Assembly: GCF_025024155.1 (NCBI RefSeq)
Contig: NW_026251744.1
Coordinates: 124,001-188,000, forward strand
Direction of reading: 5' to 3'
Source of the DNA: Gamsiella multidivaricata
Taxonomy: Eukaryota; Mortierellomycota; Mortierellomycetes; Mortierellales; Mortierellaceae
DNA: 64,000 nucleotides
Shown one piece after another: positions 1 through 64,000 of this stretch; position 1 is the stretch's first letter; each line of letters begins with the position of its first letter. The position numbers and the translations under genes are program-made. The notes under the pieces were generated by a model that was not told where the DNA came from, made no database searches, and saw only the letters and a list, made by a program, of their open reading frames with translations.

Positions 1-2664
1 CTCCATCAAGGTAAGCGTGCCGTCGAATTGATGATATTGAGATGTTTCTCTAACTAGAATGACAAATAAGAAGACATGTCAGACGAGGTTGGCAATCAAA
101 CAGTTAAAAGTATAGAGTGGAACCTACCATCAGTGGCCTGTGGAAATTCTGTTTGAAGCGCCTGTGTCACCTTGTTACCGACCCAGATAAATGCATCCAG
201 CGGCTAAAACGTAAAGAAACAGCTGAATTAATATCACACACCATCAACGTTTGTATTACAAGATCAGTACGCATGAATTACTTACTACGACCGGCACACC
301 GCGATGGATAACATCAACCGCTCTGGCAAACGTCTTTTCTGCATATCCTCTGAACTCTGTCACAGAATCAAAGTCAATGGAGGCAAAGTGCCGATAGACA
401 AGATCGGTCTCCCATCTGATTTTGAAGTCCCTTGCTAGGTGTTTCGAGTACAGCTCCAAAAGTGGAGGAATAAATGAATGCACAGTTGGGTCCTATTTGG
501 AGGAAAATGTAGTCTGTATGAGAACAACCGTATAATAGAGATAGCATCGGCAATATGCCAGCAATGTCCATGGCTCTTACTTTTGAAAACGTTTCGTGGC
601 GTAAAAGTGTCGCCCAGAAAAACGACACTATAGATGAGATTAACATGGACGGATGCGATGCCATCGAGTAAAGGAGCTGTAGAAATCTGAGGTAAGAAAC
701 TTTAGATTATTTTTTTCTCGCGACGAAATTGCCTTTCATATCGTGCCACATGATGTCCTTACTTTGAAAGTTCTTTCGGCACGTAGGCGCTGCGCTTTGC
801 GCACAGCTGCTGTTCTCCGAGATTAACGGTGGCCTATAGACACCACAGCAAAATATGAGCTTATGTATGGTCACGATTATATCTGCTGTAGAACGCCTAC
901 TCATGCTAACACCAAGTCGCGTACCTGCACCGTCTTTTGAATGAATTTGTACGCTTCCCCCTGCAATATCTGGGTAGCATATGCAAGGTATGCTCTTGAA
1001 ATGATATCGACCCCACCCTCCTCCAACAATGGCCAGATAATTTTTTCCCGCTCAGCGTCCGAGAGATTCCTGCAGGACAGCACGTCGTAGCACTCAGCGC
1101 CAGCCTGTCGAGTCAGAATAAACTTGCTAGCATTAGAGTAGCCTGCGAAATGGGCACAAAGGAATTTTCTGGGATACTATTCTTACCAACCGAATCTTTT
1201 CCGATGGCGACAGTAATGATTGGCAGACAAATGGAACTACCGGTGCTGATGATACGGAACTATAATTGAATAAAGCTCAGTCAGTACTGGAGCCGGCACT
1301 TTGATGAGGAATAAGGACTCTTAGAACTGCAGTAAAAAACAAAAATAAATACCTAACAATGACCCAGTCCAAACCCGAGGAGAAGGTTTTCAATGCCGCG
1401 ATGGCAATCTTTTCGTCCGCAGGCGCTCTGGTCTATGGAAAAGACACTCGTTAGATATTGGCTCATCTACCATCTCGTCTTTTCCCAAGAATTGCACACT
1501 CGAACATTGTAGCTAGGTCCATACCTCTGACTGACAACGGGGAAGCAGTTCCTGTAATAACACAGCCAGTCGAGCGATCCAACCATCATTCCCGCTCTCG
1601 CCAAGCATGAGCGTCACTTCGTCCCTGTGTCCCTTCACACCGTCTGGATAGTGCTCCTTCAAAACGCCTTCGCTGGACATGATCACTAGCAATCCTGCAC
1701 GTAGATCCTTCTTTCGTAACCCTGCCACGGCATCGTCGTAAACGAACACATCTTCGCAGAGGGATCTCAGGATCAGCAAGGCCATCTCCCTTCCCGTCTC
1801 CTATTTGGAGGAAAAGAACAAAATACAATGAACGGGGTCAGGTTACCATCGCATATATGCGGATCAGACCTACAAGCACAGGGTGCAAACTGAGCGGAAC
1901 TCACATCTTTGAAAAACAATTGCCTCAGGAATGCATCCATATTTTCCCAGACGCCGGGCCATTCCCTCTTGGCAACCTCGACAAATAATCGGGCCACTTT
2001 TTCCTTGATGAACGACTGCTCTGTCAGCAACGGTTTTGAACCCTACGAAAAATAATCCAGAGGGTGACCAATACAACCGCACGATCAGCGACTGGACGAT
2101 ACATAATCCCATTTTGTTTTAATTTTTCCCTCCTCTCACAAGGCCATACCTCCGCTGCCAAGGACATGACATTGTCCCGGATCTGCGCCTTGGTCTCAGG
2201 GGTGAGGGTGCCGTCCGACCACCGATATCGAACCACATTCTCTATCAGGCCCAGTCCGAAATGTCTGACCACATCTGGCTGCTGGTTGTCCTTGTGGGCC
2301 AGGTAATACCCATACAATGGCGCAGATGCATCGCGCTTCAATCCTTCGCAGTACTATAACAATGGGTACATAAAGCAATTTGGTTATTACAGGGCAATTA
2401 AGGAGTTGTCTGTAGCGCGCTTCAGCAATTGAGCAAGCTCTTCAAATTGTCCTCCGTATGTCATTTACTTCTTGGGCCTGTTGGCGAGCTTCATTGGTGC
2501 TGGTAGCATTGTAGATAGTCTCTAACGCCGCGAGAAGGTTCCTTAAAACTATCAGGAGAGGAGAGCAGAATGAAAAAAATATGAGGCGTCAAGTTTAGAG
2601 TACTCTTTACAGCACCGTAGTGAATCTTGCTGGGCGAGAAAGGCCATGTACCTGACTCATCCAT
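1..2664 (-). CDS. Exportin-5/Msn5-like karyopherin, 5' part (3' end outside window)
   Basis: Nuclear export receptor of the importin-beta family; exportin-5/Msn5 proteins carry small structured RNAs, tRNA or phosphoproteins out of the nucleus with RanGTP. The gene is split into many short exons. A 13-nt first exon (2652-2664, MDES plus one base) joins in frame, after an intron ending at 2549, to an exon reading LRNLLAALETIYNATSTNEA. Further exons near 2024-2341 (HFGLGLIENVVRYRWSDGTL) and 1920-2030 (SFIKEKVARLFVEVAKREWP) match the conserved N-terminal HEAT repeats of exportin-5. Later exons near 1513-1785, 901-1083 and 256-483 continue as helical HEAT-like sequence. Only roughly the first third to half of the protein lies in the window. 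Family assignment is by recognition of the N-terminal block. Whether it handles RNA cargo (XPO5-like) or phosphoproteins (Msn5-like) cannot be told. Confidence 0.82.
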
Positions 2665-3059
2665 TTGAGAGGATTCGATTCAATGAAGGAGAAAACAAGA
2701 AGGTGCATGGGATCTCATGGTGCAACGCCTCCCCCCCTTCACTTCTTTTGAAGCTGCGGGGTAGAATTGCAGAAAAGGTCACACATTTAAGATTTCGCGT
2801 CTCATTTCTCGCGTTTATTTGTTTTCTCATGCGCGCGTCTCTACAGCTATGCGCATCGCCCGCAGCATACACACATACATCTCTAAGGCTCCTCGGGCTT
2901 ATTGCTGACCCGCTCATGCATCGAATCCAACATCTCTGGCCGTGCGTAGAATCCATAACATACCCAGTCGTACACAAATCAGTCCTTCCGTCAAAAAAAA
3001 AATGTATAGCATACAAAACTCGGGCAACGTCCGTCAATATCTCCCTCCAGCTTTGTCTT
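2665..3059. other. Intergenic, no gene seen
   Basis: This is the promoter side of the exportin gene. Overlapping open frames exist on both strands, but none resembles a protein. It holds only short A/T runs. Confidence 0.5.
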
Positions 3060-3184
3060 TTGTAAAATCCGAGCTGCTTTGCACTAAATCCTCCACATAT
3101 CTACAAACGGCTGTGGTACGTGCTAGGACCTCTGAGCCTGCCGCACGATGTTGCTCTCCCTTTCCTCGTCGAATGCATCCGGGA

Positions 3185-3219
<35 letters not shown>

Positions 3220-3665
3220 GGCGGACAAGGACATGCTTCAAGGGGCAAGAGGCAAGAGTAGTCCTCATCAAAAGCATTTGGCCCCTTTGAAGCAATCGAC
3301 CATACGCTGGTGCTCCTACGCCACAGAGAGACCTCTTCCCGATCCTGTTCCGCCATGCGCATACTCACGGTTTAGCTCCTTCAACAACACGTACTCGAAC
3401 GCATGGCCCGCATCCTAGTCCTCAGCTCGACAGGAATCGTCGCAATACCAAAATCTTTCCATATAACTGTCGCAGTGCCTCCCAAGGTCGTTCTCTTGAC
3501 TGTCCCTGATAGGTAAACATCTCAGACAGAACCCGCATCTCTTTCGGTTCTCAATATTAGAAACTAAGACTTGGAGCGAGGAACCGACGACCATGATTTT
3601 CCCGCGGTCTAGTCTCGCGACCCGGTCGATCCTGATCACATCACCATTGTCCTCGTCTGTTACCG
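3060..3665 (-). pseudogene. Remnant of a MYND-finger/SET (SMYD-like) protein
   Basis: Reading leftward from about 3665, one frame encodes a SET-N-like stretch (RVARLDRGKIMVVGSSLQVL) followed by a MYND zinc finger with the ligand pattern C-x2-C...C...W-Y-C-x3-C (CGFCLRC, then RFWYCDDSC). Family members follow this with a D-W-x-x-H-x-x-E-C segment. Here the frame reads RAED, then TAG at 3415-3417, then DAGHAFEYVLLKELN, so a tryptophan codon has probably become amber. A possible GTGAGT donor follows at 3372, but the next segment contains a 27-nt homopolymer (A on the coding strand, 3189-3215) and stops in every frame, with no recognisable SET core. No ATG is found in frame upstream. SMYD proteins are lysine methyltransferases; this copy looks non-functional. 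A sequencing error at the amber codon alone would not restore the rest. Confidence 0.5.
3189..3215. repeat. Poly-T tract, 27 nt
   Basis: An uninterrupted run of 27 T lies inside the decayed SMYD-like gene. It could be a retroposed poly(A) tail or replication slippage; no flanking target duplication was recognised. Confidence 0.8.
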
Positions 3666-4086
3666 CATTGACCGTTAACTATGTTCTTGCTCCTGAGGGA
3701 GATACCTTTCAAAAACCACCATAACGGTATCAGCAATCTGGAAGGCGCTAGTTCAGTTCGACTTCGATCTGGCGCTGGGCGGGACACAGTCGATGGGCTA
3801 TGCAGTCCTTGCTCAGCAGAGTCACAGTGACAAAGGAAAATAGAGAGAGAATAGTTGAAGCCAAAGGGTGAAAAGGAAGAGGGGGGGAAGAGAGAAGAGA
3901 GACAGAAAGATGGGAAGGGCAATGTGCTTCCAGGGACCTAGGTTATCAGGAGGAATCAAACCCGTCATTAGCGCATACCACAGAGGCGTCTTTTGCACCT
4001 TTACATTCTTTTATTGATAATAATGTACACTAAAGAAAAAGAAAAGAAAAGAAAAGAACTATGCGATACAATGCTAAATCGCTCCT
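3666..4086. other. Intergenic, 3' side of the XMAP215 gene
   Basis: Purine-rich DNA with gaagagaga and aaaagaaaag runs around 3860-3905 and 4035-4055. No coding sequence was recognised. It probably includes the 3' UTR of the leftward XMAP215-family gene. Confidence 0.45.
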
Positions 4087-7000
4087 TTAGAAATACTGCC
4101 CGCCTCCGTTTCCGTTAGCATGCCCTGCGCCATTGCTATGGTGATCGGTCCCCGACGCCTGCTGTTGATGGAACTGTTGCAACGCCAGCTGTGAAGACGT
4201 CAATGTCTGAGACTTCATCCTCGCGAGTCTCTCCTTCATCAGCGCCACAGTCTGTGCCCGCTCCTTCACTGCCATCGATTCTTGCAGCGCCTGCAATGTG
4301 GGCACAGTCGATGGGGACATACTGGGTAGTCCACCGTTCATTCCTGGGCTGGGATATCCATTGTTCTTGCCGTCCTGATGGCCAAAATGTGACTGATAAG
4401 GGGAATGCATTCCGCTGGTAGAGCTAGCGAACTGTGAAGTTGTAGGAGATGCAGTTCCGCTAGTGAGCGACGACTGATAGAGGGACGTAGGACGCGAGCG
4501 ACTGTGTTGTGCCAGAATCTGTTGCTGCTGTAGTTGATGTTGCTGGAAATCAATCTCTTGCTGTTGACGCATTGTCAAGCTGGGACTATTGCGACCCTCC
4601 ATCAACCTGTTCGTAACCTCATGGCTGTCCTGAACCGGCGAAGGTGACTTTGACTCCTATTTCAAATGTTGTCGTCAAGAAAATTAGCAAATTGTCAAAG
4701 CCAGACGGTATCATGTCCGGTCTCGAGTGCCCTTTCAAGTGAGTATATTTTACCGATTTATATCCAAACATCTGCTGGAGACGAGACAGTCGATCTTTGT
4801 AGGACTCGGATGGATCCGTCGAAAGCGATCCAGTACCGCCTGCACCACTTTCAGAATTGGCGATTGACAGCACACTTTCCCTCTTTCGAGCGGCTGCAGC
4901 TGCATCGGCTGCATCGCGATCCCTAATAATGGGTGATCCGGTAATGCCTGCTCCGATGCTGCTGATGGATGTAGGAACTGATGCACCCGTTGCAGCAGCA
5001 TTGGCCTCTGCCTCCAGATTGGCAAGTCCTCGTCGGATATAGCTCTGGAAAAAGGTGCCAGTCTTAGCGAGCTGTGCATTGACCTTTGGCTCCATGTTCG
5101 GATACATTTTTTGGAACTGGTACAGGTCCGCAATACCCTAGAGTAGCAAAAAGCACAATTTGTTGGTGTTTGAATTAATATACTAGGCAAGGCCGAAAAA
5201 CAGAGATGCGTCGACCGGTATAATTCTTTTTACCTGCTTTGTCTCCTCACGTGTCCCAATCTTGGTAAAGATCTGCGTTAGTCGGCTGTTCATCTCCGTC
5301 TCGGACACGCCAGAGAGATCATCCGAGCTCTTGTTATCACTTCCATCATTAGTCTGGCTTGGAACATGAGATTGACCCAAAACCATGCTCATGCGGCTAG
5401 TGCTGGCGCCCGCGCCGCCAAAATCGTTTTGAGGAGGCTGCGACATGCCAAAGCCAGACAACGACCCCTGAGGATTTTGGAGTTGCGATCCAAAGGATGG
5501 TTGCTGTTGTATCCTTGGCGAAAGGGCCTGTTGCTGGAACTGATGAGAATGCTGGAACTGTGGAGATGTAGGCAGCTGGTTGAGTTGTGGCTGCTGTGGC
5601 TGCTGTGGCTGCTGTTGCAGCTGTTGCTGTTGCTGTTGCTGTTGTTGTTGCTGTTGATGTTGTTGTTGCTGAAGCATGTTGTGCATGCTCAAGTTCTGGT
5701 TGGTCATTGCACCAATAACGGACATCCTATCGCGAGTAGCGTTGCTAGGGATGGGAGGGGTAGCCGGGTTCTGGACCTGGGCGATGGGTCGTTTCTTGGA
5801 GCCAGTCATATGCACAAGATACTGGTGGATCGCTGATTTGGTTGGGTCGTGGATTAGGTCCAGGTGATTAAAAACTTCGTCGCCCATGCCAGACGACAAT
5901 TCAACCAGAACAGTCTTGACAGTCCTCAAGGGCATATCTCCCAGTGGCACACCCTCCTGCGCGCGCCGCTTCCACTCTGGTGGCGAGATCGAGACCAGAA
6001 AGTCGTTCATATCCGCAAGGAGCTCATTGGGCTTCAGCGTTCCAGCGGCCACGCACTCCTTGATGGTCTTAGTGAGTTTCCAGATGCACTTCATGATCAA
6101 ATCTCCAAATTTGGCCTGGTGAGCAGAATCCTCCATGTTCCTGAGCGGCTGGGCACAGCGGACCAAGATCAACAGTAAGGCGCTAAAAGTCGCGTTACGG
6201 TTGCTGTTCTCCAAAACCTTGACCATGGTGACGTTCAACGCCTTGGCCAGCTGCTGACCGCTCTCGACCTTGTCCAGATTCTTATCCAACAATCGACTAG
6301 CCAGCTCATGCAAAAGGTTGTAGAGAGGATCTGATTGAACCTTGATAGCCAGCTGCTTGTTGGAGAAAATGCTCACAAGAGAGTTGACGAGGTGCTTACA
6401 TACGCGTGTGGTCGAGTTGTTGCGCTGCTCCAGTCCTGTGTATGCCAGTCGAATCTGAAGGGTGTGCGCGTTCACGAGTTCATTAATATGAGGGATGATA
6501 ACGTCTAATGGCCCATGAAGCGCCTTTTCCAGCTGCTTTAGAGCATCGATGCTCTGGTATGCGTCGTCGCTCGTGATCTGAGTGACAAGGTAGTCCATGA
6601 CGGCCTCCCCTCTCCTATCGCCTCCAGAGACTGAGAGCCGCTTGATTTGAGCGGAAGGTGGGACTACAATCGCGGGCGGAGGCTGCGACAGACCGTTGTT
6701 CGTGGTGAGACCGCCTCCCAGCCCACCAGCGTTGTTGCCGCTAGGCCGCAATCCGTTCAGTGGTTGTGGGGCGGATGTTATACCGTCCATAGGATCGAAT
6801 GGTCGCTGTTGCATGCCCATGTTCATGAGTGGCGGCGGCGCATTACTGGTGGGAGGAAGCACATTATAGTCGTCATACTCTGGCTGCATATCATGAAGTC
6901 GTGACACTCGTGGTGGTGCTCCAGGGATCCCAGAGTCCAGGGCAGATGGGATTGACTGGCCAGGCTTCTTCAGCGTCAACCGAGACCTTGGTGCGACCAT

Positions 7001-10000
7001 GCCTGATCCCTGGCCAGGTCCTGGAAGAGAGGAAAGCGACGGCAAAGAAGGAAGGGGCGAAGTCTGCTGTTCGCGAGGCGGACCTTGCGGCGTTGGGAGT
7101 GCACTTGCCGCAGGTCGAGCTGCCACCTTTGCAGGTGCACCGGGGAGGGCTGATGCGCCAGGCCGAGCGCCCGCCTTCGCACCGGGTCGGGGCAAACTTG
7201 GCAAGGTGTTGAGGGCTCCTCTTTCTGTGGGTGCTGGTTTTGCATTTCCTGCTGCGGATGGAGGACGTGGTGGGGGTGCGGGCTTGGCTGCCTCGAGCAT
7301 CGGCATGATAGCAGATTTGGCAGCCCCCTTCAAATCGCTGCACTTAGCAACGACGGCATCGTATCCCACACTGCCCATCAGGATCGGTAAGAAGGCTTGG
7401 CCTGCTTTGCGTACATCGGGGCTTCGATCCTGGAGACATTGCAAGATTGGTGGAGCAAGCGGTAACAAATCCGGAAGGTTCACATCACGCTCCTTAGCTC
7501 CATTGCAGAACGATGTAAGCCATACAAGAAGATCCTTTCGCAGCGTGGGTGAGTTGGTGACCAGCGAGACCGCAAGAGACGACACAAGGCAATCCAATCC
7601 GCCTTGTGTTGCAAAGGCTTCCAATGCTGCAATCGACGCGCTCCTGACGTTGTCCTTTTGATCCGTCAAACAGCTGGCAACGTTCGAGCACAGGATCCTG
7701 GCGTACTTCTCAAAAGGCTTACCCATGGCGTTGGCAAGACTGGCGCAGATTTCCATCGTCAAAATTTGCAGGTTTTTGTTGCTGTCGGCGAGTCGAAGCT
7801 TCAGCGCTCCTGGAAGTCCACCGAGGTTGGGCTTGATACGTTTATTGGCATCGATGATGGCCGCCACCTTCTCCAGACCCTCCTTGCGTATCTTCCAGTT
7901 AGCATCTCCACACTCCTCCAACAATGCAGACGTGAATTGGTTGCCGATATCCACCTTGGGGAAGAGCTCCTCCACGGCTGCGCTCCCAGAACTTTCTTCC
8001 ACTGCGCCCTTTGTCACCTGTGGTGGCTCCAGATCGGCAACTTTAGCGAATTCTGCGTCGATGGCTGCTAGCAATGCTGTGTTGCAATCCTCGACGAACG
8101 ATCGAATGCCTATTTGACATAAAGCATGGTCAGAGGGGTATCCAGTAATCAATCAAAGACAAATAAAATATGTCGCGTTACATACTAGGTCCGATAAATC
8201 GACGAAGAATTCCGAGAACAGATACAGCGTTGGTACGCACTGCAGCATTGGCACTTCCAAGCGCAACCTTCAAAAAATCAATCAACTCGCGCACTTGAAG
8301 GCCTGCGATACCAAAGTCCTCCAATTGCTGATTAATCCAGAGCAGAGAATCAGCAAGAGCCTTGGGTGCCTTCAGTTTCTTGAGCGGATCGTATGACTGA
8401 CTTAATACGAACTGAAGCGAGAGCGCCTCTGCGTATGCAGTCAAGCAATCGCCAGCCGCCTTCTTCAATTTGATGTCACCCATCTTATCAATCATGGCTA
8501 AAGTAAGAACGAAATCGGTTAGAGCCAAACATTCAATGAGAGCACAGAACCTGGCTGCTCATCCCCAGAACTGCACAAACCTGGAATGCTCAGTGCCGCA
8601 CAGGCCTTGGAGAAGGACGGCAGCTTCTGCGCCTGAAGCTGAAGGATCCCGTAGAGCTTTGTCATCACTTGGAAATTACTATCCTTCCAGCCCGGTTTCT
8701 TGGCCAGAACGCGCGTGATCAATTCCGCCTCGAATCCTGGATTGTTATCTACCAGATCATGCAGTTTTTCCATAGCCTCCAGACGCACTTTCCAGCTCGA
8801 GTCGCCAAATTCAGCGATCAATCCTGGCGTCAAAAACTCGGCTGCCTGTTCTTCCGCCGACTCGCTCGAAAACTTGTATCGGAGGGGCTCTTCCTCTTTT
8901 TTCGAACCTCCTGCAGCTGGGGCCGCCTTCTTTGTTGCTGCGCTTGCACTCGATGCTGCTGATGCTGGTGCAGCCTTGGCGACAGGTTTCTTGGCAGAAG
9001 AAAGGGCTGAAGGTTTTGCTGCAGGTTTCTTTGTTGCTGCGGCTGCTGGTGCCTCTGACGCTTTTGCCGGCGCAGGTTTCTGTCATAGGAAAAGGCAGTT
9101 TCAGGTGAACAACACATTCATTGCAAATTAACATTAATAGCGCGGTCGTCATCCCCTCTCAGCTACCGTACCTTTGCCACTGGCTTTGCAGCAGGTGCCT
9201 TTGCAGGTGCCGGCTTTGGCGGGGCAACAACAGGGGCGGCCTTTGCTTTCACGACGGCCTTTTCGCAATACTCCTTGACCTTGCCCATCTTGACAGTGTC
9301 CAAGCCCTCGGTGTAGGCCAACAGCGGTTTCTCTCCACAACACTTCATCAGCGTTCCGAGGGCCTCTGCAGCAGCCTCGCGGACGGCGGCATCCCCATCA
9401 TCGAACGCCTTGACAAGCATTTCGCTTCCAGTCTTGATTTCCTGTTTTGATGGTGCGATCTTGATCTCCCTCAGTCGATGAATCTGTAGTTTGATGACCT
9501 CTGCCCTGATCTGCGGATTCTTGTGCACCACATTCGTCGCTGTGTCTTCCAGAAGCTCAGAATATGGTATCTAGACAAATGGTATCTCGTTGGCGTTAGT
9601 TATGCGCTCAAAATTACATGGCACTGTGTTAACAATCCATTCAGGCTTGGTCCCTACAGTGCTATACATGGCGTTGAGGGCGCCAGACAAGGCCTCCACT
9701 ACTGTGACTTTGCGTTCCTTGAGTCGATCCATGACCGGTCCTGCCACAGATGGCTTATATTTGTTGAAGCTGTCGCGTAGTCCACGGGCCAATCCATCCA
9801 AACAATTTGCTGCCACGATGACGATATTAATGTTGGTATCCGCCATGCGCTGTTGTAGGACATCAAAATTGTAGAAAGCATGAGTATTGTATTCCACAGG
9901 AGACGATTGCGATACAGTCAATAAGAACAAGCAGTACCTTTCCGAGAGCTCCGACCAATTCTGAGTAATGGTTGTCAAGAATCTTTGGCGATTTGCAGAG

Positions 10001-11460
10001 AACCAAAAGTGCATCCAACGCCTCCTTCCTCTCCTGCCACTTTTTGGATGCCAGGAGCTCATAAAAGTTGCTTTCCATCTTCGCATTCACATCGACGGGA
10101 TCGAAGAGGTCCAGCTCGTCCACGACAACCATCTCTTCATCCTCGTCCTGACCGTCGTCGCCGTCGTCGCCTCCATTTTCTGCTGCGGCCGCCATCTCGG
10201 CTTGTTGTGAGCGAAGATATTTTAGTGGTGTTGGGCGCTCATCGGGTAGCTTCTCAAATGCCTCCGTCAGCTCCTTTTGCTGTACTGGTTTCAGCTCCTC
10301 TAGTGATGGCATGATAGCCTTTCCGAGCCATCGATACAGCTCTATCGTCAGGGCATTGGCTTCGGCTCGAACATTCTTGTCGGAATGACCAAAAAGTGGT
10401 GGCAGCTTCTTGACAAGTGGTTTGACATTGAGATTTTTGATACCAAAGGTACTACGATTTTGAAGAGCACCAAGATGATCTGAAGTTAGTGTGGATGCAT
10501 GCATGCATACATACAATATTAACAGATGACCACGATTGTTGATTGAACATGCTCTCCGCGCTCTTCCATACCGAACAATAGCAGCGAGGGTATTCGTGGT
10601 TGTGGCGACGAGCTTGGGGAGTTTAGCATCCAGACCTGGTAATACATCCTCCTATGGAAGAATAGTATAAAGATGCAGTATGATCGAGGGGAGCAAAGAA
10701 AAAAAAATGATGAGAAATCTGTACAACCAAAGTATTCGACGCGACTGCATAAGAGATCCTCTGTGCTTCCGAGCACTTACGATGACGGGATCTGGGCTAT
10801 CGACCTCGACATATAATAGAATCAACTCTAGGGCCTTGGCCTTGGTTCCTGTCCTTGTGGAGGACAGGCACTTTTCCACGACTGCTGGCACCACAACACT
10901 CTTTGTCCTATAAAATATTCACAAAGGTAAAAAAAAAAGGAGAGAGGCATACAACAATGCATCAGTATCAGCGTCCGTCTTTTCTCTTTTATTTTCAGGA
11001 AGGTGTTGATCACGGCTCCCCTCGTTATTGGACATTCTTTACCTATTAGGATCTGGGGCGTTCTCCACAAACTGGATGAGCGTACTCAACCCTGATTCCT
11101 GTGCCACAGCGTTCGAGTCAAGAGCTATCTTTTTTAGGGAACCCTCAAATCGCCGGAAATCAGAGTCCTCCACGCTTGTGCGGAATAGCTTTGCGAGTTC
11201 CTCATATGCAGAAACGCGAGCTTTCCAGTTCTATCGGTATTATCAATATCATTATGAATTTTTTTTTTTTTTTTTTAGAGAATAGGGTATTAGTTTTCCT
11301 AGGAACACTGAACTGGGCAATATGGTGGGATTCCCAATAAGACTTAAAGCTGATGAAGAATAAAAAAAAAAGTTGGCCGCACCTTGTGCTCCAGTCTCTC
11401 CTGGACTGGAATCGAGTTGAAGTTCTCCTCTGGTGCATTCCCTCCGAATTCGTCCATCAT
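4087..11460 (-). CDS. XMAP215/Dis1/ch-TOG microtubule polymerase with five TOG domains
   Basis: Microtubule plus-end polymerase; TOG domains bind tubulin dimers and feed them to growing ends at spindle poles and the cortex. The start at 11460 (MMDEFGGNAPEENFNSI) precedes an intron and then the classic TOG1 opening, NWKARVSAYEELAKLF. TOG1 covers about 11.2-10.3 kb and TOG2 about 10.1-9.2 kb (KKWQERKEALDALLVL). A basic Ala/Pro/Lys-rich linker is followed by TOG3 (8.85-8.2 kb), TOG4 (8.1-7.3 kb, GDANWKIRKEGLEKVAAII) and TOG5 (6.6-5.85 kb). A Pro/Ala-rich linker and a polyglutamine stretch follow. The C-terminal helix bundle at 5.3-4.95 kb contains TGTFFQSYIRRGLANLEAEA, the region that binds TACC proteins in animals. 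The tail is Gln-rich and stops at 4087-4089. Yeast Stu2 and Alp14 have only two TOGs, so this is the long, animal-like architecture. Domain order is seen; function is from family knowledge. Confidence 0.93.
5588..5668 (-). repeat. CAG/CAA polyglutamine microsatellite in the XMAP215 gene
   Basis: On the coding strand this is mixed CAG/CAA with a few CAT, CTG and CCA codons. It encodes a run of about 12 pure Gln inside a longer Gln/Pro/His-rich region between TOG5 and the C-terminal domain. It remains in frame and is probably length-polymorphic. Confidence 0.85.
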
Positions 11461-12169
11461 TGAACGCGTTGCTTATTGTACAAGTGTGTTTCAGGAACGA
11501 ATAAAAAAAAAATAGGGTGGGGGAGAGGGTGTAGATGCTGCTGGCGACTCGATCCTCGTGGCTGTGGTCGTGTTCGTGTTCGCGTGAATTTGTGTACCAG
11601 ACAGGCTCAGCCCTGCAGCGGTTGGAGAAAAAAACGGAAAATGAGTGCAAGGGAAGGAAAGAAAAAAAAATAAAGGAGAAAGAGAGAGCGAAGGAAGAAG
11701 AGGGCTGGATGAGCAATGGTGACTAAAATAGGATGTGGAGAAGGAGAAGACAGGTGCTCAGTTTTGTTGATGGATGGTGCTCTCTGGTGAAACTCGAGTG
11801 TTGGCGGCGATAAAGTGACGAAAAGACAGTAGGGGGTAAACGAAGGAATGAAGACGATGAAGAGGTAGCCAGAAAAAATATTCACCAACCAAAAGGACCA
11901 AAGTTGGGTTCGCAACCCCACAAGTGCTTCTGGATTTACGTCACATATGTCACGTGTGAATGCAGGGTCGCCTTTTGAATGATTGAGTGTTGTATGCTGT
12001 ACATGTACCTGAAGGAGCGGAGATATATGAATACAACTAGTCTGTGCGCGGGAATGTCTGAAAAAAATAGTCTATCCGTGTGCACGTCCGTGCCAGCGCT
12101 ACTCCTTTCAGTTCGATGGGTTTACATTTTCCGCCGTCAGCACAAGATATTTATTGAAGCATTAGTAGA
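11461..12169. other. Shared flank: XMAP215 promoter and 3' end of the ornithine acetyltransferase gene
   Basis: Contains several A runs (for example near 11504 and 11665) and no recognisable coding sequence. The left part should hold the XMAP215 5' UTR and promoter; the right part holds the 3' UTR of the next gene. Confidence 0.45.
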
Positions 12170-13676
12170 CTATGACCGATAATCAGCATTGATCGAGATG
12201 TATTCATGCGACAGATCGCAGGTCCAATACGCAGTCTTCTCTGTGCCTAGGTTCAGATCCACCCGGATTTCAAGGTCCTCCATCTTCAAAATCTCGCTCG
12301 CGCGCTCCTCATCCACTTGTTCGGGTTCTCCATTGACAAGTAGCTTCAAGGGTGTCGAGTTATCCGTGGGGATGAACGAAACCGACACCTTTTTAGGATC
12401 AATCTCCTTCACACCAGAGTATCCAACCGCACAGAGAATACGGCCCCAGTTGGCATCCTGACCATAGAGCGCCGTTTTGACCAACGAAGATGTAGCGACA
12501 GTCGAGGCTACAGTCTTGGCTGCCTCGAACGTAGGCGCACCCTATGGCAATGCCAAGGTCATCGAAAGACGCAAAGTGTGAGTGATAAAGACCACAAAAC
12601 CTGTGTGAGTGGAATTTTTAGCAGTATGTGAATCATGGTGACGAGTCGATAATGCCACAGTGTTGAATACTTGCCTCGACTGAAACCTTGACGAACTTTG
12701 TTGCTCCTTCTCCATCCCTGACCACCAGCTGCGACAGCTCCTGCGCAAATTCGGTCAAATTCTCCCTGAATGCTTCAAAGTCCTTGCTCGAAATCTTGTC
12801 CACCACGACCTTGCCCTCTGTCGCTCCCGCATTCGCCAACAGCGCGACTGTATCGTTGGTGCTCATATCGCCATCAACGCTGATTGCATTGAACGACCGA
12901 TCGACCGCATGACTCAAAGCATACTGCAGCAGGCCTGGCTCGACTCCCAGATCCGTTACAATGGTTCCCAAAAGCGTGGCCATGTTCGGGTGGATCATTC
13001 CAGCACCCTTGGTGATACCTGCGATCCGATACTCGACCTTGGACTCTGGTAACTGGAAGACCTTGGATCGCAGCTTGGGGAACGTGTCTGTGGTCATGTA
13101 TGCCTGTGCACAGTCCATCCAATGCTCATGCTGATCTCCCAAATGGCTCTTTGAGTCCTTGACGCCCTGCAAGATCTTATCCATTTTCAGGTGCTGTCCG
13201 ATCACGCCTGTCGACATGACCAGACTTGAGTGCTTGTGACCCGTGAGTGAATCCAGGGCTTCCAGCATTTCCTTTGCGTTTTCCAGACCCTTCGCACCGG
13301 TAACGGCATTGGCGCAACCTGAGTTGGTCACGATGCCGTGAATGGCCTTACCTCCGTTATTCTGCAGCCTCTCCTTTGAGGCAACCACAGGGGCAGCCTG
13401 GAAGACATTCTTAGTAAACACAGCTGCAGCAGAGCATGGGTAGGTGGGAGATGTGATCAAAGCCAGGTCCTTGGCGCCAGATTTTTTGACCGAGGATGAG
13501 ATTCCGGAGACGAGAAAGCCTTTGGGGTAGATGCCTGAAGTTGGGATGAGGCGCTGCTTGGATGGTGGGAGAGAGGCCCAGGTTGGAGGTGCCTTTGTGG
13601 AGTAGGTGCGGGCCATTGAGGAGGAGGCTGCGTTCAAAGAGCCGAAAGAACGGCGAGATAGGGCGAAGAATGACAT
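12170..13676 (-). CDS. ARG7: Mitochondrial glutamate N-acetyltransferase / ornithine acetyltransferase (ArgJ family)
   Basis: Transfers acetyl from N-acetylornithine to glutamate, recycling the acetyl group in mitochondrial arginine synthesis; some members also use acetyl-CoA. The N-terminus ([20 protein letters not shown]...RTYSTK) is a typical basic, Ser-rich mitochondrial presequence. The self-cleavage site [12 protein letters not shown] followed by LLGTIVTD is intact; its threonine becomes the N-terminal nucleophile of the beta chain. [13 protein letters not shown] (oxyanion region) and DGDMSTNDT are also present. There are two exons, 13676-12675 and 12541-12170. The intron starts GCAAGT after GAG and ends CCATAG, a GC-AG intron. 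Joining there gives SVE then [20 protein letters not shown] and the conserved [15 protein letters not shown]. The stop is TAG at 12170-12172. The symbol follows yeast ARG7/ECM40. Confidence 0.95.
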
Positions 13677-14048
13677 GCTTGATTTGTGTCGATGTCCTTT
13701 CTTTTGCTGTCTAAAGAAAGTGGAAGAGACAGGGAAGCGATGAGGATGATCGGGATGGGGAGAAGAATAGAAGGGAGGAGTGAGATCGCGTCCCTTTTTC
13801 GCGCTCTGGACGATCCTTATATATGGCCCATCGGACAGTCACCTTTTTCCTCGATATGCCATGATCGTGCGTGAGTCAAAGGTTTTGGTTTATGAAATTT
13901 ATGGCAAGAAATATATTTTTACACTGTTAAAGCGTGCGCTTGACGAGAGGTGAGTAAGGCTGCATGGCATGGGTTAATATGGTATGTATACATCGAAGCT
14001 GAGCGAAGTAAGCGGTGGAGGCGGGTAATTATTAAAAAGGCGCCAACA
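13677..14048. other. Intergenic between ornithine acetyltransferase and kinesin genes
   Basis: About 370 bp between the 5' end of the acetyltransferase gene and the 3' end of the kinesin gene. A TATA-like tatata occurs at 13817-13822 (+), but no gene was seen. Confidence 0.45.
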
Positions 14049-17000
14049 CTAGCTGGGAATCTGCGAGAGGTTGAAGAACTGATCGAGCTGATTAAGCCAA
14101 GAGCACATCTCGTCGCGAGAGGGAGCCTGTAAAAGGTACGCGTTATTGACGGTGTAGATCGCAAACACGTACTGGCGCTAGGGCGACAGAGAATCAACGC
14201 AGTATACATGTTAGCGCCAATAAATTGCACGGTATTATAGATACAACAAGATTACTAAAAAAAAACGAAGGCTCCTTACGTTCAGCATCTCTTCCAGGTC
14301 TTGTTTGTAATCGACGCGCACCTGGGTCAGGTTCAGAACAGTGAGCTCCTCTGTCTCCGAGCTATTGGCATATATGTACATGTACGGACGGCGGATCACA
14401 AAGTATCGCTTGACCCAAACATCGTCCTTGAACTCGGGGTAATGTAAATAACCCTTCTTGGACACATTCTCACTAGTAAGTCAAAGAGACAGAGTCAAGC
14501 TGATGTCAGGTCCAAGGCTTCAGAAGGGCGCTTTAAACTAATTGCCTTAGAATGATTGACAACAGTTGTTACCTCTTAGTAATGAACTTGACCTCAGAGT
14601 GGAAGCGCAGAGCTGGCCGAGAGGATTTTGCGTTTGAAATATCATCTTGGTCGTCTGTTGAGTCCGAGTTGCGGCTCGAAAGAAGCTACAAGTCAAATAA
14701 GACCACATTAACTAATGACCAATCTTGAATATTGGCATACATATCCATCAATAGGAGTCGCATCCGCTAGTTACCTGCTCAACTGTAATCGATTTCCGCC
14801 TCCATAGTCGCACCATCCTCTCCAGTAACTCCCGTGAGCGCGAATCCAGCTCGCCATTGATACTGCCGTTCGCAATCGAACTATCGCTTTCGGTGCCCTC
14901 CCCATCTTCGACCTTGACGCTTTGGAGCTGCAAATGCTGCCTCACCTTCTCCACCTCCTCTTGCCTGTTGATTAGGGCTGTCCTTGCTTGAAATCCGCTC
15001 ACAAGCGACACACTCCTAGGCTTCCAGCCTGCCAAAAACTCTTCGCCACGAACGTATTCGCCTGCCGTGTTCATTCGCCAGAGCTCTGACGCCTTTTTAG
15101 TGACAATCGGCTTGAGTGAGAGCAGGAACAATCCACTCATTCGCGAAAGAAGCCTTGTAGATGCAAGGAAGGATGTCAACTTTGATGGTGCTCTCGCCTC
15201 TCGCTCCTGAATCTGAGCTGCAACATCCATCTGGAACCGAATGGGCTCTGGACAGCGCTCAGCCTCTACACACCAGCTGACTGTCATCACCACCCGAGTG
15301 CCAGATACTGTGACCCTGTTCAGGTGCTGCGACTCGTGAAGTGTGCTGTCCCAAGAAGCCTGAATAACTAATTCGCTGGTCCCATCCGTTGAATACTCGA
15401 CTTTTTGGCCAGGCACAATACTGAGTGAAATATCTTCTCTAGATGAAGAATCCGTGACACGACCCTTGCTATCCACCAGTCGCACATTACCAACCTTTAT
15501 GTTCGAAATGCTGCTCCAGAGAAATTGTCGTCCGGATGTGTGTGAAAGCGACAAGATGATGCGACGCTGTAGGCCTTGCCGCAACTGGAATGCGCCAGGG
15601 TCCATGACCGAGTTCGAGAGTACTTGTACCGGCATGTATTCCCCATCAGGAGCGAGCTCGCACAGCTGGACAAACGTCAAAACATCGTGGTGTTCCACCC
15701 TCGACTGTCCATCCTCCGATCGACGATCTGACACCGCACCAATGGAGCCGAGACTATCCAGCGAGGGCCGATTATTGCCAGTACTCACGACGCCTCCGAC
15801 AGGCGCATGCCCGTTTTTCTGAACGTCCTGTTGCTCCTGCTGTTGCTGCTGTACTTGCTGAAAGGCGAGCTCTTGGTCCACGTCCCACTTTTCCCATGCT
15901 GCCAAGGTCGCTGTCCTGGCTTGTCCGAAGACCTCAAAGTGTAGGCTTCCGCTCGTCAACACATCCAGCATGGGCTGAGTCACCACCATAGAGAGTGTCT
16001 GCGTAAAGCCGAAAAAAATAGACTTGTCCTCGAAACTATTCGCCGGATCGGTGGCAAATACCTTGTCGCCTGTCGAGTTTGGTACCGCACCACCAAAATT
16101 CGAGAGCCGGAACTGGGCATGCACCTGGGTATATTGCTGCTCGGAAATCCCCTCGATAGCGAGAATCGAGATTTCAAATAAAAGCTGGTCGCCAACACCA
16201 ACAAAACTTTGTACCCCTTCCAACTTGCCATTGCCAAGGCGAGGCCGCTCGCGACTATGGCCTCGGTTAGTGCCCCGACTATGTGCCAGGGCCGTTGGTG
16301 AATTCGGTATTGAGGAAGTTGGCGACAGCGCGGCTCGACTCTTGGCATCACTCCGGCTGAGAGGGGTAAGTCCTATCCGGCAATGACCCATGGCCTTTCC
16401 TGTTATCCGGCAAATGATTGGAACAACGCTCTCCAAAAATTGCATCCTGAGAAGACTCTTCAAGGCGACAGATGCCGCTCCAATGAACGTAAACCTCGGA
16501 CATGGTGTCTCGTAGAATGGGTCCTCCATGTTGAACTGCTTCCTGTACTGAGGTCGGTCGACAAAGTTGTAAAGGCTCCTCATCCGCTGCAGTCTCGTCA
16601 TTAACTTCTCAAGCGACCAGAAGTAGATCGAGTGGTGCTTGTTGTCGATGATTTTGACGCCCACACATGGTCGCTTCAGACTCGAGAGTGATGTCTCCTC
16701 GTCGCTGTTGAACTGAGACAATCCTGAGGCGCTCTCCCAGAACGATGATGGGTTGACAAAGGGTCCATCTTCGATGACCGTGAACTGGTAGACAACATTT
16801 TTTGAAAGCTCATGACTGATGATGTTTGCCTCCTTAATCAGCACTGCGTTGGTCAGGATCGTCTCGGCCATCTGTACGCTCCTCTGTTCCTTCCACCGCT
16901 TCAGGGTCTTGTGGATCACCTTCAGCTCATAGTCCGAGTACAATGGAAGTAGAAGCTTTCCCTTTAGCTGGGATTCCTCCAGGTGATGAGAAGATATGCT

Positions 17001-20000
17001 TGCCAACGATAGTCGCTTCATCTTGCTCTCATATTGTTCCCGCTGCTGCTCCAGCTTCTTCATGAGATCCTCCTTGGCCTGACGCAGCCGCTCCTCCATA
17101 AGCGCCTTCTCCGCTAGAAGCTCGTCAGACTTGGCCTCTGCAGCGGAAAGGTTCTGGATCTTGGCCTCGTACTCCTGCTTTTGCTGTGTCATTTGCTGGA
17201 CCTCCTCCTGCGCAAGCCGAAGTTTCTCCTTGAGAGCCCAAGCGGACGACTCCAGAGGTGGAATCGGACTCTCCCGTCCATCTTCACCATGCCACCGCCC
17301 ATTAAACGACAATCTCGATGACCTTGATTCCAGATCGTCGTCAAAGTTGGAACCTGCTCGGCTCTCGGACCGCACACTCTTGCGCATGTACCGGATCTTT
17401 GCAATGTTGTCGAACAGTACGTCCAGGTCCTGGTCCTTCAGCTGATTGATATTGGACTCGGACAGCATGTGGGCGTGAATCACGGCTTCTTTGCGGGCAT
17501 AATTCCAGTCCACGAATTCCGATTGTACAGATCCTGAAGATAATGGAGAGTCGGGCCGATCCTCTGGACGATCCTCCTCCATCCCGTTCGAGTGATTTCC
17601 CTGTGTCCTGGAGTTTGGTGACGAGACCATGCTTGACAATGGTGTGTTCTGTTGTTGCTGCATTGAATCTCGCTCACGGCGGACCTCCTCAGGGTGATTG
17701 AATCGAAAGACGTGATAGTCGCCAAGGATGACGCGAAATCCAGACCGGAGTTTTTTGGGTTTGCTAATCCGCAATCCATTGACCATGGTCATGGAGGACT
17801 TCCCAGGGTGGAGTGTCACTACCGAGTTGTTGTTCTCGAAATAGCAATGTTCATCCTGGATATTGCTTCCTGAGAGTCGAATATCTGCTGGCACGGACGA
17901 ATTGAGTCTACCAACGACTGTATTGCCGGGTTTAAGCTGATAAACGAGACATTCCGACATAAGTGGGTCCTCGTTGAGATTCACAAGATGAGGCATCTTC
18001 TTGGGTGTGTGCACTCCTATATGTCCCTTCTCGACTGAAATTCCAAGCTCCTCAAGTGTCTTTTCGCGCTCCTGTTGGATCTCCTGAGTTTTGCGCAGTT
18101 TTTCCTCCCAAGTCTCGTTCAGTTCGGCCATGATCTTTTCCGACGCTTGGACCTCGTCCTGCAACTGCGCCTTGCTGAGTATCCTCGTGTTGCCATGAAG
18201 ATCCACGATGGTGACCAGAGTATTAGGGGTTTTGAAATCGCCACCAACGTGGGAAGGATCGTAGACATTGAGCTTGGATCTCAGCTCCAGAAGTTCCTCC
18301 TTGAGCTCCCGAATAAGTTTTGCATTTGGGTCCTCGTTCACGACAGCCTTGTTCTTGATTCGCTTAGCCTGGTCTGCATAACGAAGGGTGCTCAAGGTTT
18401 CGTCGTAGTTGACATCTGCAGGTGAGAGTGCTGCGATAATGGTTGTCTTGGAATTTCCTCCTAGACAGTCCTTGAGAAGCCATGTCAAGACCTGTGCGGA
18501 GAACATACGACATTGTGTTGTTAGATCCAACATGTATATTGTGCGACTTTAATCAAAGGGCAAAAAATGAGAGCTGAAATCCTGGTAGCACGCATACCGA
18601 GTCGCGATAGGGAATGAAGACCTCAGCCGGCTTCTTGGCGCCTTTTTTGGGTACAGTCACAGTTGCACTGGATGCGTCCGCCAGAGCAGAGATGACTTTT
18701 CCAAGTGTCGTCAACGATTTATTAATGTTGGCTCCTTCTTTGAGTCGTGCTCCTGTTGCTCCCGTTGAATTCGCTCGCTCACTGCCTGCAAGATCCACTA
18801 GACTGATGAGAAAGGTAGAAATGCAAGGTTAGCATACAGCGCACATATTTTTTGTTCAAATAAACTAAAGAGCACCATGAAAACCGCGGCCTACCTGATC
18901 CTGGATACTTTTTCAGTGTCCAGCTTCGTTTCAAGATCATGTCGCTTTTGGGTGAGGAGCACTGTAAAGACAGCATGCGATCGACTGGAAGTCTCGTTCA
19001 TATTGGTCGCTGCAACAGTTCGTGCCTGGGAAGGTTGAATGCATAAAAATAGAACCAGGTCAGCTATTCTTCTTTCAGCGACGAGTACATTTGACATATT
19101 TCAAAAGGCGCAATGAACGCTCATTATCACCTTGTTTCCTTCGTCCATCAGGTTTGCAATGTCCTGATACGAGGTCACCATGAGCTTTGAGAGATCCTCA
19201 ACATAGGGTCCGAGCGAAGGATGTTCCCGCACTTTGAGATGACCCTTATTTTTTGGGTTCAACAAGTCCCGCACTCGCTCACAGTAGATCTCCATGTAAG
19301 AAACCTCGACCCTGTAGCTCAGTGCTGGGTCCTTGTTGGTCTCTATCCTGCGGAACAGCTCATGGCAGGACAAGGGTATAATGCCGCGCTCTTCGCCGTA
19401 TCCCATCTAGTCGAACACGGGTCCATATTGATGTTAGGCTCCAGTAGAGATTATTCTTCGTTTCACTGGCTCCCCTTCTTCATCTTTTTTGGTCACGATT
19501 ATTGTGTCAACACAACATGTGGCCCGTTCCTGTGGCCGATTCAGCTGACACGGACATAATGAATACCTACCATTGAATAGGACTTTCCGCTGCCAGTTTG
19601 TCCATCTAGGAGGCGTCATAAGCGAAAAGGGATGAGGGCGTCATAAGTGTGGGGGCAGCGACCATGCGGATGATGAAATACCGTGGATCTGTGAGCATCT
19701 CAGTGTACTGCAGGCCATTCTTCCGTGGACGCCGCAAGATACTGCTCTCATCTCCCATCTGTATCTCGTTTTCCCTTTTTCCGTTTGCCTTTCCAATCTC
19801 AATGGACTGGGAACAGATGGGCTGGGCACAACAAAACCAGAACCTAATCGATGATGAAATAGTATAGATGACTTACAGGCCACAATGCAGGTGTTGTACC
19901 CGCTGAAAGAATGGTTTAGCAATTCGACTCCAAGATCCTCGTACAGACGCTGCTGCCCTGCGTAGTTGGCGTCGTTTTTGTCGAAAGACCAGTATGAGTG

Positions 20001-20340
20001 ATCAAATGAAAAGGACTTTGAGCTTCCGTCGTCCGGTTTCCGGATCGTGGTCATGTTGCCGTCCATATGGATGATGCATTCTGATTGCTTTGCGATTTCT
20101 GTGGTTATTGTGAAGATGCAGGTGATCGGCCGAGTCAAAGATGGGAAGCGAGCGAAGTAAAAGGAAGATCAAAAGGAAGCGTGGTCCATTAGAAACACAG
20201 GTACGATACTTAGTCCAGGACTGTCATAGGGTGTTGGTCCATGCATCGTTACACGTCTTGCATTTCGATCAGGATCTGTTACCTCGACTGTTGAGTGGTC
20301 GACACCGCACCACGACCTTGATATTCCCGCCTTTGCTCAT
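14049..20340 (-). CDS. unc104: Kinesin-3 motor, Unc104/KIF1A type (motor-FHA-KIF1B-PH)
   Basis: Plus-end-directed motor that moves vesicles and endosomes on microtubules, binding cargo membrane through its PH domain. The start at 20340 gives [19 protein letters not shown], the standard kinesin beta-1 strand. Small motor exons follow: [20 protein letters not shown] near 20 kb, the P-loop exon [11 protein letters not shown] near 19.6 kb, switch [12 protein letters not shown] near 19.0 kb and switch [22 protein letters not shown] near 18.75 kb. A 3.7-kb exon (about 14.78-18.49 kb) carries the neck, an FHA domain ([20 protein letters not shown]), coiled coil, the KIF1B/DUF3694 regions and a Gln-rich insert. 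The C-terminal PH domain is split over exons at 14235-14465 and 14049-14178, ending [20 protein letters not shown]...IPS and TAG at 14049-14051. The domain set and order are those of full-length fungal kinesin-3. Confidence 0.95.
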
Positions 20341-21019
20341 AGTGGACTCGCGAACGGCTGTTTAGAGGCTGACTGCTGTGTTGGTCGCTGAATGAGTAGG
20401 GTGTTTTATTAGGCGAAAAGACTTGTGCGTGATACCCGGGGTCAGGCGAACGAGAACGAGTGTCCCGAGTCCCTTGGAGTTGTAGACTGGCTGAGTTTTC
20501 TGACAATGGTGTGCTACTGAGGAAGTCTACTGAGGAAGTCTACTGAGGAAGTGTAGATGTGGGTGTATGATTTAGAACGAGTTTGCTATGTTGAGCTTGA
20601 GTGTGAATGGGACAGGGGTCGATTGGAAAGTCAGGAAGGGGAGAGGTGCAGGTGGCGTTGAGTGAGAGTGAGAGCGAGAGCTGTCTTTCAGGCACAAAGA
20701 GAGCGGACGTGAAAAAAAAAAAGAGGAAAAGGGATGAATGAATGAATGAATGAATGGAATGGGAAAAGACATGTACCAAAAAAGAAAAAAAAAGCGTTTT
20801 TCCCGTTGCCCTCAAATTGGCCTGGGCGCATCCAGCAACGGCATTCTTCCGCAGAAGAACACGCGGCGCGTGGACCAGGCCCATGCTGTGGAGGTCACTT
20901 ACCTTTTGTCGACAGGCAAGCTGGCTGACTGAGGGGGTGACTGGCAGAGGGCCGAGTGGTCTGAAGGGGAGCCGCAAAGGAGAACAGAGAAGAGCGCGAG
21001 GAGGAGTGCGCTGACCGGA

Positions 21020-21054
21020 CTGTGTGTGTGTGTATGTGTGTGTGTGTGTGTGTG
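21020..21054. repeat. (TG)n microsatellite
   Basis: A TG dinucleotide run of about 35 nt with one TA interruption, directly seen. Confidence 0.9.
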
Positions 21055-21238
21055 CAGGTGGCTAGGGAAAGACGGCGGGGGCTGATTTTCCGTTGATGGG
21101 TGCGGCAGTATGCGTTTGAGCTACAGTCGCTTGTTGAGCTTCTACTTGAAGTCGCAAGGCAGTGGGTGGAGAAGGATCGACGGGTGGGGAGGAGGGAGTG
21201 GTGAGAAGAACAAAGAAAGAGTCTCTCCCTCTCTCTTT

Positions 21239-21290
21239 CAGTGGGCAGTGGGGCAGTGGGGCAGTGGGGCAGTGGAGCAGTGGGGCAGTG
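21239..21290. repeat. Tandem gggcagtg array
   Basis: About six copies of an 8-nt unit (gggcagtg, one copy gagcagtg) in a row. A shorter related stretch (agcagtggagcagtgggggcagtg) occurs near 40050-40074. Confidence 0.85.
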
Positions 21291-22120
21291 TCCGATCCGC
21301 GTCGCCAGGGCGCGCATCTCGAAAAGGGGTTCATGAAGGGGTGCACACACAACCAACCAGTTGACAGCCAGCAACCAGCCAACCATGACGACTTCTGCAT
21401 CGAGCAATGTCCATACCATTCTCAGCAAGGAGAACACCCCCCATCGTCCCAGAGTGGCCGAGACTCGTCCGAGTGACTTTCTCTTCGTCCCCTATACAGC
21501 TTGTCTCTATGGCGAATCGTGTGTCCTCTGTAGACTATCGTGAGATTGATCCCGTTGCTGTTCCCATGCAGGCACCATCCTATATTTCCCCTTGCGATGC
21601 AGTGATTGCCCATGACCGCCTCGAGCCCCTTTTTTTGACCACGGGACCTTGTTTCCATCTGCCACGCGCAGCTGCATGCACCCGCTGAAAATGACGAACA
21701 ACTTAACCATAATCTGCAGCATGGGCCATGGACCATGGGCCATACATAGTATTACATACCATTAAAGCATCTGGATAGATGGACATTCATCAAGCCTCAT
21801 GCGTCTGCTTCAGATATGAACTGCATCCGTATGAGAAATAACGTGGTAGTTTAGGAAATGAAATGATCTTTTTTACGCTGCTCTGTGCTCTTGTAGAACA
21901 GTTGGTGGTTTAAAAAAGATGCGGATATATAACCGTTTAAAAACTATACTGGCTTTCAGGTTCATGTCATGGGAATGTTATATCTGACCTGGAGAATGAC
22001 CTGCTTTGCTTTAGCTTATAGCAGGAATGTGAAGTCGTTGCCACCAAAACGCGTTTCGACGTGCTTTGGCTTTGTTCAGGCCAATCAACGCGTACCAGAG
22101 AGAGTCAAGTAAAAATAAAC

Positions 22121-22147
22121 AAAAAAAAAAAAAAAAAAAAAAAAAAA
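22121..22147. repeat. Poly-A tract, 27 nt
   Basis: An uninterrupted run of A, preceded by aaaaataaac. No retroelement was recognised beside it. Confidence 0.85.
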
Positions 22148-22669
22148 CGTAGAAGCATACGCTCTTTATGTGTCAGTGGCCAATGTGCGTCCCTGTAAAG
22201 CAAAGCGCACTTCAAACTAGGGCCCCCTCATTGGCTGGCTCCACGTTTGTTCTCTGTAGGTTTTTCTGAATCCTCGGAACAGTCGTCAACTATGGAATGC
22301 TTCCTTCTTCAACACGATGAAACGATCCAGGGCAAACGACCCCCCAGAGAGCACTATTGAGCGATTCTCGCTGTCCTGGACACTTGTATACGGCCATTTC
22401 TCTATCCGTCTGCTTCAATGCTACTCTACATGCGCTCCTTGTCTTTCGAGGGGAGCATACACTTCTATTTCTGCTCCTCGATAGCAACCACGTGCTCTTC
22501 TAATAGCTTAACCGTCCTCAACAGAACACTCGGTGCTCAGTTGAGGAAACGATATCCAACACAGGCGACTAGTATTGAGAAAGCTGTGCCTCGTCCGTGG
22601 GTGAGCCTCCGTATCTATCTGGCTTTTTCATTCACCATCCCTGACCTCCATTCCTGCATTTCACAGCTT

Positions 22670-23174
22670 CTAAAGCAGATCCTGGACGTCGAAGAACATT
22701 TTGTGTGGTACACGCCACGTTGAATTGAGTTTGAAATTGATGTCAGTCCCTCCTCTGAGAGACACAAACCGAAACTTTAAATCGCGACCAATGCGAGTGC
22801 AGCCAAGCTTTGACCAGAACAACCGTCGATCAGATCGCCCATACCAAAAAAGAAGCAAAATACCCGCTTCCCACGCCCTACTCCAGCATAGCTGCATGGA
22901 ATAAAACTGGACTAAAGCTAGACCGACTAAAGATCTCTCTCCAGCAATTATTCCGGCTAGCGAGATCTGTACCTTTTTAGACTCGGAAATGAAGGAGAGG
23001 GCGATAACGACAACATCCTTGGCTTATAGTGAACAATAATGAACAATAATGAGAAAGAAATACCCGCACTCTTTCCTTGCGTCGCTCTTCATCCGTGAAC
23101 GGGCGTGTTTGATGAATACACGTACGTAGATATCTCGCATTAAGCAGGCCGCTGGCTGCCGTGAAGGAGCGCAT
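22670..23174 (-). CDS. Doubtful two-exon gene with mitochondrial-type N-terminus
   Basis: Not a recognised family. An ATG at 23174 opens MRSFTAASGLLNARYLRTCI and HQTRPFTDEERRKER, which looks like a mitochondrial presequence followed by a charged helix. A donor at GTGCGG or GTATTT and an acceptor ending AGCCAAG near 23019 would join it in phase to an exon reading DVVVIALSFISESKKVQISL. That frame stays open for about 117 codons to the stop at 22670. A second possible donor (AAG then GTACAG) sits inside that exon, so the real C-terminus could lie elsewhere. The later part of the open frame (rich in Trp, Arg and Cys) looks less like protein. Support is only the presequence-like start and splice-compatible frames. 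Confidence 0.25.
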
Positions 23175-23716
23175 CGAAACTGGAGACGGGTCTGGCCCCT
23201 TGGGGCCTACAGACAAACAGAACACCCTGGCGGACAGATAAAAGGGGTGAAGATGTTTATAACGCGGATCCTCTTGCTGCCATTAGTACGTTACAGATGC
23301 AAGCAAACAAATATTTGGACTCTTGTCTCTCCTGGCGATCCATTATATAAAGGCCGATGGTTGTTTGGATGAGAAAATGAACATGCCCACCTCCGAAGAC
23401 CCCCTCGAATGTGCACCGTATCAAATGGGCAAATGCAACGAATGTCTACAAGCCGAGAGAGTATTTGTCGATGGACGAGAACCTGGAGAAGGGATGGAGA
23501 CCAAGGAGGCCAGACCGAGGGCCGAGGACGAGAAGGACAGGGGCACAGAGGGGGAAGCACGAGTGGGAGCGGGCAAAAACAGTGACCCGGGTTTTTGCAC
23601 ACACGTTTGCAGAAACAGCTGCAGTCGATTGAATAAGACAGCGCCGATTCAATTCAATCGACGCATTATTGTTTTGAGTCGTTGGCCGCTCCTTCTTTTC
23701 TTCTATTTCCTCCTCT

Positions 23717-23769
<53 letters not shown>

Positions 23770-24274
23770 CTTTCCTTCCTTCCTCTTCCTCCTCCTCGCT
23801 CCTTCACTTCGACTCCCTCTTCGCTTCCTCATTCCTCGTCCCCCCTTCCCCCTCTCTGAATCTCGTCCTGCGATCACTCTCATTCGCCGACAGACGGCCA
23901 ACTGCACTCCCAGGCAAGTAGTCTAGTAGTCTGTTCCTGTGTTATCAGTTGCTTCCATCGCCACCAGCAAAGGACCTCATCCGGGCCCCCTTCTGTCGCA
24001 GTATCTTTCTGCCGGCTACATCGGGTCTTGGAGGCAGCTCTGTCGAAGGATTGTCATTTGTGGGCCAATATGCGGGTTGATTGGGCCAGAACCAAAACAC
24101 CGGATGAGACCATAAAACGTTACTGTGCCCAGGATCCTGTGCCTCTCTTGAACCCGGTCTCAGTCCCATTCTCACCCATCATTCGCTTACTTTTAATCTA
24201 AATTAGGCGGCGCAACCATTACTACCGTTACGACTACCACCATTACTACTCCACAACAACAACAACAGCCCACT
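23175..24274. other. Upstream region of the myristoylated kinase gene, with a CT-rich microsatellite
   Basis: No gene was recognised. A pyrimidine tract at about 23690-23815 is built of cctcctcttcctcctc-type repeats. The last 80 bp before the kinase ATG contain a possible 5' UTR acceptor (ctaaattag at 24199-24207) and an accaccattactactccac/caacaacaac leader. Confidence 0.5.
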
Positions 24275-25941
24275 ATGGGTAACCCCCTCTCCAAGTGCTG
24301 TGCCCAGGACACGACCGTCCCCGAAGATAATGTCGCCACAACCGACCCTGGCGCATCGACTTCAGCATTAGTGGATGGCCAGGGCAGCGTCGAATCGAGC
24401 CCTCCTGTGGCATCATATGCCCCTGTTAAGGACAACAACGCTGCGACAAGTAGCAACGACACCAACACTAACACCAACACCACCACCAACAACAAGTCCT
24501 CCTTTTTCAAGAGCATCTCGGGGCGGCTTTCGTCCCTTGGCCAAACCTTGGTCGGTCCAAAAAGCCGGTCGATCGAACAAGGATTTAAAACCTTGCCATT
24601 CCCCTTGACGGAGGACGAAAAGAGGATTCTTCTAGCCAACGAGATTCCGTCTGTAGAGATCAAGAAACTCTCGATCGGTGTCGATGCAGGCGGCATGGGT
24701 ATCATCCACGTGGCCGAGTGGAAGGGACAGAAGGTCGCTATCAAGGAGGCAGCCACCCATGTCATTTCAAAAGAGGCAAGCTTCCACTCCCTGTTTCTGA
24801 TCATTCGAAAGATTATTATTGCCTTGACCTTGGCTTGTGCGACGATACACACGTTGCATGAACAAAAAAACGAAATCTCTTGAGAGCCAAGATGCCCGAG
24901 ATCTAATAACCCCCCTTTTCTGAAAATTAGGTCGAGATCTACAGCCGCATGAAGGGCTGCGATGGTGTTGTTCAGTTCTACGGTGTTACTTTCCCACCCG
25001 GTCTGAACAAGATGTGCATCGTGACAAAGTACGCCGATAAGGGTTCTCTCACATGGCATCTCAAGGTCGAGTACCAGAACCTCACCTGGGACGACAAGCT
25101 CAGGCTCGCGACCCAGATCTCGTCGGGTATCGCTCGTCTTCATCAGGAGGGCATCTACCACCGCGACCTGCATGGAGGTAACATTCTCATCGACGACCAA
25201 GGTAACGCCATGTTGACGGATTTTGGAGCCAGCACAATCATGGAAGAGCGCGTGGTCCGTAACATCAAGCGGTACGCCCTGGAGGAGGTGCCCGCAGTTG
25301 AAGGCCGCTCCAAGTTCATCAGCAAAAAGATCACCGGTCTCGATGGCCAGGACGACGGCGCGAAGAAGAGCGGCACCGTAAAGAAAGATGACGACGACCA
25401 GGACGATCCCTTGATCGGCGTCATGGCCTACATTGCACCGGAGCGTTTCCGCAACCCCAAGTTCTTTGACGCAAAGTGCGACATCTATTCTCTTGGTGTC
25501 TTGATGTGGGAGCTGACCTCGGGCCACTCTGCCTTTGCCAAGGTGCCCCAGGATGTTCATTTGGCTGTTGCGATCATGAACGGCAAGCGCGAGTTGTCAG
25601 TCGACGGCACCCCAACGGAATACAAGGCCCTGTATGAGAAGTGCTGGCATAGCGATCCTGCACAGCGACCCTCGTTGGACGAGATCTTGAAGACACTGGC
25701 CAAGGTGCGTGCTAGCATGACGCCTGAGCAACTGGCTGTTACACGCACTCGCAACAACACACATTACGAATCAGGTATGTTGCCAGTATTTTTTCATGTC
25801 TTTCGTAATATCGAAGAATCCGTTGAAATCAATTTTAACCGGACGTTTTCAATTCTCGCCACTGTAGTTGAGGTTTATGAAGAATCGTTGAGCATTCCCC
25901 GACCGACTTCCGATATCCAGCAGCACTTTGTCTCCGAATAA
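24275..25941 (+). CDS. TKL-like protein kinase with predicted N-myristoylation/palmitoylation signal
   Basis: Ser/Thr kinase of the TKL-like type that is abundant in Mucoromycota. The start MGNPLSKCCAQ has Gly2 for N-myristoylation and two adjacent cysteines for palmitoylation, so membrane anchoring is likely. A Thr/Asn/Ser-rich linker precedes the kinase domain: Gly-rich loop DAGGMGIIHVAEW, VAIK lysine, alpha-C Glu in SKEVEIYSRM, catalytic loop HRDLHGGNIL, LTDFGAS and MAYIAPERF. All catalytic residues are present. The segment between DFG and APE is long and charged (KKSGTVKKDDDDQDDPLI). There are three exons: 24275-24775, 24931-25774 and 25868-25941. Intron 1 starts GCAAGC after GAG (GC-AG); intron 2 is GT-AG. 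The C-terminal exon adds VEVYEESLSIPRPTSDIQQH. The pathway is unknown. Confidence 0.88.
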
Positions 25942-26637
25942 TTAGTTCCGGTTGTCCTGTCCCGTCTCTTTAGTTACTTTGTTTGCACACACAACACAAA
26001 CACTGTTCACGTTTATGGCTCGACAAAATGACGGATGCTTCCAACATGGCCAGCAGCTCGAACAATATCACCTATAAAAAAAAAAGCCATTGTGTATTTT
26101 TATTTACAAAACAAATGATCTATCGTTGACTATGCAAATTGTCGGGTGTCTCCACCGGACTCTAAACCACCGGTGTCCTTTTCTCGTTTGGTTGTTTCTG
26201 AAGACATCTGCAAGGGGCCACATGCGAAAGGAGACGGCCCATGAACGATTTAAAGGCAGCCCATCGACTGGGCTCCGTGGGTTCTGGATCAGATTCTCAG
26301 GATCGCCATGTGTGTCGAAAGAAGGTTTGGTGGATGAATGCACACACGACTGGGTGTTGCTCCATTCCCGGAGATGAATGGTCTCTACACTACTACCAAA
26401 CGAGGGATATTGCTCAGATACAGTCGTTCCTTTATCGTTCCTTGCTTGAAGTATACATATCATACATATCAAAGGGAAAAAAAAGGCACCGCTTTTCTCA
26501 AAAAAAAAAAAAGGTTGCTTTTGAGTGCCACTCTATTGTCCTTTGACAAAATCATCCAATGCAGCGATTACCACAGGTCGTTCTTGCTTATTTACCGGGC
26601 CAAACCTCACTTTTTTACTCTTACTCACTCAGCACCA
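25942..26637. other. Intergenic, kinase 3' UTR and promoter of the next gene
   Basis: No coding sequence was recognised. A-runs occur at about 26076-26084 and 26499-26512. An upstream in-frame ATG exists at 26338, but the intervening translation does not look like the membrane protein, so it is treated as untranslated. Confidence 0.5.
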
Positions 26638-27720
26638 ATGCCCTATACACGCGCCATGGACCCATACCGTAATTCCACGATAAACGCAATCCGCAAGACC
26701 ATCATCGCAGTGTCAGGGACCAACGCCTGTCTACTCGCCTTGAACTTCTTTCTCAGCATCACGTTTGTCTCTCCCCTGTCCCCACCATTACCTTCATTCA
26801 CGCAACTCTATGAACACTACTTCCTCCCTGTTCCCCAAATTGTCCTAAACCTCTGCCTCTTTGGGGCAAGCCTTTTCTGCTACAAAGCGCCGCGTACATG
26901 CACGTCTCTCCGATGGCACTACTACCGCTTGATCGGCAGCATGCTTTTCGCTGGGACCATACTCTTCTTCACTATCCTTGGACTTGTCAGGATTATAGAG
27001 TACATCCCCAGTCCTAGAGAGCATCTGCGTGCATGCGACGCGCTTGATGAAATAGGAAGGATCAACAACCATCCCTGTGGTATCCACGTCTTTGTCGCTG
27101 TCTTTGAACTGTTTGTGGTCTTCCTGGTCCTCCTGGAAGGCGTGTGGACGTTTAGAAGGGCTCTGACAGAACAAAGAATTGTTGAAGCAGAGGCGAAACG
27201 AAAGCGTGAGCAAAGGATGCTTACCCTAGCAAGGCTGATTAGCCAAGAGCCTGGAAGGCTGGAAGCAGCAGCCAGAGGTCAATCACGGCCTGTTCAGATG
27301 TTGGACCGATCTAGTCGCAGTCGACGATTTCGACGACTTTATTCGTCCCATGATTTGTACCTTCATGAAAGGCACATTCCTCGGCAGCGAACAGGGCTGG
27401 AGCACACCTTGGCTTTACAGATCCTGGTCGAGCAAGCTCCTTCGGCTGAAAGAGAGCGAATGCTGAACCGACGTTTCATCCGATTAACTACTATCAGAGA
27501 AGCGGAGGAGGAGGAGGAGGAGGATCAAGAGGAGGAGGATCGGGAGATCGAAGAGCCGCCGCCAGCGTATGCGAGGTCTGCGTCGCCATGTCGACGACTG
27601 AGTGAGTCTACGGTTCGTATACTTCTGGGAGCAGGAACAGAGCGTGGGCGGGAATTGGCACCGCCTGTAGACATCGCAGGCGAAGATACACTATCGCGAC
27701 CACCAACCTACACGCTCTGA
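26638..27720 (+). CDS. Four-helix membrane protein with C-terminal PPxY motif (family member 1)
   Basis: Single exon, 360 aa; function not recognised. Start chosen at MPYTRAMDPYRNSTINAIRK because hydrophobic segment 1 follows directly. Four hydrophobic segments lie at about residues 20-45, 62-82, 95-120 and 140-166 (for example VPQIVLNLCLFGASLFCY and FVAVFELFVVFLVLLEGVW). The long cytosolic-looking tail is basic, then Glu-rich. It carries two PPxY motifs, PPAY in an acidic context and PPTY in the last six residues (PPTYTL). PPxY binds WW domains of Nedd4/Rsp5 ubiquitin ligases, so regulated endocytosis is an inference. Three related or similar genes lie in this window (37064, 38095, 56219). 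Topology resembles MARVEL-type tetraspans, but no signature was confirmed. Confidence 0.72.
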   Translation: MPYTRAMDPYRNSTINAIRKTIIAVSGTNACLLALNFFLSITFVSPLSPPLPSFTQLYEHYFLPVPQIVLNLCLFGASLFCYKAPRTCTSLRWHYYRLIGSMLFAGTILFFTILGLVRIIEYIPSPREHLRACDALDEIGRINNHPCGIHVFVAVFELFVVFLVLLEGVWTFRRALTEQRIVEAEAKRKREQRMLTLARLISQEPGRLEAAARGQSRPVQMLDRSSRSRRFRRLYSSHDLYLHERHIPRQRTGLEHTLALQILVEQAPSAERERMLNRRFIRLTTIREAEEEEEEDQEEEDREIEEPPPAYARSASPCRRLSESTVRILLGAGTERGRELAPPVDIAGEDTLSRPPTYTL

Positions 27721-27880
27721 CAAAGAGGGCAAAGAAATAAAGCGATTTTTTTTTTTTTTTTTTGGGAATTGCAACGTATAGTATGTGTATTTTTTTTTTT
27801 TTTTTTTTAAAGGAGACCCCTCAAAGACATGGAATTGTGGTGCATCTTTGGTGGCAGAAGAAGGAGGACCACCAATGGGT

Positions 27881-28277
27881 TGTTTCGAGCATAAAAGATT
27901 TTTTTTTTTTTTTTATTTTTTATAACAACTTGTCTCTCGAGTCAATTGACTCTGCGAATCTATCAGACTAACTAGCAAAGATCTACTATCGCTGTCCTCA
28001 CCACCAAAGCGGAACCGATCCACAGTCGCCAAAAGACAGGTCACATTCCCCGGGCCTGCCCCTAGGGCCTGCGCAACAATTGCCACACCTCATCAGTGTG
28101 TTAAAAGCTGAAAACACCTTATTACAAGAAGGGTATCTTCCCCATCCCCTCCATAGTTGTCAACCGCCTCCTCCCTTGCAGGCAATCCAGCAGTGTCCGA
28201 TCCGCTGCGTCTGGGTCAAGCACGGGGCCAGGGCAGCTCCCGTTTACATGGTCAGCGAGTGTTTCGAGCATAAAAGA
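27881..28277 (-). mobile_element. LINE 3'-end fragment (copy A) with perfect 18-bp target-site duplication
   Basis: Element body 27899-28259, in minus orientation: a poly(A) tail appears as the T run at 27899-27914. It is flanked on both sides by tgtttcgagcataaaaga (27881-27898 and 28260-28277). The body matches the 3' end of a second element at 28618-28957 (ctgcgaatctatcagac..., ccgcctcctcccttgcaggc...). This is the structure expected of a severely 5'-truncated, target-primed retroposition. It lies about 105 bp upstream of the tRNA-like gene at 28365. No intact protein is encoded. Confidence 0.75.
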
Positions 28278-28364
28278 CAAAGAGAACATGAAAAAAAATA
28301 CAAAGAAATTGCAGAACATCCAACTTATAATTCTAGTTAAGAAAAACATGTCGACGACACGCAA

Positions 28365-28471
28365 GAAGAGGTGGCCGAGTCTGGTTCAAGGCGCTGCAAC
28401 ACTAATCTCTTGATTGAAACTTCTGCAGTTTACCTACACGGTATTCGTGGGTTCAAATCCCTCCCTCTTCC
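28365..28471 (+). tRNA. Class II (Ser/Leu-type) tRNA-like gene, copy 1, with intron-like loop; possibly pseudo
   Basis: The acceptor stem GAAGAGG/CCTCTTC pairs perfectly over 7 bp. T8-G9 is followed by a D arm GCC...GGC with the A-box-like TGGCCGAGTCTGGTTCAAGG. The anticodon stem CTGCA/TGCAG encloses 25 nt (loop plus presumed intron). The long variable arm has a TACC/GGTA stem. The T arm GTGGG-TTCAAAT-CCCTC (one T-T mismatch) includes a B box, and a T8 Pol III terminator follows. In the loop the usual T33 appears to be C and the anticodon would read ACT, so identity and function are doubtful. The family is Ser- or Leu-type because of the long variable arm. Confidence 0.5.
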
Positions 28472-28607
28472 CTTTTTTTTGTTTGCCGTATTTCATCGTC
28501 TTTGACACATTGCACTCAGTTTATGGGTCGAAATCCTTGGAGGCGTAGTTCTCAAACACGACATAAAATCTACTACGCCCCCCCCCCCCCACCCCCAAGG
28601 TGTATAT

Positions 28608-29406
28608 TGTTTTGAGCTATAACAATTTGTCTCTCGAGTCGATTGATCCTGCGAATCTATCAGACCTCACTGCAATGATCTACTACAGCTGTCCTCTCCA
28701 CCAAAGAACCGATCCGCAGTCGCTAAAAGACAGATCACATTCCCCGGGCCTGTGCAATAATTGCCGCACCTCATCAGTGTGCTAAAAGCTGAAAACTCCT
28801 TGTTACAAAAAGGGTATCTTCCTCGTCTCTTCCATAGCTGTCAACCGCCTCCTCCCTTGCAGGCAGTCCAGCAGCGTTCAATTCGCAGCATCAGGGTCAA
28901 ACGCGGGGGCTAGAGAAGCCCCCGTTTGTATGATCTGCGAGCAACGCATCACACGGACAGTGGTCAGCGTCGCAAATGTATCCATTGCCCTCACTTCAGT
29001 CTCCTCGAGGGCCCTTGTATGTGTGCGCGTTTTATCTTGGCTGTGGTTTCCTACTCTCATTCCCGAGCAATAGTCGCGTCGCAGCGGGGTTTCCAGATCA
29101 GCTCCGTAGCCTGCGTCCCAATAAAGCCGATGGAACTTGTGAATGACCTGGCCCGCGATCGAAGATGGCGAGATAAACAGACTACCCCGCTCCTTGATAA
29201 GGCTGAGGGGTGTGATGCCACGGCATAAATCGCTAATCCTCCAGGTCAGATCCGGAGAGCGGCCAAAAACCTCGTCGCCTGCGAGCAATGACTGGGTTCC
29301 GGCGATACAGGGTAGACCTTGGACGTGGGTCTCGTTGTTAGGACAAACCCCATCGAATGGGTTTCGGCGCAGCAGCGTAGACCCTGGCAGGGGCACCATC
29401 ACGCTC
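28608..29406 (-). mobile_element. LINE fragment (host element), 3' portion
   Basis: Minus-strand element of the same family as copy A. Its 3' end at 28618 abuts tgttttgagc (28608-28617), a one-base variant of the start of copy A's target site. It lacks a clear poly(A) tail. Its translation contains DLCRGITPLSLIKERGSLFI and FHRLYWDAGYGADLETPLRR, which align by eye with the C-terminal domain of the inner LINE (ELYRGLVPMRLIKTWKQLF). It is interrupted at 29406 by the inner LINE and resumes at 35287-35481. Confidence 0.65.
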
Positions 29407-30632
29407 TTTTTTTTCTTTTTTTTTTTTTATTAACATAAATCCCCATGAGCACGCGACGCATGGTCCGCAAAGGCCTTGAAGCCATAGATGCCTTCCATGC
29501 ACGGCAGAGCCGCATCCCCTACCAACTATGTTGGCTTGAGGCGTCAAATTCATAACCCATGTCGCATAGCTAGCCTAACCTAACTCCTGCGTGACCTGTT
29601 GCGCGATACACGTCTCCTAATCCAGATCCAATGTTAATAAAGTTGTTTTTAAACCGAATAACCCCTCCATTATGTCCAGCTTCCCTCGCCCCAAGCAATG
29701 CTGTAGCACCCTATAATCCGCGGTCCGTCTACCTTCCTGGATCTCCGTTGCAAGTAACCGTCTCCCTTTCAAATCAGAGAAATCACCAACACTACGTTGG
29801 TGTCCCCGATCACCGTTGCGTCCTCCGGCGCGTTTGCTCATGAAGGTGATTCCAACTGACTTTTCCCAGGCGACAGTGCTGCGGTGTAGGGGGTCTACTA
29901 ACGGGTTCTATAACTTCTACCATTAGTTCTATTTACAACGGGAGTTACCACGCGAATAGGACTTCGGCAAGGCTGTGCTTCGGTCACTTACTGGTTCGTG
30001 GTGCAGGGTCCTCCTTTAGATCGGAATGTAAGAACACAAAGGTAAAATAGACTAGACGTAAATGGAAAGGAATAAATATGGGGATCTATTTAGCTAAATG
30101 GTGCGAGCTAGGACTATATTCCTTTGGGAATGACTGGGGTAGTTGCAAGGAGTTCGCATATTGTGATGTCCGATGAGGTGAGGAGTCGTGACAATGAAGT
30201 CCACCCCTCTGGAGTCGTTGTATGCCAATAGTTGCTGATCAGGCCTCCGTTGTACCTTTGTAATGCCGTTTCACGAGGGTGGGCCGATGACGGATGCTCA
30301 ATGAGACGATCGGTAATCGGGGAAGCGCTGCGGGGCAAGTACAATGTCTAAATAAGAGCGATTGACGGCGCAAAGGTGGCGAATGATCAGGATCGGCATT
30401 CCCTGTTGATTGTATCTCGTTGCATGGGTTACTGACGGTGGTAGTCAGTACCTGTCGTTGATGCGGTGTTATCCGGACAATCTGGACGAATACAATGTGT
30501 GATACAAATGATTTTGGTGGAAAGAAGACTCTGGTTCAGGTACCAGACCGTTTATTCTTTTATTCTGGGGGCGGTGCTCTTCCCCGTGATCTAATATTAA
30601 CTTTGCAAGAACAACCAACTGATTCTCATTTA

Positions 30633-31208
30633 CTACACCACAGTGCCCTCGCATCGTTTGTTCCATATCTTGGTCCTGCCAAACTCTTCGATCCTGCTCA
30701 CGAACTTTGTCACCATGATCGTCGCAATCCACTTGGTGGTGGTAAATAGCTGCTTCCAGGTCTTAATGAGTCTCATTGGCACCAAACCTCGGTATAACTC
30801 CTTGACCTCCCAATCTGCCTCACTCTCCGGCTCCTCTCCTTCCGCAACCCGATATGTCCCTCGTCTTTCCGCCGTCCCCTGAATCCACTGCATTGACTTC
30901 CAGATAGCCTTCGTTCCTGTTGCCGAGAAGTTGGGACAAGTCGCAGTGAAGGGCTTGTCCTTCCGTTCGGCCTTCTCTCTCTCCTGTTCCCATTTTCGCA
31001 CTGCCTGCCTCCATGCACAATATCCATTCAACTCCACTTCCTCCACCGCGTCCCCCCACTCTTGTCGCTGGTCGCACAAGGTAGCTGAACAACGCCAAAG
31101 ATGATCGTTCGTCTCTGGTTCCCTCTCACACCTACGACATATGTCCGTTTGGTAGGTATCTGGATGTCGTTTCTTCATCGCCTGCAATGTCGACAAATCT
31201 CCATGCAA
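30633..31208 (-). pseudogene. LINE C-terminal CCHC zinc knuckle and conserved tail
   Basis: In frame with the RNase H ORF after its TAG. The knuckle is C-x2-C-x8-H-x3-C (CRRCEREPETNDHLWRC), usual at the C-terminus of non-LTR retrotransposon polyproteins. It is followed by Trp/Lys-rich sequence ending ...RTKIWNKRCEGTVV. The same domain occurs in the host LINE fragment (CCICDVQDEDNHHLWTC near 35.43 kb). Confidence 0.8.
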
Positions 31209-32132
31209 CTACTTGATCCTGTGCGAACGTAAACGACAGTCTTCCAGGCTGGTGTATAAGCGCTTTGGTGGGTTGTTATCGTGTAAGATCCGCAGCGTGG
31301 GCGCCCATGCTACCGACCGCCAATCCTTGATGTAGGTCCTCGTTCGATGCTGCAATGTCCACTGATAATGGTGCCGTACCGCGGACTGCAGCTTCAGTAT
31401 CCTCCTCAAGTCCAGGTCTGCACTGTGTGTTGCAAACTGTGCGTGGCATTTCAAATCATGGTGCTGCGTTGCGTCTAGCCTCCATAGTCCTGTATCGATC
31501 CCATGTGCTGCCTTGGCAACAGTGTCTGCAGCCTCGTTGCCACGGTGTCCAGCATGTCCTCGTACCCAATGCACAGATATACCTTGTCCTTGTTGCAAGA
31601 AGGCATAATGCACCATCGCCCACCACTGTGCATCTGCAGATCTCAAACGCTGCCTTGCTGTTGCTGAATCCCGCTGCTGCACCAACTCCTTGAAATTGTT
31701 GACGACTGTGAGATTGTCGATGTAGATGTCGACGTTCTCTTCCCTTGGGCTGATAAGAATTGTTGCCAAGAGCCCACACATCTCTGCAATTGTTGACGAC
31801 GCGTATCCTCCGACCCGTCCACTGAACGCCGTTGTGTAGGGACCACCATCCACAGAAACGACAACTCCGAATGCTGCACTGACCTGCTCTGTGCCGTTGT
31901 GAATCACTGACCCATCCGAGCAGAAGTGAAGCCTTCGATGTGTTTGCAAACGTCTCCTAGCTGTCCGAATTTGCTGGATTGTTGGTACCTGGAGCGCCAA
32001 TCCCAGTAAATCTCGCTCAATTTCATCTGATACTGCCGGCAATGGTTGGCGAACAGGTGTCGTCATATTGTCCACCGCCTTGTGCGCATCCTCATGCAAG
32101 TGGTCTATACACGCCTCTGCATCCACATTCAT
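31209..32132 (-). pseudogene. LINE RNase H domain ORF
   Basis: Type I RNase H with all four acidic positions and the histidine visible: HFCSDGSVIHNG, IAEMCGLLATIL, DIYIDNLTVV and VHWVRGHAGHRGNEAADTVA. It degrades the RNA strand of the cDNA hybrid in LINE replication. The ATG at 32132 overlaps the preceding TGA by 4 nt (ATGA). This frame ends at an in-frame TAG (31209-31211, after HRIK), beyond which the same frame continues with the CCHC domain. It is either a third inactivating nonsense change or a genuine ORF boundary. Confidence 0.82.
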
Positions 32133-34225
32133 ATATCTACGATATAAATGGCGTCGTCTTCGTCGTTCTTCTCTGTATCGAGCCCGTCTCTCGATGTCCC
32201 GCAGGCGTGTTGCTCCTCCTGCTGTTGCTTCTCCTGCTGCCGCTCCTCTTCCAGCTGCCGCTGTCGGTCACTCTCTTGCTGTTCTGCCCGCCGCCGCTCC
32301 TCTTCCAATTGTCGCTGTTGTTCCCGTGTTTGCTGTTCTGCCTGCTGCATTTGTTGCCGAAGGTGCCTCTGTACTACTTTCAGTTGTGCCCGCTTCTGTT
32401 TAATCCATTGTTGATCGAGTCTGTGCTCTTCTCTGTCGAAAGCACGGTCCAAGTCGTCTTGATTACGCAGTCGATTGCCTGTCATGTTTACCATAGCACG
32501 TCGAATGTATTCCTGCTTCCTTACGCTACGCTGGCTGAGCGTCTCTTGGACTCGCGGTGTGAAGAGCGCAGTTTCCGGATCCAAGTTGAGAATTTCCTGA
32601 GACGACAGCAAACCGTTGTTCTGCTCTCCATTGTCTTCCTCCAGTGGTGGTTGATCCATCGGTTGTTCTGCATTGTTATCTCCTCCGCCTTCGGACCTTT
32701 CCTCCTCACTCGCAGCTTCGTCGGGCACGCTGTCATCGTCGGCAGTCGCAGTATCCCCTACAGGTAGAGGTGATACCGCCCTGTCTAAATTGTCAACTGG
32801 TGCTGGATGCACAGCGGCGGGCTGTTCATCTTCGTCCAAGTCATTTGGCGCCTGTGGCTCTTCCAGATCGGATGGTAATTCCTCCAGTAGCTCATCAATC
32901 CATTGTGCAGTAGCTTCCTGGACATAATCGCCCCCGTGCACGATCGCCTGCAATTCCTGGAACCAAGGCGGAGAGGCTACCGTTCGCACGTTGAACCGCT
33001 GTCTAAACGTTTGCCAACTTGCTAATTCTGTGTGAGTAGTGTTCAGAATCTGATCAACAAAAAATACTCCAACAGCTCCAAGCCCTATTCTGATCTCTTC
33101 GGTCAGTCTATCACCAATCCAATCCTCAATAGTAATCGCATGCTGGGAAAGGTCCATCTCCGATGCCATCGTAACGTCGAAGGTGATCTGTCGGTCCGCC
33201 ATAATTTTGCATATCTGGCTGATCAAGCAGTGCTTAAAGCCCTGCACTCGTTCTGGAGCCTTTGTGGGACAAACGGTGGTGCACTGTCGTTGTTGGAGCT
33301 GGAATAAACGAACACGACTCGCCCGTCCCACTATGCTGTTGTCGTTCAAACGCAGAAAAAGTGTTGAGATGTGCTCTTCTGCTTGTACGTCTGCTAGGTG
33401 TCGAACTGCAAACAGTCGATTGTGGTGCATGACGCTGTTGGGAGTTGTGGATGCCATCCTGGACTTGCTTTTGCATATCTTCATGTAACGCCCTGTCAAC
33501 TGTTGGAGCGTCGCCGGAGGCAGAACATAAATACTAAGAAGGTACAATATTTTCGGCAGTAGCACTGTGTTGATAACATATGCAGCCTGTCGGTCCGTGA
33601 TGCTCTTGTATTCGAGAATATTGCAGATGGTGTTAACCTCGTTCTGCACATGGCGCTTAACTGGTCCTGTGTTCCCCGAACTGTTGATCCACACCCCCAA
33701 AATCCTGATCAGTCGGTCCTTGTGTACAGCGTACAACTCCTCCGCCGGTGTCCCAAACCGTAGTGGCTCCTCTCGAACTGGGCTGTTGAGCGCCGCCACC
33801 ACAGTTTTCTTTGCATTAATCTCGATCCCGTTTAATGCAAAAAAGGACATGGCGACGTCCAGAATCTCCTGAATATTCTCCCGAGAGTCAGAGATCCATG
33901 TCGTGTCATCGACGAATGCAAATGTGGAGACAGTCAAGGGTTTTCCAGGTCCATTGAGAGTGTATCCTGTGCACGACTCCATCACTTCACACAATAAAGC
34001 GTCGTATGATATCCTCCACATCAATGGACTCTCGACCCCACCCTGGTCCAGCCCGCACTGAGGGTGATAGCCATCCGTGACGCCGTAGTCGGTGATGATC
34101 CTGTTCTCCTTTGTCTCTGCAATCGTCACACATAACCGAATGAGACTTTCCGGGATCCGTATGCGTCGTAGTCCTCTAGCAAGCATTCCGTCTGTCCCAC
34201 ACGACACAGAATCGAAACACCGCTT
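32129..34225 (-). pseudogene. LINE reverse transcriptase, palm/thumb plus acidic and coiled-coil linker
   Basis: Continues the RT after the motif A frameshift: GYHPQCGLDQGGVESPLMW (motif B region), STFAFVDDTTWISDSRENIQ (motif C, FVDD in place of the common YxDD) and NGIEINAKKTVV (motif D/E). A thumb with conserved ILGVWINSSG follows. After the RT comes an acidic Pro/Asp/Glu-rich stretch and then a strongly predicted Gln/Glu/Arg coiled coil. The stop TGA at 32129-32131 overlaps the ATG of the RNase H frame (ATGA). Confidence 0.82.
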
Positions 34226-34245
34226 CATTCCTGAAAAACAATCCA

Positions 34246-35268
34246 CTATTCTTTTTTGAATTCTCGTGCATCCTCCAGGGTAGCTTGCAGCACATAGATG
34301 GGATCCTTGGTCGTGGTGCCCTTGAGAACCGAGAAGTTGGGACCCTTGAGGATATCGTGTTTCGAGAGGATAGCACTCAGTCGACTCGTGATGATGGAAA
34401 AAAGCAGCTTGCGGCCATGTTCCAATAGCGTGATTGGACGCACATCAGCAAGACTACCTGACCACTCCGTTGCCTTGGGGATGCAATAAACGATCCCCGT
34501 CTTCCACTCAAAAGGAACGTCTTCTTGGAGCAAACACGCACAGATCAGCTGGAACAAAATGTAGTCGCCCACACCTCCTTGCTTCAAGAAAAGATCATTT
34601 GCTACCCCTGATATTCCTGCTGCTTTAGCCTTGGGTGATTCTTTCAGCGCCGCGAGAAGCTCTTCCATGGATGGTGGGTCCATCAAGCCATTGTACCATG
34701 TTGGGTCAATCCACTCTTTAGGTTCGTATTGTGCCTTCCATCGTGGGTGATCGTCTAATGGCTGCACCTCCCGCCTGCCATGCCACTCATTGAAGTGTCT
34801 CTTAACGGTGTCCTTCACTTGGTCGCCCTCCTTGACACTGACAACATTTCCGTTGATTGTCTGCTGTACTCTATCAATGACCACCTTCCCACGATGGCGG
34901 TCGAGAATGCTATCAAGCATTTTGCCGGGGTTCCCACGCATCTGGTCGCACCGGCTGTCTATCGCCTCCTTGATCTTTGTGCGCTTGATGCTCTCTCGTT
35001 CTGCCTGCATGAATTGTATGGCATCGTGCCAGTACTTCTTGATGTCACGTATCCATCCCGTCCATGTTTCTTCCTTATCCGTCAATGTCGGTGGGAAGGC
35101 AATGGCTTCAACCGGAGCGCCAGCGTGTTCGTTATACGTATCGATCTGTGTCCGAAGTGCGTTGTCCATCGTTTGTATCGTATCCCAGATTGTACCATCC
35201 ACATTCGGTAGCGTCGCCCTGAAACGCTTGGCGAGTCGCTTCAGTCGACCACAAGCACGGATGATGTG
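34246..35268 (-). pseudogene. LINE reverse transcriptase, fingers/palm part up to motif A (broken)
   Basis: The frame runs from the truncated 5' end through a basic/helical region into RT motifs. PPSMEELLAALKESPKAKAA with GISGVANDLF is the template-grip region, followed by ADVRPITLLEHGRKLLFSII and SRLSAIL. It stops at a TAG (34246-34248) right after REFKKE. Just downstream the reading frame also shifts by one base at the codon for the motif A catalytic aspartate; the next frame resumes with GMKRCFDSVS. The RT is therefore split by a nonsense codon plus a frameshift in the active site. Confidence 0.8.
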
Positions 35269-35286
35269 AGGGGCACCATCACGCTC

Positions 35287-35481
35287 ATGCTGCTTCTTGC
35301 TGGCCTTTGTTATGTGTGGCCGTTCCAACTCGTCCCCACTTATCAATCTGTTGCAGATCTTCGCGCCAGACCTGCTTGTGGACATCGCGAGTAGCGCTGC
35401 AAGTCCACAGGTGATGGTTGTCCTCGTCCTGAACATCGCATATGCAGCAGACATATAGACTCGGGTGGGGGCCAGGCTGAT
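35287..35481 (-). mobile_element. LINE fragment (host element), 5' portion, next to tRNA-like copy 2
   Basis: Continuation of the host LINE split by the inner insertion. It encodes SLYVCCICDVQDEDNHHLWT, a C-x2-C-x8-H-x3-C knuckle like that of the inner LINE. Its truncated 5' end abuts agacaaagagaacat at 35482, the sequence that also lies beside copy A upstream of tRNA-like copy 1. Confidence 0.65.
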
Positions 35482-35569
35482 AGACAAAGAGAACATAAAA
35501 AAATACAAAGAAATTTGCAAATGTGCAATTTATGATTCCAGGTAAGAAAAACAGGTCGACGACACGCAA

Positions 35570-35675
35570 GAAGAGGTGGCCGAGTCTGGTTCAAGGCGCT
35601 GCAGCGCTAAAACTTTGTTAAAATTACTGCAGTTTACCTACACGGTATTCGTGGGTTCAAATCCCTCCCTCTTCT
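35570..35675 (+). tRNA. Class II (Ser/Leu-type) tRNA-like gene, copy 2
   Basis: Same structure as copy 1: acceptor GAAGAGG/CCTCTTC, D arm GCC...GGC, anticodon stem CTGCA/TGCAG around 24 nt, TACC/GGTA variable arm, identical T arm, then a T6 terminator. The loop reads GCGCTA, so the anticodon would be GCT (Ser) with C instead of T at position 33, followed by an AT-rich presumed intron. The repeat with copy 1 extends about 90 bp upstream and, patchily, about 70 bp downstream (tcaaacacgacatgaaatctact). It may be a functional intron-containing tRNA-Ser, or a tRNA-derived pseudogene. Confidence 0.5.
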
Positions 35676-36275
35676 CTTTTTTGTTTGCATTACCTCAGTT
35701 TATGATGTTTGCGTTGGCGTCAAACACGACATGAAATCTACTGCAAGTATATAACCCATCTGGAAGAAGCCTAGACAGAGATGGTGCTTCAGTTGAATGT
35801 TTGCCTGGGTAGGGCCGAATAGCTCAACTGGATTACGATGTCCAGGCGAGGATGCGATACTGGCACAAATCAAAGGAAATTCCTCAGGACATTACAGGAG
35901 GTAGAATTCGTCAAGGGAGACTACGCAGCTTCCATGCATTATGCAGATGCGTGTCGTTCTCGATTAACCTTTGCAGTAACATGCTACGACTCAGCCACAT
36001 ATCGCCTCTGGTTTGTAACTTGTAGTATTGACGGATGGTTTTCGCAATGGATAGGGATGATGACCAGTCGATGAAGCACGCCGTTTAGCGGTAATGCAGA
36101 ATTGAGAGCCGACCAGATACAGCTGTACATTTGACCTTCCATAAAATAAGTAACTGTCTGTCCTCGACATTAGTAGCCTGAAGCCTTCAGTAGACCCTCT
36201 GAACTACACATCCCTCGTTAATCCATCTCATTGGATATTCACCTCTCTCTGTCTCGCACACGAACGAAAGCATGC
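35676..36275. other. Intergenic, nothing recognised
   Basis: Downstream of tRNA-like copy 2. The first 70 bp are shared with the copy 1 flank. The rest shows no repeat, RNA or coding signature that I could support. Confidence 0.45.
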
Positions 36276-36475
36276 ATGTTCTTTTACGTCCTGTACAAGC
36301 TGCTGGCGACTGCCTTCGTCGCTGGAAATGTTGCTATCGCGGCTCTATACTACCGGGACCGAGAAGAAGAGTCCTGACTTTTATGCATTGCTCTCCACAG
36401 TATTCCTCACGTGCTTTCACTGCTATGCCGCGACGAAGAACGAACATCGACGGCGAATTCAAGCCAAATGACTCG
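36276..36475 (+). pseudogene. Small membrane-protein ORF broken by a frameshift
   Basis: The ATG at 36276 opens a hydrophobic segment (MFFYVLYKLLATAFVAGNVA, then IAALYYRD) that stops at EEES. One base out of frame the sequence continues as PDFYALLSTVFLTCFHCYAA with TKNEHRRRIQ, a second hydrophobic segment with a basic tail. Together these look like the first two helices of a small membrane protein, perhaps of the four-helix type found nearby. An intron could not be fitted, so a one-base indel or decay is more likely. Confidence 0.35.
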
Positions 36476-37063
36476 GAAAAGGGGTCCCACTGCATCTGCA
36501 GTGGAAGTCTTTGCAAGCTGGCCACCGTTGCCAGCTACTGCTCCGTTTTTAGTCATGTGGGGTTTGATGGTTGAGCCGACAGCTAACCAATGGCCATAGC
36601 AGAAACGAAAGCCCCGAGTTGCAAGGTCTGCTAGTCGTTTTTTTACACACTAGGGTACTTTTTTTTGGCCGTTGGTACGCGGAGAAATATATTTGTTTTT
36701 TTTTTTTGCTAAAATTGCAATAAATCAAGTAGTGTTTCAAACCATGTTCTACTGGTGCCGCCAAGAGTGAGTGTCGAGCAACACTATATAGCCATCGGCT
36801 CTTCTTCATTCTCTCTCTTTCTTCATCGCTCCATTCCCTCCATTCTCTCCATTCATCCTCCCGTCATCGTTGTAGAACCACATCCACTCACGAGCCAAAA
36901 AAGACACTCCACTCCACAAGCAGTCCTCCCCCAGACCCCAATTCTGTTTCACACCTTTTTTTCATTCTTCTCAGGGACACTGCAGGTTCAGGCACACACC
37001 CACTCCGAGGTCGACTCGACTCGACTGGATGCTGCAATAACTCCAAACAGCCTCACACCAGCA
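36476..37063. other. Promoter and 5' UTR region of four-helix member 2
   Basis: Holds T runs at 36661-36667 and 36698-36709, a TATA-like ctatatag at 36784-36791 and a CT-rich leader (ctctctctttcttcatcg). The frame is open upstream to 36755, but the translation is Ser/Pro/His-rich and unlike the family, so it is taken as leader. Confidence 0.5.
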
Positions 37064-37936
37064 ATGCCGCCACTAGGAGTCCGCCTCCAGGCACCTCGTT
37101 CAACCCTCGCAATCCTTGTCCTCACCCTCCGCATCCTCCTCCTTGCCCTCGCAAGCATCAACCTTTGCGCCCTCACCGCTGCCTTCCAACTCTACCAATC
37201 CTACTCGCCTTACAGCACCAGCCGCAATTTACTCTACAGCTTTCAGGACACTCCACAGCTGGCTATCAACACCTTCCTCTTTCTCGCTGGCATCTACTCC
37301 TTCCTCGGAAACACACAATGGTCCAGGAGGGTGCGCATAATCGCAGGGCTGATCCTCTTAGGCTGCAACGTTATATTAGTTAGCCTCCAGTTCAATAATA
37401 TCGCTCTCAACGGAGGATGCGAGCATGGCCGGATCTATAATACACCCATGGCCGAGGACAATACCGACGCAGGGCCCAATGGCAGTGGAGACGCGGGCGC
37501 TCAAATACCACCAGCCTCAGATATCATGTCATCACTAAAGCGGAGGTGTATCATCCAGATGGTCATTGGCATCGTCGGTGTATGCTGGAGTGCGTTACTC
37601 GCCGTCGAGCTCGTTCTGACCAACCTGCATCGGAAACGGGACCTGGATCATAAAGTCCGTATCTGCCGAGTAGCTTACCAGGAGCGTCTACGTCAACAGC
37701 AATTGTCTTCTTCTGCGGTGCACCTTTACCACCCGGACTTGTCACTTCAGGGCACAGGGAGGAGTCGAGATTCTTTGGAGTTGGAGGCGTTGCCGGCATA
37801 TGAGCGGAGACCGACAGGTCCCCGTCCACAGATTGTGGATCTGGCGAACATGGGACGTTTGTCTACTAGGCCGACAGGAGGAAGACCGAGACCAGAGACG
37901 ATTCAGTCACCGCCGCCGAGCTACCAGGCAGCATAA
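37064..37936 (+). CDS. Four-helix membrane protein with C-terminal PPxY motif (family member 2)
   Basis: Single exon, 290 aa. Start chosen at MPPLGVRLQAPRSTLAILVL, just before helix 1 (LAILVLTLRILLLALASI). Further hydrophobic segments are LAINTFLFLAGIYSFL, IIAGLILLGCNVILVSLQF and, after an extracellular-type loop, MVIGIVGVCWSALLAVELVL. The cytosolic tail has LPAYERRP followed by PQIVDLANMG, and PPSY in the last seven residues (PPSYQAA). The block LPxYxRxP...I-DLAN also occurs in the gene at 56219 (LPKYQRKPP, then IIDLANLEG), which ties the two as paralogues. Function unknown; PPxY/LPxY suggests recruitment of WW-domain ubiquitin ligases. Confidence 0.75.
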   Translation: MPPLGVRLQAPRSTLAILVLTLRILLLALASINLCALTAAFQLYQSYSPYSTSRNLLYSFQDTPQLAINTFLFLAGIYSFLGNTQWSRRVRIIAGLILLGCNVILVSLQFNNIALNGGCEHGRIYNTPMAEDNTDAGPNGSGDAGAQIPPASDIMSSLKRRCIIQMVIGIVGVCWSALLAVELVLTNLHRKRDLDHKVRICRVAYQERLRQQQLSSSAVHLYHPDLSLQGTGRSRDSLELEALPAYERRPTGPRPQIVDLANMGRLSTRPTGGRPRPETIQSPPPSYQAA

Positions 37937-38094
37937 CCCTAACACCCAAAACGTTCAATTATCGATAATAAATATAATCTTGACAATTGCTCAAGGGGAG
38001 AGGAAAATATACCCAAATACAAAGACACTGGAAGTGGTACCTTTTCATTTAATTAATTCATTTTTCTAAGTTAATGCATGCATGTACTCTTGTC

Positions 38095-39011
38095 TTATGG
38101 CCGATGTGAAGGAGAAGGACGCAATTGTCCGATCTCTGCCGGTGTCAACTCTGTTGATCCTACGCTTTGTGTGCCATGCGACAGAGATGTGGAAGGCGTT
38201 GTAGGTGTATGCACCTGTACTGAGAAGGTGTTCTCAGACTTCGGATTCAACCGCCTCGCAGCCCCTTCAGCGAGTCTTACCGGAGGATTCTTCGCGTTGA
38301 CAACATTTGGGTGGCCCCTAGGTGTTCTCGGGCTGTGTTCTGGAGGCCGCTTCTCAGGCTGTTCTGTACCATCAATATTTTGACTAAACGAAATAGTCAT
38401 CAGCTCGATTATTCCCTCTAGAGTTGTTCGCTGTCTCGGCCGAACTGGCATCCTTGTCCGTAGGCGGTGAAGGATCTGGTCGGTACAAGGCTGCATCTCT
38501 CACTCCTTACTCCTCCACAGCTTGTTGATTCCGCTCGGAATTGTGTCTCCGATAGATAACCATGAACCCCTCAATGATGAGCAGGATACCACAGAGGACT
38601 TCACAGTTGCTGATGCCTATTGGATATAACATCTCGTTTGTGTTGATAAAGTACGGGTCTTTGCAGCCTTCCTGATAGGACAGGATGTAAATGTCGAATA
38701 AGATGCCGATAGCAACACTACAAAGGGCTAAGGTGACGATGGGCCGCCTGAGGGTGGAGGAGAGTGGCCAGTTGTCGACACTACGAGTACATAAGGTAAA
38801 GAGGGCGATGCTGAAGAGTATGATGTTGGCACAGAGGTGTATAGGGTCCCGGAAGGATTCCTCAGTGGCGAAAGAGGCATCGTCATCTGGATGGGGCGGT
38901 GTATCTGATAGATAAGGGTTCCCTGCCGATGGATATGGTGATGATGTAGGCGAGAGCAGGTGCGCCGATGAGGACGCGAAACGGAATAATTGTATAGTAG
39001 TGCCGGGTCAT
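38095..39011 (-). pseudogene. Four-helix membrane protein, probable broken family member 3
   Basis: An ATG at 39011 gives a first hydrophobic segment (IIPFRVLIGAPALAYIITIS) that runs into TGA. One base out of frame, from about 38930, the sequence stays open through HLCANIILFSIALFTLCTRS, LRRPIVTLALCSVAIGILFD and NCEVLCGILLIIEGFMVIYR, the expected helices 2 to 4. The frame ends EE-TAA at about 38502, but a GTAAGG donor overlaps it and an acceptor TTTCGTTTAG near 38385 would join it to a Pro/Ser-rich tail that ends PSPSHRP at 38095. One frameshift therefore remains: a sequencing indel or a pseudogene. The tail has no PPxY. Confidence 0.45.
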
Positions 39012-39429
39012 TAGAAGGATATCTTGCGGAATAAAGTATACGGAGATGCTTGGCTGTCTTTATACGCTGTTTTTTTTTTCTTTTCTTCTCTTTTCAACAC
39101 CACCGATTGCCCAAACCAGACAGCTTGTAGCTACGTAGATTGATGTCTGCTCTTCTACATTATCATTTTTCAGCGTATGGCCAGAAAGTCGACCGAGAAG
39201 GGCGACGCTTTTTAATCAAACCTCTTTGCCTCGAGGCCAAGGTGTGAAAATGGTGCTTCGCCCCCTTTTTGTAATATAAAAAAAACTGTGCTTCGCCGCT
39301 TTCACAACATCGAGTTATGCCCAAGAACGATACGGTCGGCAGCCAACAATATAATTTGAAAAAATCGAAAGGGCCAATAAAGTCGTAAACATGGTTACAT
39401 GGTGTTGGTCCTGGCGACGAGAGAGGGAA

Positions 39430-39800
39430 TGGAAGGGTCGAGTGGGTCGAGTGGGGCGATGGGAGAGGGAGGGAGTGGAGAGGAGTGGGATGAATGGAGT
39501 GCATTTGGCTTTTTCATATCTTCATTTTCAAACTTGATGTGTCAAGTAATTTGATAGATTCGGCGGGGATTGACAGGGCACGAAAGGCCTGACGCGTTAA
39601 ACAGCGTGCTAGACTGGGATCGACTGGACCGAGGCTCTCGCTCTGAGCGGGCGACGCATGGTTGCTGCTGCGTCTCGCTCGAAGTAGACGGAAGCAGAGA
39701 CTACACGAAGAGCAGTTTGTACAAAAGCAAGCATAGGAAGCCAGTTAAGAAGCGAGAAGCCACACACAGGCACTTATCCACAAGAGAGAATAGCAAAGAC
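39430..39800 (+). repeat. Dispersed repeat, arm 1 (inverted relative to 63640-64000)
   Basis: About 300 bp closely resembling the reverse complement of 63640-64000. Shared landmarks include tcatatcttcattttca, gatgtgtcaagtaatttga, gggatcgactgga, agcagagactacacgaagag and gaagccacacacaggcac. In both copies one frame reads SRDYTKSSL...KPVK...REATHRHL. Upstream GAG/GGG-rich sequence (39430-39500) also matches loosely. No known element class was recognised. Confidence 0.75.
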
Positions 39801-41138
39801 TGGGCCCTGAAGTCATATCTTTCTGAAACTCTGCTGGCCTCTGTGGCGGTCCGCTGCAGCTGTATGGCTACTGCAGCTCTTAGGTGGATCAGGGGACACT
39901 GATAGGTGAAGCAGAGAGTCAAATAACGTGCGAGGTAAACAAATCAAAAGAGTGGGCTCAGGTACTATGAGATGTCAGAGTGGTCAAGGTTCATACTCCA
40001 GTTCGATGCGGTGGACTGTGTTGATTAGCAAACCGACTCTTGAAGGTCCAGAGCAGTGGAGCAGTGGGGGCAGTGAAGGAAGCAGGATGTCTGCAGCGTT
40101 GTTTGATTGTGTGTGTGTGTGTGTTGTGTGCGTATATGCGTGTGTGCCTGGAGGGATCCTTCCTTGACCGCTGTTAAAACTCGCCTGAAGCTCACTCTCT
40201 ACAGCGCTGATGAACAGAAGTCATGCGCTATTCCGGGCATGCAAATTGACTGCTGCGTTTTTGGATCGAGGGTCCCACAATTGTCAACCGGCCAGTGCGG
40301 TCCAACGATCAGATCAGTGATCAGTTGTTGCACTAAGTGACTACCTCCTGTGTAGTATAAAAAGACCAATCCACCTCTCTTTCTTTTTTCCCCTCGAAGT
40401 CTTCGTGCTTGCTCAGCATGGCGCGTAGCATCCCTTGAGGTGCTTGACCACTGGCTAAATAGCTGGGGGTTCTTGGCCTTGGGGGTTTTTTGGCCTCCTT
40501 CGGGGGGTCTTACCCTATTTACTTTGCTCTACTTTGCTTTACTTTGCTTTACTTTACAAAGATGACAAAGAAACAAGGGTGGGAAAAGCAGGGTTCATGG
40601 GGAATAAGGACAGGCCAGGTGCATCGCTCATGCTGCTTTCTGCATTCACTCTGAACCAGATCACTCTGCAACGTGTGCGGTACTCTTTTGGGCGTAGTCT
40701 GTTTCGTCTTCAAATATAATTTCCTGTCCAAGCATATCGACGCGTGCGTGAAGGAGCCCACGATGCAGCGACATGCAACAAATTCGCACGCTGAGCAGGC
40801 GTTTCCTTGGGCTAAACCCACAGCTATGGTTCCCTTGTCCTTGATCCGTGTTGCGAGTCGTACTTTGAACCAGCTCGTTTTGTATCGATTGCTTTGTAGC
40901 CGCATTGCCTCATTAAGCATCAGGAGCTGGACGCTAAAGACGCCTTGCTTGGCAGCACTCTCGACTCAAGTACACAATTAGGAAGCAAAGATGACGAGCT
41001 GAACAAGACTGGTGAGGAGGCACACGGACTATATAGAGCAAAAACATAAGAAAATAATAAATACAATAGAAAAAAGGCGCTTTACCGCACTATCTGCAAT
41101 TGACTCTCCCAGTTGAGTATCCTTCGCATGAACAGATT
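39801..41138. other. Intergenic region without recognisable genes
   Basis: Contains a TG-rich stretch (40108-40148), a short gcagtg array (40050-40074), G-rich ggggg runs around 40465-40515 and tandem tactttgctt units at 40519-40556. Open frames here are short and do not resemble proteins. Confidence 0.45.
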
Positions 41139-41688
41139 CTATAAAACGCGGGTTAAGCTGTCGAGGTGCCTAGATAGTGCCGATTTACACTTGTGAATTT
41201 CTCCAAACAAAGTTTTGCACAGGGATACCTGCTTGCTCTTTGCCTGGGTAATGTGCCGCCTGGTCATTGCTTCCTGTGATACCTTCTCTGCTACAATCTC
41301 GAACTCTTGTAGCAAGGACGATGTCGGGTCCAGCGACGGCTTCATGTTATATATCTCCTCAACTCTCTGAATCGGCTGCATACCAGCCGTAAATCGTGCC
41401 GAGATCCGAAGCTAGGCTCTGTGCTTGCGATAGTCAAAGAGTATTGTAAGACACATATGTACCTTGAACGTTATGCCTGTCTTGGACCCTGAACCATTGC
41501 TATTCTGCTTCTTGGATCCATTCAAGACTCCGCGGCACAACACAATCGAAGATGTCTGAATCAGCTGTGCGCTGCAGGGCTGCGGATCAATCGAGCTAAG
41601 CAAATTTATGGCAAGCAAGTTTACTGGTGATGAGGCGATAAAAGGAAGCGAGCGACCTTTATTATTGTTTATTATTATTATTATTCTA

Positions 41689-41690
<2 letters not shown>
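41139..41690 (-). CDS. Unrecognised two-exon coding fragment downstream of the helicase gene
   Basis: Two frames splice in phase: an exon ending GSKTGITFK at 41463 (donor GTACAT) and an exon from 41411 (acceptor GAGCCTAG) reading LRISARFTAGMQPIQRVEEI. The second exon continues as a helical, charged segment (SSLLQEFEIVAEKVSQEAMT...LFGEIHKCKSALSRHLDSLT) to a stop at 41139. The amphipathic C-terminal helices look protein-like, but no start codon is obvious between the helicase stop and exon 1. It may be a separate small gene with an unseen first exon. No family was recognised. Confidence 0.3.
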
Positions 41691-44243
<2,553 letters not shown>

Positions 44244-44441
44244 GCTGTGAATGAACTAGGTGTTGTGTTGTTCCTGAGCAGGTTGAAGTGCTGAACTGGA
44301 GGAGGGTAGGTTTTTTTTTTTTTTTGTAATGTTTGTTTTGTGTGGTGACTGCCGCCTTTAAACAGCATTATTACTGTTGCTCGTACCTTCGCTTCCAGAG
44401 CACGCAACAGAACCAGGACACTCAGCTACACAGAGATCAGC

Positions 44442-45974
44442 ATGACAGGATTAGGACCAGGAAGCAAAGTCAGAAATGCATCCGAGATCAAGATGCGATT
44501 GGAGGAGGAGATCTGCTCCTTGATATCCGAGGTCCAAGGTCCGTTCCATCAACTGACTGTATATATCTAATGGGCGTTACTTAATTGTTACCCGCCAATG
44601 GCCTCACAAGTACTAAACAGCATCGCCCCCATTATAACCAACGACAGACTTCAACTTGTCAACGATCGAGCGGATAGAGCTTCCTACAGCTTTGGAATTT
44701 CATCGTTACGTTGCAGCCAACAGACCCGTCGTCATCTCCCTCCCTGCCTCCTGCACGACCATCCACGAACCCTCGTCCAGCCGCGCGGCACCAACATCAC
44801 AAGAGAAGCAATGGGCCTGGCCAGCATTCACAAAGTGGACCAACGAGTATCTTTCCGACACATTGGGCAACAAAGAAATTACAGTAGCGTGCACACCCAA
44901 CGGTTGGGCAGACGCGGTTGTCGATGACAAGTACTTTGCGATGCCCTGTGAGAAGAAGATGACGTTTGAAAAATTCTTGGAAGGGATGCCCATTCGGACA
45001 CCAAAGAAGAGGGACGCTCAGTCTCAGGATTCATATGAGGATCTGGAGGCTCGCACTAGGTATCTTGAGCTGGAGTCCAGGGATCTCAACGGCGTGACAG
45101 AGACGACTGATCCGTATCAGGAAGTTCGCTACATTCAATTACAGAACGGAAACTTAATGACAGAGTATGAGGAGCTGTTGGAGGATGTTCCCTCGGAGAT
45201 TCAGTTTGCGAGCGAGGCACTTGGCAAGAAACCAGATGCTGTGAACTTTTGGTACGGCGACGAGCGGAGTACCACCTCCCTGCATAAAGGTAAGGATAAC
45301 ATCGATGGATTGTCACACCTCGCACAAATGAACGCGCTTCATGCTTACATAGCTAACACGCTTTTTTTTTTTCTTCTTTTTTTTATCTTTTCTCAGACCA
45401 TTATGAAAACATTTATGGTGTTATCACAGGAAGAAAGATCTTTACATTAATCCCACCAACAGAGCAATATTGTCTACATGGTAAAGGGAATGTAACCGTA
45501 AGGTGCAATGGCACTTGGACTCGATTGATTCATCTAACATATCTCGATCGCCATCTCGTCTTAGAAAACCATTATATCGCTGCGACCTATGTCGACACTC
45601 AGGACTCATCTTCATCACCTTCGCAGCCAAGCTCACCATCTTCACCACGGTATAAACTAGAGCCCATGGAACCTCTCACTTATACGAAATGGATCGGACT
45701 GAACCCATCGCATGAGCCCAAGGAAGAGCTGTATGAAAAATTTCCACGCTTCCATATGTGCCAGCCCTTCCGTGTAGAGCTGAACCCAGGAGAGTTGCTC
45801 TACCTGCCAGCAATGTGGTATCACCAAGTGGAGCAGGAGCCTGACCACGAGGGCAAGTGCATTGCGGTCAACTGGTGGTATGATATGGGCTTTGAAGGCG
45901 ATCGCTTTGCGACAGCAACATTCATGTCGAACTTGGTTCAGCTCATCGATCAGATAGATGTCTCTTCTGAGTGA
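44442..45974 (+). CDS. JmjC-domain oxygenase, JMJD7-like
   Basis: Fe(II)/2-oxoglutarate dioxygenase; animal JMJD7 hydroxylates a lysine of the TRAFAC GTPases DRG1/2. Exons: 44442-44538 (ends LEEEICSLISEVQ), 44647-45299, 45397-45480 and 45565-45974; all introns are GT-AG and all joins keep frame. Diagnostic blocks are ACTPNGWADAVVDDKYFAMP, ASEALGKKPDAVNFW, the metal site SLHKDHYENIYGVITG (HxD) and, near the C-terminus, LYLPAMWYHQVEQ with CIAVNWWYDMGF (distal His). The first exon was placed by splice phase: without it, exon 2 would have no ATG. Length and block order match JMJD7, except for an insertion with ARTRYLELESRDL in the middle. The 3' end faces the phenylalanine hydroxylase gene 180 bp away. 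Confidence 0.88.
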
Positions 45975-46155
45975 ACGGCGCCAATAAAGATATCGCATTT
46001 CACTTTATTGTTTGGGAATGTTGAATATACCAGCTATGAATATGGCTATAGATATGGCTATGAACAGGAGGGCGAACATTGAACAAGTATAAAATTGATC
46101 AGTCCGTTTGTGTCTGAGTTAACAGAAATGATACTTGGCCGTGCATTATCCCCGC

Positions 46156-47806
46156 TTAAGCGAGCCTCTCCAGGGCATCGACAAGCGTCAGCATGTCGGT
46201 CTTGATGGACTGTGCATATCGCAAGACCTTGTCCTTCGAGTCCAGAATCTCAATGCTCTCCGTGTAAGCATTGTACCGGACAGAGAAAGGTCTCTGCAGA
46301 GAATTCGCAAACTGTCGAACGCGCATCTGTGCATCCTTGAAGGACTCTGCAACAAAGTACACAGGCTGGTACTCCGTGATCGGATACTTTTGCTGTGCGA
46401 CCTTGGCGGGCTCAAATGGTCTGATCTCGGGCTTGTCACTGAGGCAATACTCGAGTTCACCAAATGAGGACAACAATCCAGCACCATAAACACGGAGCTG
46501 GTCATCCTGACGACAGAGACCAAACTCAACTGTGAACCAGTAGATGGTTGCAAGGTGTTCAATATCCGAATCACTCGCACCCAAGGAGGCCAGACCAATC
46601 TCCTGTGAAAAATCTGCAAAGTCTGGGTTGGCGAACAGAGGCACATGTCCCAGGAGCTCATGACAAACGTCCGGTTCTGGAGTGTACAGTGGTTTGGAGT
46701 GGTGTCGAATGTATTGGGTCGAGTGGAAGACCCTAAAGGCTAGGCCGTTCAAAAAATCGCGGCTTGTCAGCAGACCCATGACAGGTCGTAGGGTGAAACC
46801 GGTGCAGTCCTTCAAAAACTTGGAAACACCGTCGAGCTGAGGGATTTTGGAGGGTCCATAGCCACAATTTTGGACGAGCAGTGGGAAGACGTATTGGTGC
46901 TCTCTGCAGGCGTGGGTCGGGAACATGGTGATCAGCTTGTTGAAGACAGTCGTCCAAGTGTCGATCTCGACCTGCGTGTACTCGACGTGAGGAATAGACT
47001 GGCCACTAATGAAGGTCAAAGTTAGACATAAGCAAGCACACACGAAAAATGCATGTAGCCTACTATAATGACGTGAATGAATGGCTGCGTGAACGTACGT
47101 TCGATAAGTCTTTGCAATCTTGGTTATCTCGGCACGGCGCGCTCGGTAGACTGCATCCTTTGCACCAGGATGGTCGGCATCAAGTTCTTCGCCCATCTCA
47201 AGCACTTTGTCAGCAAACGTATCCAGGTCGACCATCTTGCGAGGAAACCATGGCGTCGACTCTGGCAGCTCTGTTGTTAGGTTGGGGGGGGAGGGGGAGA
47301 AGATCAAGAAGATATTTGCAGTCAGTGCTTATGCACTGGTCATCTCTGTCTTTCGGAGGTGTTTATATTAGCAAGCAGATGACGAGAGAGAGATCCTTTG
47401 GACCATACCAGATTCTGCAGCACCAGAAGCACCACCTGTGCCTACGACGTGGACCTGCTTGGCCAGACCCGCAAGCGATTTGGTGGCCTGGCTGACCTGT
47501 TCAGCATTGACGGCATCAAAGTCGACAAAGAAATCATAGTCCCGCTCGGAGGTCTTGCTCGGTCGCCTAAACAGAAATGGACGAAGTAATACATGAGAAC
47601 AAAGTATACATAGATTCTAGTGTGAAGCAAATCTCCTTGGAGAGGGAGACTTACGATTCAATGCGGGTGAGAGAAATGTTCATGGCCTTGATGGCGGCCA
47701 GACACTCGTCGAGAGCACCGACTCTGTCGGTCGTGGAGAAGTGGACGGTGACCTTGACCGGGGTGACCAAGGCGTCGGTGCATTTGTGAAGAACTGGGGA
47801 AGACAT
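46156..47806 (-). CDS. Phenylalanine 4-hydroxylase (aromatic amino acid hydroxylase)
   Basis: Pterin-dependent iron enzyme converting phenylalanine to tyrosine. Exon 1 (47655-47806, [20 protein letters not shown]...) and exon 2 (from about 47567 to 47409, [16 protein letters not shown]) form an N-terminal ACT-type regulatory domain. Exon 3 (about 47268-47097) and the long last exon encode the catalytic domain: [51 protein letters not shown] (two iron-binding His) and [13 protein letters not shown] (iron-binding Glu). A C-terminal helix suggests oligomerisation. The enzyme is rare in fungi but known in Mortierella, which supports the taxonomic call. An extended upstream GGAAGA repeat lies just before the start. 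Confidence 0.92.
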
Positions 47807-47876
47807 CTTGCCAGGCGCAGTGCTGGTTTCTGTTGAAATGTAGCTGTGAGTGTGTTGTGCGGTAACGACGAGGATG

Positions 47877-48012
47877 AAAATGAAGAGGAAGAGGAAGAGG
47901 AAGAGGAAGAGGAAGAGGAAGAGGAAGAGGAAGAGGAAGAGGAAGAGGAAGAGGAAGAGGAAGAGGAAGAGGAAGAGGAAGAGGAAGAGGAAGAGGAAGA
48001 GGAAGAGGAAGA
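47877..48012. repeat. (GGAAGA)n microsatellite, about 130 bp
   Basis: Near-perfect hexamer array, about 22 copies, starting about 70 bp upstream of the phenylalanine hydroxylase ATG. On the hydroxylase coding strand it is a TCTTCC pyrimidine tract within the promoter/5' UTR. Confidence 0.95.
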
Positions 48013-48200
48013 AAAGGAGGGGTCGAGAATAGGATTAAAAACAAAAGACAAAAGGCAAAAGGGGCGTGGGACACTTGTCGCATTTGGGGAGTATTTTCCC
48101 CCCTCCCCTCCCACGGGCCACAGAGCGGCGCATGTGAGCAGTGCATATGCCTGGGCCACATGGCTGTGGCGCCCGGACACGAATGTCTTTTTTTATATGA

Positions 48201-48240
48201 AAGAGTATTGAAGAGTATTAAAGAGTATTAAAGAGTATTG
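48201..48240. repeat. 10-bp tandem repeat, four copies
   Basis: Four head-to-tail units of aagagtatt(g/a), directly seen. Confidence 0.9.
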
Positions 48241-48705
48241 GGTGCCAATGTCAGTTATCTGGGGCTTCCTGCCATCCGGCAGAACACTACAGCAGACTGC
48301 CCCCACGAATGGGAACAGCAGACTGCAATGAACCACCCGACAATGCTGCCGAGATCATCAACCATTGATATGTATGATTATTATCATTACAGTCTTAGGT
48401 TAAATACTAAGACTAAGGAGCCAATTCAAGGCCACGGAGGAGGGTGCCTTTTATAGCAGAGTGACTGGCGCCCTCCTCGACCGGAGCGTGGATATTGGGA
48501 GGCAGCTTTTGTGGGACTGACAATCGACGCTGCAGAAAATTTGCCCAGTCCACAGCAGACCGAAAAAGCAGTCGAGACCCTTGGCGGTTGACCACCCTCG
48601 TTTTGATCCAAATCAACTGGATCAGTCAGGGTCGCCGGGCTCCTTTCGATCACCGTCAACCGGTGGAAGCTGGCCCAATTGCGGATTTGTTGATTCTACC
48701 CGAAT

Positions 48706-48742
48706 AATAGAACAATAGAACAATAGAACAATAGAACAATAG
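48706..48742. repeat. 8-bp tandem repeat, about 4.6 copies
   Basis: Units of aatagaac in perfect succession. Confidence 0.9.
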
Positions 48743-49109
48743 CGGGTAGAGCTGAAGACACTGCACAGGGCGAAGCAGCGTGCTGGCAGTGGTGCATGCT
48801 GAGACCGGGGGGCACCCTTGCCCTCCCAAGTCCCAACCCATCGAGGGACGGGACGGGACTGTTCTCCCGGCAGGTGGTATCGAGGGCGTGGCACTCCATT
48901 TCCTCGCTTCCATGTCCACAGTAAACCTTCCTCTGTTTCCCCACACTCCCTTGGCCACATACCGTTGATGATCCACACCTCCCACTGAGTCGATCCCTTG
49001 AGCGGATCAGGGAAAGAAAAAAGGACGAATCCGATCCCTCTTCTCTTTTCCTCATCTCATCCTTGCGCTCCTACACTCTGCACTGCACACCCCGTTTGTT
49101 CTTTTCGCC

Positions 49110-52100
49110 ATGGCAAAACTTGAGAGCGACCTTCTCGTCTTCCTTGACGACGATGTCGCTCCACCCGCGTCCGAGGCAGCTCCATCCTCGATGTCGCAGT
49201 TTTCTCTATCCACTTCCATGCGGGTAGCGGACCTATTGTCGAGTTCCTGCCAGGGACTATCGCTATCCCCAGCATTGACTCCAAAGTCGGCAGTCAATCC
49301 TCCTCTCTCCTCCTCTTCCTCTTCTTCCTCTCGTTTTTCTGCTTCTGCTACTTCTTCTGCTGCTGCTATTGCCAACATCGCTCCATCATCCTCTTGCTAC
49401 AATGCCTCGCTCTTTAGCGGTGGCCTCTCCGGTCTCACTTCTAGACCCGCTGTCATCAAGCCAAGTCCAGAACCCACAGCAGCCAAGAACGTTTCTCTTT
49501 CCAATGGATCGACCCATGGTGGATCAAATCAGGCACAGGCGAATTCCAGGGCGGATGTGGAGGTGGTTGTACCCAAAGTCGAGCAAGATCCCCTCCTTGT
49601 GCCAAGACAGTATCAGATCGAACTATTCAAGAAAGCATTGGGCTCCAACATCATCGCAGTCATGGACACAGGAAGCGGCAAGACGCTTGTGGCGGTGATG
49701 TTGATCAAGGAGATGATCCAACGAGAACAAGAGGCATGGAGAAACTTGGCAGAGGTAAAGCGATCACTACAAGCAATGCCTCATTTGCGCTCAAGATCAG
49801 GACCTTGCTCGTTAGGCAATCGAGCTGACTTTTTGCTGGCCCTTCGAATTACATGGAATAGCGTAAGATCTGCTTTTTCATTGTCCACAACGTGCCCCTC
49901 GTCTTCCAGCAGGCAGCCGTCATTCGATCCAACTGTGCGGGCGAGGTCATCGAGATGTGCGGACCAAACCAGAAGAACAAGTTCCAGAAAGACTGGGACG
50001 TAGTCTTTGAAACGGCGGACGTCATCGTTTTGACAGCACAGATCCTATCAGACCTTTTGCGGCACGGCTATATCAAGATGAACAGGGTAGGTGTACAAAT
50101 TATACGCAAGTGGCTGTTATCGGCAGTTATGGAGAGGTGTGTCTAACGGATCGAGGATTTGATTCTTCTATAGATTCACCTGCTAGTCTTCGATGAGTGT
50201 CATCACGCAAGAAAAGATCACCCCTTTTGCAAAATCATGAAGGAATTCTACCACAATACCCCGGAACGGGATCGACCCAAGGTCTTTGGAATGACCGCAT
50301 CGCCATCCATGGACACTGGATCAAAACTCTACCATTCCGCCAAGTAAGAGCTGATATGGTTTTATTTTATTTTTTGTCGTATTGGAAAGTTGTACATGAA
50401 TAACTTATCTACATGAACATTTTCTTCACGCGTTTGCTAGAGAGCTCGAATCGCTCATGGACGCACGTATTTTTACGGTCGACCAGGAGATGGTGCAGTC
50501 TTATGTCCAACGACCCAGCGAGTTTGTTGTCCATTATCACTCACCTCCACTCTATAACCCAACAAAGCTCACTCATCAGCTACGTGAGCAATGCTTCACG
50601 CTCCCAAGGCTGGAATCGCCCTTTTCATCGGTGACCCATAACCTGAAACATCTTGGACCCTGGTGCGTCGATCGTCTTTGGAAGCTGTACCTGCATAGGC
50701 TTGCAGAAGCAAGTAATTTCAAGCAGTTGGATCACGATGCCAGGGCCGCGGTCAACATTTCAAAGTCTCTATCACTTCGGAAGCCGGTCTGCGACGAGTC
50801 GTATTTATCACCCAAGGTTCTCAAGCTTGTCCAGCTTCTGCGGGTCGCCGTTGAAGGTCTGGGAGACGACTTTTGTGGGATCATTTTTGTGGAGAGGCGA
50901 GATACGGCTATGGCGCTGTGCTTGTTGCTAGAGGAGCTCGAAGAGTTTCAGGACATCTTCCGCGTCCAGATTCTTGCCGGCCATGGAGAAGGCGGCGAAC
51001 AAGTCTTGCGCATGACCTTTCAGGAGCAAACCGCCATCATTTCCTACTTTCGTCACAGGGTTTACAATTTGCTGGTCGCAACCAGTGTCGGCGAAGAGGG
51101 TCTTGATATTCAACCCTGCAACGTTGTTATCAGGTAAGGATAGCGACTGAGCTGTAGTACTATTATAGTAACTAGGCCTCTTAAAGCCATGGACCTCCTT
51201 TGTACGCTTGCACTAATGCAAATCTTTCTTTATGGTTAGATTCGATCCTGCATCCACGCCTATCAGTTACATTCAATCTCGAGGACGAGCCAGGAAAGCC
51301 AATTCGCGATTTATCATCATGCAGGAGCTCGACAATCGGGCCGAGGAAGCGACATTCGAAAAAATTAAGTACTCTGAAAAGAATATGAAGGAATGGTGCC
51401 ATAGCCTCGATGACGAGCGCCTCATGCGGAGCCCGATAGACATGGACGACGATGATGTGTTGGACAAGCTGGCGCCTGCGCAAATATATCGGGTACCTTC
51501 AACAGGAGCAATTCTCACCTTGGATTCGGCCGTGGCCCTCGTACACTATTACTGCAGCACCCTCGCAGGCGATGAGTTTTGTTCTCTTCGGCCTAATTTC
51601 AACATCATGTCTAATGGTGCATCGGGATTTATATGCGACCTCATCTTGCCGCCCAATGCCCCCATCCGTATTGTTCAATCCGATCGAACATCGACCAAAA
51701 GCATGGCGAAGAAGAGCGCGGCATTCAAAGCTTGCGAAAAGCTCCATAGTCTCCATGCCCTGAACGACAATCTGCTTCCCATCATGGTTGATCTGGCCAA
51801 GGATGAGAAGCCTGGGGAAGAAAAAGCGGTGGACAACAAAGACAAGAACAAGTCGTATCCAATGGCCTCGCCTACATTCTGGAAGCGCTCGCCTTCACTC
51901 ACGGAGACGATTCCGCTCTTTGGTTGTGTGATGGAACTTACAAAGGAGGATCTGGATCAACTGGGTGGCAAGTCTCGATTCCGCACAATGTGCCTTTTGA
52001 CCTATCAACCACTGCCGTGCGACATTTCCCCGTTCAATCTTTATGTTGAGGGCGCTCCTAGATTGGTCACACTTAAGAGCAGTCCGGTACCGATGCAGGT

Positions 52101-54276
52101 GGATGAGGGACGACGAAAGCTGCTGAAGCAGTTCACGCTCAATCTGTTCCAGAGAATGTGTCGCAAGACGTTCGAGTGTGCGTTGGAGGGCTTGCCATAT
52201 TTTGTCGCCCCACTCACCAAGACTTACGTGGCTGGCTCACCACTTCAAACAGGAATTGCTTGGGACAATGTAAAGTTGGGTCAGAGTCTGGAGCCTTTGC
52301 CGATTACAGAGGAAGACAAGGTGGAGGCATTCATTATGGACTCTGTCGTGACCCTCCGTACCGATTACGGCCGCGACTTTTTTATCAAGAAGATATTGCG
52401 GATATACAGGGTCAAGGATGTGATGCCACCCGAAGATTTCAAGCAGGAATTGGCGGCTTGGGACGTGGCTATCGCGAAGGGGAAGGCCACTGCCCTAGAG
52501 CTTTCCAATGGTTCAGATGCGAGAGCTGAGGGCAGGACATTCGCAGCGTATTTCAAATGGAAGTACAGCACGGATTGCACCAACGACGATCTTATTTTAT
52601 CGGTGGATCGAGTGCGTAAGATGAGGAACCATCTTCAACCGGCTGTTCGTGATGAGGAGAGGCGGGATGATGCCTCTGCAAACATTGTCCCGCTCAGCGC
52701 ATGCATGCGTTGCTCTGTAAGCGCGGACGTACTTCGAATGTCACAGCTGGTTCCTTCAATTCTTTTTAGTCTTGACTCAACTTTGCTTGTGCAGGAAGTT
52801 CGGATGAAGTTCGGGTTTATGAGGACTCGGCTGGATCTTTTACAAGTGGCATTCACAACCTCATCAGCAAACAGAGACTACCAGTACGAGCGCCTCGAGT
52901 TTTTGGGTGACTCTTTTCTTAAGTTTGCATCCACTATCCGACTCTACATAATCAACCCCTCCAAGGACGAAGGACAGCTTCACGCCAGCCGTATACGCAT
53001 CATTTCCAACAGGGCACTTCTCGGTCATGCCACCAAACTGGAGCTGTATCGATATGTCACCAGTATTCCGTTCCATCGCAAGTCGTGGAGACCAACCCAA
53101 TTTGTGGTCGATGGCAAACCCTGTAAGGAGGTCCAGTATCAGAATCTGTCGAACAAGACGCTCGCAGATATTGTTGAGGCATCTCTGGGCGCCGCCTATC
53201 TGAGTGGAGGGGTCACCAACGGATTTCATGTGGCGAAGACACTCGGCATTCCATTTGATGAGTTTGCAGAATGGAGTGATTTCCATCGAGTCTTTTCTCG
53301 AATGAAAATGGCGACCCTGGATAACTCTGAAGACCGGACCAGCAAGTCCATGTTGACAAGAGGCCAACTCTTGAATATCCAGGATGTTCAGAAGTTGCTC
53401 GATTATGAGTTCAAGGATCCGTTTTTATTCGTTGAGGCAATGACACACGCATCCCATATCAGGAACGACTCTGTTTGTTATCAGCGACTGGAATTCTTGG
53501 GCGATGCCGTTTTGGATTTCCAAGTGGTCCGGTACTGCTATGAGAAGTATCCAAGCGCGCCTCCAGGGGCAGTTACTCTCATCAAGGACGCGTCCGTCAA
53601 CAATGCGATTCTGGGTGCGATCTCCATCAATTGGGGTTTACATCATTATCTGAACCATTACTCGTCGACGCTGGTGGGCGCAATTGCCCGAGCGATTGTG
53701 TCACTTGAGTTCAAGACGGAGCAGTCACCGACCAAGACACTGGAGGGCGAGTACTGGTCTGATATTACGATGCCGAAGGTCCTGGGAGATTTGGTCGAGA
53801 GTACGCTAGGTGCGGTGTTTGTGGACTCTGGATTTGACTTTGATGTGATTTCGGGATTGTTTGCGCGTCTGATCCAGCCGTTCCTGGATAAGCACGTGAA
53901 CTTTGAGAACATCGTCATCCATCCAAGCAAAGCTCTGTTGGAATCACTCCAGGCCAAGGGTTGCAACAACTTTGCGTTTGAGAACGAGGATGGCGCACAG
54001 GAAAACAGCAGGAGTCGAACGCTCAGACGTCTGGGACTGGGTGCTCATAATCAGCAGACCGCAGAGGGTGCCAGGAGCATGAAATGCCATTTTAAGATCC
54101 ACGACAAGATCGTAGCAACAGCGACAGGGGATCAAGTAGAGGACTTGCGGAAGGAGGTGGCGATTGCGACAATGGCTCTCCTGAAGGGCGACACAGAGCT
54201 GCTCGGCACCCTGTGCACCTGTCCGAAGAGAAGCGGTGCACGGCACAAGTCTGTCCTGGATCGTTATCGGGAGTGA
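49110..54276 (+). CDS. DCL: Dicer-like ribonuclease III
   Basis: Cuts double-stranded RNA into small interfering RNAs. Exons: 49110-49754, 49862-50086, 50174 to about 50344, 50443-51134 and 51240-54276, all joined in frame. After a Ser-rich N-terminus the helicase has motif [20 protein letters not shown] box [21 protein letters not shown] and motifs [18 protein letters not shown] and [10 protein letters not shown]. The dimerisation domain ([20 protein letters not shown]) follows, then a platform/degenerate PAZ region. RNase IIIa is [15 protein letters not shown]...[14 protein letters not shown] and RNase IIIb [14 protein letters not shown]...[12 protein letters not shown]; the acidic residues are present in both. 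The C-terminal dsRNA-binding segment has [17 protein letters not shown] and [11 protein letters not shown]. It is a complete fungal Dicer of about 1,600 residues. Whether it is the DCL-1 or DCL-2 type was not decided. Confidence 0.95.
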
Positions 54277-54347
54277 TTTACAAAAATAAAAAAAAAAAAA
54301 CGACGATCTGACTGAAATTAATTGTTTTGGTGGCGGTTTCTTGAGAG

Positions 54348-54373
54348 ACCCCCCCCCCCCCCCCCCCCCCCCC
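54348..54373. repeat. Poly-C tract
   Basis: About 25 consecutive C, between the Dicer stop and the Myb gene start. It is G-rich on the other strand. Runs like this are prone to length error in assemblies. Confidence 0.85.
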
Positions 54374-54475
54374 TTCCTCCTCCTCCTCCCCTCCCCTCCT
54401 TTGATTCTTCCTTCATTCCTCTCTGGAACACCCCTTCCACCGCTCGACGATTCGGGATCCAACGCAATAGGAACG

Positions 54476-55666
54476 ATGACCAGAAACGCAAGTCAAGGTG
54501 TCTCCGGCCTGCAGAGGCTGTTCGTTCAATGCAGATTCAAACCAGTGCTAGGATCAACTCTTCATCTCCATGATCCCGTCTCCAGCACCAAGGTTCGTCT
54601 GACGGTAACCGCACAAAACGCGTTTGCAGCCAACACTATCACCCAATCTCGATCCCAATCCCAATCCCAATCCCAATTGCAATTACAAGCGCAACATCGC
54701 AACTATTCCACAGGATCCTCTACAAATCAATCCACAGCAACCCCAGCGACTTCAGGATCGATTCTGACGACGAACCATCGCAACGAGAACCCTACGCCCG
54801 CCTGGACAAGGGACGACGATAAAATGCTCGCAGTTCTCCGACGCAAAAAATCAGATCTTGCGCAGATCCAGATCTATATGCCGCATCAACCCATTGCCGT
54901 GATCGAAGCTCGACTAAAAGAACTGGAGACCAAAGCCAAGCAGAAGCCGACCTTCCAACGGTGGACCGCAAAAGAAGACGAGCAGCTGGTGAGGGCCGTG
55001 AGAGAATTTGGGTTGAGTAATTGGAGTGAGATCTCGGATGTGTACTTTTCATCGACGGAACGTAGCAGACGGAGTGCACGGTCTTGTCAGATTCGGTGGA
55101 AGTTCCTTCATCCGGACTCGTCCTCCCCTTTGTCCCCTTTCTTGGCAGCAGCAGCAGCAACAACAACAGCAACAACAGCAGCAGAAGCAGCAGAAGCAGC
55201 AGTAGAGTCGACAGAGTCAGCAGAATTAGGAATTGGGTCAGGATCAGGATTAGGATTAGGATCAGGGGCGTACAGGACGGGCCCTTGGTCCCCCGAGGAA
55301 GTTGAACTCCTCCAAGAACTCGTGAACCCAAACCCGACAGCGGAAGCCCCGAACGACTGGAACGAGATCTCGCGGGCGATTGGGACACGATCTGCACTCC
55401 AATGCCACTCACAGTTCCGGACGGTGTTGCATTCGGGCACGAAGGGGAAATGGACGGTGGAGGAAGTGAACAGGTTGTTGGAGGCTAGGGAGTTGTTTGG
55501 GGGGGATTGGCAGAAGGTTGCGAAGCACGTGGGTACAAGGGCTCCGGGACAGGTGCGACAGAAGTGGAATCAGTTCTCGGAGGATGTGCTGAGACGACTG
55601 CAGGCTAGGCGGCAGAGGGGGAAACAGGGCGAGGAGGAGGAGGAGGAGGAGGGAAGCAAGTCGTAG
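54476..55666 (+). CDS. Three-repeat Myb/SANT protein with possible mitochondrial presequence
   Basis: Single exon, 396 aa. The start at 54476 (MTRNASQGVSGLQRLFVQCR) is preferred over the upstream frame, which would translate the poly-C tract. The N-terminal 75 residues lack acidic residues apart from one Asp, are rich in Arg/Gln/Ser and contain HRNYSTGSS, a pattern often seen at mitochondrial cleavage sites. Myb/SANT-like repeats follow: WTRDDDKMLAVLRRKKSDLA (divergent), RWTAKEDEQLVRAVREFGLS...NWSEIS, PWSPEEVELLQELV...DWNEISRAIG and KWTVEEVNRLLEARELFGGD...WQKVAKHVG. Ala/Thr/Glu and Gly/Ser/Leu repeats separate them, and the tail is Glu-rich. It should bind DNA; targets and compartment are unknown. 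Confidence 0.8.
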   Translation: MTRNASQGVSGLQRLFVQCRFKPVLGSTLHLHDPVSSTKVRLTVTAQNAFAANTITQSRSQSQSQSQLQLQAQHRNYSTGSSTNQSTATPATSGSILTTNHRNENPTPAWTRDDDKMLAVLRRKKSDLAQIQIYMPHQPIAVIEARLKELETKAKQKPTFQRWTAKEDEQLVRAVREFGLSNWSEISDVYFSSTERSRRSARSCQIRWKFLHPDSSSPLSPFLAAAAATTTATTAAEAAEAAVESTESAELGIGSGSGLGLGSGAYRTGPWSPEEVELLQELVNPNPTAEAPNDWNEISRAIGTRSALQCHSQFRTVLHSGTKGKWTVEEVNRLLEARELFGGDWQKVAKHVGTRAPGQVRQKWNQFSEDVLRRLQARRQRGKQGEEEEEEEGSKS

Positions 55667-56218
55667 GGGTGAGGCAGGAAGGGAGGGAAGGACGGGAAAG
55701 GAAGGGAGGGCGAGAGGGGCGGGAAGGGGCGAGAGGGCGAGAGAGGGCGAGAGAGGGCGAGAGGTAGGAGAGAAAGTCGAAAAGTGTGAAAGTAGACCGA
55801 AAGAAATGGAAGAAAAGAAGGATCGTGCGCTTGCTAAATATAAAAGAGCGCTTTTGGGGGAACTTGCGTACGACGCAAAATGGTACTCAGCCCTTGGGTT
55901 TGATCGGACAAAGACTGTCGCTATAACGCCCTATTATTCTTCCTTTTCCCCCCCTCCCGGATATTCCCTCTGTCTTATTTCTCGTGTCGCGTATTACCCA
56001 ATTCGTTGCGAGATGGAGCGCGATATAAAACGGCGGTTGGTAATGCTTATTTTTTTTCTTTTCTCTCACCTCTTACAACACATTACAACAACAAGAATCA
56101 TCTCGCTCTGCAACAGCTCCTTTCTCACTCGCAACTTTTTCTTTCCCCCCTCCCTCTCTCTCTCTCTTAACGATAAACTTTCCATCCCTCCACATCCTAC
56201 ATCCTACAATCCACAACA
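55667..56218. other. Intergenic: purine-rich repeats, then promoter/leader of four-helix member 4
   Basis: A gggaaggg/gagagggcga-type region at 55670-55765 includes three perfect gagagggcga units (55731-55760). The leader just before 56219 is pyrimidine-rich (ctccctctctctctctctta) with caacaatg at the start codon. No gene was seen. Confidence 0.55.
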
Positions 56219-57253
56219 ATGCCCATAAAGATCTCCCCAGGGCTCCTCCGTCGAATACACATGGGCGCCGGAACCCTGACCTCCTGTAACACCTTCCTCA
56301 TCGTCGCCTCCTACTCCTTTGGCCCGAGCGGATCCTCTTTCTCCCGCTGGGCGACTTCCAATCATCTCTTGCTCCCCCAAGTCCTCGTGAACCTCTTCGC
56401 CCTCTTTTACTGTTACTTCAAGGGCTTCCTCGGCCGACGATGGCTCCTCCAGCTGTGCATGTCCATGTTCCTCGCAGTCATCTACTTGGTCTTTGCGGCG
56501 ACCGTCTTTCCAAAGATTATGGGCGATAGCTCAGATTTTCTGCTTCAGATTGTCGAGGGTGTGAATGTGGTGGTCGCGGCGCTGTTGATGGTCGATGCGG
56601 TGCTGACAGTAATTTGGGTTAGGAATGAAAACAAGTCTATGGAAGATAGCGAGATCGGAGAGGAGGAGAGGAGGCTAAGGAGTGGAGCTGGATCGGGGGA
56701 AGAAGTGCAGAGACCACAGCAGGTACATGTCTATCAGCCACTGATATCGCTTGCTCCTCTGTCTGCTCGTCGAGGCTCTGTCCTCTCTGTCGCTGAGTCC
56801 GGAAGATCATCACCCACAACAGCGCAGCAGCAGCAGCAACAGCAGCGACAGGGATTGTCGACAGATGATACATTCCATATTAGTATCCCTGAAGCAAGGG
56901 CTACCAATCCAATCGAAGAAGACGAGGATGAACGTCTGGAACTGGAAGAATTACCAAAGTATCAGCGGAAACCTCCAGCCCAATCGGCGACGATCATCGA
57001 CCTCGCGAACCTTGAGGGCGTCGATCCTGCTGTCCTAAATAGTATCCCGCTCCTGCAGGAGACACAGGCACAAGCACAAGCACAAGCACAGCCACAGCCA
57101 CAGGCGCATGGACAGAGAGGAGAGCATGTTGCGGAAGCACCGGTGTACTCCCTTGCAACGCCTGCATCCGCATCTGCACCTGCACCTGCATCGTCAGCGG
57201 TTCCAGAACCCGCACATGCATTGACTCTCGAACCTCCTGTCTATATGCCCTAA
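56219..57253 (+). CDS. Four-helix membrane protein with C-terminal PPxY motif (family member 4)
   Basis: Single exon, 344 aa, starting MPIKISPGLLRRIHMGAGTL. Hydrophobic segments: GAGTLTSCNTFLIVASYSF, LLLPQVLVNLFALFYCYF, LQLCMSMFLAVIYLVFAATV and IVEGVNVVVAALLMVDAVLT, then IWVRNEN. The cytosolic tail carries a Gln run, an acidic patch, LPKYQRKPP with IIDLANLEG (shared with the gene at 37064), a QAQAQAQAQPQPQA repeat and PPVY in the final six residues (PPVYMP). Layout and C-terminal placement of PPxY match the genes at 26638 and 37064. No established family was recognised. Confidence 0.75.
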   Translation: MPIKISPGLLRRIHMGAGTLTSCNTFLIVASYSFGPSGSSFSRWATSNHLLLPQVLVNLFALFYCYFKGFLGRRWLLQLCMSMFLAVIYLVFAATVFPKIMGDSSDFLLQIVEGVNVVVAALLMVDAVLTVIWVRNENKSMEDSEIGEEERRLRSGAGSGEEVQRPQQVHVYQPLISLAPLSARRGSVLSVAESGRSSPTTAQQQQQQQRQGLSTDDTFHISIPEARATNPIEEDEDERLELEELPKYQRKPPAQSATIIDLANLEGVDPAVLNSIPLLQETQAQAQAQAQPQPQAHGQRGEHVAEAPVYSLATPASASAPAPASSAVPEPAHALTLEPPVYMP

Positions 57254-57260
57254 ATAGAGC

Positions 57261-57345
57261 AACCCCCCCCCCCCCCCAACCCCCCCCCCCCCAACCCCAA
57301 CCCCCAACCCCTCAACCCCCCAATCTCAACCCTCAACCTCAATCC
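57261..57345. repeat. C-rich tract with AACCCC-like units
   Basis: Runs of 14-15 C separated by aa, then aaccccaacccccaacccctcaacccccc, just after the stop of the four-helix gene. The opposite strand has several G3+ runs and could form a G-quadruplex. It is irregular and not a telomeric array. Confidence 0.85.
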
Positions 57346-57484
57346 TCATCGATTATTACCTTATAGTCCCTTGTGTATAACATTTAATAATATAATTTTA
57401 AAAACGTGCTACAGTTATGAGGTAAGAAGGTCATCAGAAAGGGGAGGAGGATTAATTAAAGTACATATATGCTGCGTTTGGGTC

Positions 57485-59755
57485 TCAATAGCTCTTGATG
57501 GGCTGCTGGACCGCAGGAAGCGCTGTAGCCTGCTTAATTGGCATCTTTGAAGGACTCCGGACCATAGGTCCTGGGGCTGCCATCTGCTGCTCCTGAGGTT
57601 CAGATCCCGTACTAGGACTTGGAGCCTGGGGTGAAGCCATAATGGCAGGGATAGGGGGCACAGGAGGAATACTCACGTTCGCCTGGGTGTTGGCGCCTGT
57701 GACGGACTGAGCATTCTGATTACTGTTGACCGATCTCTTGGACACGGAACGGACCACGCCCCCGGAGGATCTCCGTCCAAAGGAACGCTCTCGAGGAAGA
57801 GAACCCAGACAGACCTTTCGGATGAAGAACGAGACGACCTTGATGAAATCCGTCGGTTTCTCCTCCTGCGGCAAATGGCCCGCATGCTTGATGATCTTCA
57901 AAACCTGGGGTACGTTCAACTGCCGTGCACTCTGGAGAGTCTCGAAGAGTCGGAGGGTCTCCATCGTGGGCACGATATCGTCCACATCACCGGTCATGAC
58001 CAAGGTCGAGATCTCTGTTAACAAATCGAGGTGCTTGTCGACCTTGTAGCTCGCCCGGAACCTGGTCGCGTTGGCCAGGCCTCTCCAGAAGCCTTCTTCC
58101 TTCGCGGGCTTGGTATACATCTCGATCGTCTGTGGATCTGCCATCATGGGCTTGGGTTTATGGTAGAACTGTTGTAGCGGTCCATGATTCCCATAGAGTC
58201 CTCGATAGATCCAGGTCAACGGAGGCGGGTAGGATACACAGGCTCGGAGGTACAACGGAGGCGCCTCGTCCAGAATTGCAGGCGCGACAAGGATCAGACC
58301 TCGGACGAGATTCGGTTTCGACAGCGCGAGGGCGGAGGCGATCGTTCCACCGGTCCCGTTCCCGATCAGGACTAGGTTCTGGTTCATGCCCAAGGTCTCG
58401 AGCAACGCATGGCAGATCGAGAGTACGCCCCCGTTCTTGTAGGGGTTTGCGTCCTTGGGCCAGGTCGTGGGTTTGTCCGAGAGGCCGTGGCCGATCCGGT
58501 CGTAGGCCAGGACCCTGCATCCCGTACGGTCCGCGAGGGTCTGTTGGACCTTGCGCCAGGTGTCGAGGGTCGAGAGCGCGCCATGGAAGAGGATGATGTT
58601 GCGGCCGTTGCCGTTGACTCTGTAGGAGGGGTCGATGGTCGGGTAACAGATCTTGTAGTGGACCTTCCAGTCATGGACCGTGACCAAGCCGTCCTTTTCA
58701 GCATACCGTTTGATTGTAGGGACTGAAGAAGAGTTCTCTGTGCCCGGGGTAAGGTCCGTCTCCGTGGGCTGTCGGCTGGAAGCGGTGGTGGTGGTTCGAC
58801 GGGGCGCAGACGGCTTGGTCTCGGTGGAGACAGCGGCGGTGTTTCGACGGGATGTAGATGGTTTGGTCGCGGTGGGAGCGACGGAGGAGGCGGTGACAGT
58901 ATTGTTAGCGTTGCTGAGGGGACTGGCGCCGTGGAGCTTTGTTTGCTTCGTGAATTTTTCGTGGTAATCGGGCAGATCCTGGGCGAGAGGCGAGATGGGC
59001 GAGGTGGGTCCTTGTCGTTGTGGTTTGGGGGAGAGCGGTTTTTTTAGATCGGCCGAAAGGGTCTCGCGCGGGGTGAACTGTGTGTTGATGCTGGCGGGGA
59101 TTCGACGGGCGGAGGGGGACACTATTGCGGACGATGATGTATTTGTTGGTGCTCCTGGTATTGTTGATCCTTGAGTAGACAATGATGCAACTGTGCCTGC
59201 ACTTATGCCTGTGTCTGTGTCTGTGTCTGAGGATGGAGCTACCGCGGTAGTGGCGGCAGTTCCTGCAGGAACAGATGCTGGTACTGCTGCTGCCAAAGTT
59301 GCCGATGATGAGGGCATGTCATGTCCCTGTGCGACCATAGGTTGCATTTGTTGAGAGCTGCTGTTGCTGCTGTTATTGTTGATATCGCCGCTGAGATTGT
59401 TATCGCCGTTGCTGCGAATACTGTCGTCATAAATGTCGTCCCCCTCCTTGTCGAGCTGGTGGAGCTGCTGCTGAAGAAACGTGTTGAAGTCCTCCTCCTC
59501 GACTTCAATGTCGTCGTCTTCGTTTTCTGTGTCGGTCTCTGTTTCGAGTTGGTCGTCTGTGTGGTGGCCGTCCATGCCGTTTTCGATGCCCTGGTAGATG
59601 ACATCTTCCTCGTCACTGTGGTCGACATCGACGTGGTCGATACCCACTCCGAGCCGCAGGAACTGTGTTGCAGCCGGGTTGGCATAGGGCACTGGAGGGG
59701 GTGCTGTCGACTGTCTCCGAAGAAACGGGATCCCACTGGAGTGTGTTCGTTGCAT
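57485..59755 (-). CDS. Alpha/beta-hydrolase-fold protein lacking the nucleophile serine
   Basis: Single exon, 756 aa. Start MQRTHSSGIPFLRRQSTAPP at 59755 chosen because the longer open frame to 60025 is low-complexity. Residues 1 to about 390 are disordered, acidic (ENEDDDIEVEEEDF) then Ser/Thr/Ala-rich. The C-terminal domain is a clear alpha/beta hydrolase: oxyanion-loop region ILFHGALSTLDTW, VLAYDRIGHGLSDKP, elbow VLIGNGTGGTIASALA, acid MTGDVDDIVPTMET and histidine IKHAGHLPQEEKP. The elbow should read G-x-S-x-G; here the nucleophile position (residue 467, codon GGG at 58355-58357) is glycine. Asp and His positions are retained. It is therefore either a non-catalytic member or uses another mechanism. 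The tail is Gln/Pro/Ser-rich. Confidence 0.85.
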   Translation of the reverse strand: MQRTHSSGIPFLRRQSTAPPPVPYANPAATQFLRLGVGIDHVDVDHSDEEDVIYQGIENGMDGHHTDDQLETETDTENEDDDIEVEEEDFNTFLQQQLHQLDKEGDDIYDDSIRSNGDNNLSGDINNNSSNSSSQQMQPMVAQGHDMPSSSATLAAAVPASVPAGTAATTAVAPSSDTDTDTGISAGTVASLSTQGSTIPGAPTNTSSSAIVSPSARRIPASINTQFTPRETLSADLKKPLSPKPQRQGPTSPISPLAQDLPDYHEKFTKQTKLHGASPLSNANNTVTASSVAPTATKPSTSRRNTAAVSTETKPSAPRRTTTTASSRQPTETDLTPGTENSSSVPTIKRYAEKDGLVTVHDWKVHYKICYPTIDPSYRVNGNGRNIILFHGALSTLDTWRKVQQTLADRTGCRVLAYDRIGHGLSDKPTTWPKDANPYKNGGVLSICHALLETLGMNQNLVLIGNGTGGTIASALALSKPNLVRGLILVAPAILDEAPPLYLRACVSYPPPLTWIYRGLYGNHGPLQQFYHKPKPMMADPQTIEMYTKPAKEEGFWRGLANATRFRASYKVDKHLDLLTEISTLVMTGDVDDIVPTMETLRLFETLQSARQLNVPQVLKIIKHAGHLPQEEKPTDFIKVVSFFIRKVCLGSLPRERSFGRRSSGGVVRSVSKRSVNSNQNAQSVTGANTQANVSIPPVPPIPAIMASPQAPSPSTGSEPQEQQMAAPGPMVRSPSKMPIKQATALPAVQQPIKSY

Positions 59756-61076
59756 TTGAGGGATTGAAAGAGGGAAGAAGAAGGAAAGGGAGCGGGGGGA
59801 GATGGAGCAGACGGGGGGGAACGAACGGTGGCAGTTGGAGGTGTGCGCTGTGTGGAGAAAGAAGGAGGGAGGAAGAGTGAGCGAAAGAAGGAGGGAGGAA
59901 GAGTGAGAGAAAGAGAGAGAGAGAGAGGGATGAAGAAAGAGGACTGAGATTACCGCTGGGGTGTGAAGAAGGACGGAGCCAAAGAAGAGGGGAGCATTAC
60001 ACGTCGGATATAACCTTATTTGCATAATTCAGGGATCTCTGAAAAGACCCTCTGGACTTGCGATGATGCCGAGGTTTCTTGTCCTTGTCAATTAGATGGA
60101 GGAGGGCGCAGAACATGTAATTGACCATGGACATATAATTGACTATGGACGTGTAATTGACTGAAGACCTGTAACTGACCGCAGACCTGTAATTGACCGC
60201 AGCAGAAAGTCCATTCGGGCCGGAGCGACGGAGAAAGTGAATGGGCCATCGATTCACATGTGAGAAAAAAGGATGCACATATTTAGACTAGATGGCTCCT
60301 GAACCTTGATCTGCACTCAAACAAAGACATTTTCCCTATCGCGGATGGACCATGCTGCTGATGTCTGATGTCCAGACACATGTGTGGGTGGCCTTTGCAC
60401 GAGTCTCCCTCGGCACCATTGGCTATCCTGCCGCTCTGGGGCACCATCACCATCACTATTACCAGCACCAGCACCAGCACCAGCACCGGCACCTCTAGCC
60501 CCACTACAGTACATAGTCGTCCAGTCTAGTCTACTGGCTGTTGGTGAACGTGTTCGTATGCACACGCACATGGCATGCGTCCATCCCCATCGACCGTCCC
60601 TCTCCCCTTCTTCTTTTTCTTTTTCTTCGTACCCGTCGTCTTCTTCGTCTTCGTCTTCTTTCCCTCCATCTTTCTCCCTCCATCTCTCTTTCCCTCTTCT
60701 GCTTCTTCTTCTTCTTCTTCTGCACCATAGTAGATCTTCTCCATCGACGACCCACTGCATCCCTCTTTTCTCGTTCTGTTCACACTCTGATCTGTCTCGC
60801 ATGTGTGTGTGTGTTTGTGTGTGTCTTTTATCTCTCTCTCTCGCACACTCTCACATGAAATCTCCGCTCTATCTTTCTCTCCTTTAACTCTCAGATCGCG
60901 ATATACATCCGATCGTCTCTCTCTTCTCTTTCTCTCGTTTCTTTTCTTTTTTTTTTTTCTTTCCTTTGTTTCCACCTCACACTTACATCCTTCTTTATAT
61001 CCTCACATCCTGACATCCTGACATCCTGACATCCTCACGCCTTCACATAACGTCACATCCTTCACCTCCGATTACA
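59756..61076. other. Intergenic between divergent genes
   Basis: No protein was recognised. Holds gaaagaaggagggagg repeats (59850-59930), an 18-bp minisatellite (listed separately), accagc repeats (60461-60490), CT/TTC-rich stretches (60600-60720), gtgtgtgt (60803-60826) and four catcctgaca units at 61006-61033. The last part is the leader of the next gene. Confidence 0.5.
60113..60202. repeat. 18-bp minisatellite, five copies
   Basis: Five head-to-tail units of consensus acctgtaattgaccgcag (first unit acatgtaattgaccatgg), each differing by a few bases. No recognised gene overlaps it. Confidence 0.92.
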
Positions 61077-61315
61077 ATGTCGATGGCTGCCTCGCTCGAG
61101 GCTGCGTTCACTCTCGATCCCCGGCGGGCACAGCAGCAGCAGCAGCAGCAGTGCCCCAAAAGAGATTCGCACGCGTCCTTCGCGGCAAGCACGGCGAACA
61201 CAGGGGCACCAGCACTGCTGCAGCCACTGCAACCGACCGAGTCCTGTCCACTCGAAGCACACCCTCAGAAACACTCACCACAAAGGCATCTCCTGCTCTC
61301 AACACCACCACCACC

Positions 61316-61346
<31 letters not shown>

Positions 61347-62096
61347 GCAACAACAATATCCCACCCATCTTTACCCCACCTTTCTTCTTCGTCTTCTTTT
61401 TCCTCCTCCTCCACCTCTTCTTCTTCATCTTCTTCCTTTCATTTCCATTCCCATTCTCATTCTCATCCCCATCCCTCTTCCTCTTCTTCAACATCATCCT
61501 CACCGCCCTCCTCTCCCTCATCCACATCCCCAAAAGACATCCACTTCAACACAAACACACTCCACCACAGAGAACAGCTACCTCCCCCCTCGCGGCCTGT
61601 CTTCACCAACACTCACTTCTCTGCTCTGCCCCACCCCTCTCCACAACAACAACAGCAACAACAACACAACCATAACTACAACATCCAGCCCCAGCAGCAG
61701 TCCTCTCCTCGTCGCCGCCGACCATCCCCCTCTGCCCGCACCTCAGTCGACACCAAGGCTGACTACAAACACCCTCCCTCCGCTGGTGGCTACATATCCA
61801 TGGATGATGGTTACTCATCCCAAGGTGGATACTCCTCCCAGGGCGGATTCTACTCCTCTCCTGACGAGTCCAAGTACGCGAGCGGGCCTGGATACAGCAG
61901 TGGCAACGGCTCCAATGGCGGACGCAGGAAAACAACCCCCCCGTCCTCCCAAGAACAAAGTCGCGCTCCTATGGAGACCGTCGGCATGCTCGCCAGTATC
62001 TCAAAAACACTCAGCGCATGTAAGCAAACACGCATGCCTCCCTTTATTATTTCACATGTGCACACATCAAAAAATAACAACCAAGCAAGCAAATAA
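61077..62096 (+). CDS. Low-complexity Ser/Thr/Gln-rich protein or first exon of the following gene
   Basis: Starts MSMAASLEAAFTLDPRRAQQ at 61077 after a CT-rich leader and a caatg context. It contains poly-Gln, poly-Thr, poly-Ser, His-Ser repeats and a Tyr/Gly/Ser segment (DDGYSSQGGYSSQGGFYSSP), so it is intrinsically disordered. The frame ends at 62094-62096, but a GTAAGC donor at 62020 (after SKTLSA plus one base) and a TTTTCTTTTCTCGCC...TTCTAG acceptor at 62210 suggest splicing to the membrane-protein ORF at 62239. That join is off by one base: exon 1 ends in phase 1 while the downstream frame needs phase 2. An alternative donor, a separate gene, or a one-base sequence error must be involved. 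Confidence 0.55.
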
Positions 62097-62238
62097 TCAT
62101 GCAAGCAACCATGCAAACAACCATGTAGCCAAGCAAGCACATAGTATGATACGATCCCTCTAACACACATCCTCTTTTTTTTTTCTTCTTTTCTCGCCTT
62201 CTCCTTCTAGCCATACAACATATACCCCGTTCTCACTC

Positions 62239-63366
62239 ATGGGACACATTGGCCTGATTCTTTACCGTATCATCATGCTCCTCGGCACTCCGTCTCCCTT
62301 CCAGCTCGTCTCCTTCACCCATCTCGTCTACCTCACCGACACGGCCTTCCACATCTTCTCCTTGGCCTGGCATCTCCTCCGCTTTCCGAAGCTCGAGCGC
62401 ATTACCGTTATTTATGGCACCTGGGTTGTCTGGATCGGTTGGGGCCTCGCGATCTGGCTCTCAGATCCGGACATGGAAATCCATCAACAGGAACATCGCG
62501 CTGCTTTTGGAATCGGTCAGGATGTCAGGACAACCACCAGCGGTCATCATCGCTTTTGGTCTTACCGACCACAGCATCATCATACCTATGGATCGAACGA
62601 CAGTATCGACATCAACCAGCTGTTGCCGCTCGCGCCCTTTGTGAAGAAGTACAGCAATTGGTATATTCTCTACATGCCTGTGGCGACCTTTCTGGGCCTG
62701 TTGATGTTCAGACGGAACCTCTGGGGCCTAATCTCATGGGAGCATCTGACGAGGATGGATCAGATTGGACAGCTCAAGTACTATCGGGCCTGGTGTCTGT
62801 CAGGCGTCGGCGCAGGATGGGCAGTCGCTTGGAGATTCTGTCGGTGGTGGTTTCATGTACCCTACATGCCCATGGATGACCCGACCTTCTGTCGATATGC
62901 GTCAGGAAAGAGCTGTCTGGATCTTCTGGAGGCTGCGGCGGCTGCTGAACGATCATCTTCATCTGCGTCCGGGTACTTTGGACATGGTGCACCTACGGTG
63001 GTGAGGTACAGGACCGACGTGATCGAATTTGGATTCTGGCCGATGATCCTCTCGAACTTGGTGATGGGCCTGATCCTGATGTGCTGGTGGAGTTTTTGGA
63101 CCTTCCAGTACCAGGGCGTCGTCTGGCGTGAGGATTTGAAGGAAGGATGGGCGGTTTGGAAGACGACCACTGGTGGAGTTCAGACAGGACTTGTTACAGA
63201 CGAGGAGCTCCGAAAGAGCGTCAAGGACTGGGCTGGAACCCACCACCATCACCAGCAACATCAGCACCGAGACCACCATAGGACTCAAGGAGGACACGCG
63301 AACGGAACAGCGGCATCGCCAACTCATCCTCCATACTCTGGCTCAACGACGCCTTTGCATTCTTGA
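62239..63366 (+). CDS. Multi-pass membrane protein of unknown function
   Basis: A 375-aa frame starting MGHIGLILYRIIMLLGTPSP; open upstream in frame to the acceptor at 62210. Hydrophobic segments include the N-terminal LILYRIIMLLGT, VYLTDTAFHIFSLAWHLL, ITVIYGTWVVWIGWGLAIWL, YILYMPVATFLGLLMF and FGFWPMILSNLVMGLILMCW with WSFWTF. It is rich in Trp and His, with a His/Gln-rich tail (HHHHQQHQHRDHHRTQGGH). The likely gene is this exon plus the disordered ORF to its left. No family was recognised and no catalytic motif was seen. Confidence 0.65.
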   Translation: MGHIGLILYRIIMLLGTPSPFQLVSFTHLVYLTDTAFHIFSLAWHLLRFPKLERITVIYGTWVVWIGWGLAIWLSDPDMEIHQQEHRAAFGIGQDVRTTTSGHHRFWSYRPQHHHTYGSNDSIDINQLLPLAPFVKKYSNWYILYMPVATFLGLLMFRRNLWGLISWEHLTRMDQIGQLKYYRAWCLSGVGAGWAVAWRFCRWWFHVPYMPMDDPTFCRYASGKSCLDLLEAAAAAERSSSSASGYFGHGAPTVVRYRTDVIEFGFWPMILSNLVMGLILMCWWSFWTFQYQGVVWREDLKEGWAVWKTTTGGVQTGLVTDEELRKSVKDWAGTHHHHQQHQHRDHHRTQGGHANGTAASPTHPPYSGSTTPLHS

Positions 63367-63639
63367 ACAAATAATCCCCTCATCTTTAATGCACATATTC
63401 ACAACCACTCTTCTTACCTGCGATACCCAAACAAACCCACGCAGCAGGAACTCTCCATTCTCCGCTGTACTCGCTATTGTAGTCCACTTTATAGACACTA
63501 TCCCACTTAATATGCTTCCACATTGTACAATACAAATTAACAAGCTCAAGCTGCGAATATCATGGTCTCTTTGGTCGGCATTACCACTGTCATCGTTGTC
63601 ATCATCATCGTTGTCGCCGTCATTACGGTCTCCAGGCCT

Positions 63640-64000
63640 CTGTTATTCTCTCTTGTGGATAATAAGTGCCTGTGTGTGGCTTCTCGCATCTTAACTGGCT
63701 TCTTGGGCTTGTTCTTGCACAGACTGCTCTTCGTGTAGTCTCTGCTCCCGTCTGCTTCGAGTGAGACGCGATAGTAACCATGCGCCGTCCGCTCAAAGTG
63801 AGAGCCTCCGCAGTCCAGTCGATCCCAGCCTAGCACGGTGCCCAGTGCGTCGGGTCTTTCGTGCCCTGTCGATCACCCCGAATCTATCAAATTACTTGAC
63901 ACATCAAGTCTGAAAATGAAGATATGAAGAAGCTAAGTGCGCTCCACTCCTCCCACTTCTCTCCCCTTCTTTCTTCTCCACTCCATTCCCTCTGCCACCG
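63640..64000 (-). repeat. Dispersed repeat, arm 2 (runs off the window)
   Basis: Reverse complement is closely similar to 39430-39800, including tcatatcttcattttca, gtgtcaagtaatttgatag, agcagagactacacgaag and gagaagccacacacaggc. A 3-nt in-frame difference (TTA) separates the copies near 63660. Between the membrane-protein stop (63366) and this repeat nothing else was recognised. Confidence 0.75.

What the first reader, a model, noticed from the sequence alone, without database searches (positions are those of the whole stretch)
27881..35675. Two LINEs of one family inserted at the same homologous site, about 90-105 bp upstream of duplicated tRNA-like genes
Seen: tRNA-like copies at 28365 and 35570 share about 90 bp of upstream sequence (agacaaagagaacat at 28275 and 35482). 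Copy A ends at 28259 just before this block, and the host LINE ends at 35481 just before it. Both 3' junctions follow tgttt(c/t)gagc (27881 and 28608). Both LINEs are antisense to, and upstream of, the tRNA. Established: Dictyostelium TRE5 elements and yeast Ty1/Ty3 target positions upstream of Pol III genes; TRE5 is a LINE that inserts about 50 bp upstream. Inference: this fungal LINE family may target the upstream region of tRNA genes. The alternative is one insertion followed by tandem duplication of the LINE-tRNA unit.
Basis: partly seen in the sequence, partly recalled or inferred. Interest (0 to 1): 0.75.

Follow-up and report, generated by a model that had tools for sequence, protein, structure and literature searches.

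The report
Fungal jumping genes that target tRNAs
In this soil-fungus genome several families of LINE jumping genes, and short elements that appear to ride on them, insert again and again about 90-140 bases in front of tRNA genes and facing away from them, a habit known for LINEs in social amoebae but that I did not find described in fungi.

Summary
The 'host LINE' (28618-35481) is a roughly 1-kb LINE of family X, split by a second LINE (family Y, 29407-35268), which itself holds a ~762-bp repeat. Copy A (27899-28259) is also X, with a perfect 18-bp target-site duplication.

The proposed test was run on the window's own genome (37.5 Mb; probably Gamsiella, a Mortierellaceae fungus). X and Y insert upstream of tRNA genes of many isotypes, LINE 5' end towards the tRNA. 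The 21 young X junctions counted lie 98-132 bp upstream. Twelve TSD-defined X nick sites fall at -80 to -91, with no detectable sequence consensus. Y sits about 25 bp further out. Two SINE-like families (V, W) land in the same zones. Of 21 systematically sampled tRNAs, 17 carry such an element within 230 bp upstream (12 a LINE). Nine of 41 resolved X copies and 7 of 18 resolved Y copies show no matching tRNA.

Copy A matches 38 copies elsewhere at 97-99% but the host X at 82%, so duplication of a LINE-tRNA unit is rejected. TRE5-like targeting is supported; how the tRNA gene is recognised is inferred.

The parts
27881..27898 (.). left TSD of copy A (tgtttcgagcataaaaga)
   Evidence: perfect 18-bp match to 28260-28277
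27899..28259 (-). copy A: 5'-truncated young LINE X, 3' end plus poly(A) on the left
   Evidence: 97-99% identical to 38 genomic X copies of 276 bp or more
28260..28277 (.). right TSD of copy A, -105 to -88 relative to the tRNA start
28365..28471 (+). tRNA gene 1 (class II with intron, isotype unsettled)
28608..28617 (.). tgttttgagc, left flank of the host X, homologous to copy A's target site
28618..29406 (-). host LINE X (older subfamily, about 83% to young X), 3' part
29389..29406 (.). left TSD of LINE Y (aggggcaccatcacgctc), within host X
29407..35268 (-). LINE Y nested in host X; poly(A) as poly-T at its left end
29879..30641 (.). about 762-bp multicopy insert inside Y (TG...CA ends, solo-LTR-like), used as negative-control repeat
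   Evidence: 11 other places at 97-100%; none of 12 within 10 kb of a listed tRNA
31209..32132 (-). Y reading frame with RNase H
   Evidence: PF00075 E=3e-12
32129..34246 (-). Y reading frame with reverse transcriptase
   Evidence: PF00078 E=1.1e-13
34246..35520 (-). reading frame covering the 5' part of Y and running through host X into the flank (mechanical ORF, no Pfam match)
35269..35286 (.). right TSD of Y, about 284-301 bp upstream of tRNA gene 2
35287..35481 (-). host LINE X, 5' part up to its truncation, 89 bp upstream of tRNA gene 2
35570..35675 (+). tRNA gene 2, paralogue of tRNA gene 1

Best explanation
X and Y are LINEs of a mortierellalean fungus that integrate by target-primed reverse transcription at a nearly fixed distance upstream of tRNA genes, in one orientation: LINE antisense, 5' end towards the tRNA. 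SHOWN: the position and orientation clustering, TSDs mostly of 17-20 bp, poly(A) ends, variable 5' truncation, many tRNA isotypes, no target consensus found at 12 X nick sites, and, read from two X copies, an ORF1 with an RRM and an ORF2 with APE endonuclease, RT and RNase H. SHOWN: two SINE-like families use the same zones. INFERRED: the element proteins recognise the Pol III initiation complex (TFIIIB/TFIIIC) or its chromatin rather than a DNA word, and nick the strand pointing at the tRNA about 80-91 bp (X) or mostly 93-119 bp (Y) upstream. Later insertions land between older ones and the tRNA, so upstream stacks build up. In the window, copy A and the host X are independent X insertions at the homologous site of two duplicated tRNA genes.
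For: Junctions: the 21 young X elements counted as nearest a tRNA lie 98-132 bp upstream; Y median -131.5 (n=12, range -115 to -286); X vs Y p=4e-5. Nick sites from TSDs: X -80 to -91, mean -86.7, sd 3.8, n=12 (one further T-rich 10-bp case at -122 left out). No sequence preference at the X nick beyond background (P=0.52). From the tRNA side: 17 of 21 sampled tRNAs have an antisense X/Y/V/W within 230 bp upstream; in the 16 newly fetched, 12 of 16 upstream against 0 of 16 downstream (p=1.6e-5), LINEs alone 8 of 16 against 0 of 16 (p=0.0024). Position-only test: X 9 of 47 and Y 9 of 29 within 3 kb of one of 63 listed tRNAs against 0.5 and 0.3 expected; LTR-like control 0 of 12 within 10 kb. Domains. 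Independent copies.
Against: By my hand tally, 9 of 41 resolved X copies and 7 of 18 resolved Y copies have no tRNA in the expected place within the roughly 0.6-1.6 kb held (two of those Y are inverted within tRNA-upstream stacks). Three Y insertions lie 250-300 bp upstream (C24, C1 and the window), one old X junction at -226. Of 51 rows, 12 gave no TSD. The one U6 and one weak 5S locus found have no element upstream, so a general Pol III preference is not shown. Contact with Pol III factors is untested. Searches score only the best candidates. Distances were measured on existing copies, so retention could sharpen them.
Confidence: 0.92

Rival explanations
1. One LINE insertion upstream of a tRNA was copied as part of a larger LINE-tRNA segment; there is no targeting.
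For: The two window tRNA genes are real paralogues with about 88-91% identical ungapped blocks. C46 has two X-tRNAMet loci with identical junctions and flanks that look like a segmental duplication.
Against: Copy A is 97-99% identical to 38 X copies elsewhere but 82% to the host X. The tRNAs are of many isotypes with differing flanks, and insertions have their own TSD and truncation point.
Confidence: 0.02
2. LINEs insert anywhere but survive mainly in tRNA-upstream regions, where they do little harm (retention bias).
For: Some X and Y copies do lie elsewhere (9 of 41 and 7 of 18, hand tally).
Against: Selection would hardly give a 12-bp nick window (-80 to -91, n=12) and near-uniform antisense orientation. 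Copies about 99% identical show it, and the ~762-bp LTR-like repeat of the same genome does not.
Confidence: 0.05
3. The endonuclease recognises a sequence motif common to tRNA upstream regions of this fungus (several have TGCATTTATAGAA-like repeats), not the Pol III machinery.
For: Such repeats are visible by eye in many tRNA upstream stretches, and several X nick sites lie in or beside them (C108, C99, C46, C103).
Against: Other nick sites (C35 Gln, C1 Asn, window Ser) lack the motif by eye. The 12 aligned nick sites carry no more information than shifted windows (P=0.52), although 12 sites give little power.
Confidence: 0.12

Closest known systems
TRE5-A of Dictyostelium discoideum
   Same: Non-LTR retrotransposon upstream of tRNA genes in the opposite transcriptional orientation, two ORFs, APE and RT, oligo(A) tail (PMC5911963, passages)
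   Different: [quoted passage not shown] X junctions lie at about 98-132 bp and X has RNase H. Host is an amoeba. The passages I saw name no SINE riders.
NLTR-B of Polysphondylium pallidum
   Same: tRNA-upstream non-LTR element with APE, RT and RNase H (PMC5911963 and PMC5006619, passages)
   Different: 39-64 bp upstream; three separate ORFs; dictyostelid host
Ty1 and Ty3 of yeast
   Same: Fungal retroelements targeted upstream of Pol III genes (PMC5911963, PMC7175516, passages)
   Different: LTR elements using integrase; no target-primed reverse transcription
Zorro3 of Candida albicans
   Same: Fungal LINE with a known target preference (PMC7175516, passages)
   Different: Targets poly(A) tracts, not tRNA genes

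Membership tests
APE-type non-LTR retrotransposon (LINE) | APE-like endonuclease, RT, poly(A) tail, variable 5' truncation, TSD | tested here: met
   X: PF03372 E=1.5e-9, PF00078 E=1.2e-14 (C98 copy), PF00075 E=7.5e-10 (C35 copy); TSDs; truncations. Y: RT and RNase H; no endonuclease match in the Y frames scanned
tRNA-gene-targeting non-LTR elements (functional class) | Insertion at a set distance from tRNA genes independent of isotype | tested here: met
   with exceptions (9 of 41 X, 7 of 18 Y)
[quoted passage not shown]
   X nick -80 to -91, young X 5' junctions -98 to -132
TRE5 (dictyostelid) | Opposite orientation to the tRNA | tested here: met
   nearest upstream X, Y, V, W elements all antisense; one Z-like sense case behind a divergent tRNA pair; two inverted Y copies further out (C104, C35)
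TRE5 (dictyostelid) | RT phylogeny within the TRE group | not tested
   No TRE sequence was fetched; named protein relatives are Mortierellaceae and Glomeromycotina-type fungi (17 hits of 7997 candidates scored)
TRE5 (dictyostelid) | ORF1 protein binds TFIIIB | not testable with these tools
   needs protein interaction assays
SINE (elements V and W) | Pol III-type tRNA-like head with A and B boxes at a fixed 5' end | tested here: inconclusive
   Fixed 5' end: W matches stop at 470-473 of a 600-base query in 7 loci; V at 595-600 of 700 in 3 loci and 617 in one. A and B boxes were read by eye against a recalled consensus; Rfam found no tRNA in V at its cut-off (L080)
SINE (elements V and W) | TSD and poly(A) like the LINEs | tested here: met
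   by eye: V 3 of 4 copies with both ends held (C147, C35, C170; not C54) and W at least 3 of 4 (C99, C114, C119) have 13-20 bp TSDs and poly(A)

The most novel reading that the evidence does not exclude
A fungal LINE lineage evolved tRNA-gene targeting independently of the dictyostelids. Its families use different 'rulers' (X nick about -80 to -91, Y mostly -93 to -119), and the SINE-like riders inherit the ruler of the LINE that moves them: V (nick -82 and -90, two cases) with X, W (-109 and -116, two cases) with Y. Each tRNA upstream region then holds a layered, time-ordered record of insertions.
Probability: 0.45. Interest if true: 0.82.

Novelty: new variant of a known kind. Interest (0 to 1): 0.72.

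Why it matters
The 2018 review's table lists tRNA-targeting non-LTR elements only from dictyostelids (PMC5911963, passages), and a 2016 paper calls TRE targeting unique to them (PMC5006619, passage). A fungal system with several LINE families and SINE-like riders would make two questions testable: how a target-primed element reads a Pol III gene, and whether a SINE takes its target site from its partner LINE. It would also be a strong case of convergence, with a different distance ruler.

Tried and rejected
Rejected: (1) that copy A is a SINE with a fixed 5' end; one search suggested it because the LINE part of the query ended there, and one search showed the copies continue. (2) That the window RT belongs to the family of copy A; it belongs to Y. 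(3) Segmental duplication of a LINE-tRNA unit (see rivals). (4) A target-sequence consensus at the X nick.

Rows dropped before counts: one search uses 49 of the 57 tRNAs; left out are 5 with no element, one with only a sense Z-like stretch (C68 Lys), the second C46 copy, and the C166 Gly row (same insertion as the Val row). The 'young X' list also leaves out C123:310564 (-183), where the match runs to the end of my library, so the true junction lies nearer the tRNA. The X nick list leaves out C156 (10-bp T-rich match, -122) and the second C46 copy. One search uses 37 of 46 V rows and 22 of 24 W rows, dropping short or weak ones; some W rows are pieces of one copy.
Full report
WHAT IS IN THE WINDOW. 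Two paralogous tRNA genes lie at 28365-28471 and 35570-35675. Upstream of each is a LINE in antisense orientation. Copy A (27899-28259) is flanked by a perfect 18-bp TSD, tgtttcgagcataaaaga, at 27881-27898 and 28260-28277, so it inserted at -105 to -88 of tRNA gene 1. The 'host LINE' is a composite: family X at 28618-29406 and 35287-35481 (truncated 89 bp before tRNA gene 2), split by LINE Y at 29407-35268 with its own perfect 18-bp TSD; Y holds a ~762-bp multicopy insert at about 29879-30641. The window's RT and RNase H frames are those of Y. I saw no clean TSD for the host X; its left flank tgttttgagc matches copy A's target.

THE GENOME. The window lies in a 37.48-Mb, 180-contig assembly. 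The best protein relative of Y's RT frame is from Gamsiella multidivaricata (89% identity over 59% of the query); other named hits are Mortierellaceae, then Rhizophagus and Geosiphon (17 hits). I therefore take the host as a Mortierellaceae fungus, probably Gamsiella; this is not proven.

COPIES OF X. together give 47 places with the X 3' end, the two of the window included; 38 of the 39 other places of 276 bp or more are 97-99% identical to copy A (only the best 40 candidates were scored per search). Truncation points differ widely. The longest copy read, on C98, has an ORF1 with an RRM (PF00076 E=5.7e-6) and a zinc-knuckle-like stretch (read by eye), and an ORF2 with APE (PF03372) and RT (PF00078); RNase H (PF00075) and a weak zf-RVT match below its cut-off were read from the C35 copy. 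Among solved structures its RT frame matches LINE-1 ORF2 protein (8uw3, E=3.1e-12) ahead of R2.

DISTANCE TO tRNA GENES. In 85 merged stretches, ARAGORN with introns allowed finds 57 tRNAs. Fifty-one have an antisense library element as nearest upstream neighbour, 5 have none in the stretch held, and one has a sense Z-like stretch. I used 49 of the 51 (the second of two near-identical C46 loci and the C166 Gly row, which shares its insertion with the Val row, left out): 44 of 49 junctions lie between -89 and -150. The 21 young X junctions lie at -98 to -132, median -107 (C123:310564, where my library ends at -183, is not among them); Y (n=12) has median -131.5, range -115 to -286; V (n=4) -105 to -113; W (n=5) -128 to -142. 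X versus Y p=4e-5; V versus W p=0.02. The tRNAs include Ser, Asn, Ala, Arg, Gly, Lys, Ile, Pro, Glu, Thr, Gln, Val, Cys, Asp, Trp, Leu, Met and Phe. All nearest X, Y, V and W elements are antisense.

NICK SITES. TSDs fix the first-strand nick. Of 51 rows, 22 have a TSD of 8 bp or more (17 of them 17-20 bp, up to one mismatch), 12 none, and 17 lack the 3' end in the stretch held; three V/W rows without a call there show 19-20 bp TSDs by eye. The shortest ones may be chance. Twelve X sites fall at -80 to -91 (mean -86.7, sd 3.8; C156, a T-rich 10-bp match at -122, and the second C46 copy left out); five Y sites at -93, -102, -105, -119 and -248. The 12 X sites aligned at the nick show no more information than randomly shifted windows from the same loci (max 0.62 bits against a control mean of 0.65, P=0.52), so distance rather than sequence appears to be read; 12 sites give limited power.

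ELEMENT-CENTRED TALLY, MISSES INCLUDED. By hand: of 47 X copies, 32 lie next to a tRNA or in a stack ending at one, 6 are unresolved (contig end or not fetched far enough), and 9 have none where expected in the 0.6-1.6 kb held (C96, C109 twice, C176, C66 twice, C1:790751, C148, C138). Of 20 Y junctions fetched (of 29's list), 11 are next to or stacked on a tRNA (two of these at -271 and -286), 2 unresolved, 7 not; two of the seven (C104, C35) are inverted Y copies within tRNA-upstream stacks.

SINE-LIKE RIDERS. V (about 840 bp) and W (at least 570 bp) have 37 and 22 matches of useful length, fixed 5' ends, poly(A) tails and TSDs (19 bp at C170, 13 at C147 for V; 20 at C119 and C114 for W) and, by eye, tRNA-like A and B boxes. 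V's nick positions (-82 at C170, -90 at C147) resemble X's, and W's (-109 at C119, -116 at C114) resemble Y's; three of these four were worked out by hand. The partner assignment is my inference.

INDEPENDENCE OF THE TWO WINDOW INSERTIONS. Copy A matches 38 other loci at 97-99% but the host X at 82%. One insertion duplicated with its tRNA would make them each other's nearest relatives. The tRNA bodies are identical over their first 34 bases and over 48 bases of the 3' half and differ in between, in the anticodon loop and intron, so the tRNA unit was duplicated and then hit twice.

COMPARISON WITH THE KNOWN. In the passages I read of a 2018 review (PMC5911963), the non-LTR elements listed as tRNA-targeting are TRE5, TRE3, NLTR-A and NLTR-B, all from dictyostelids; the fungal tRNA targeters in that table are LTR elements. 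PMC5006619 (passages) says TRE targeting is unique to dictyostelids. X and Y work like TRE5 and NLTR-B (upstream of tRNAs; antisense as in TRE5) but fail TRE5's distance criterion and were not placed by a tree. I file them as a new variant of tRNA-gene-targeting LINEs. Not found in print by eight searches of the held library; other literature was not searched.

MECHANISM. Most likely a protein of the element (ORF1 or ORF2) contacts the Pol III initiation complex on the tRNA gene or the chromatin it positions, and the endonuclease nicks the strand whose 3' end points at the tRNA at a fixed distance; reverse transcription of the poly(A) end starts there, which fixes the orientation. Contact is inferred by analogy with TRE5-A, whose ORF1 protein interacts with TFIIIB (passage in PMC5911963); it is not shown here.

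Odds moved slightly (best explanation 0.93 to 0.92, novel case 0.50 to 0.45, retention rival 0.04 to 0.05) because the V/W nick positions rest on two cases each, the LINE-only sample is 8 of 16, and one X TSD row (C156) had been left out without saying so.

Noticed in passing
window 28365-28471 and 35570-35675: The two tRNA copies share their first 34 bases and 48 bases of the 3' half exactly but differ strongly in the anticodon loop and intron, so their anticodons may differ; ARAGORN calls Ser(tga) and, implausibly, Pyl(cta).
   Followed up: partly
window about 29879-30641: A ~762-bp repeat with TG...CA ends and a possible 4-bp duplication (GTGC) sits inside LINE Y, with 11 other places at 97-100% identity; it looks like a solo LTR.
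   Followed up: partly
L043, L050, L052, L058, L064, L066, L079, L083 near the element 5' junction: Some 5' junctions of Y or W carry 25-33 nt of X sequence, and one X junction (L079) carries about 19 nt of the Y 3' end (by eye), as if the reverse transcriptase had switched templates.
   Followed up: partly
upstream regions of many tRNAs, e.g. L073, L074, L097, L099: tRNA upstream stretches share, by eye, repeated TGCATTTATAGAA-like words and an AT-rich TATA-like stretch near -30; the function is unknown.
   Followed up: no
L068 (C66:16750-17450), about 180-280 bases in: An X copy without a detectable tRNA is followed by similar TGCATTTATAGAA-like words, perhaps a lost tRNA or another Pol III gene.
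   Followed up: no
L093 (C68:474958-476530) and L090 (C124:174463-176035): Divergent tRNA pairs only about 130-160 bp apart carry no library element between them, as if there were no room for an insertion.
   Followed up: no
[not shown]
   Followed up: no
window 51232-54276: A Dicer-like protein (Dicer dimerisation and RNase III domains) is encoded in the same window.
   Followed up: no
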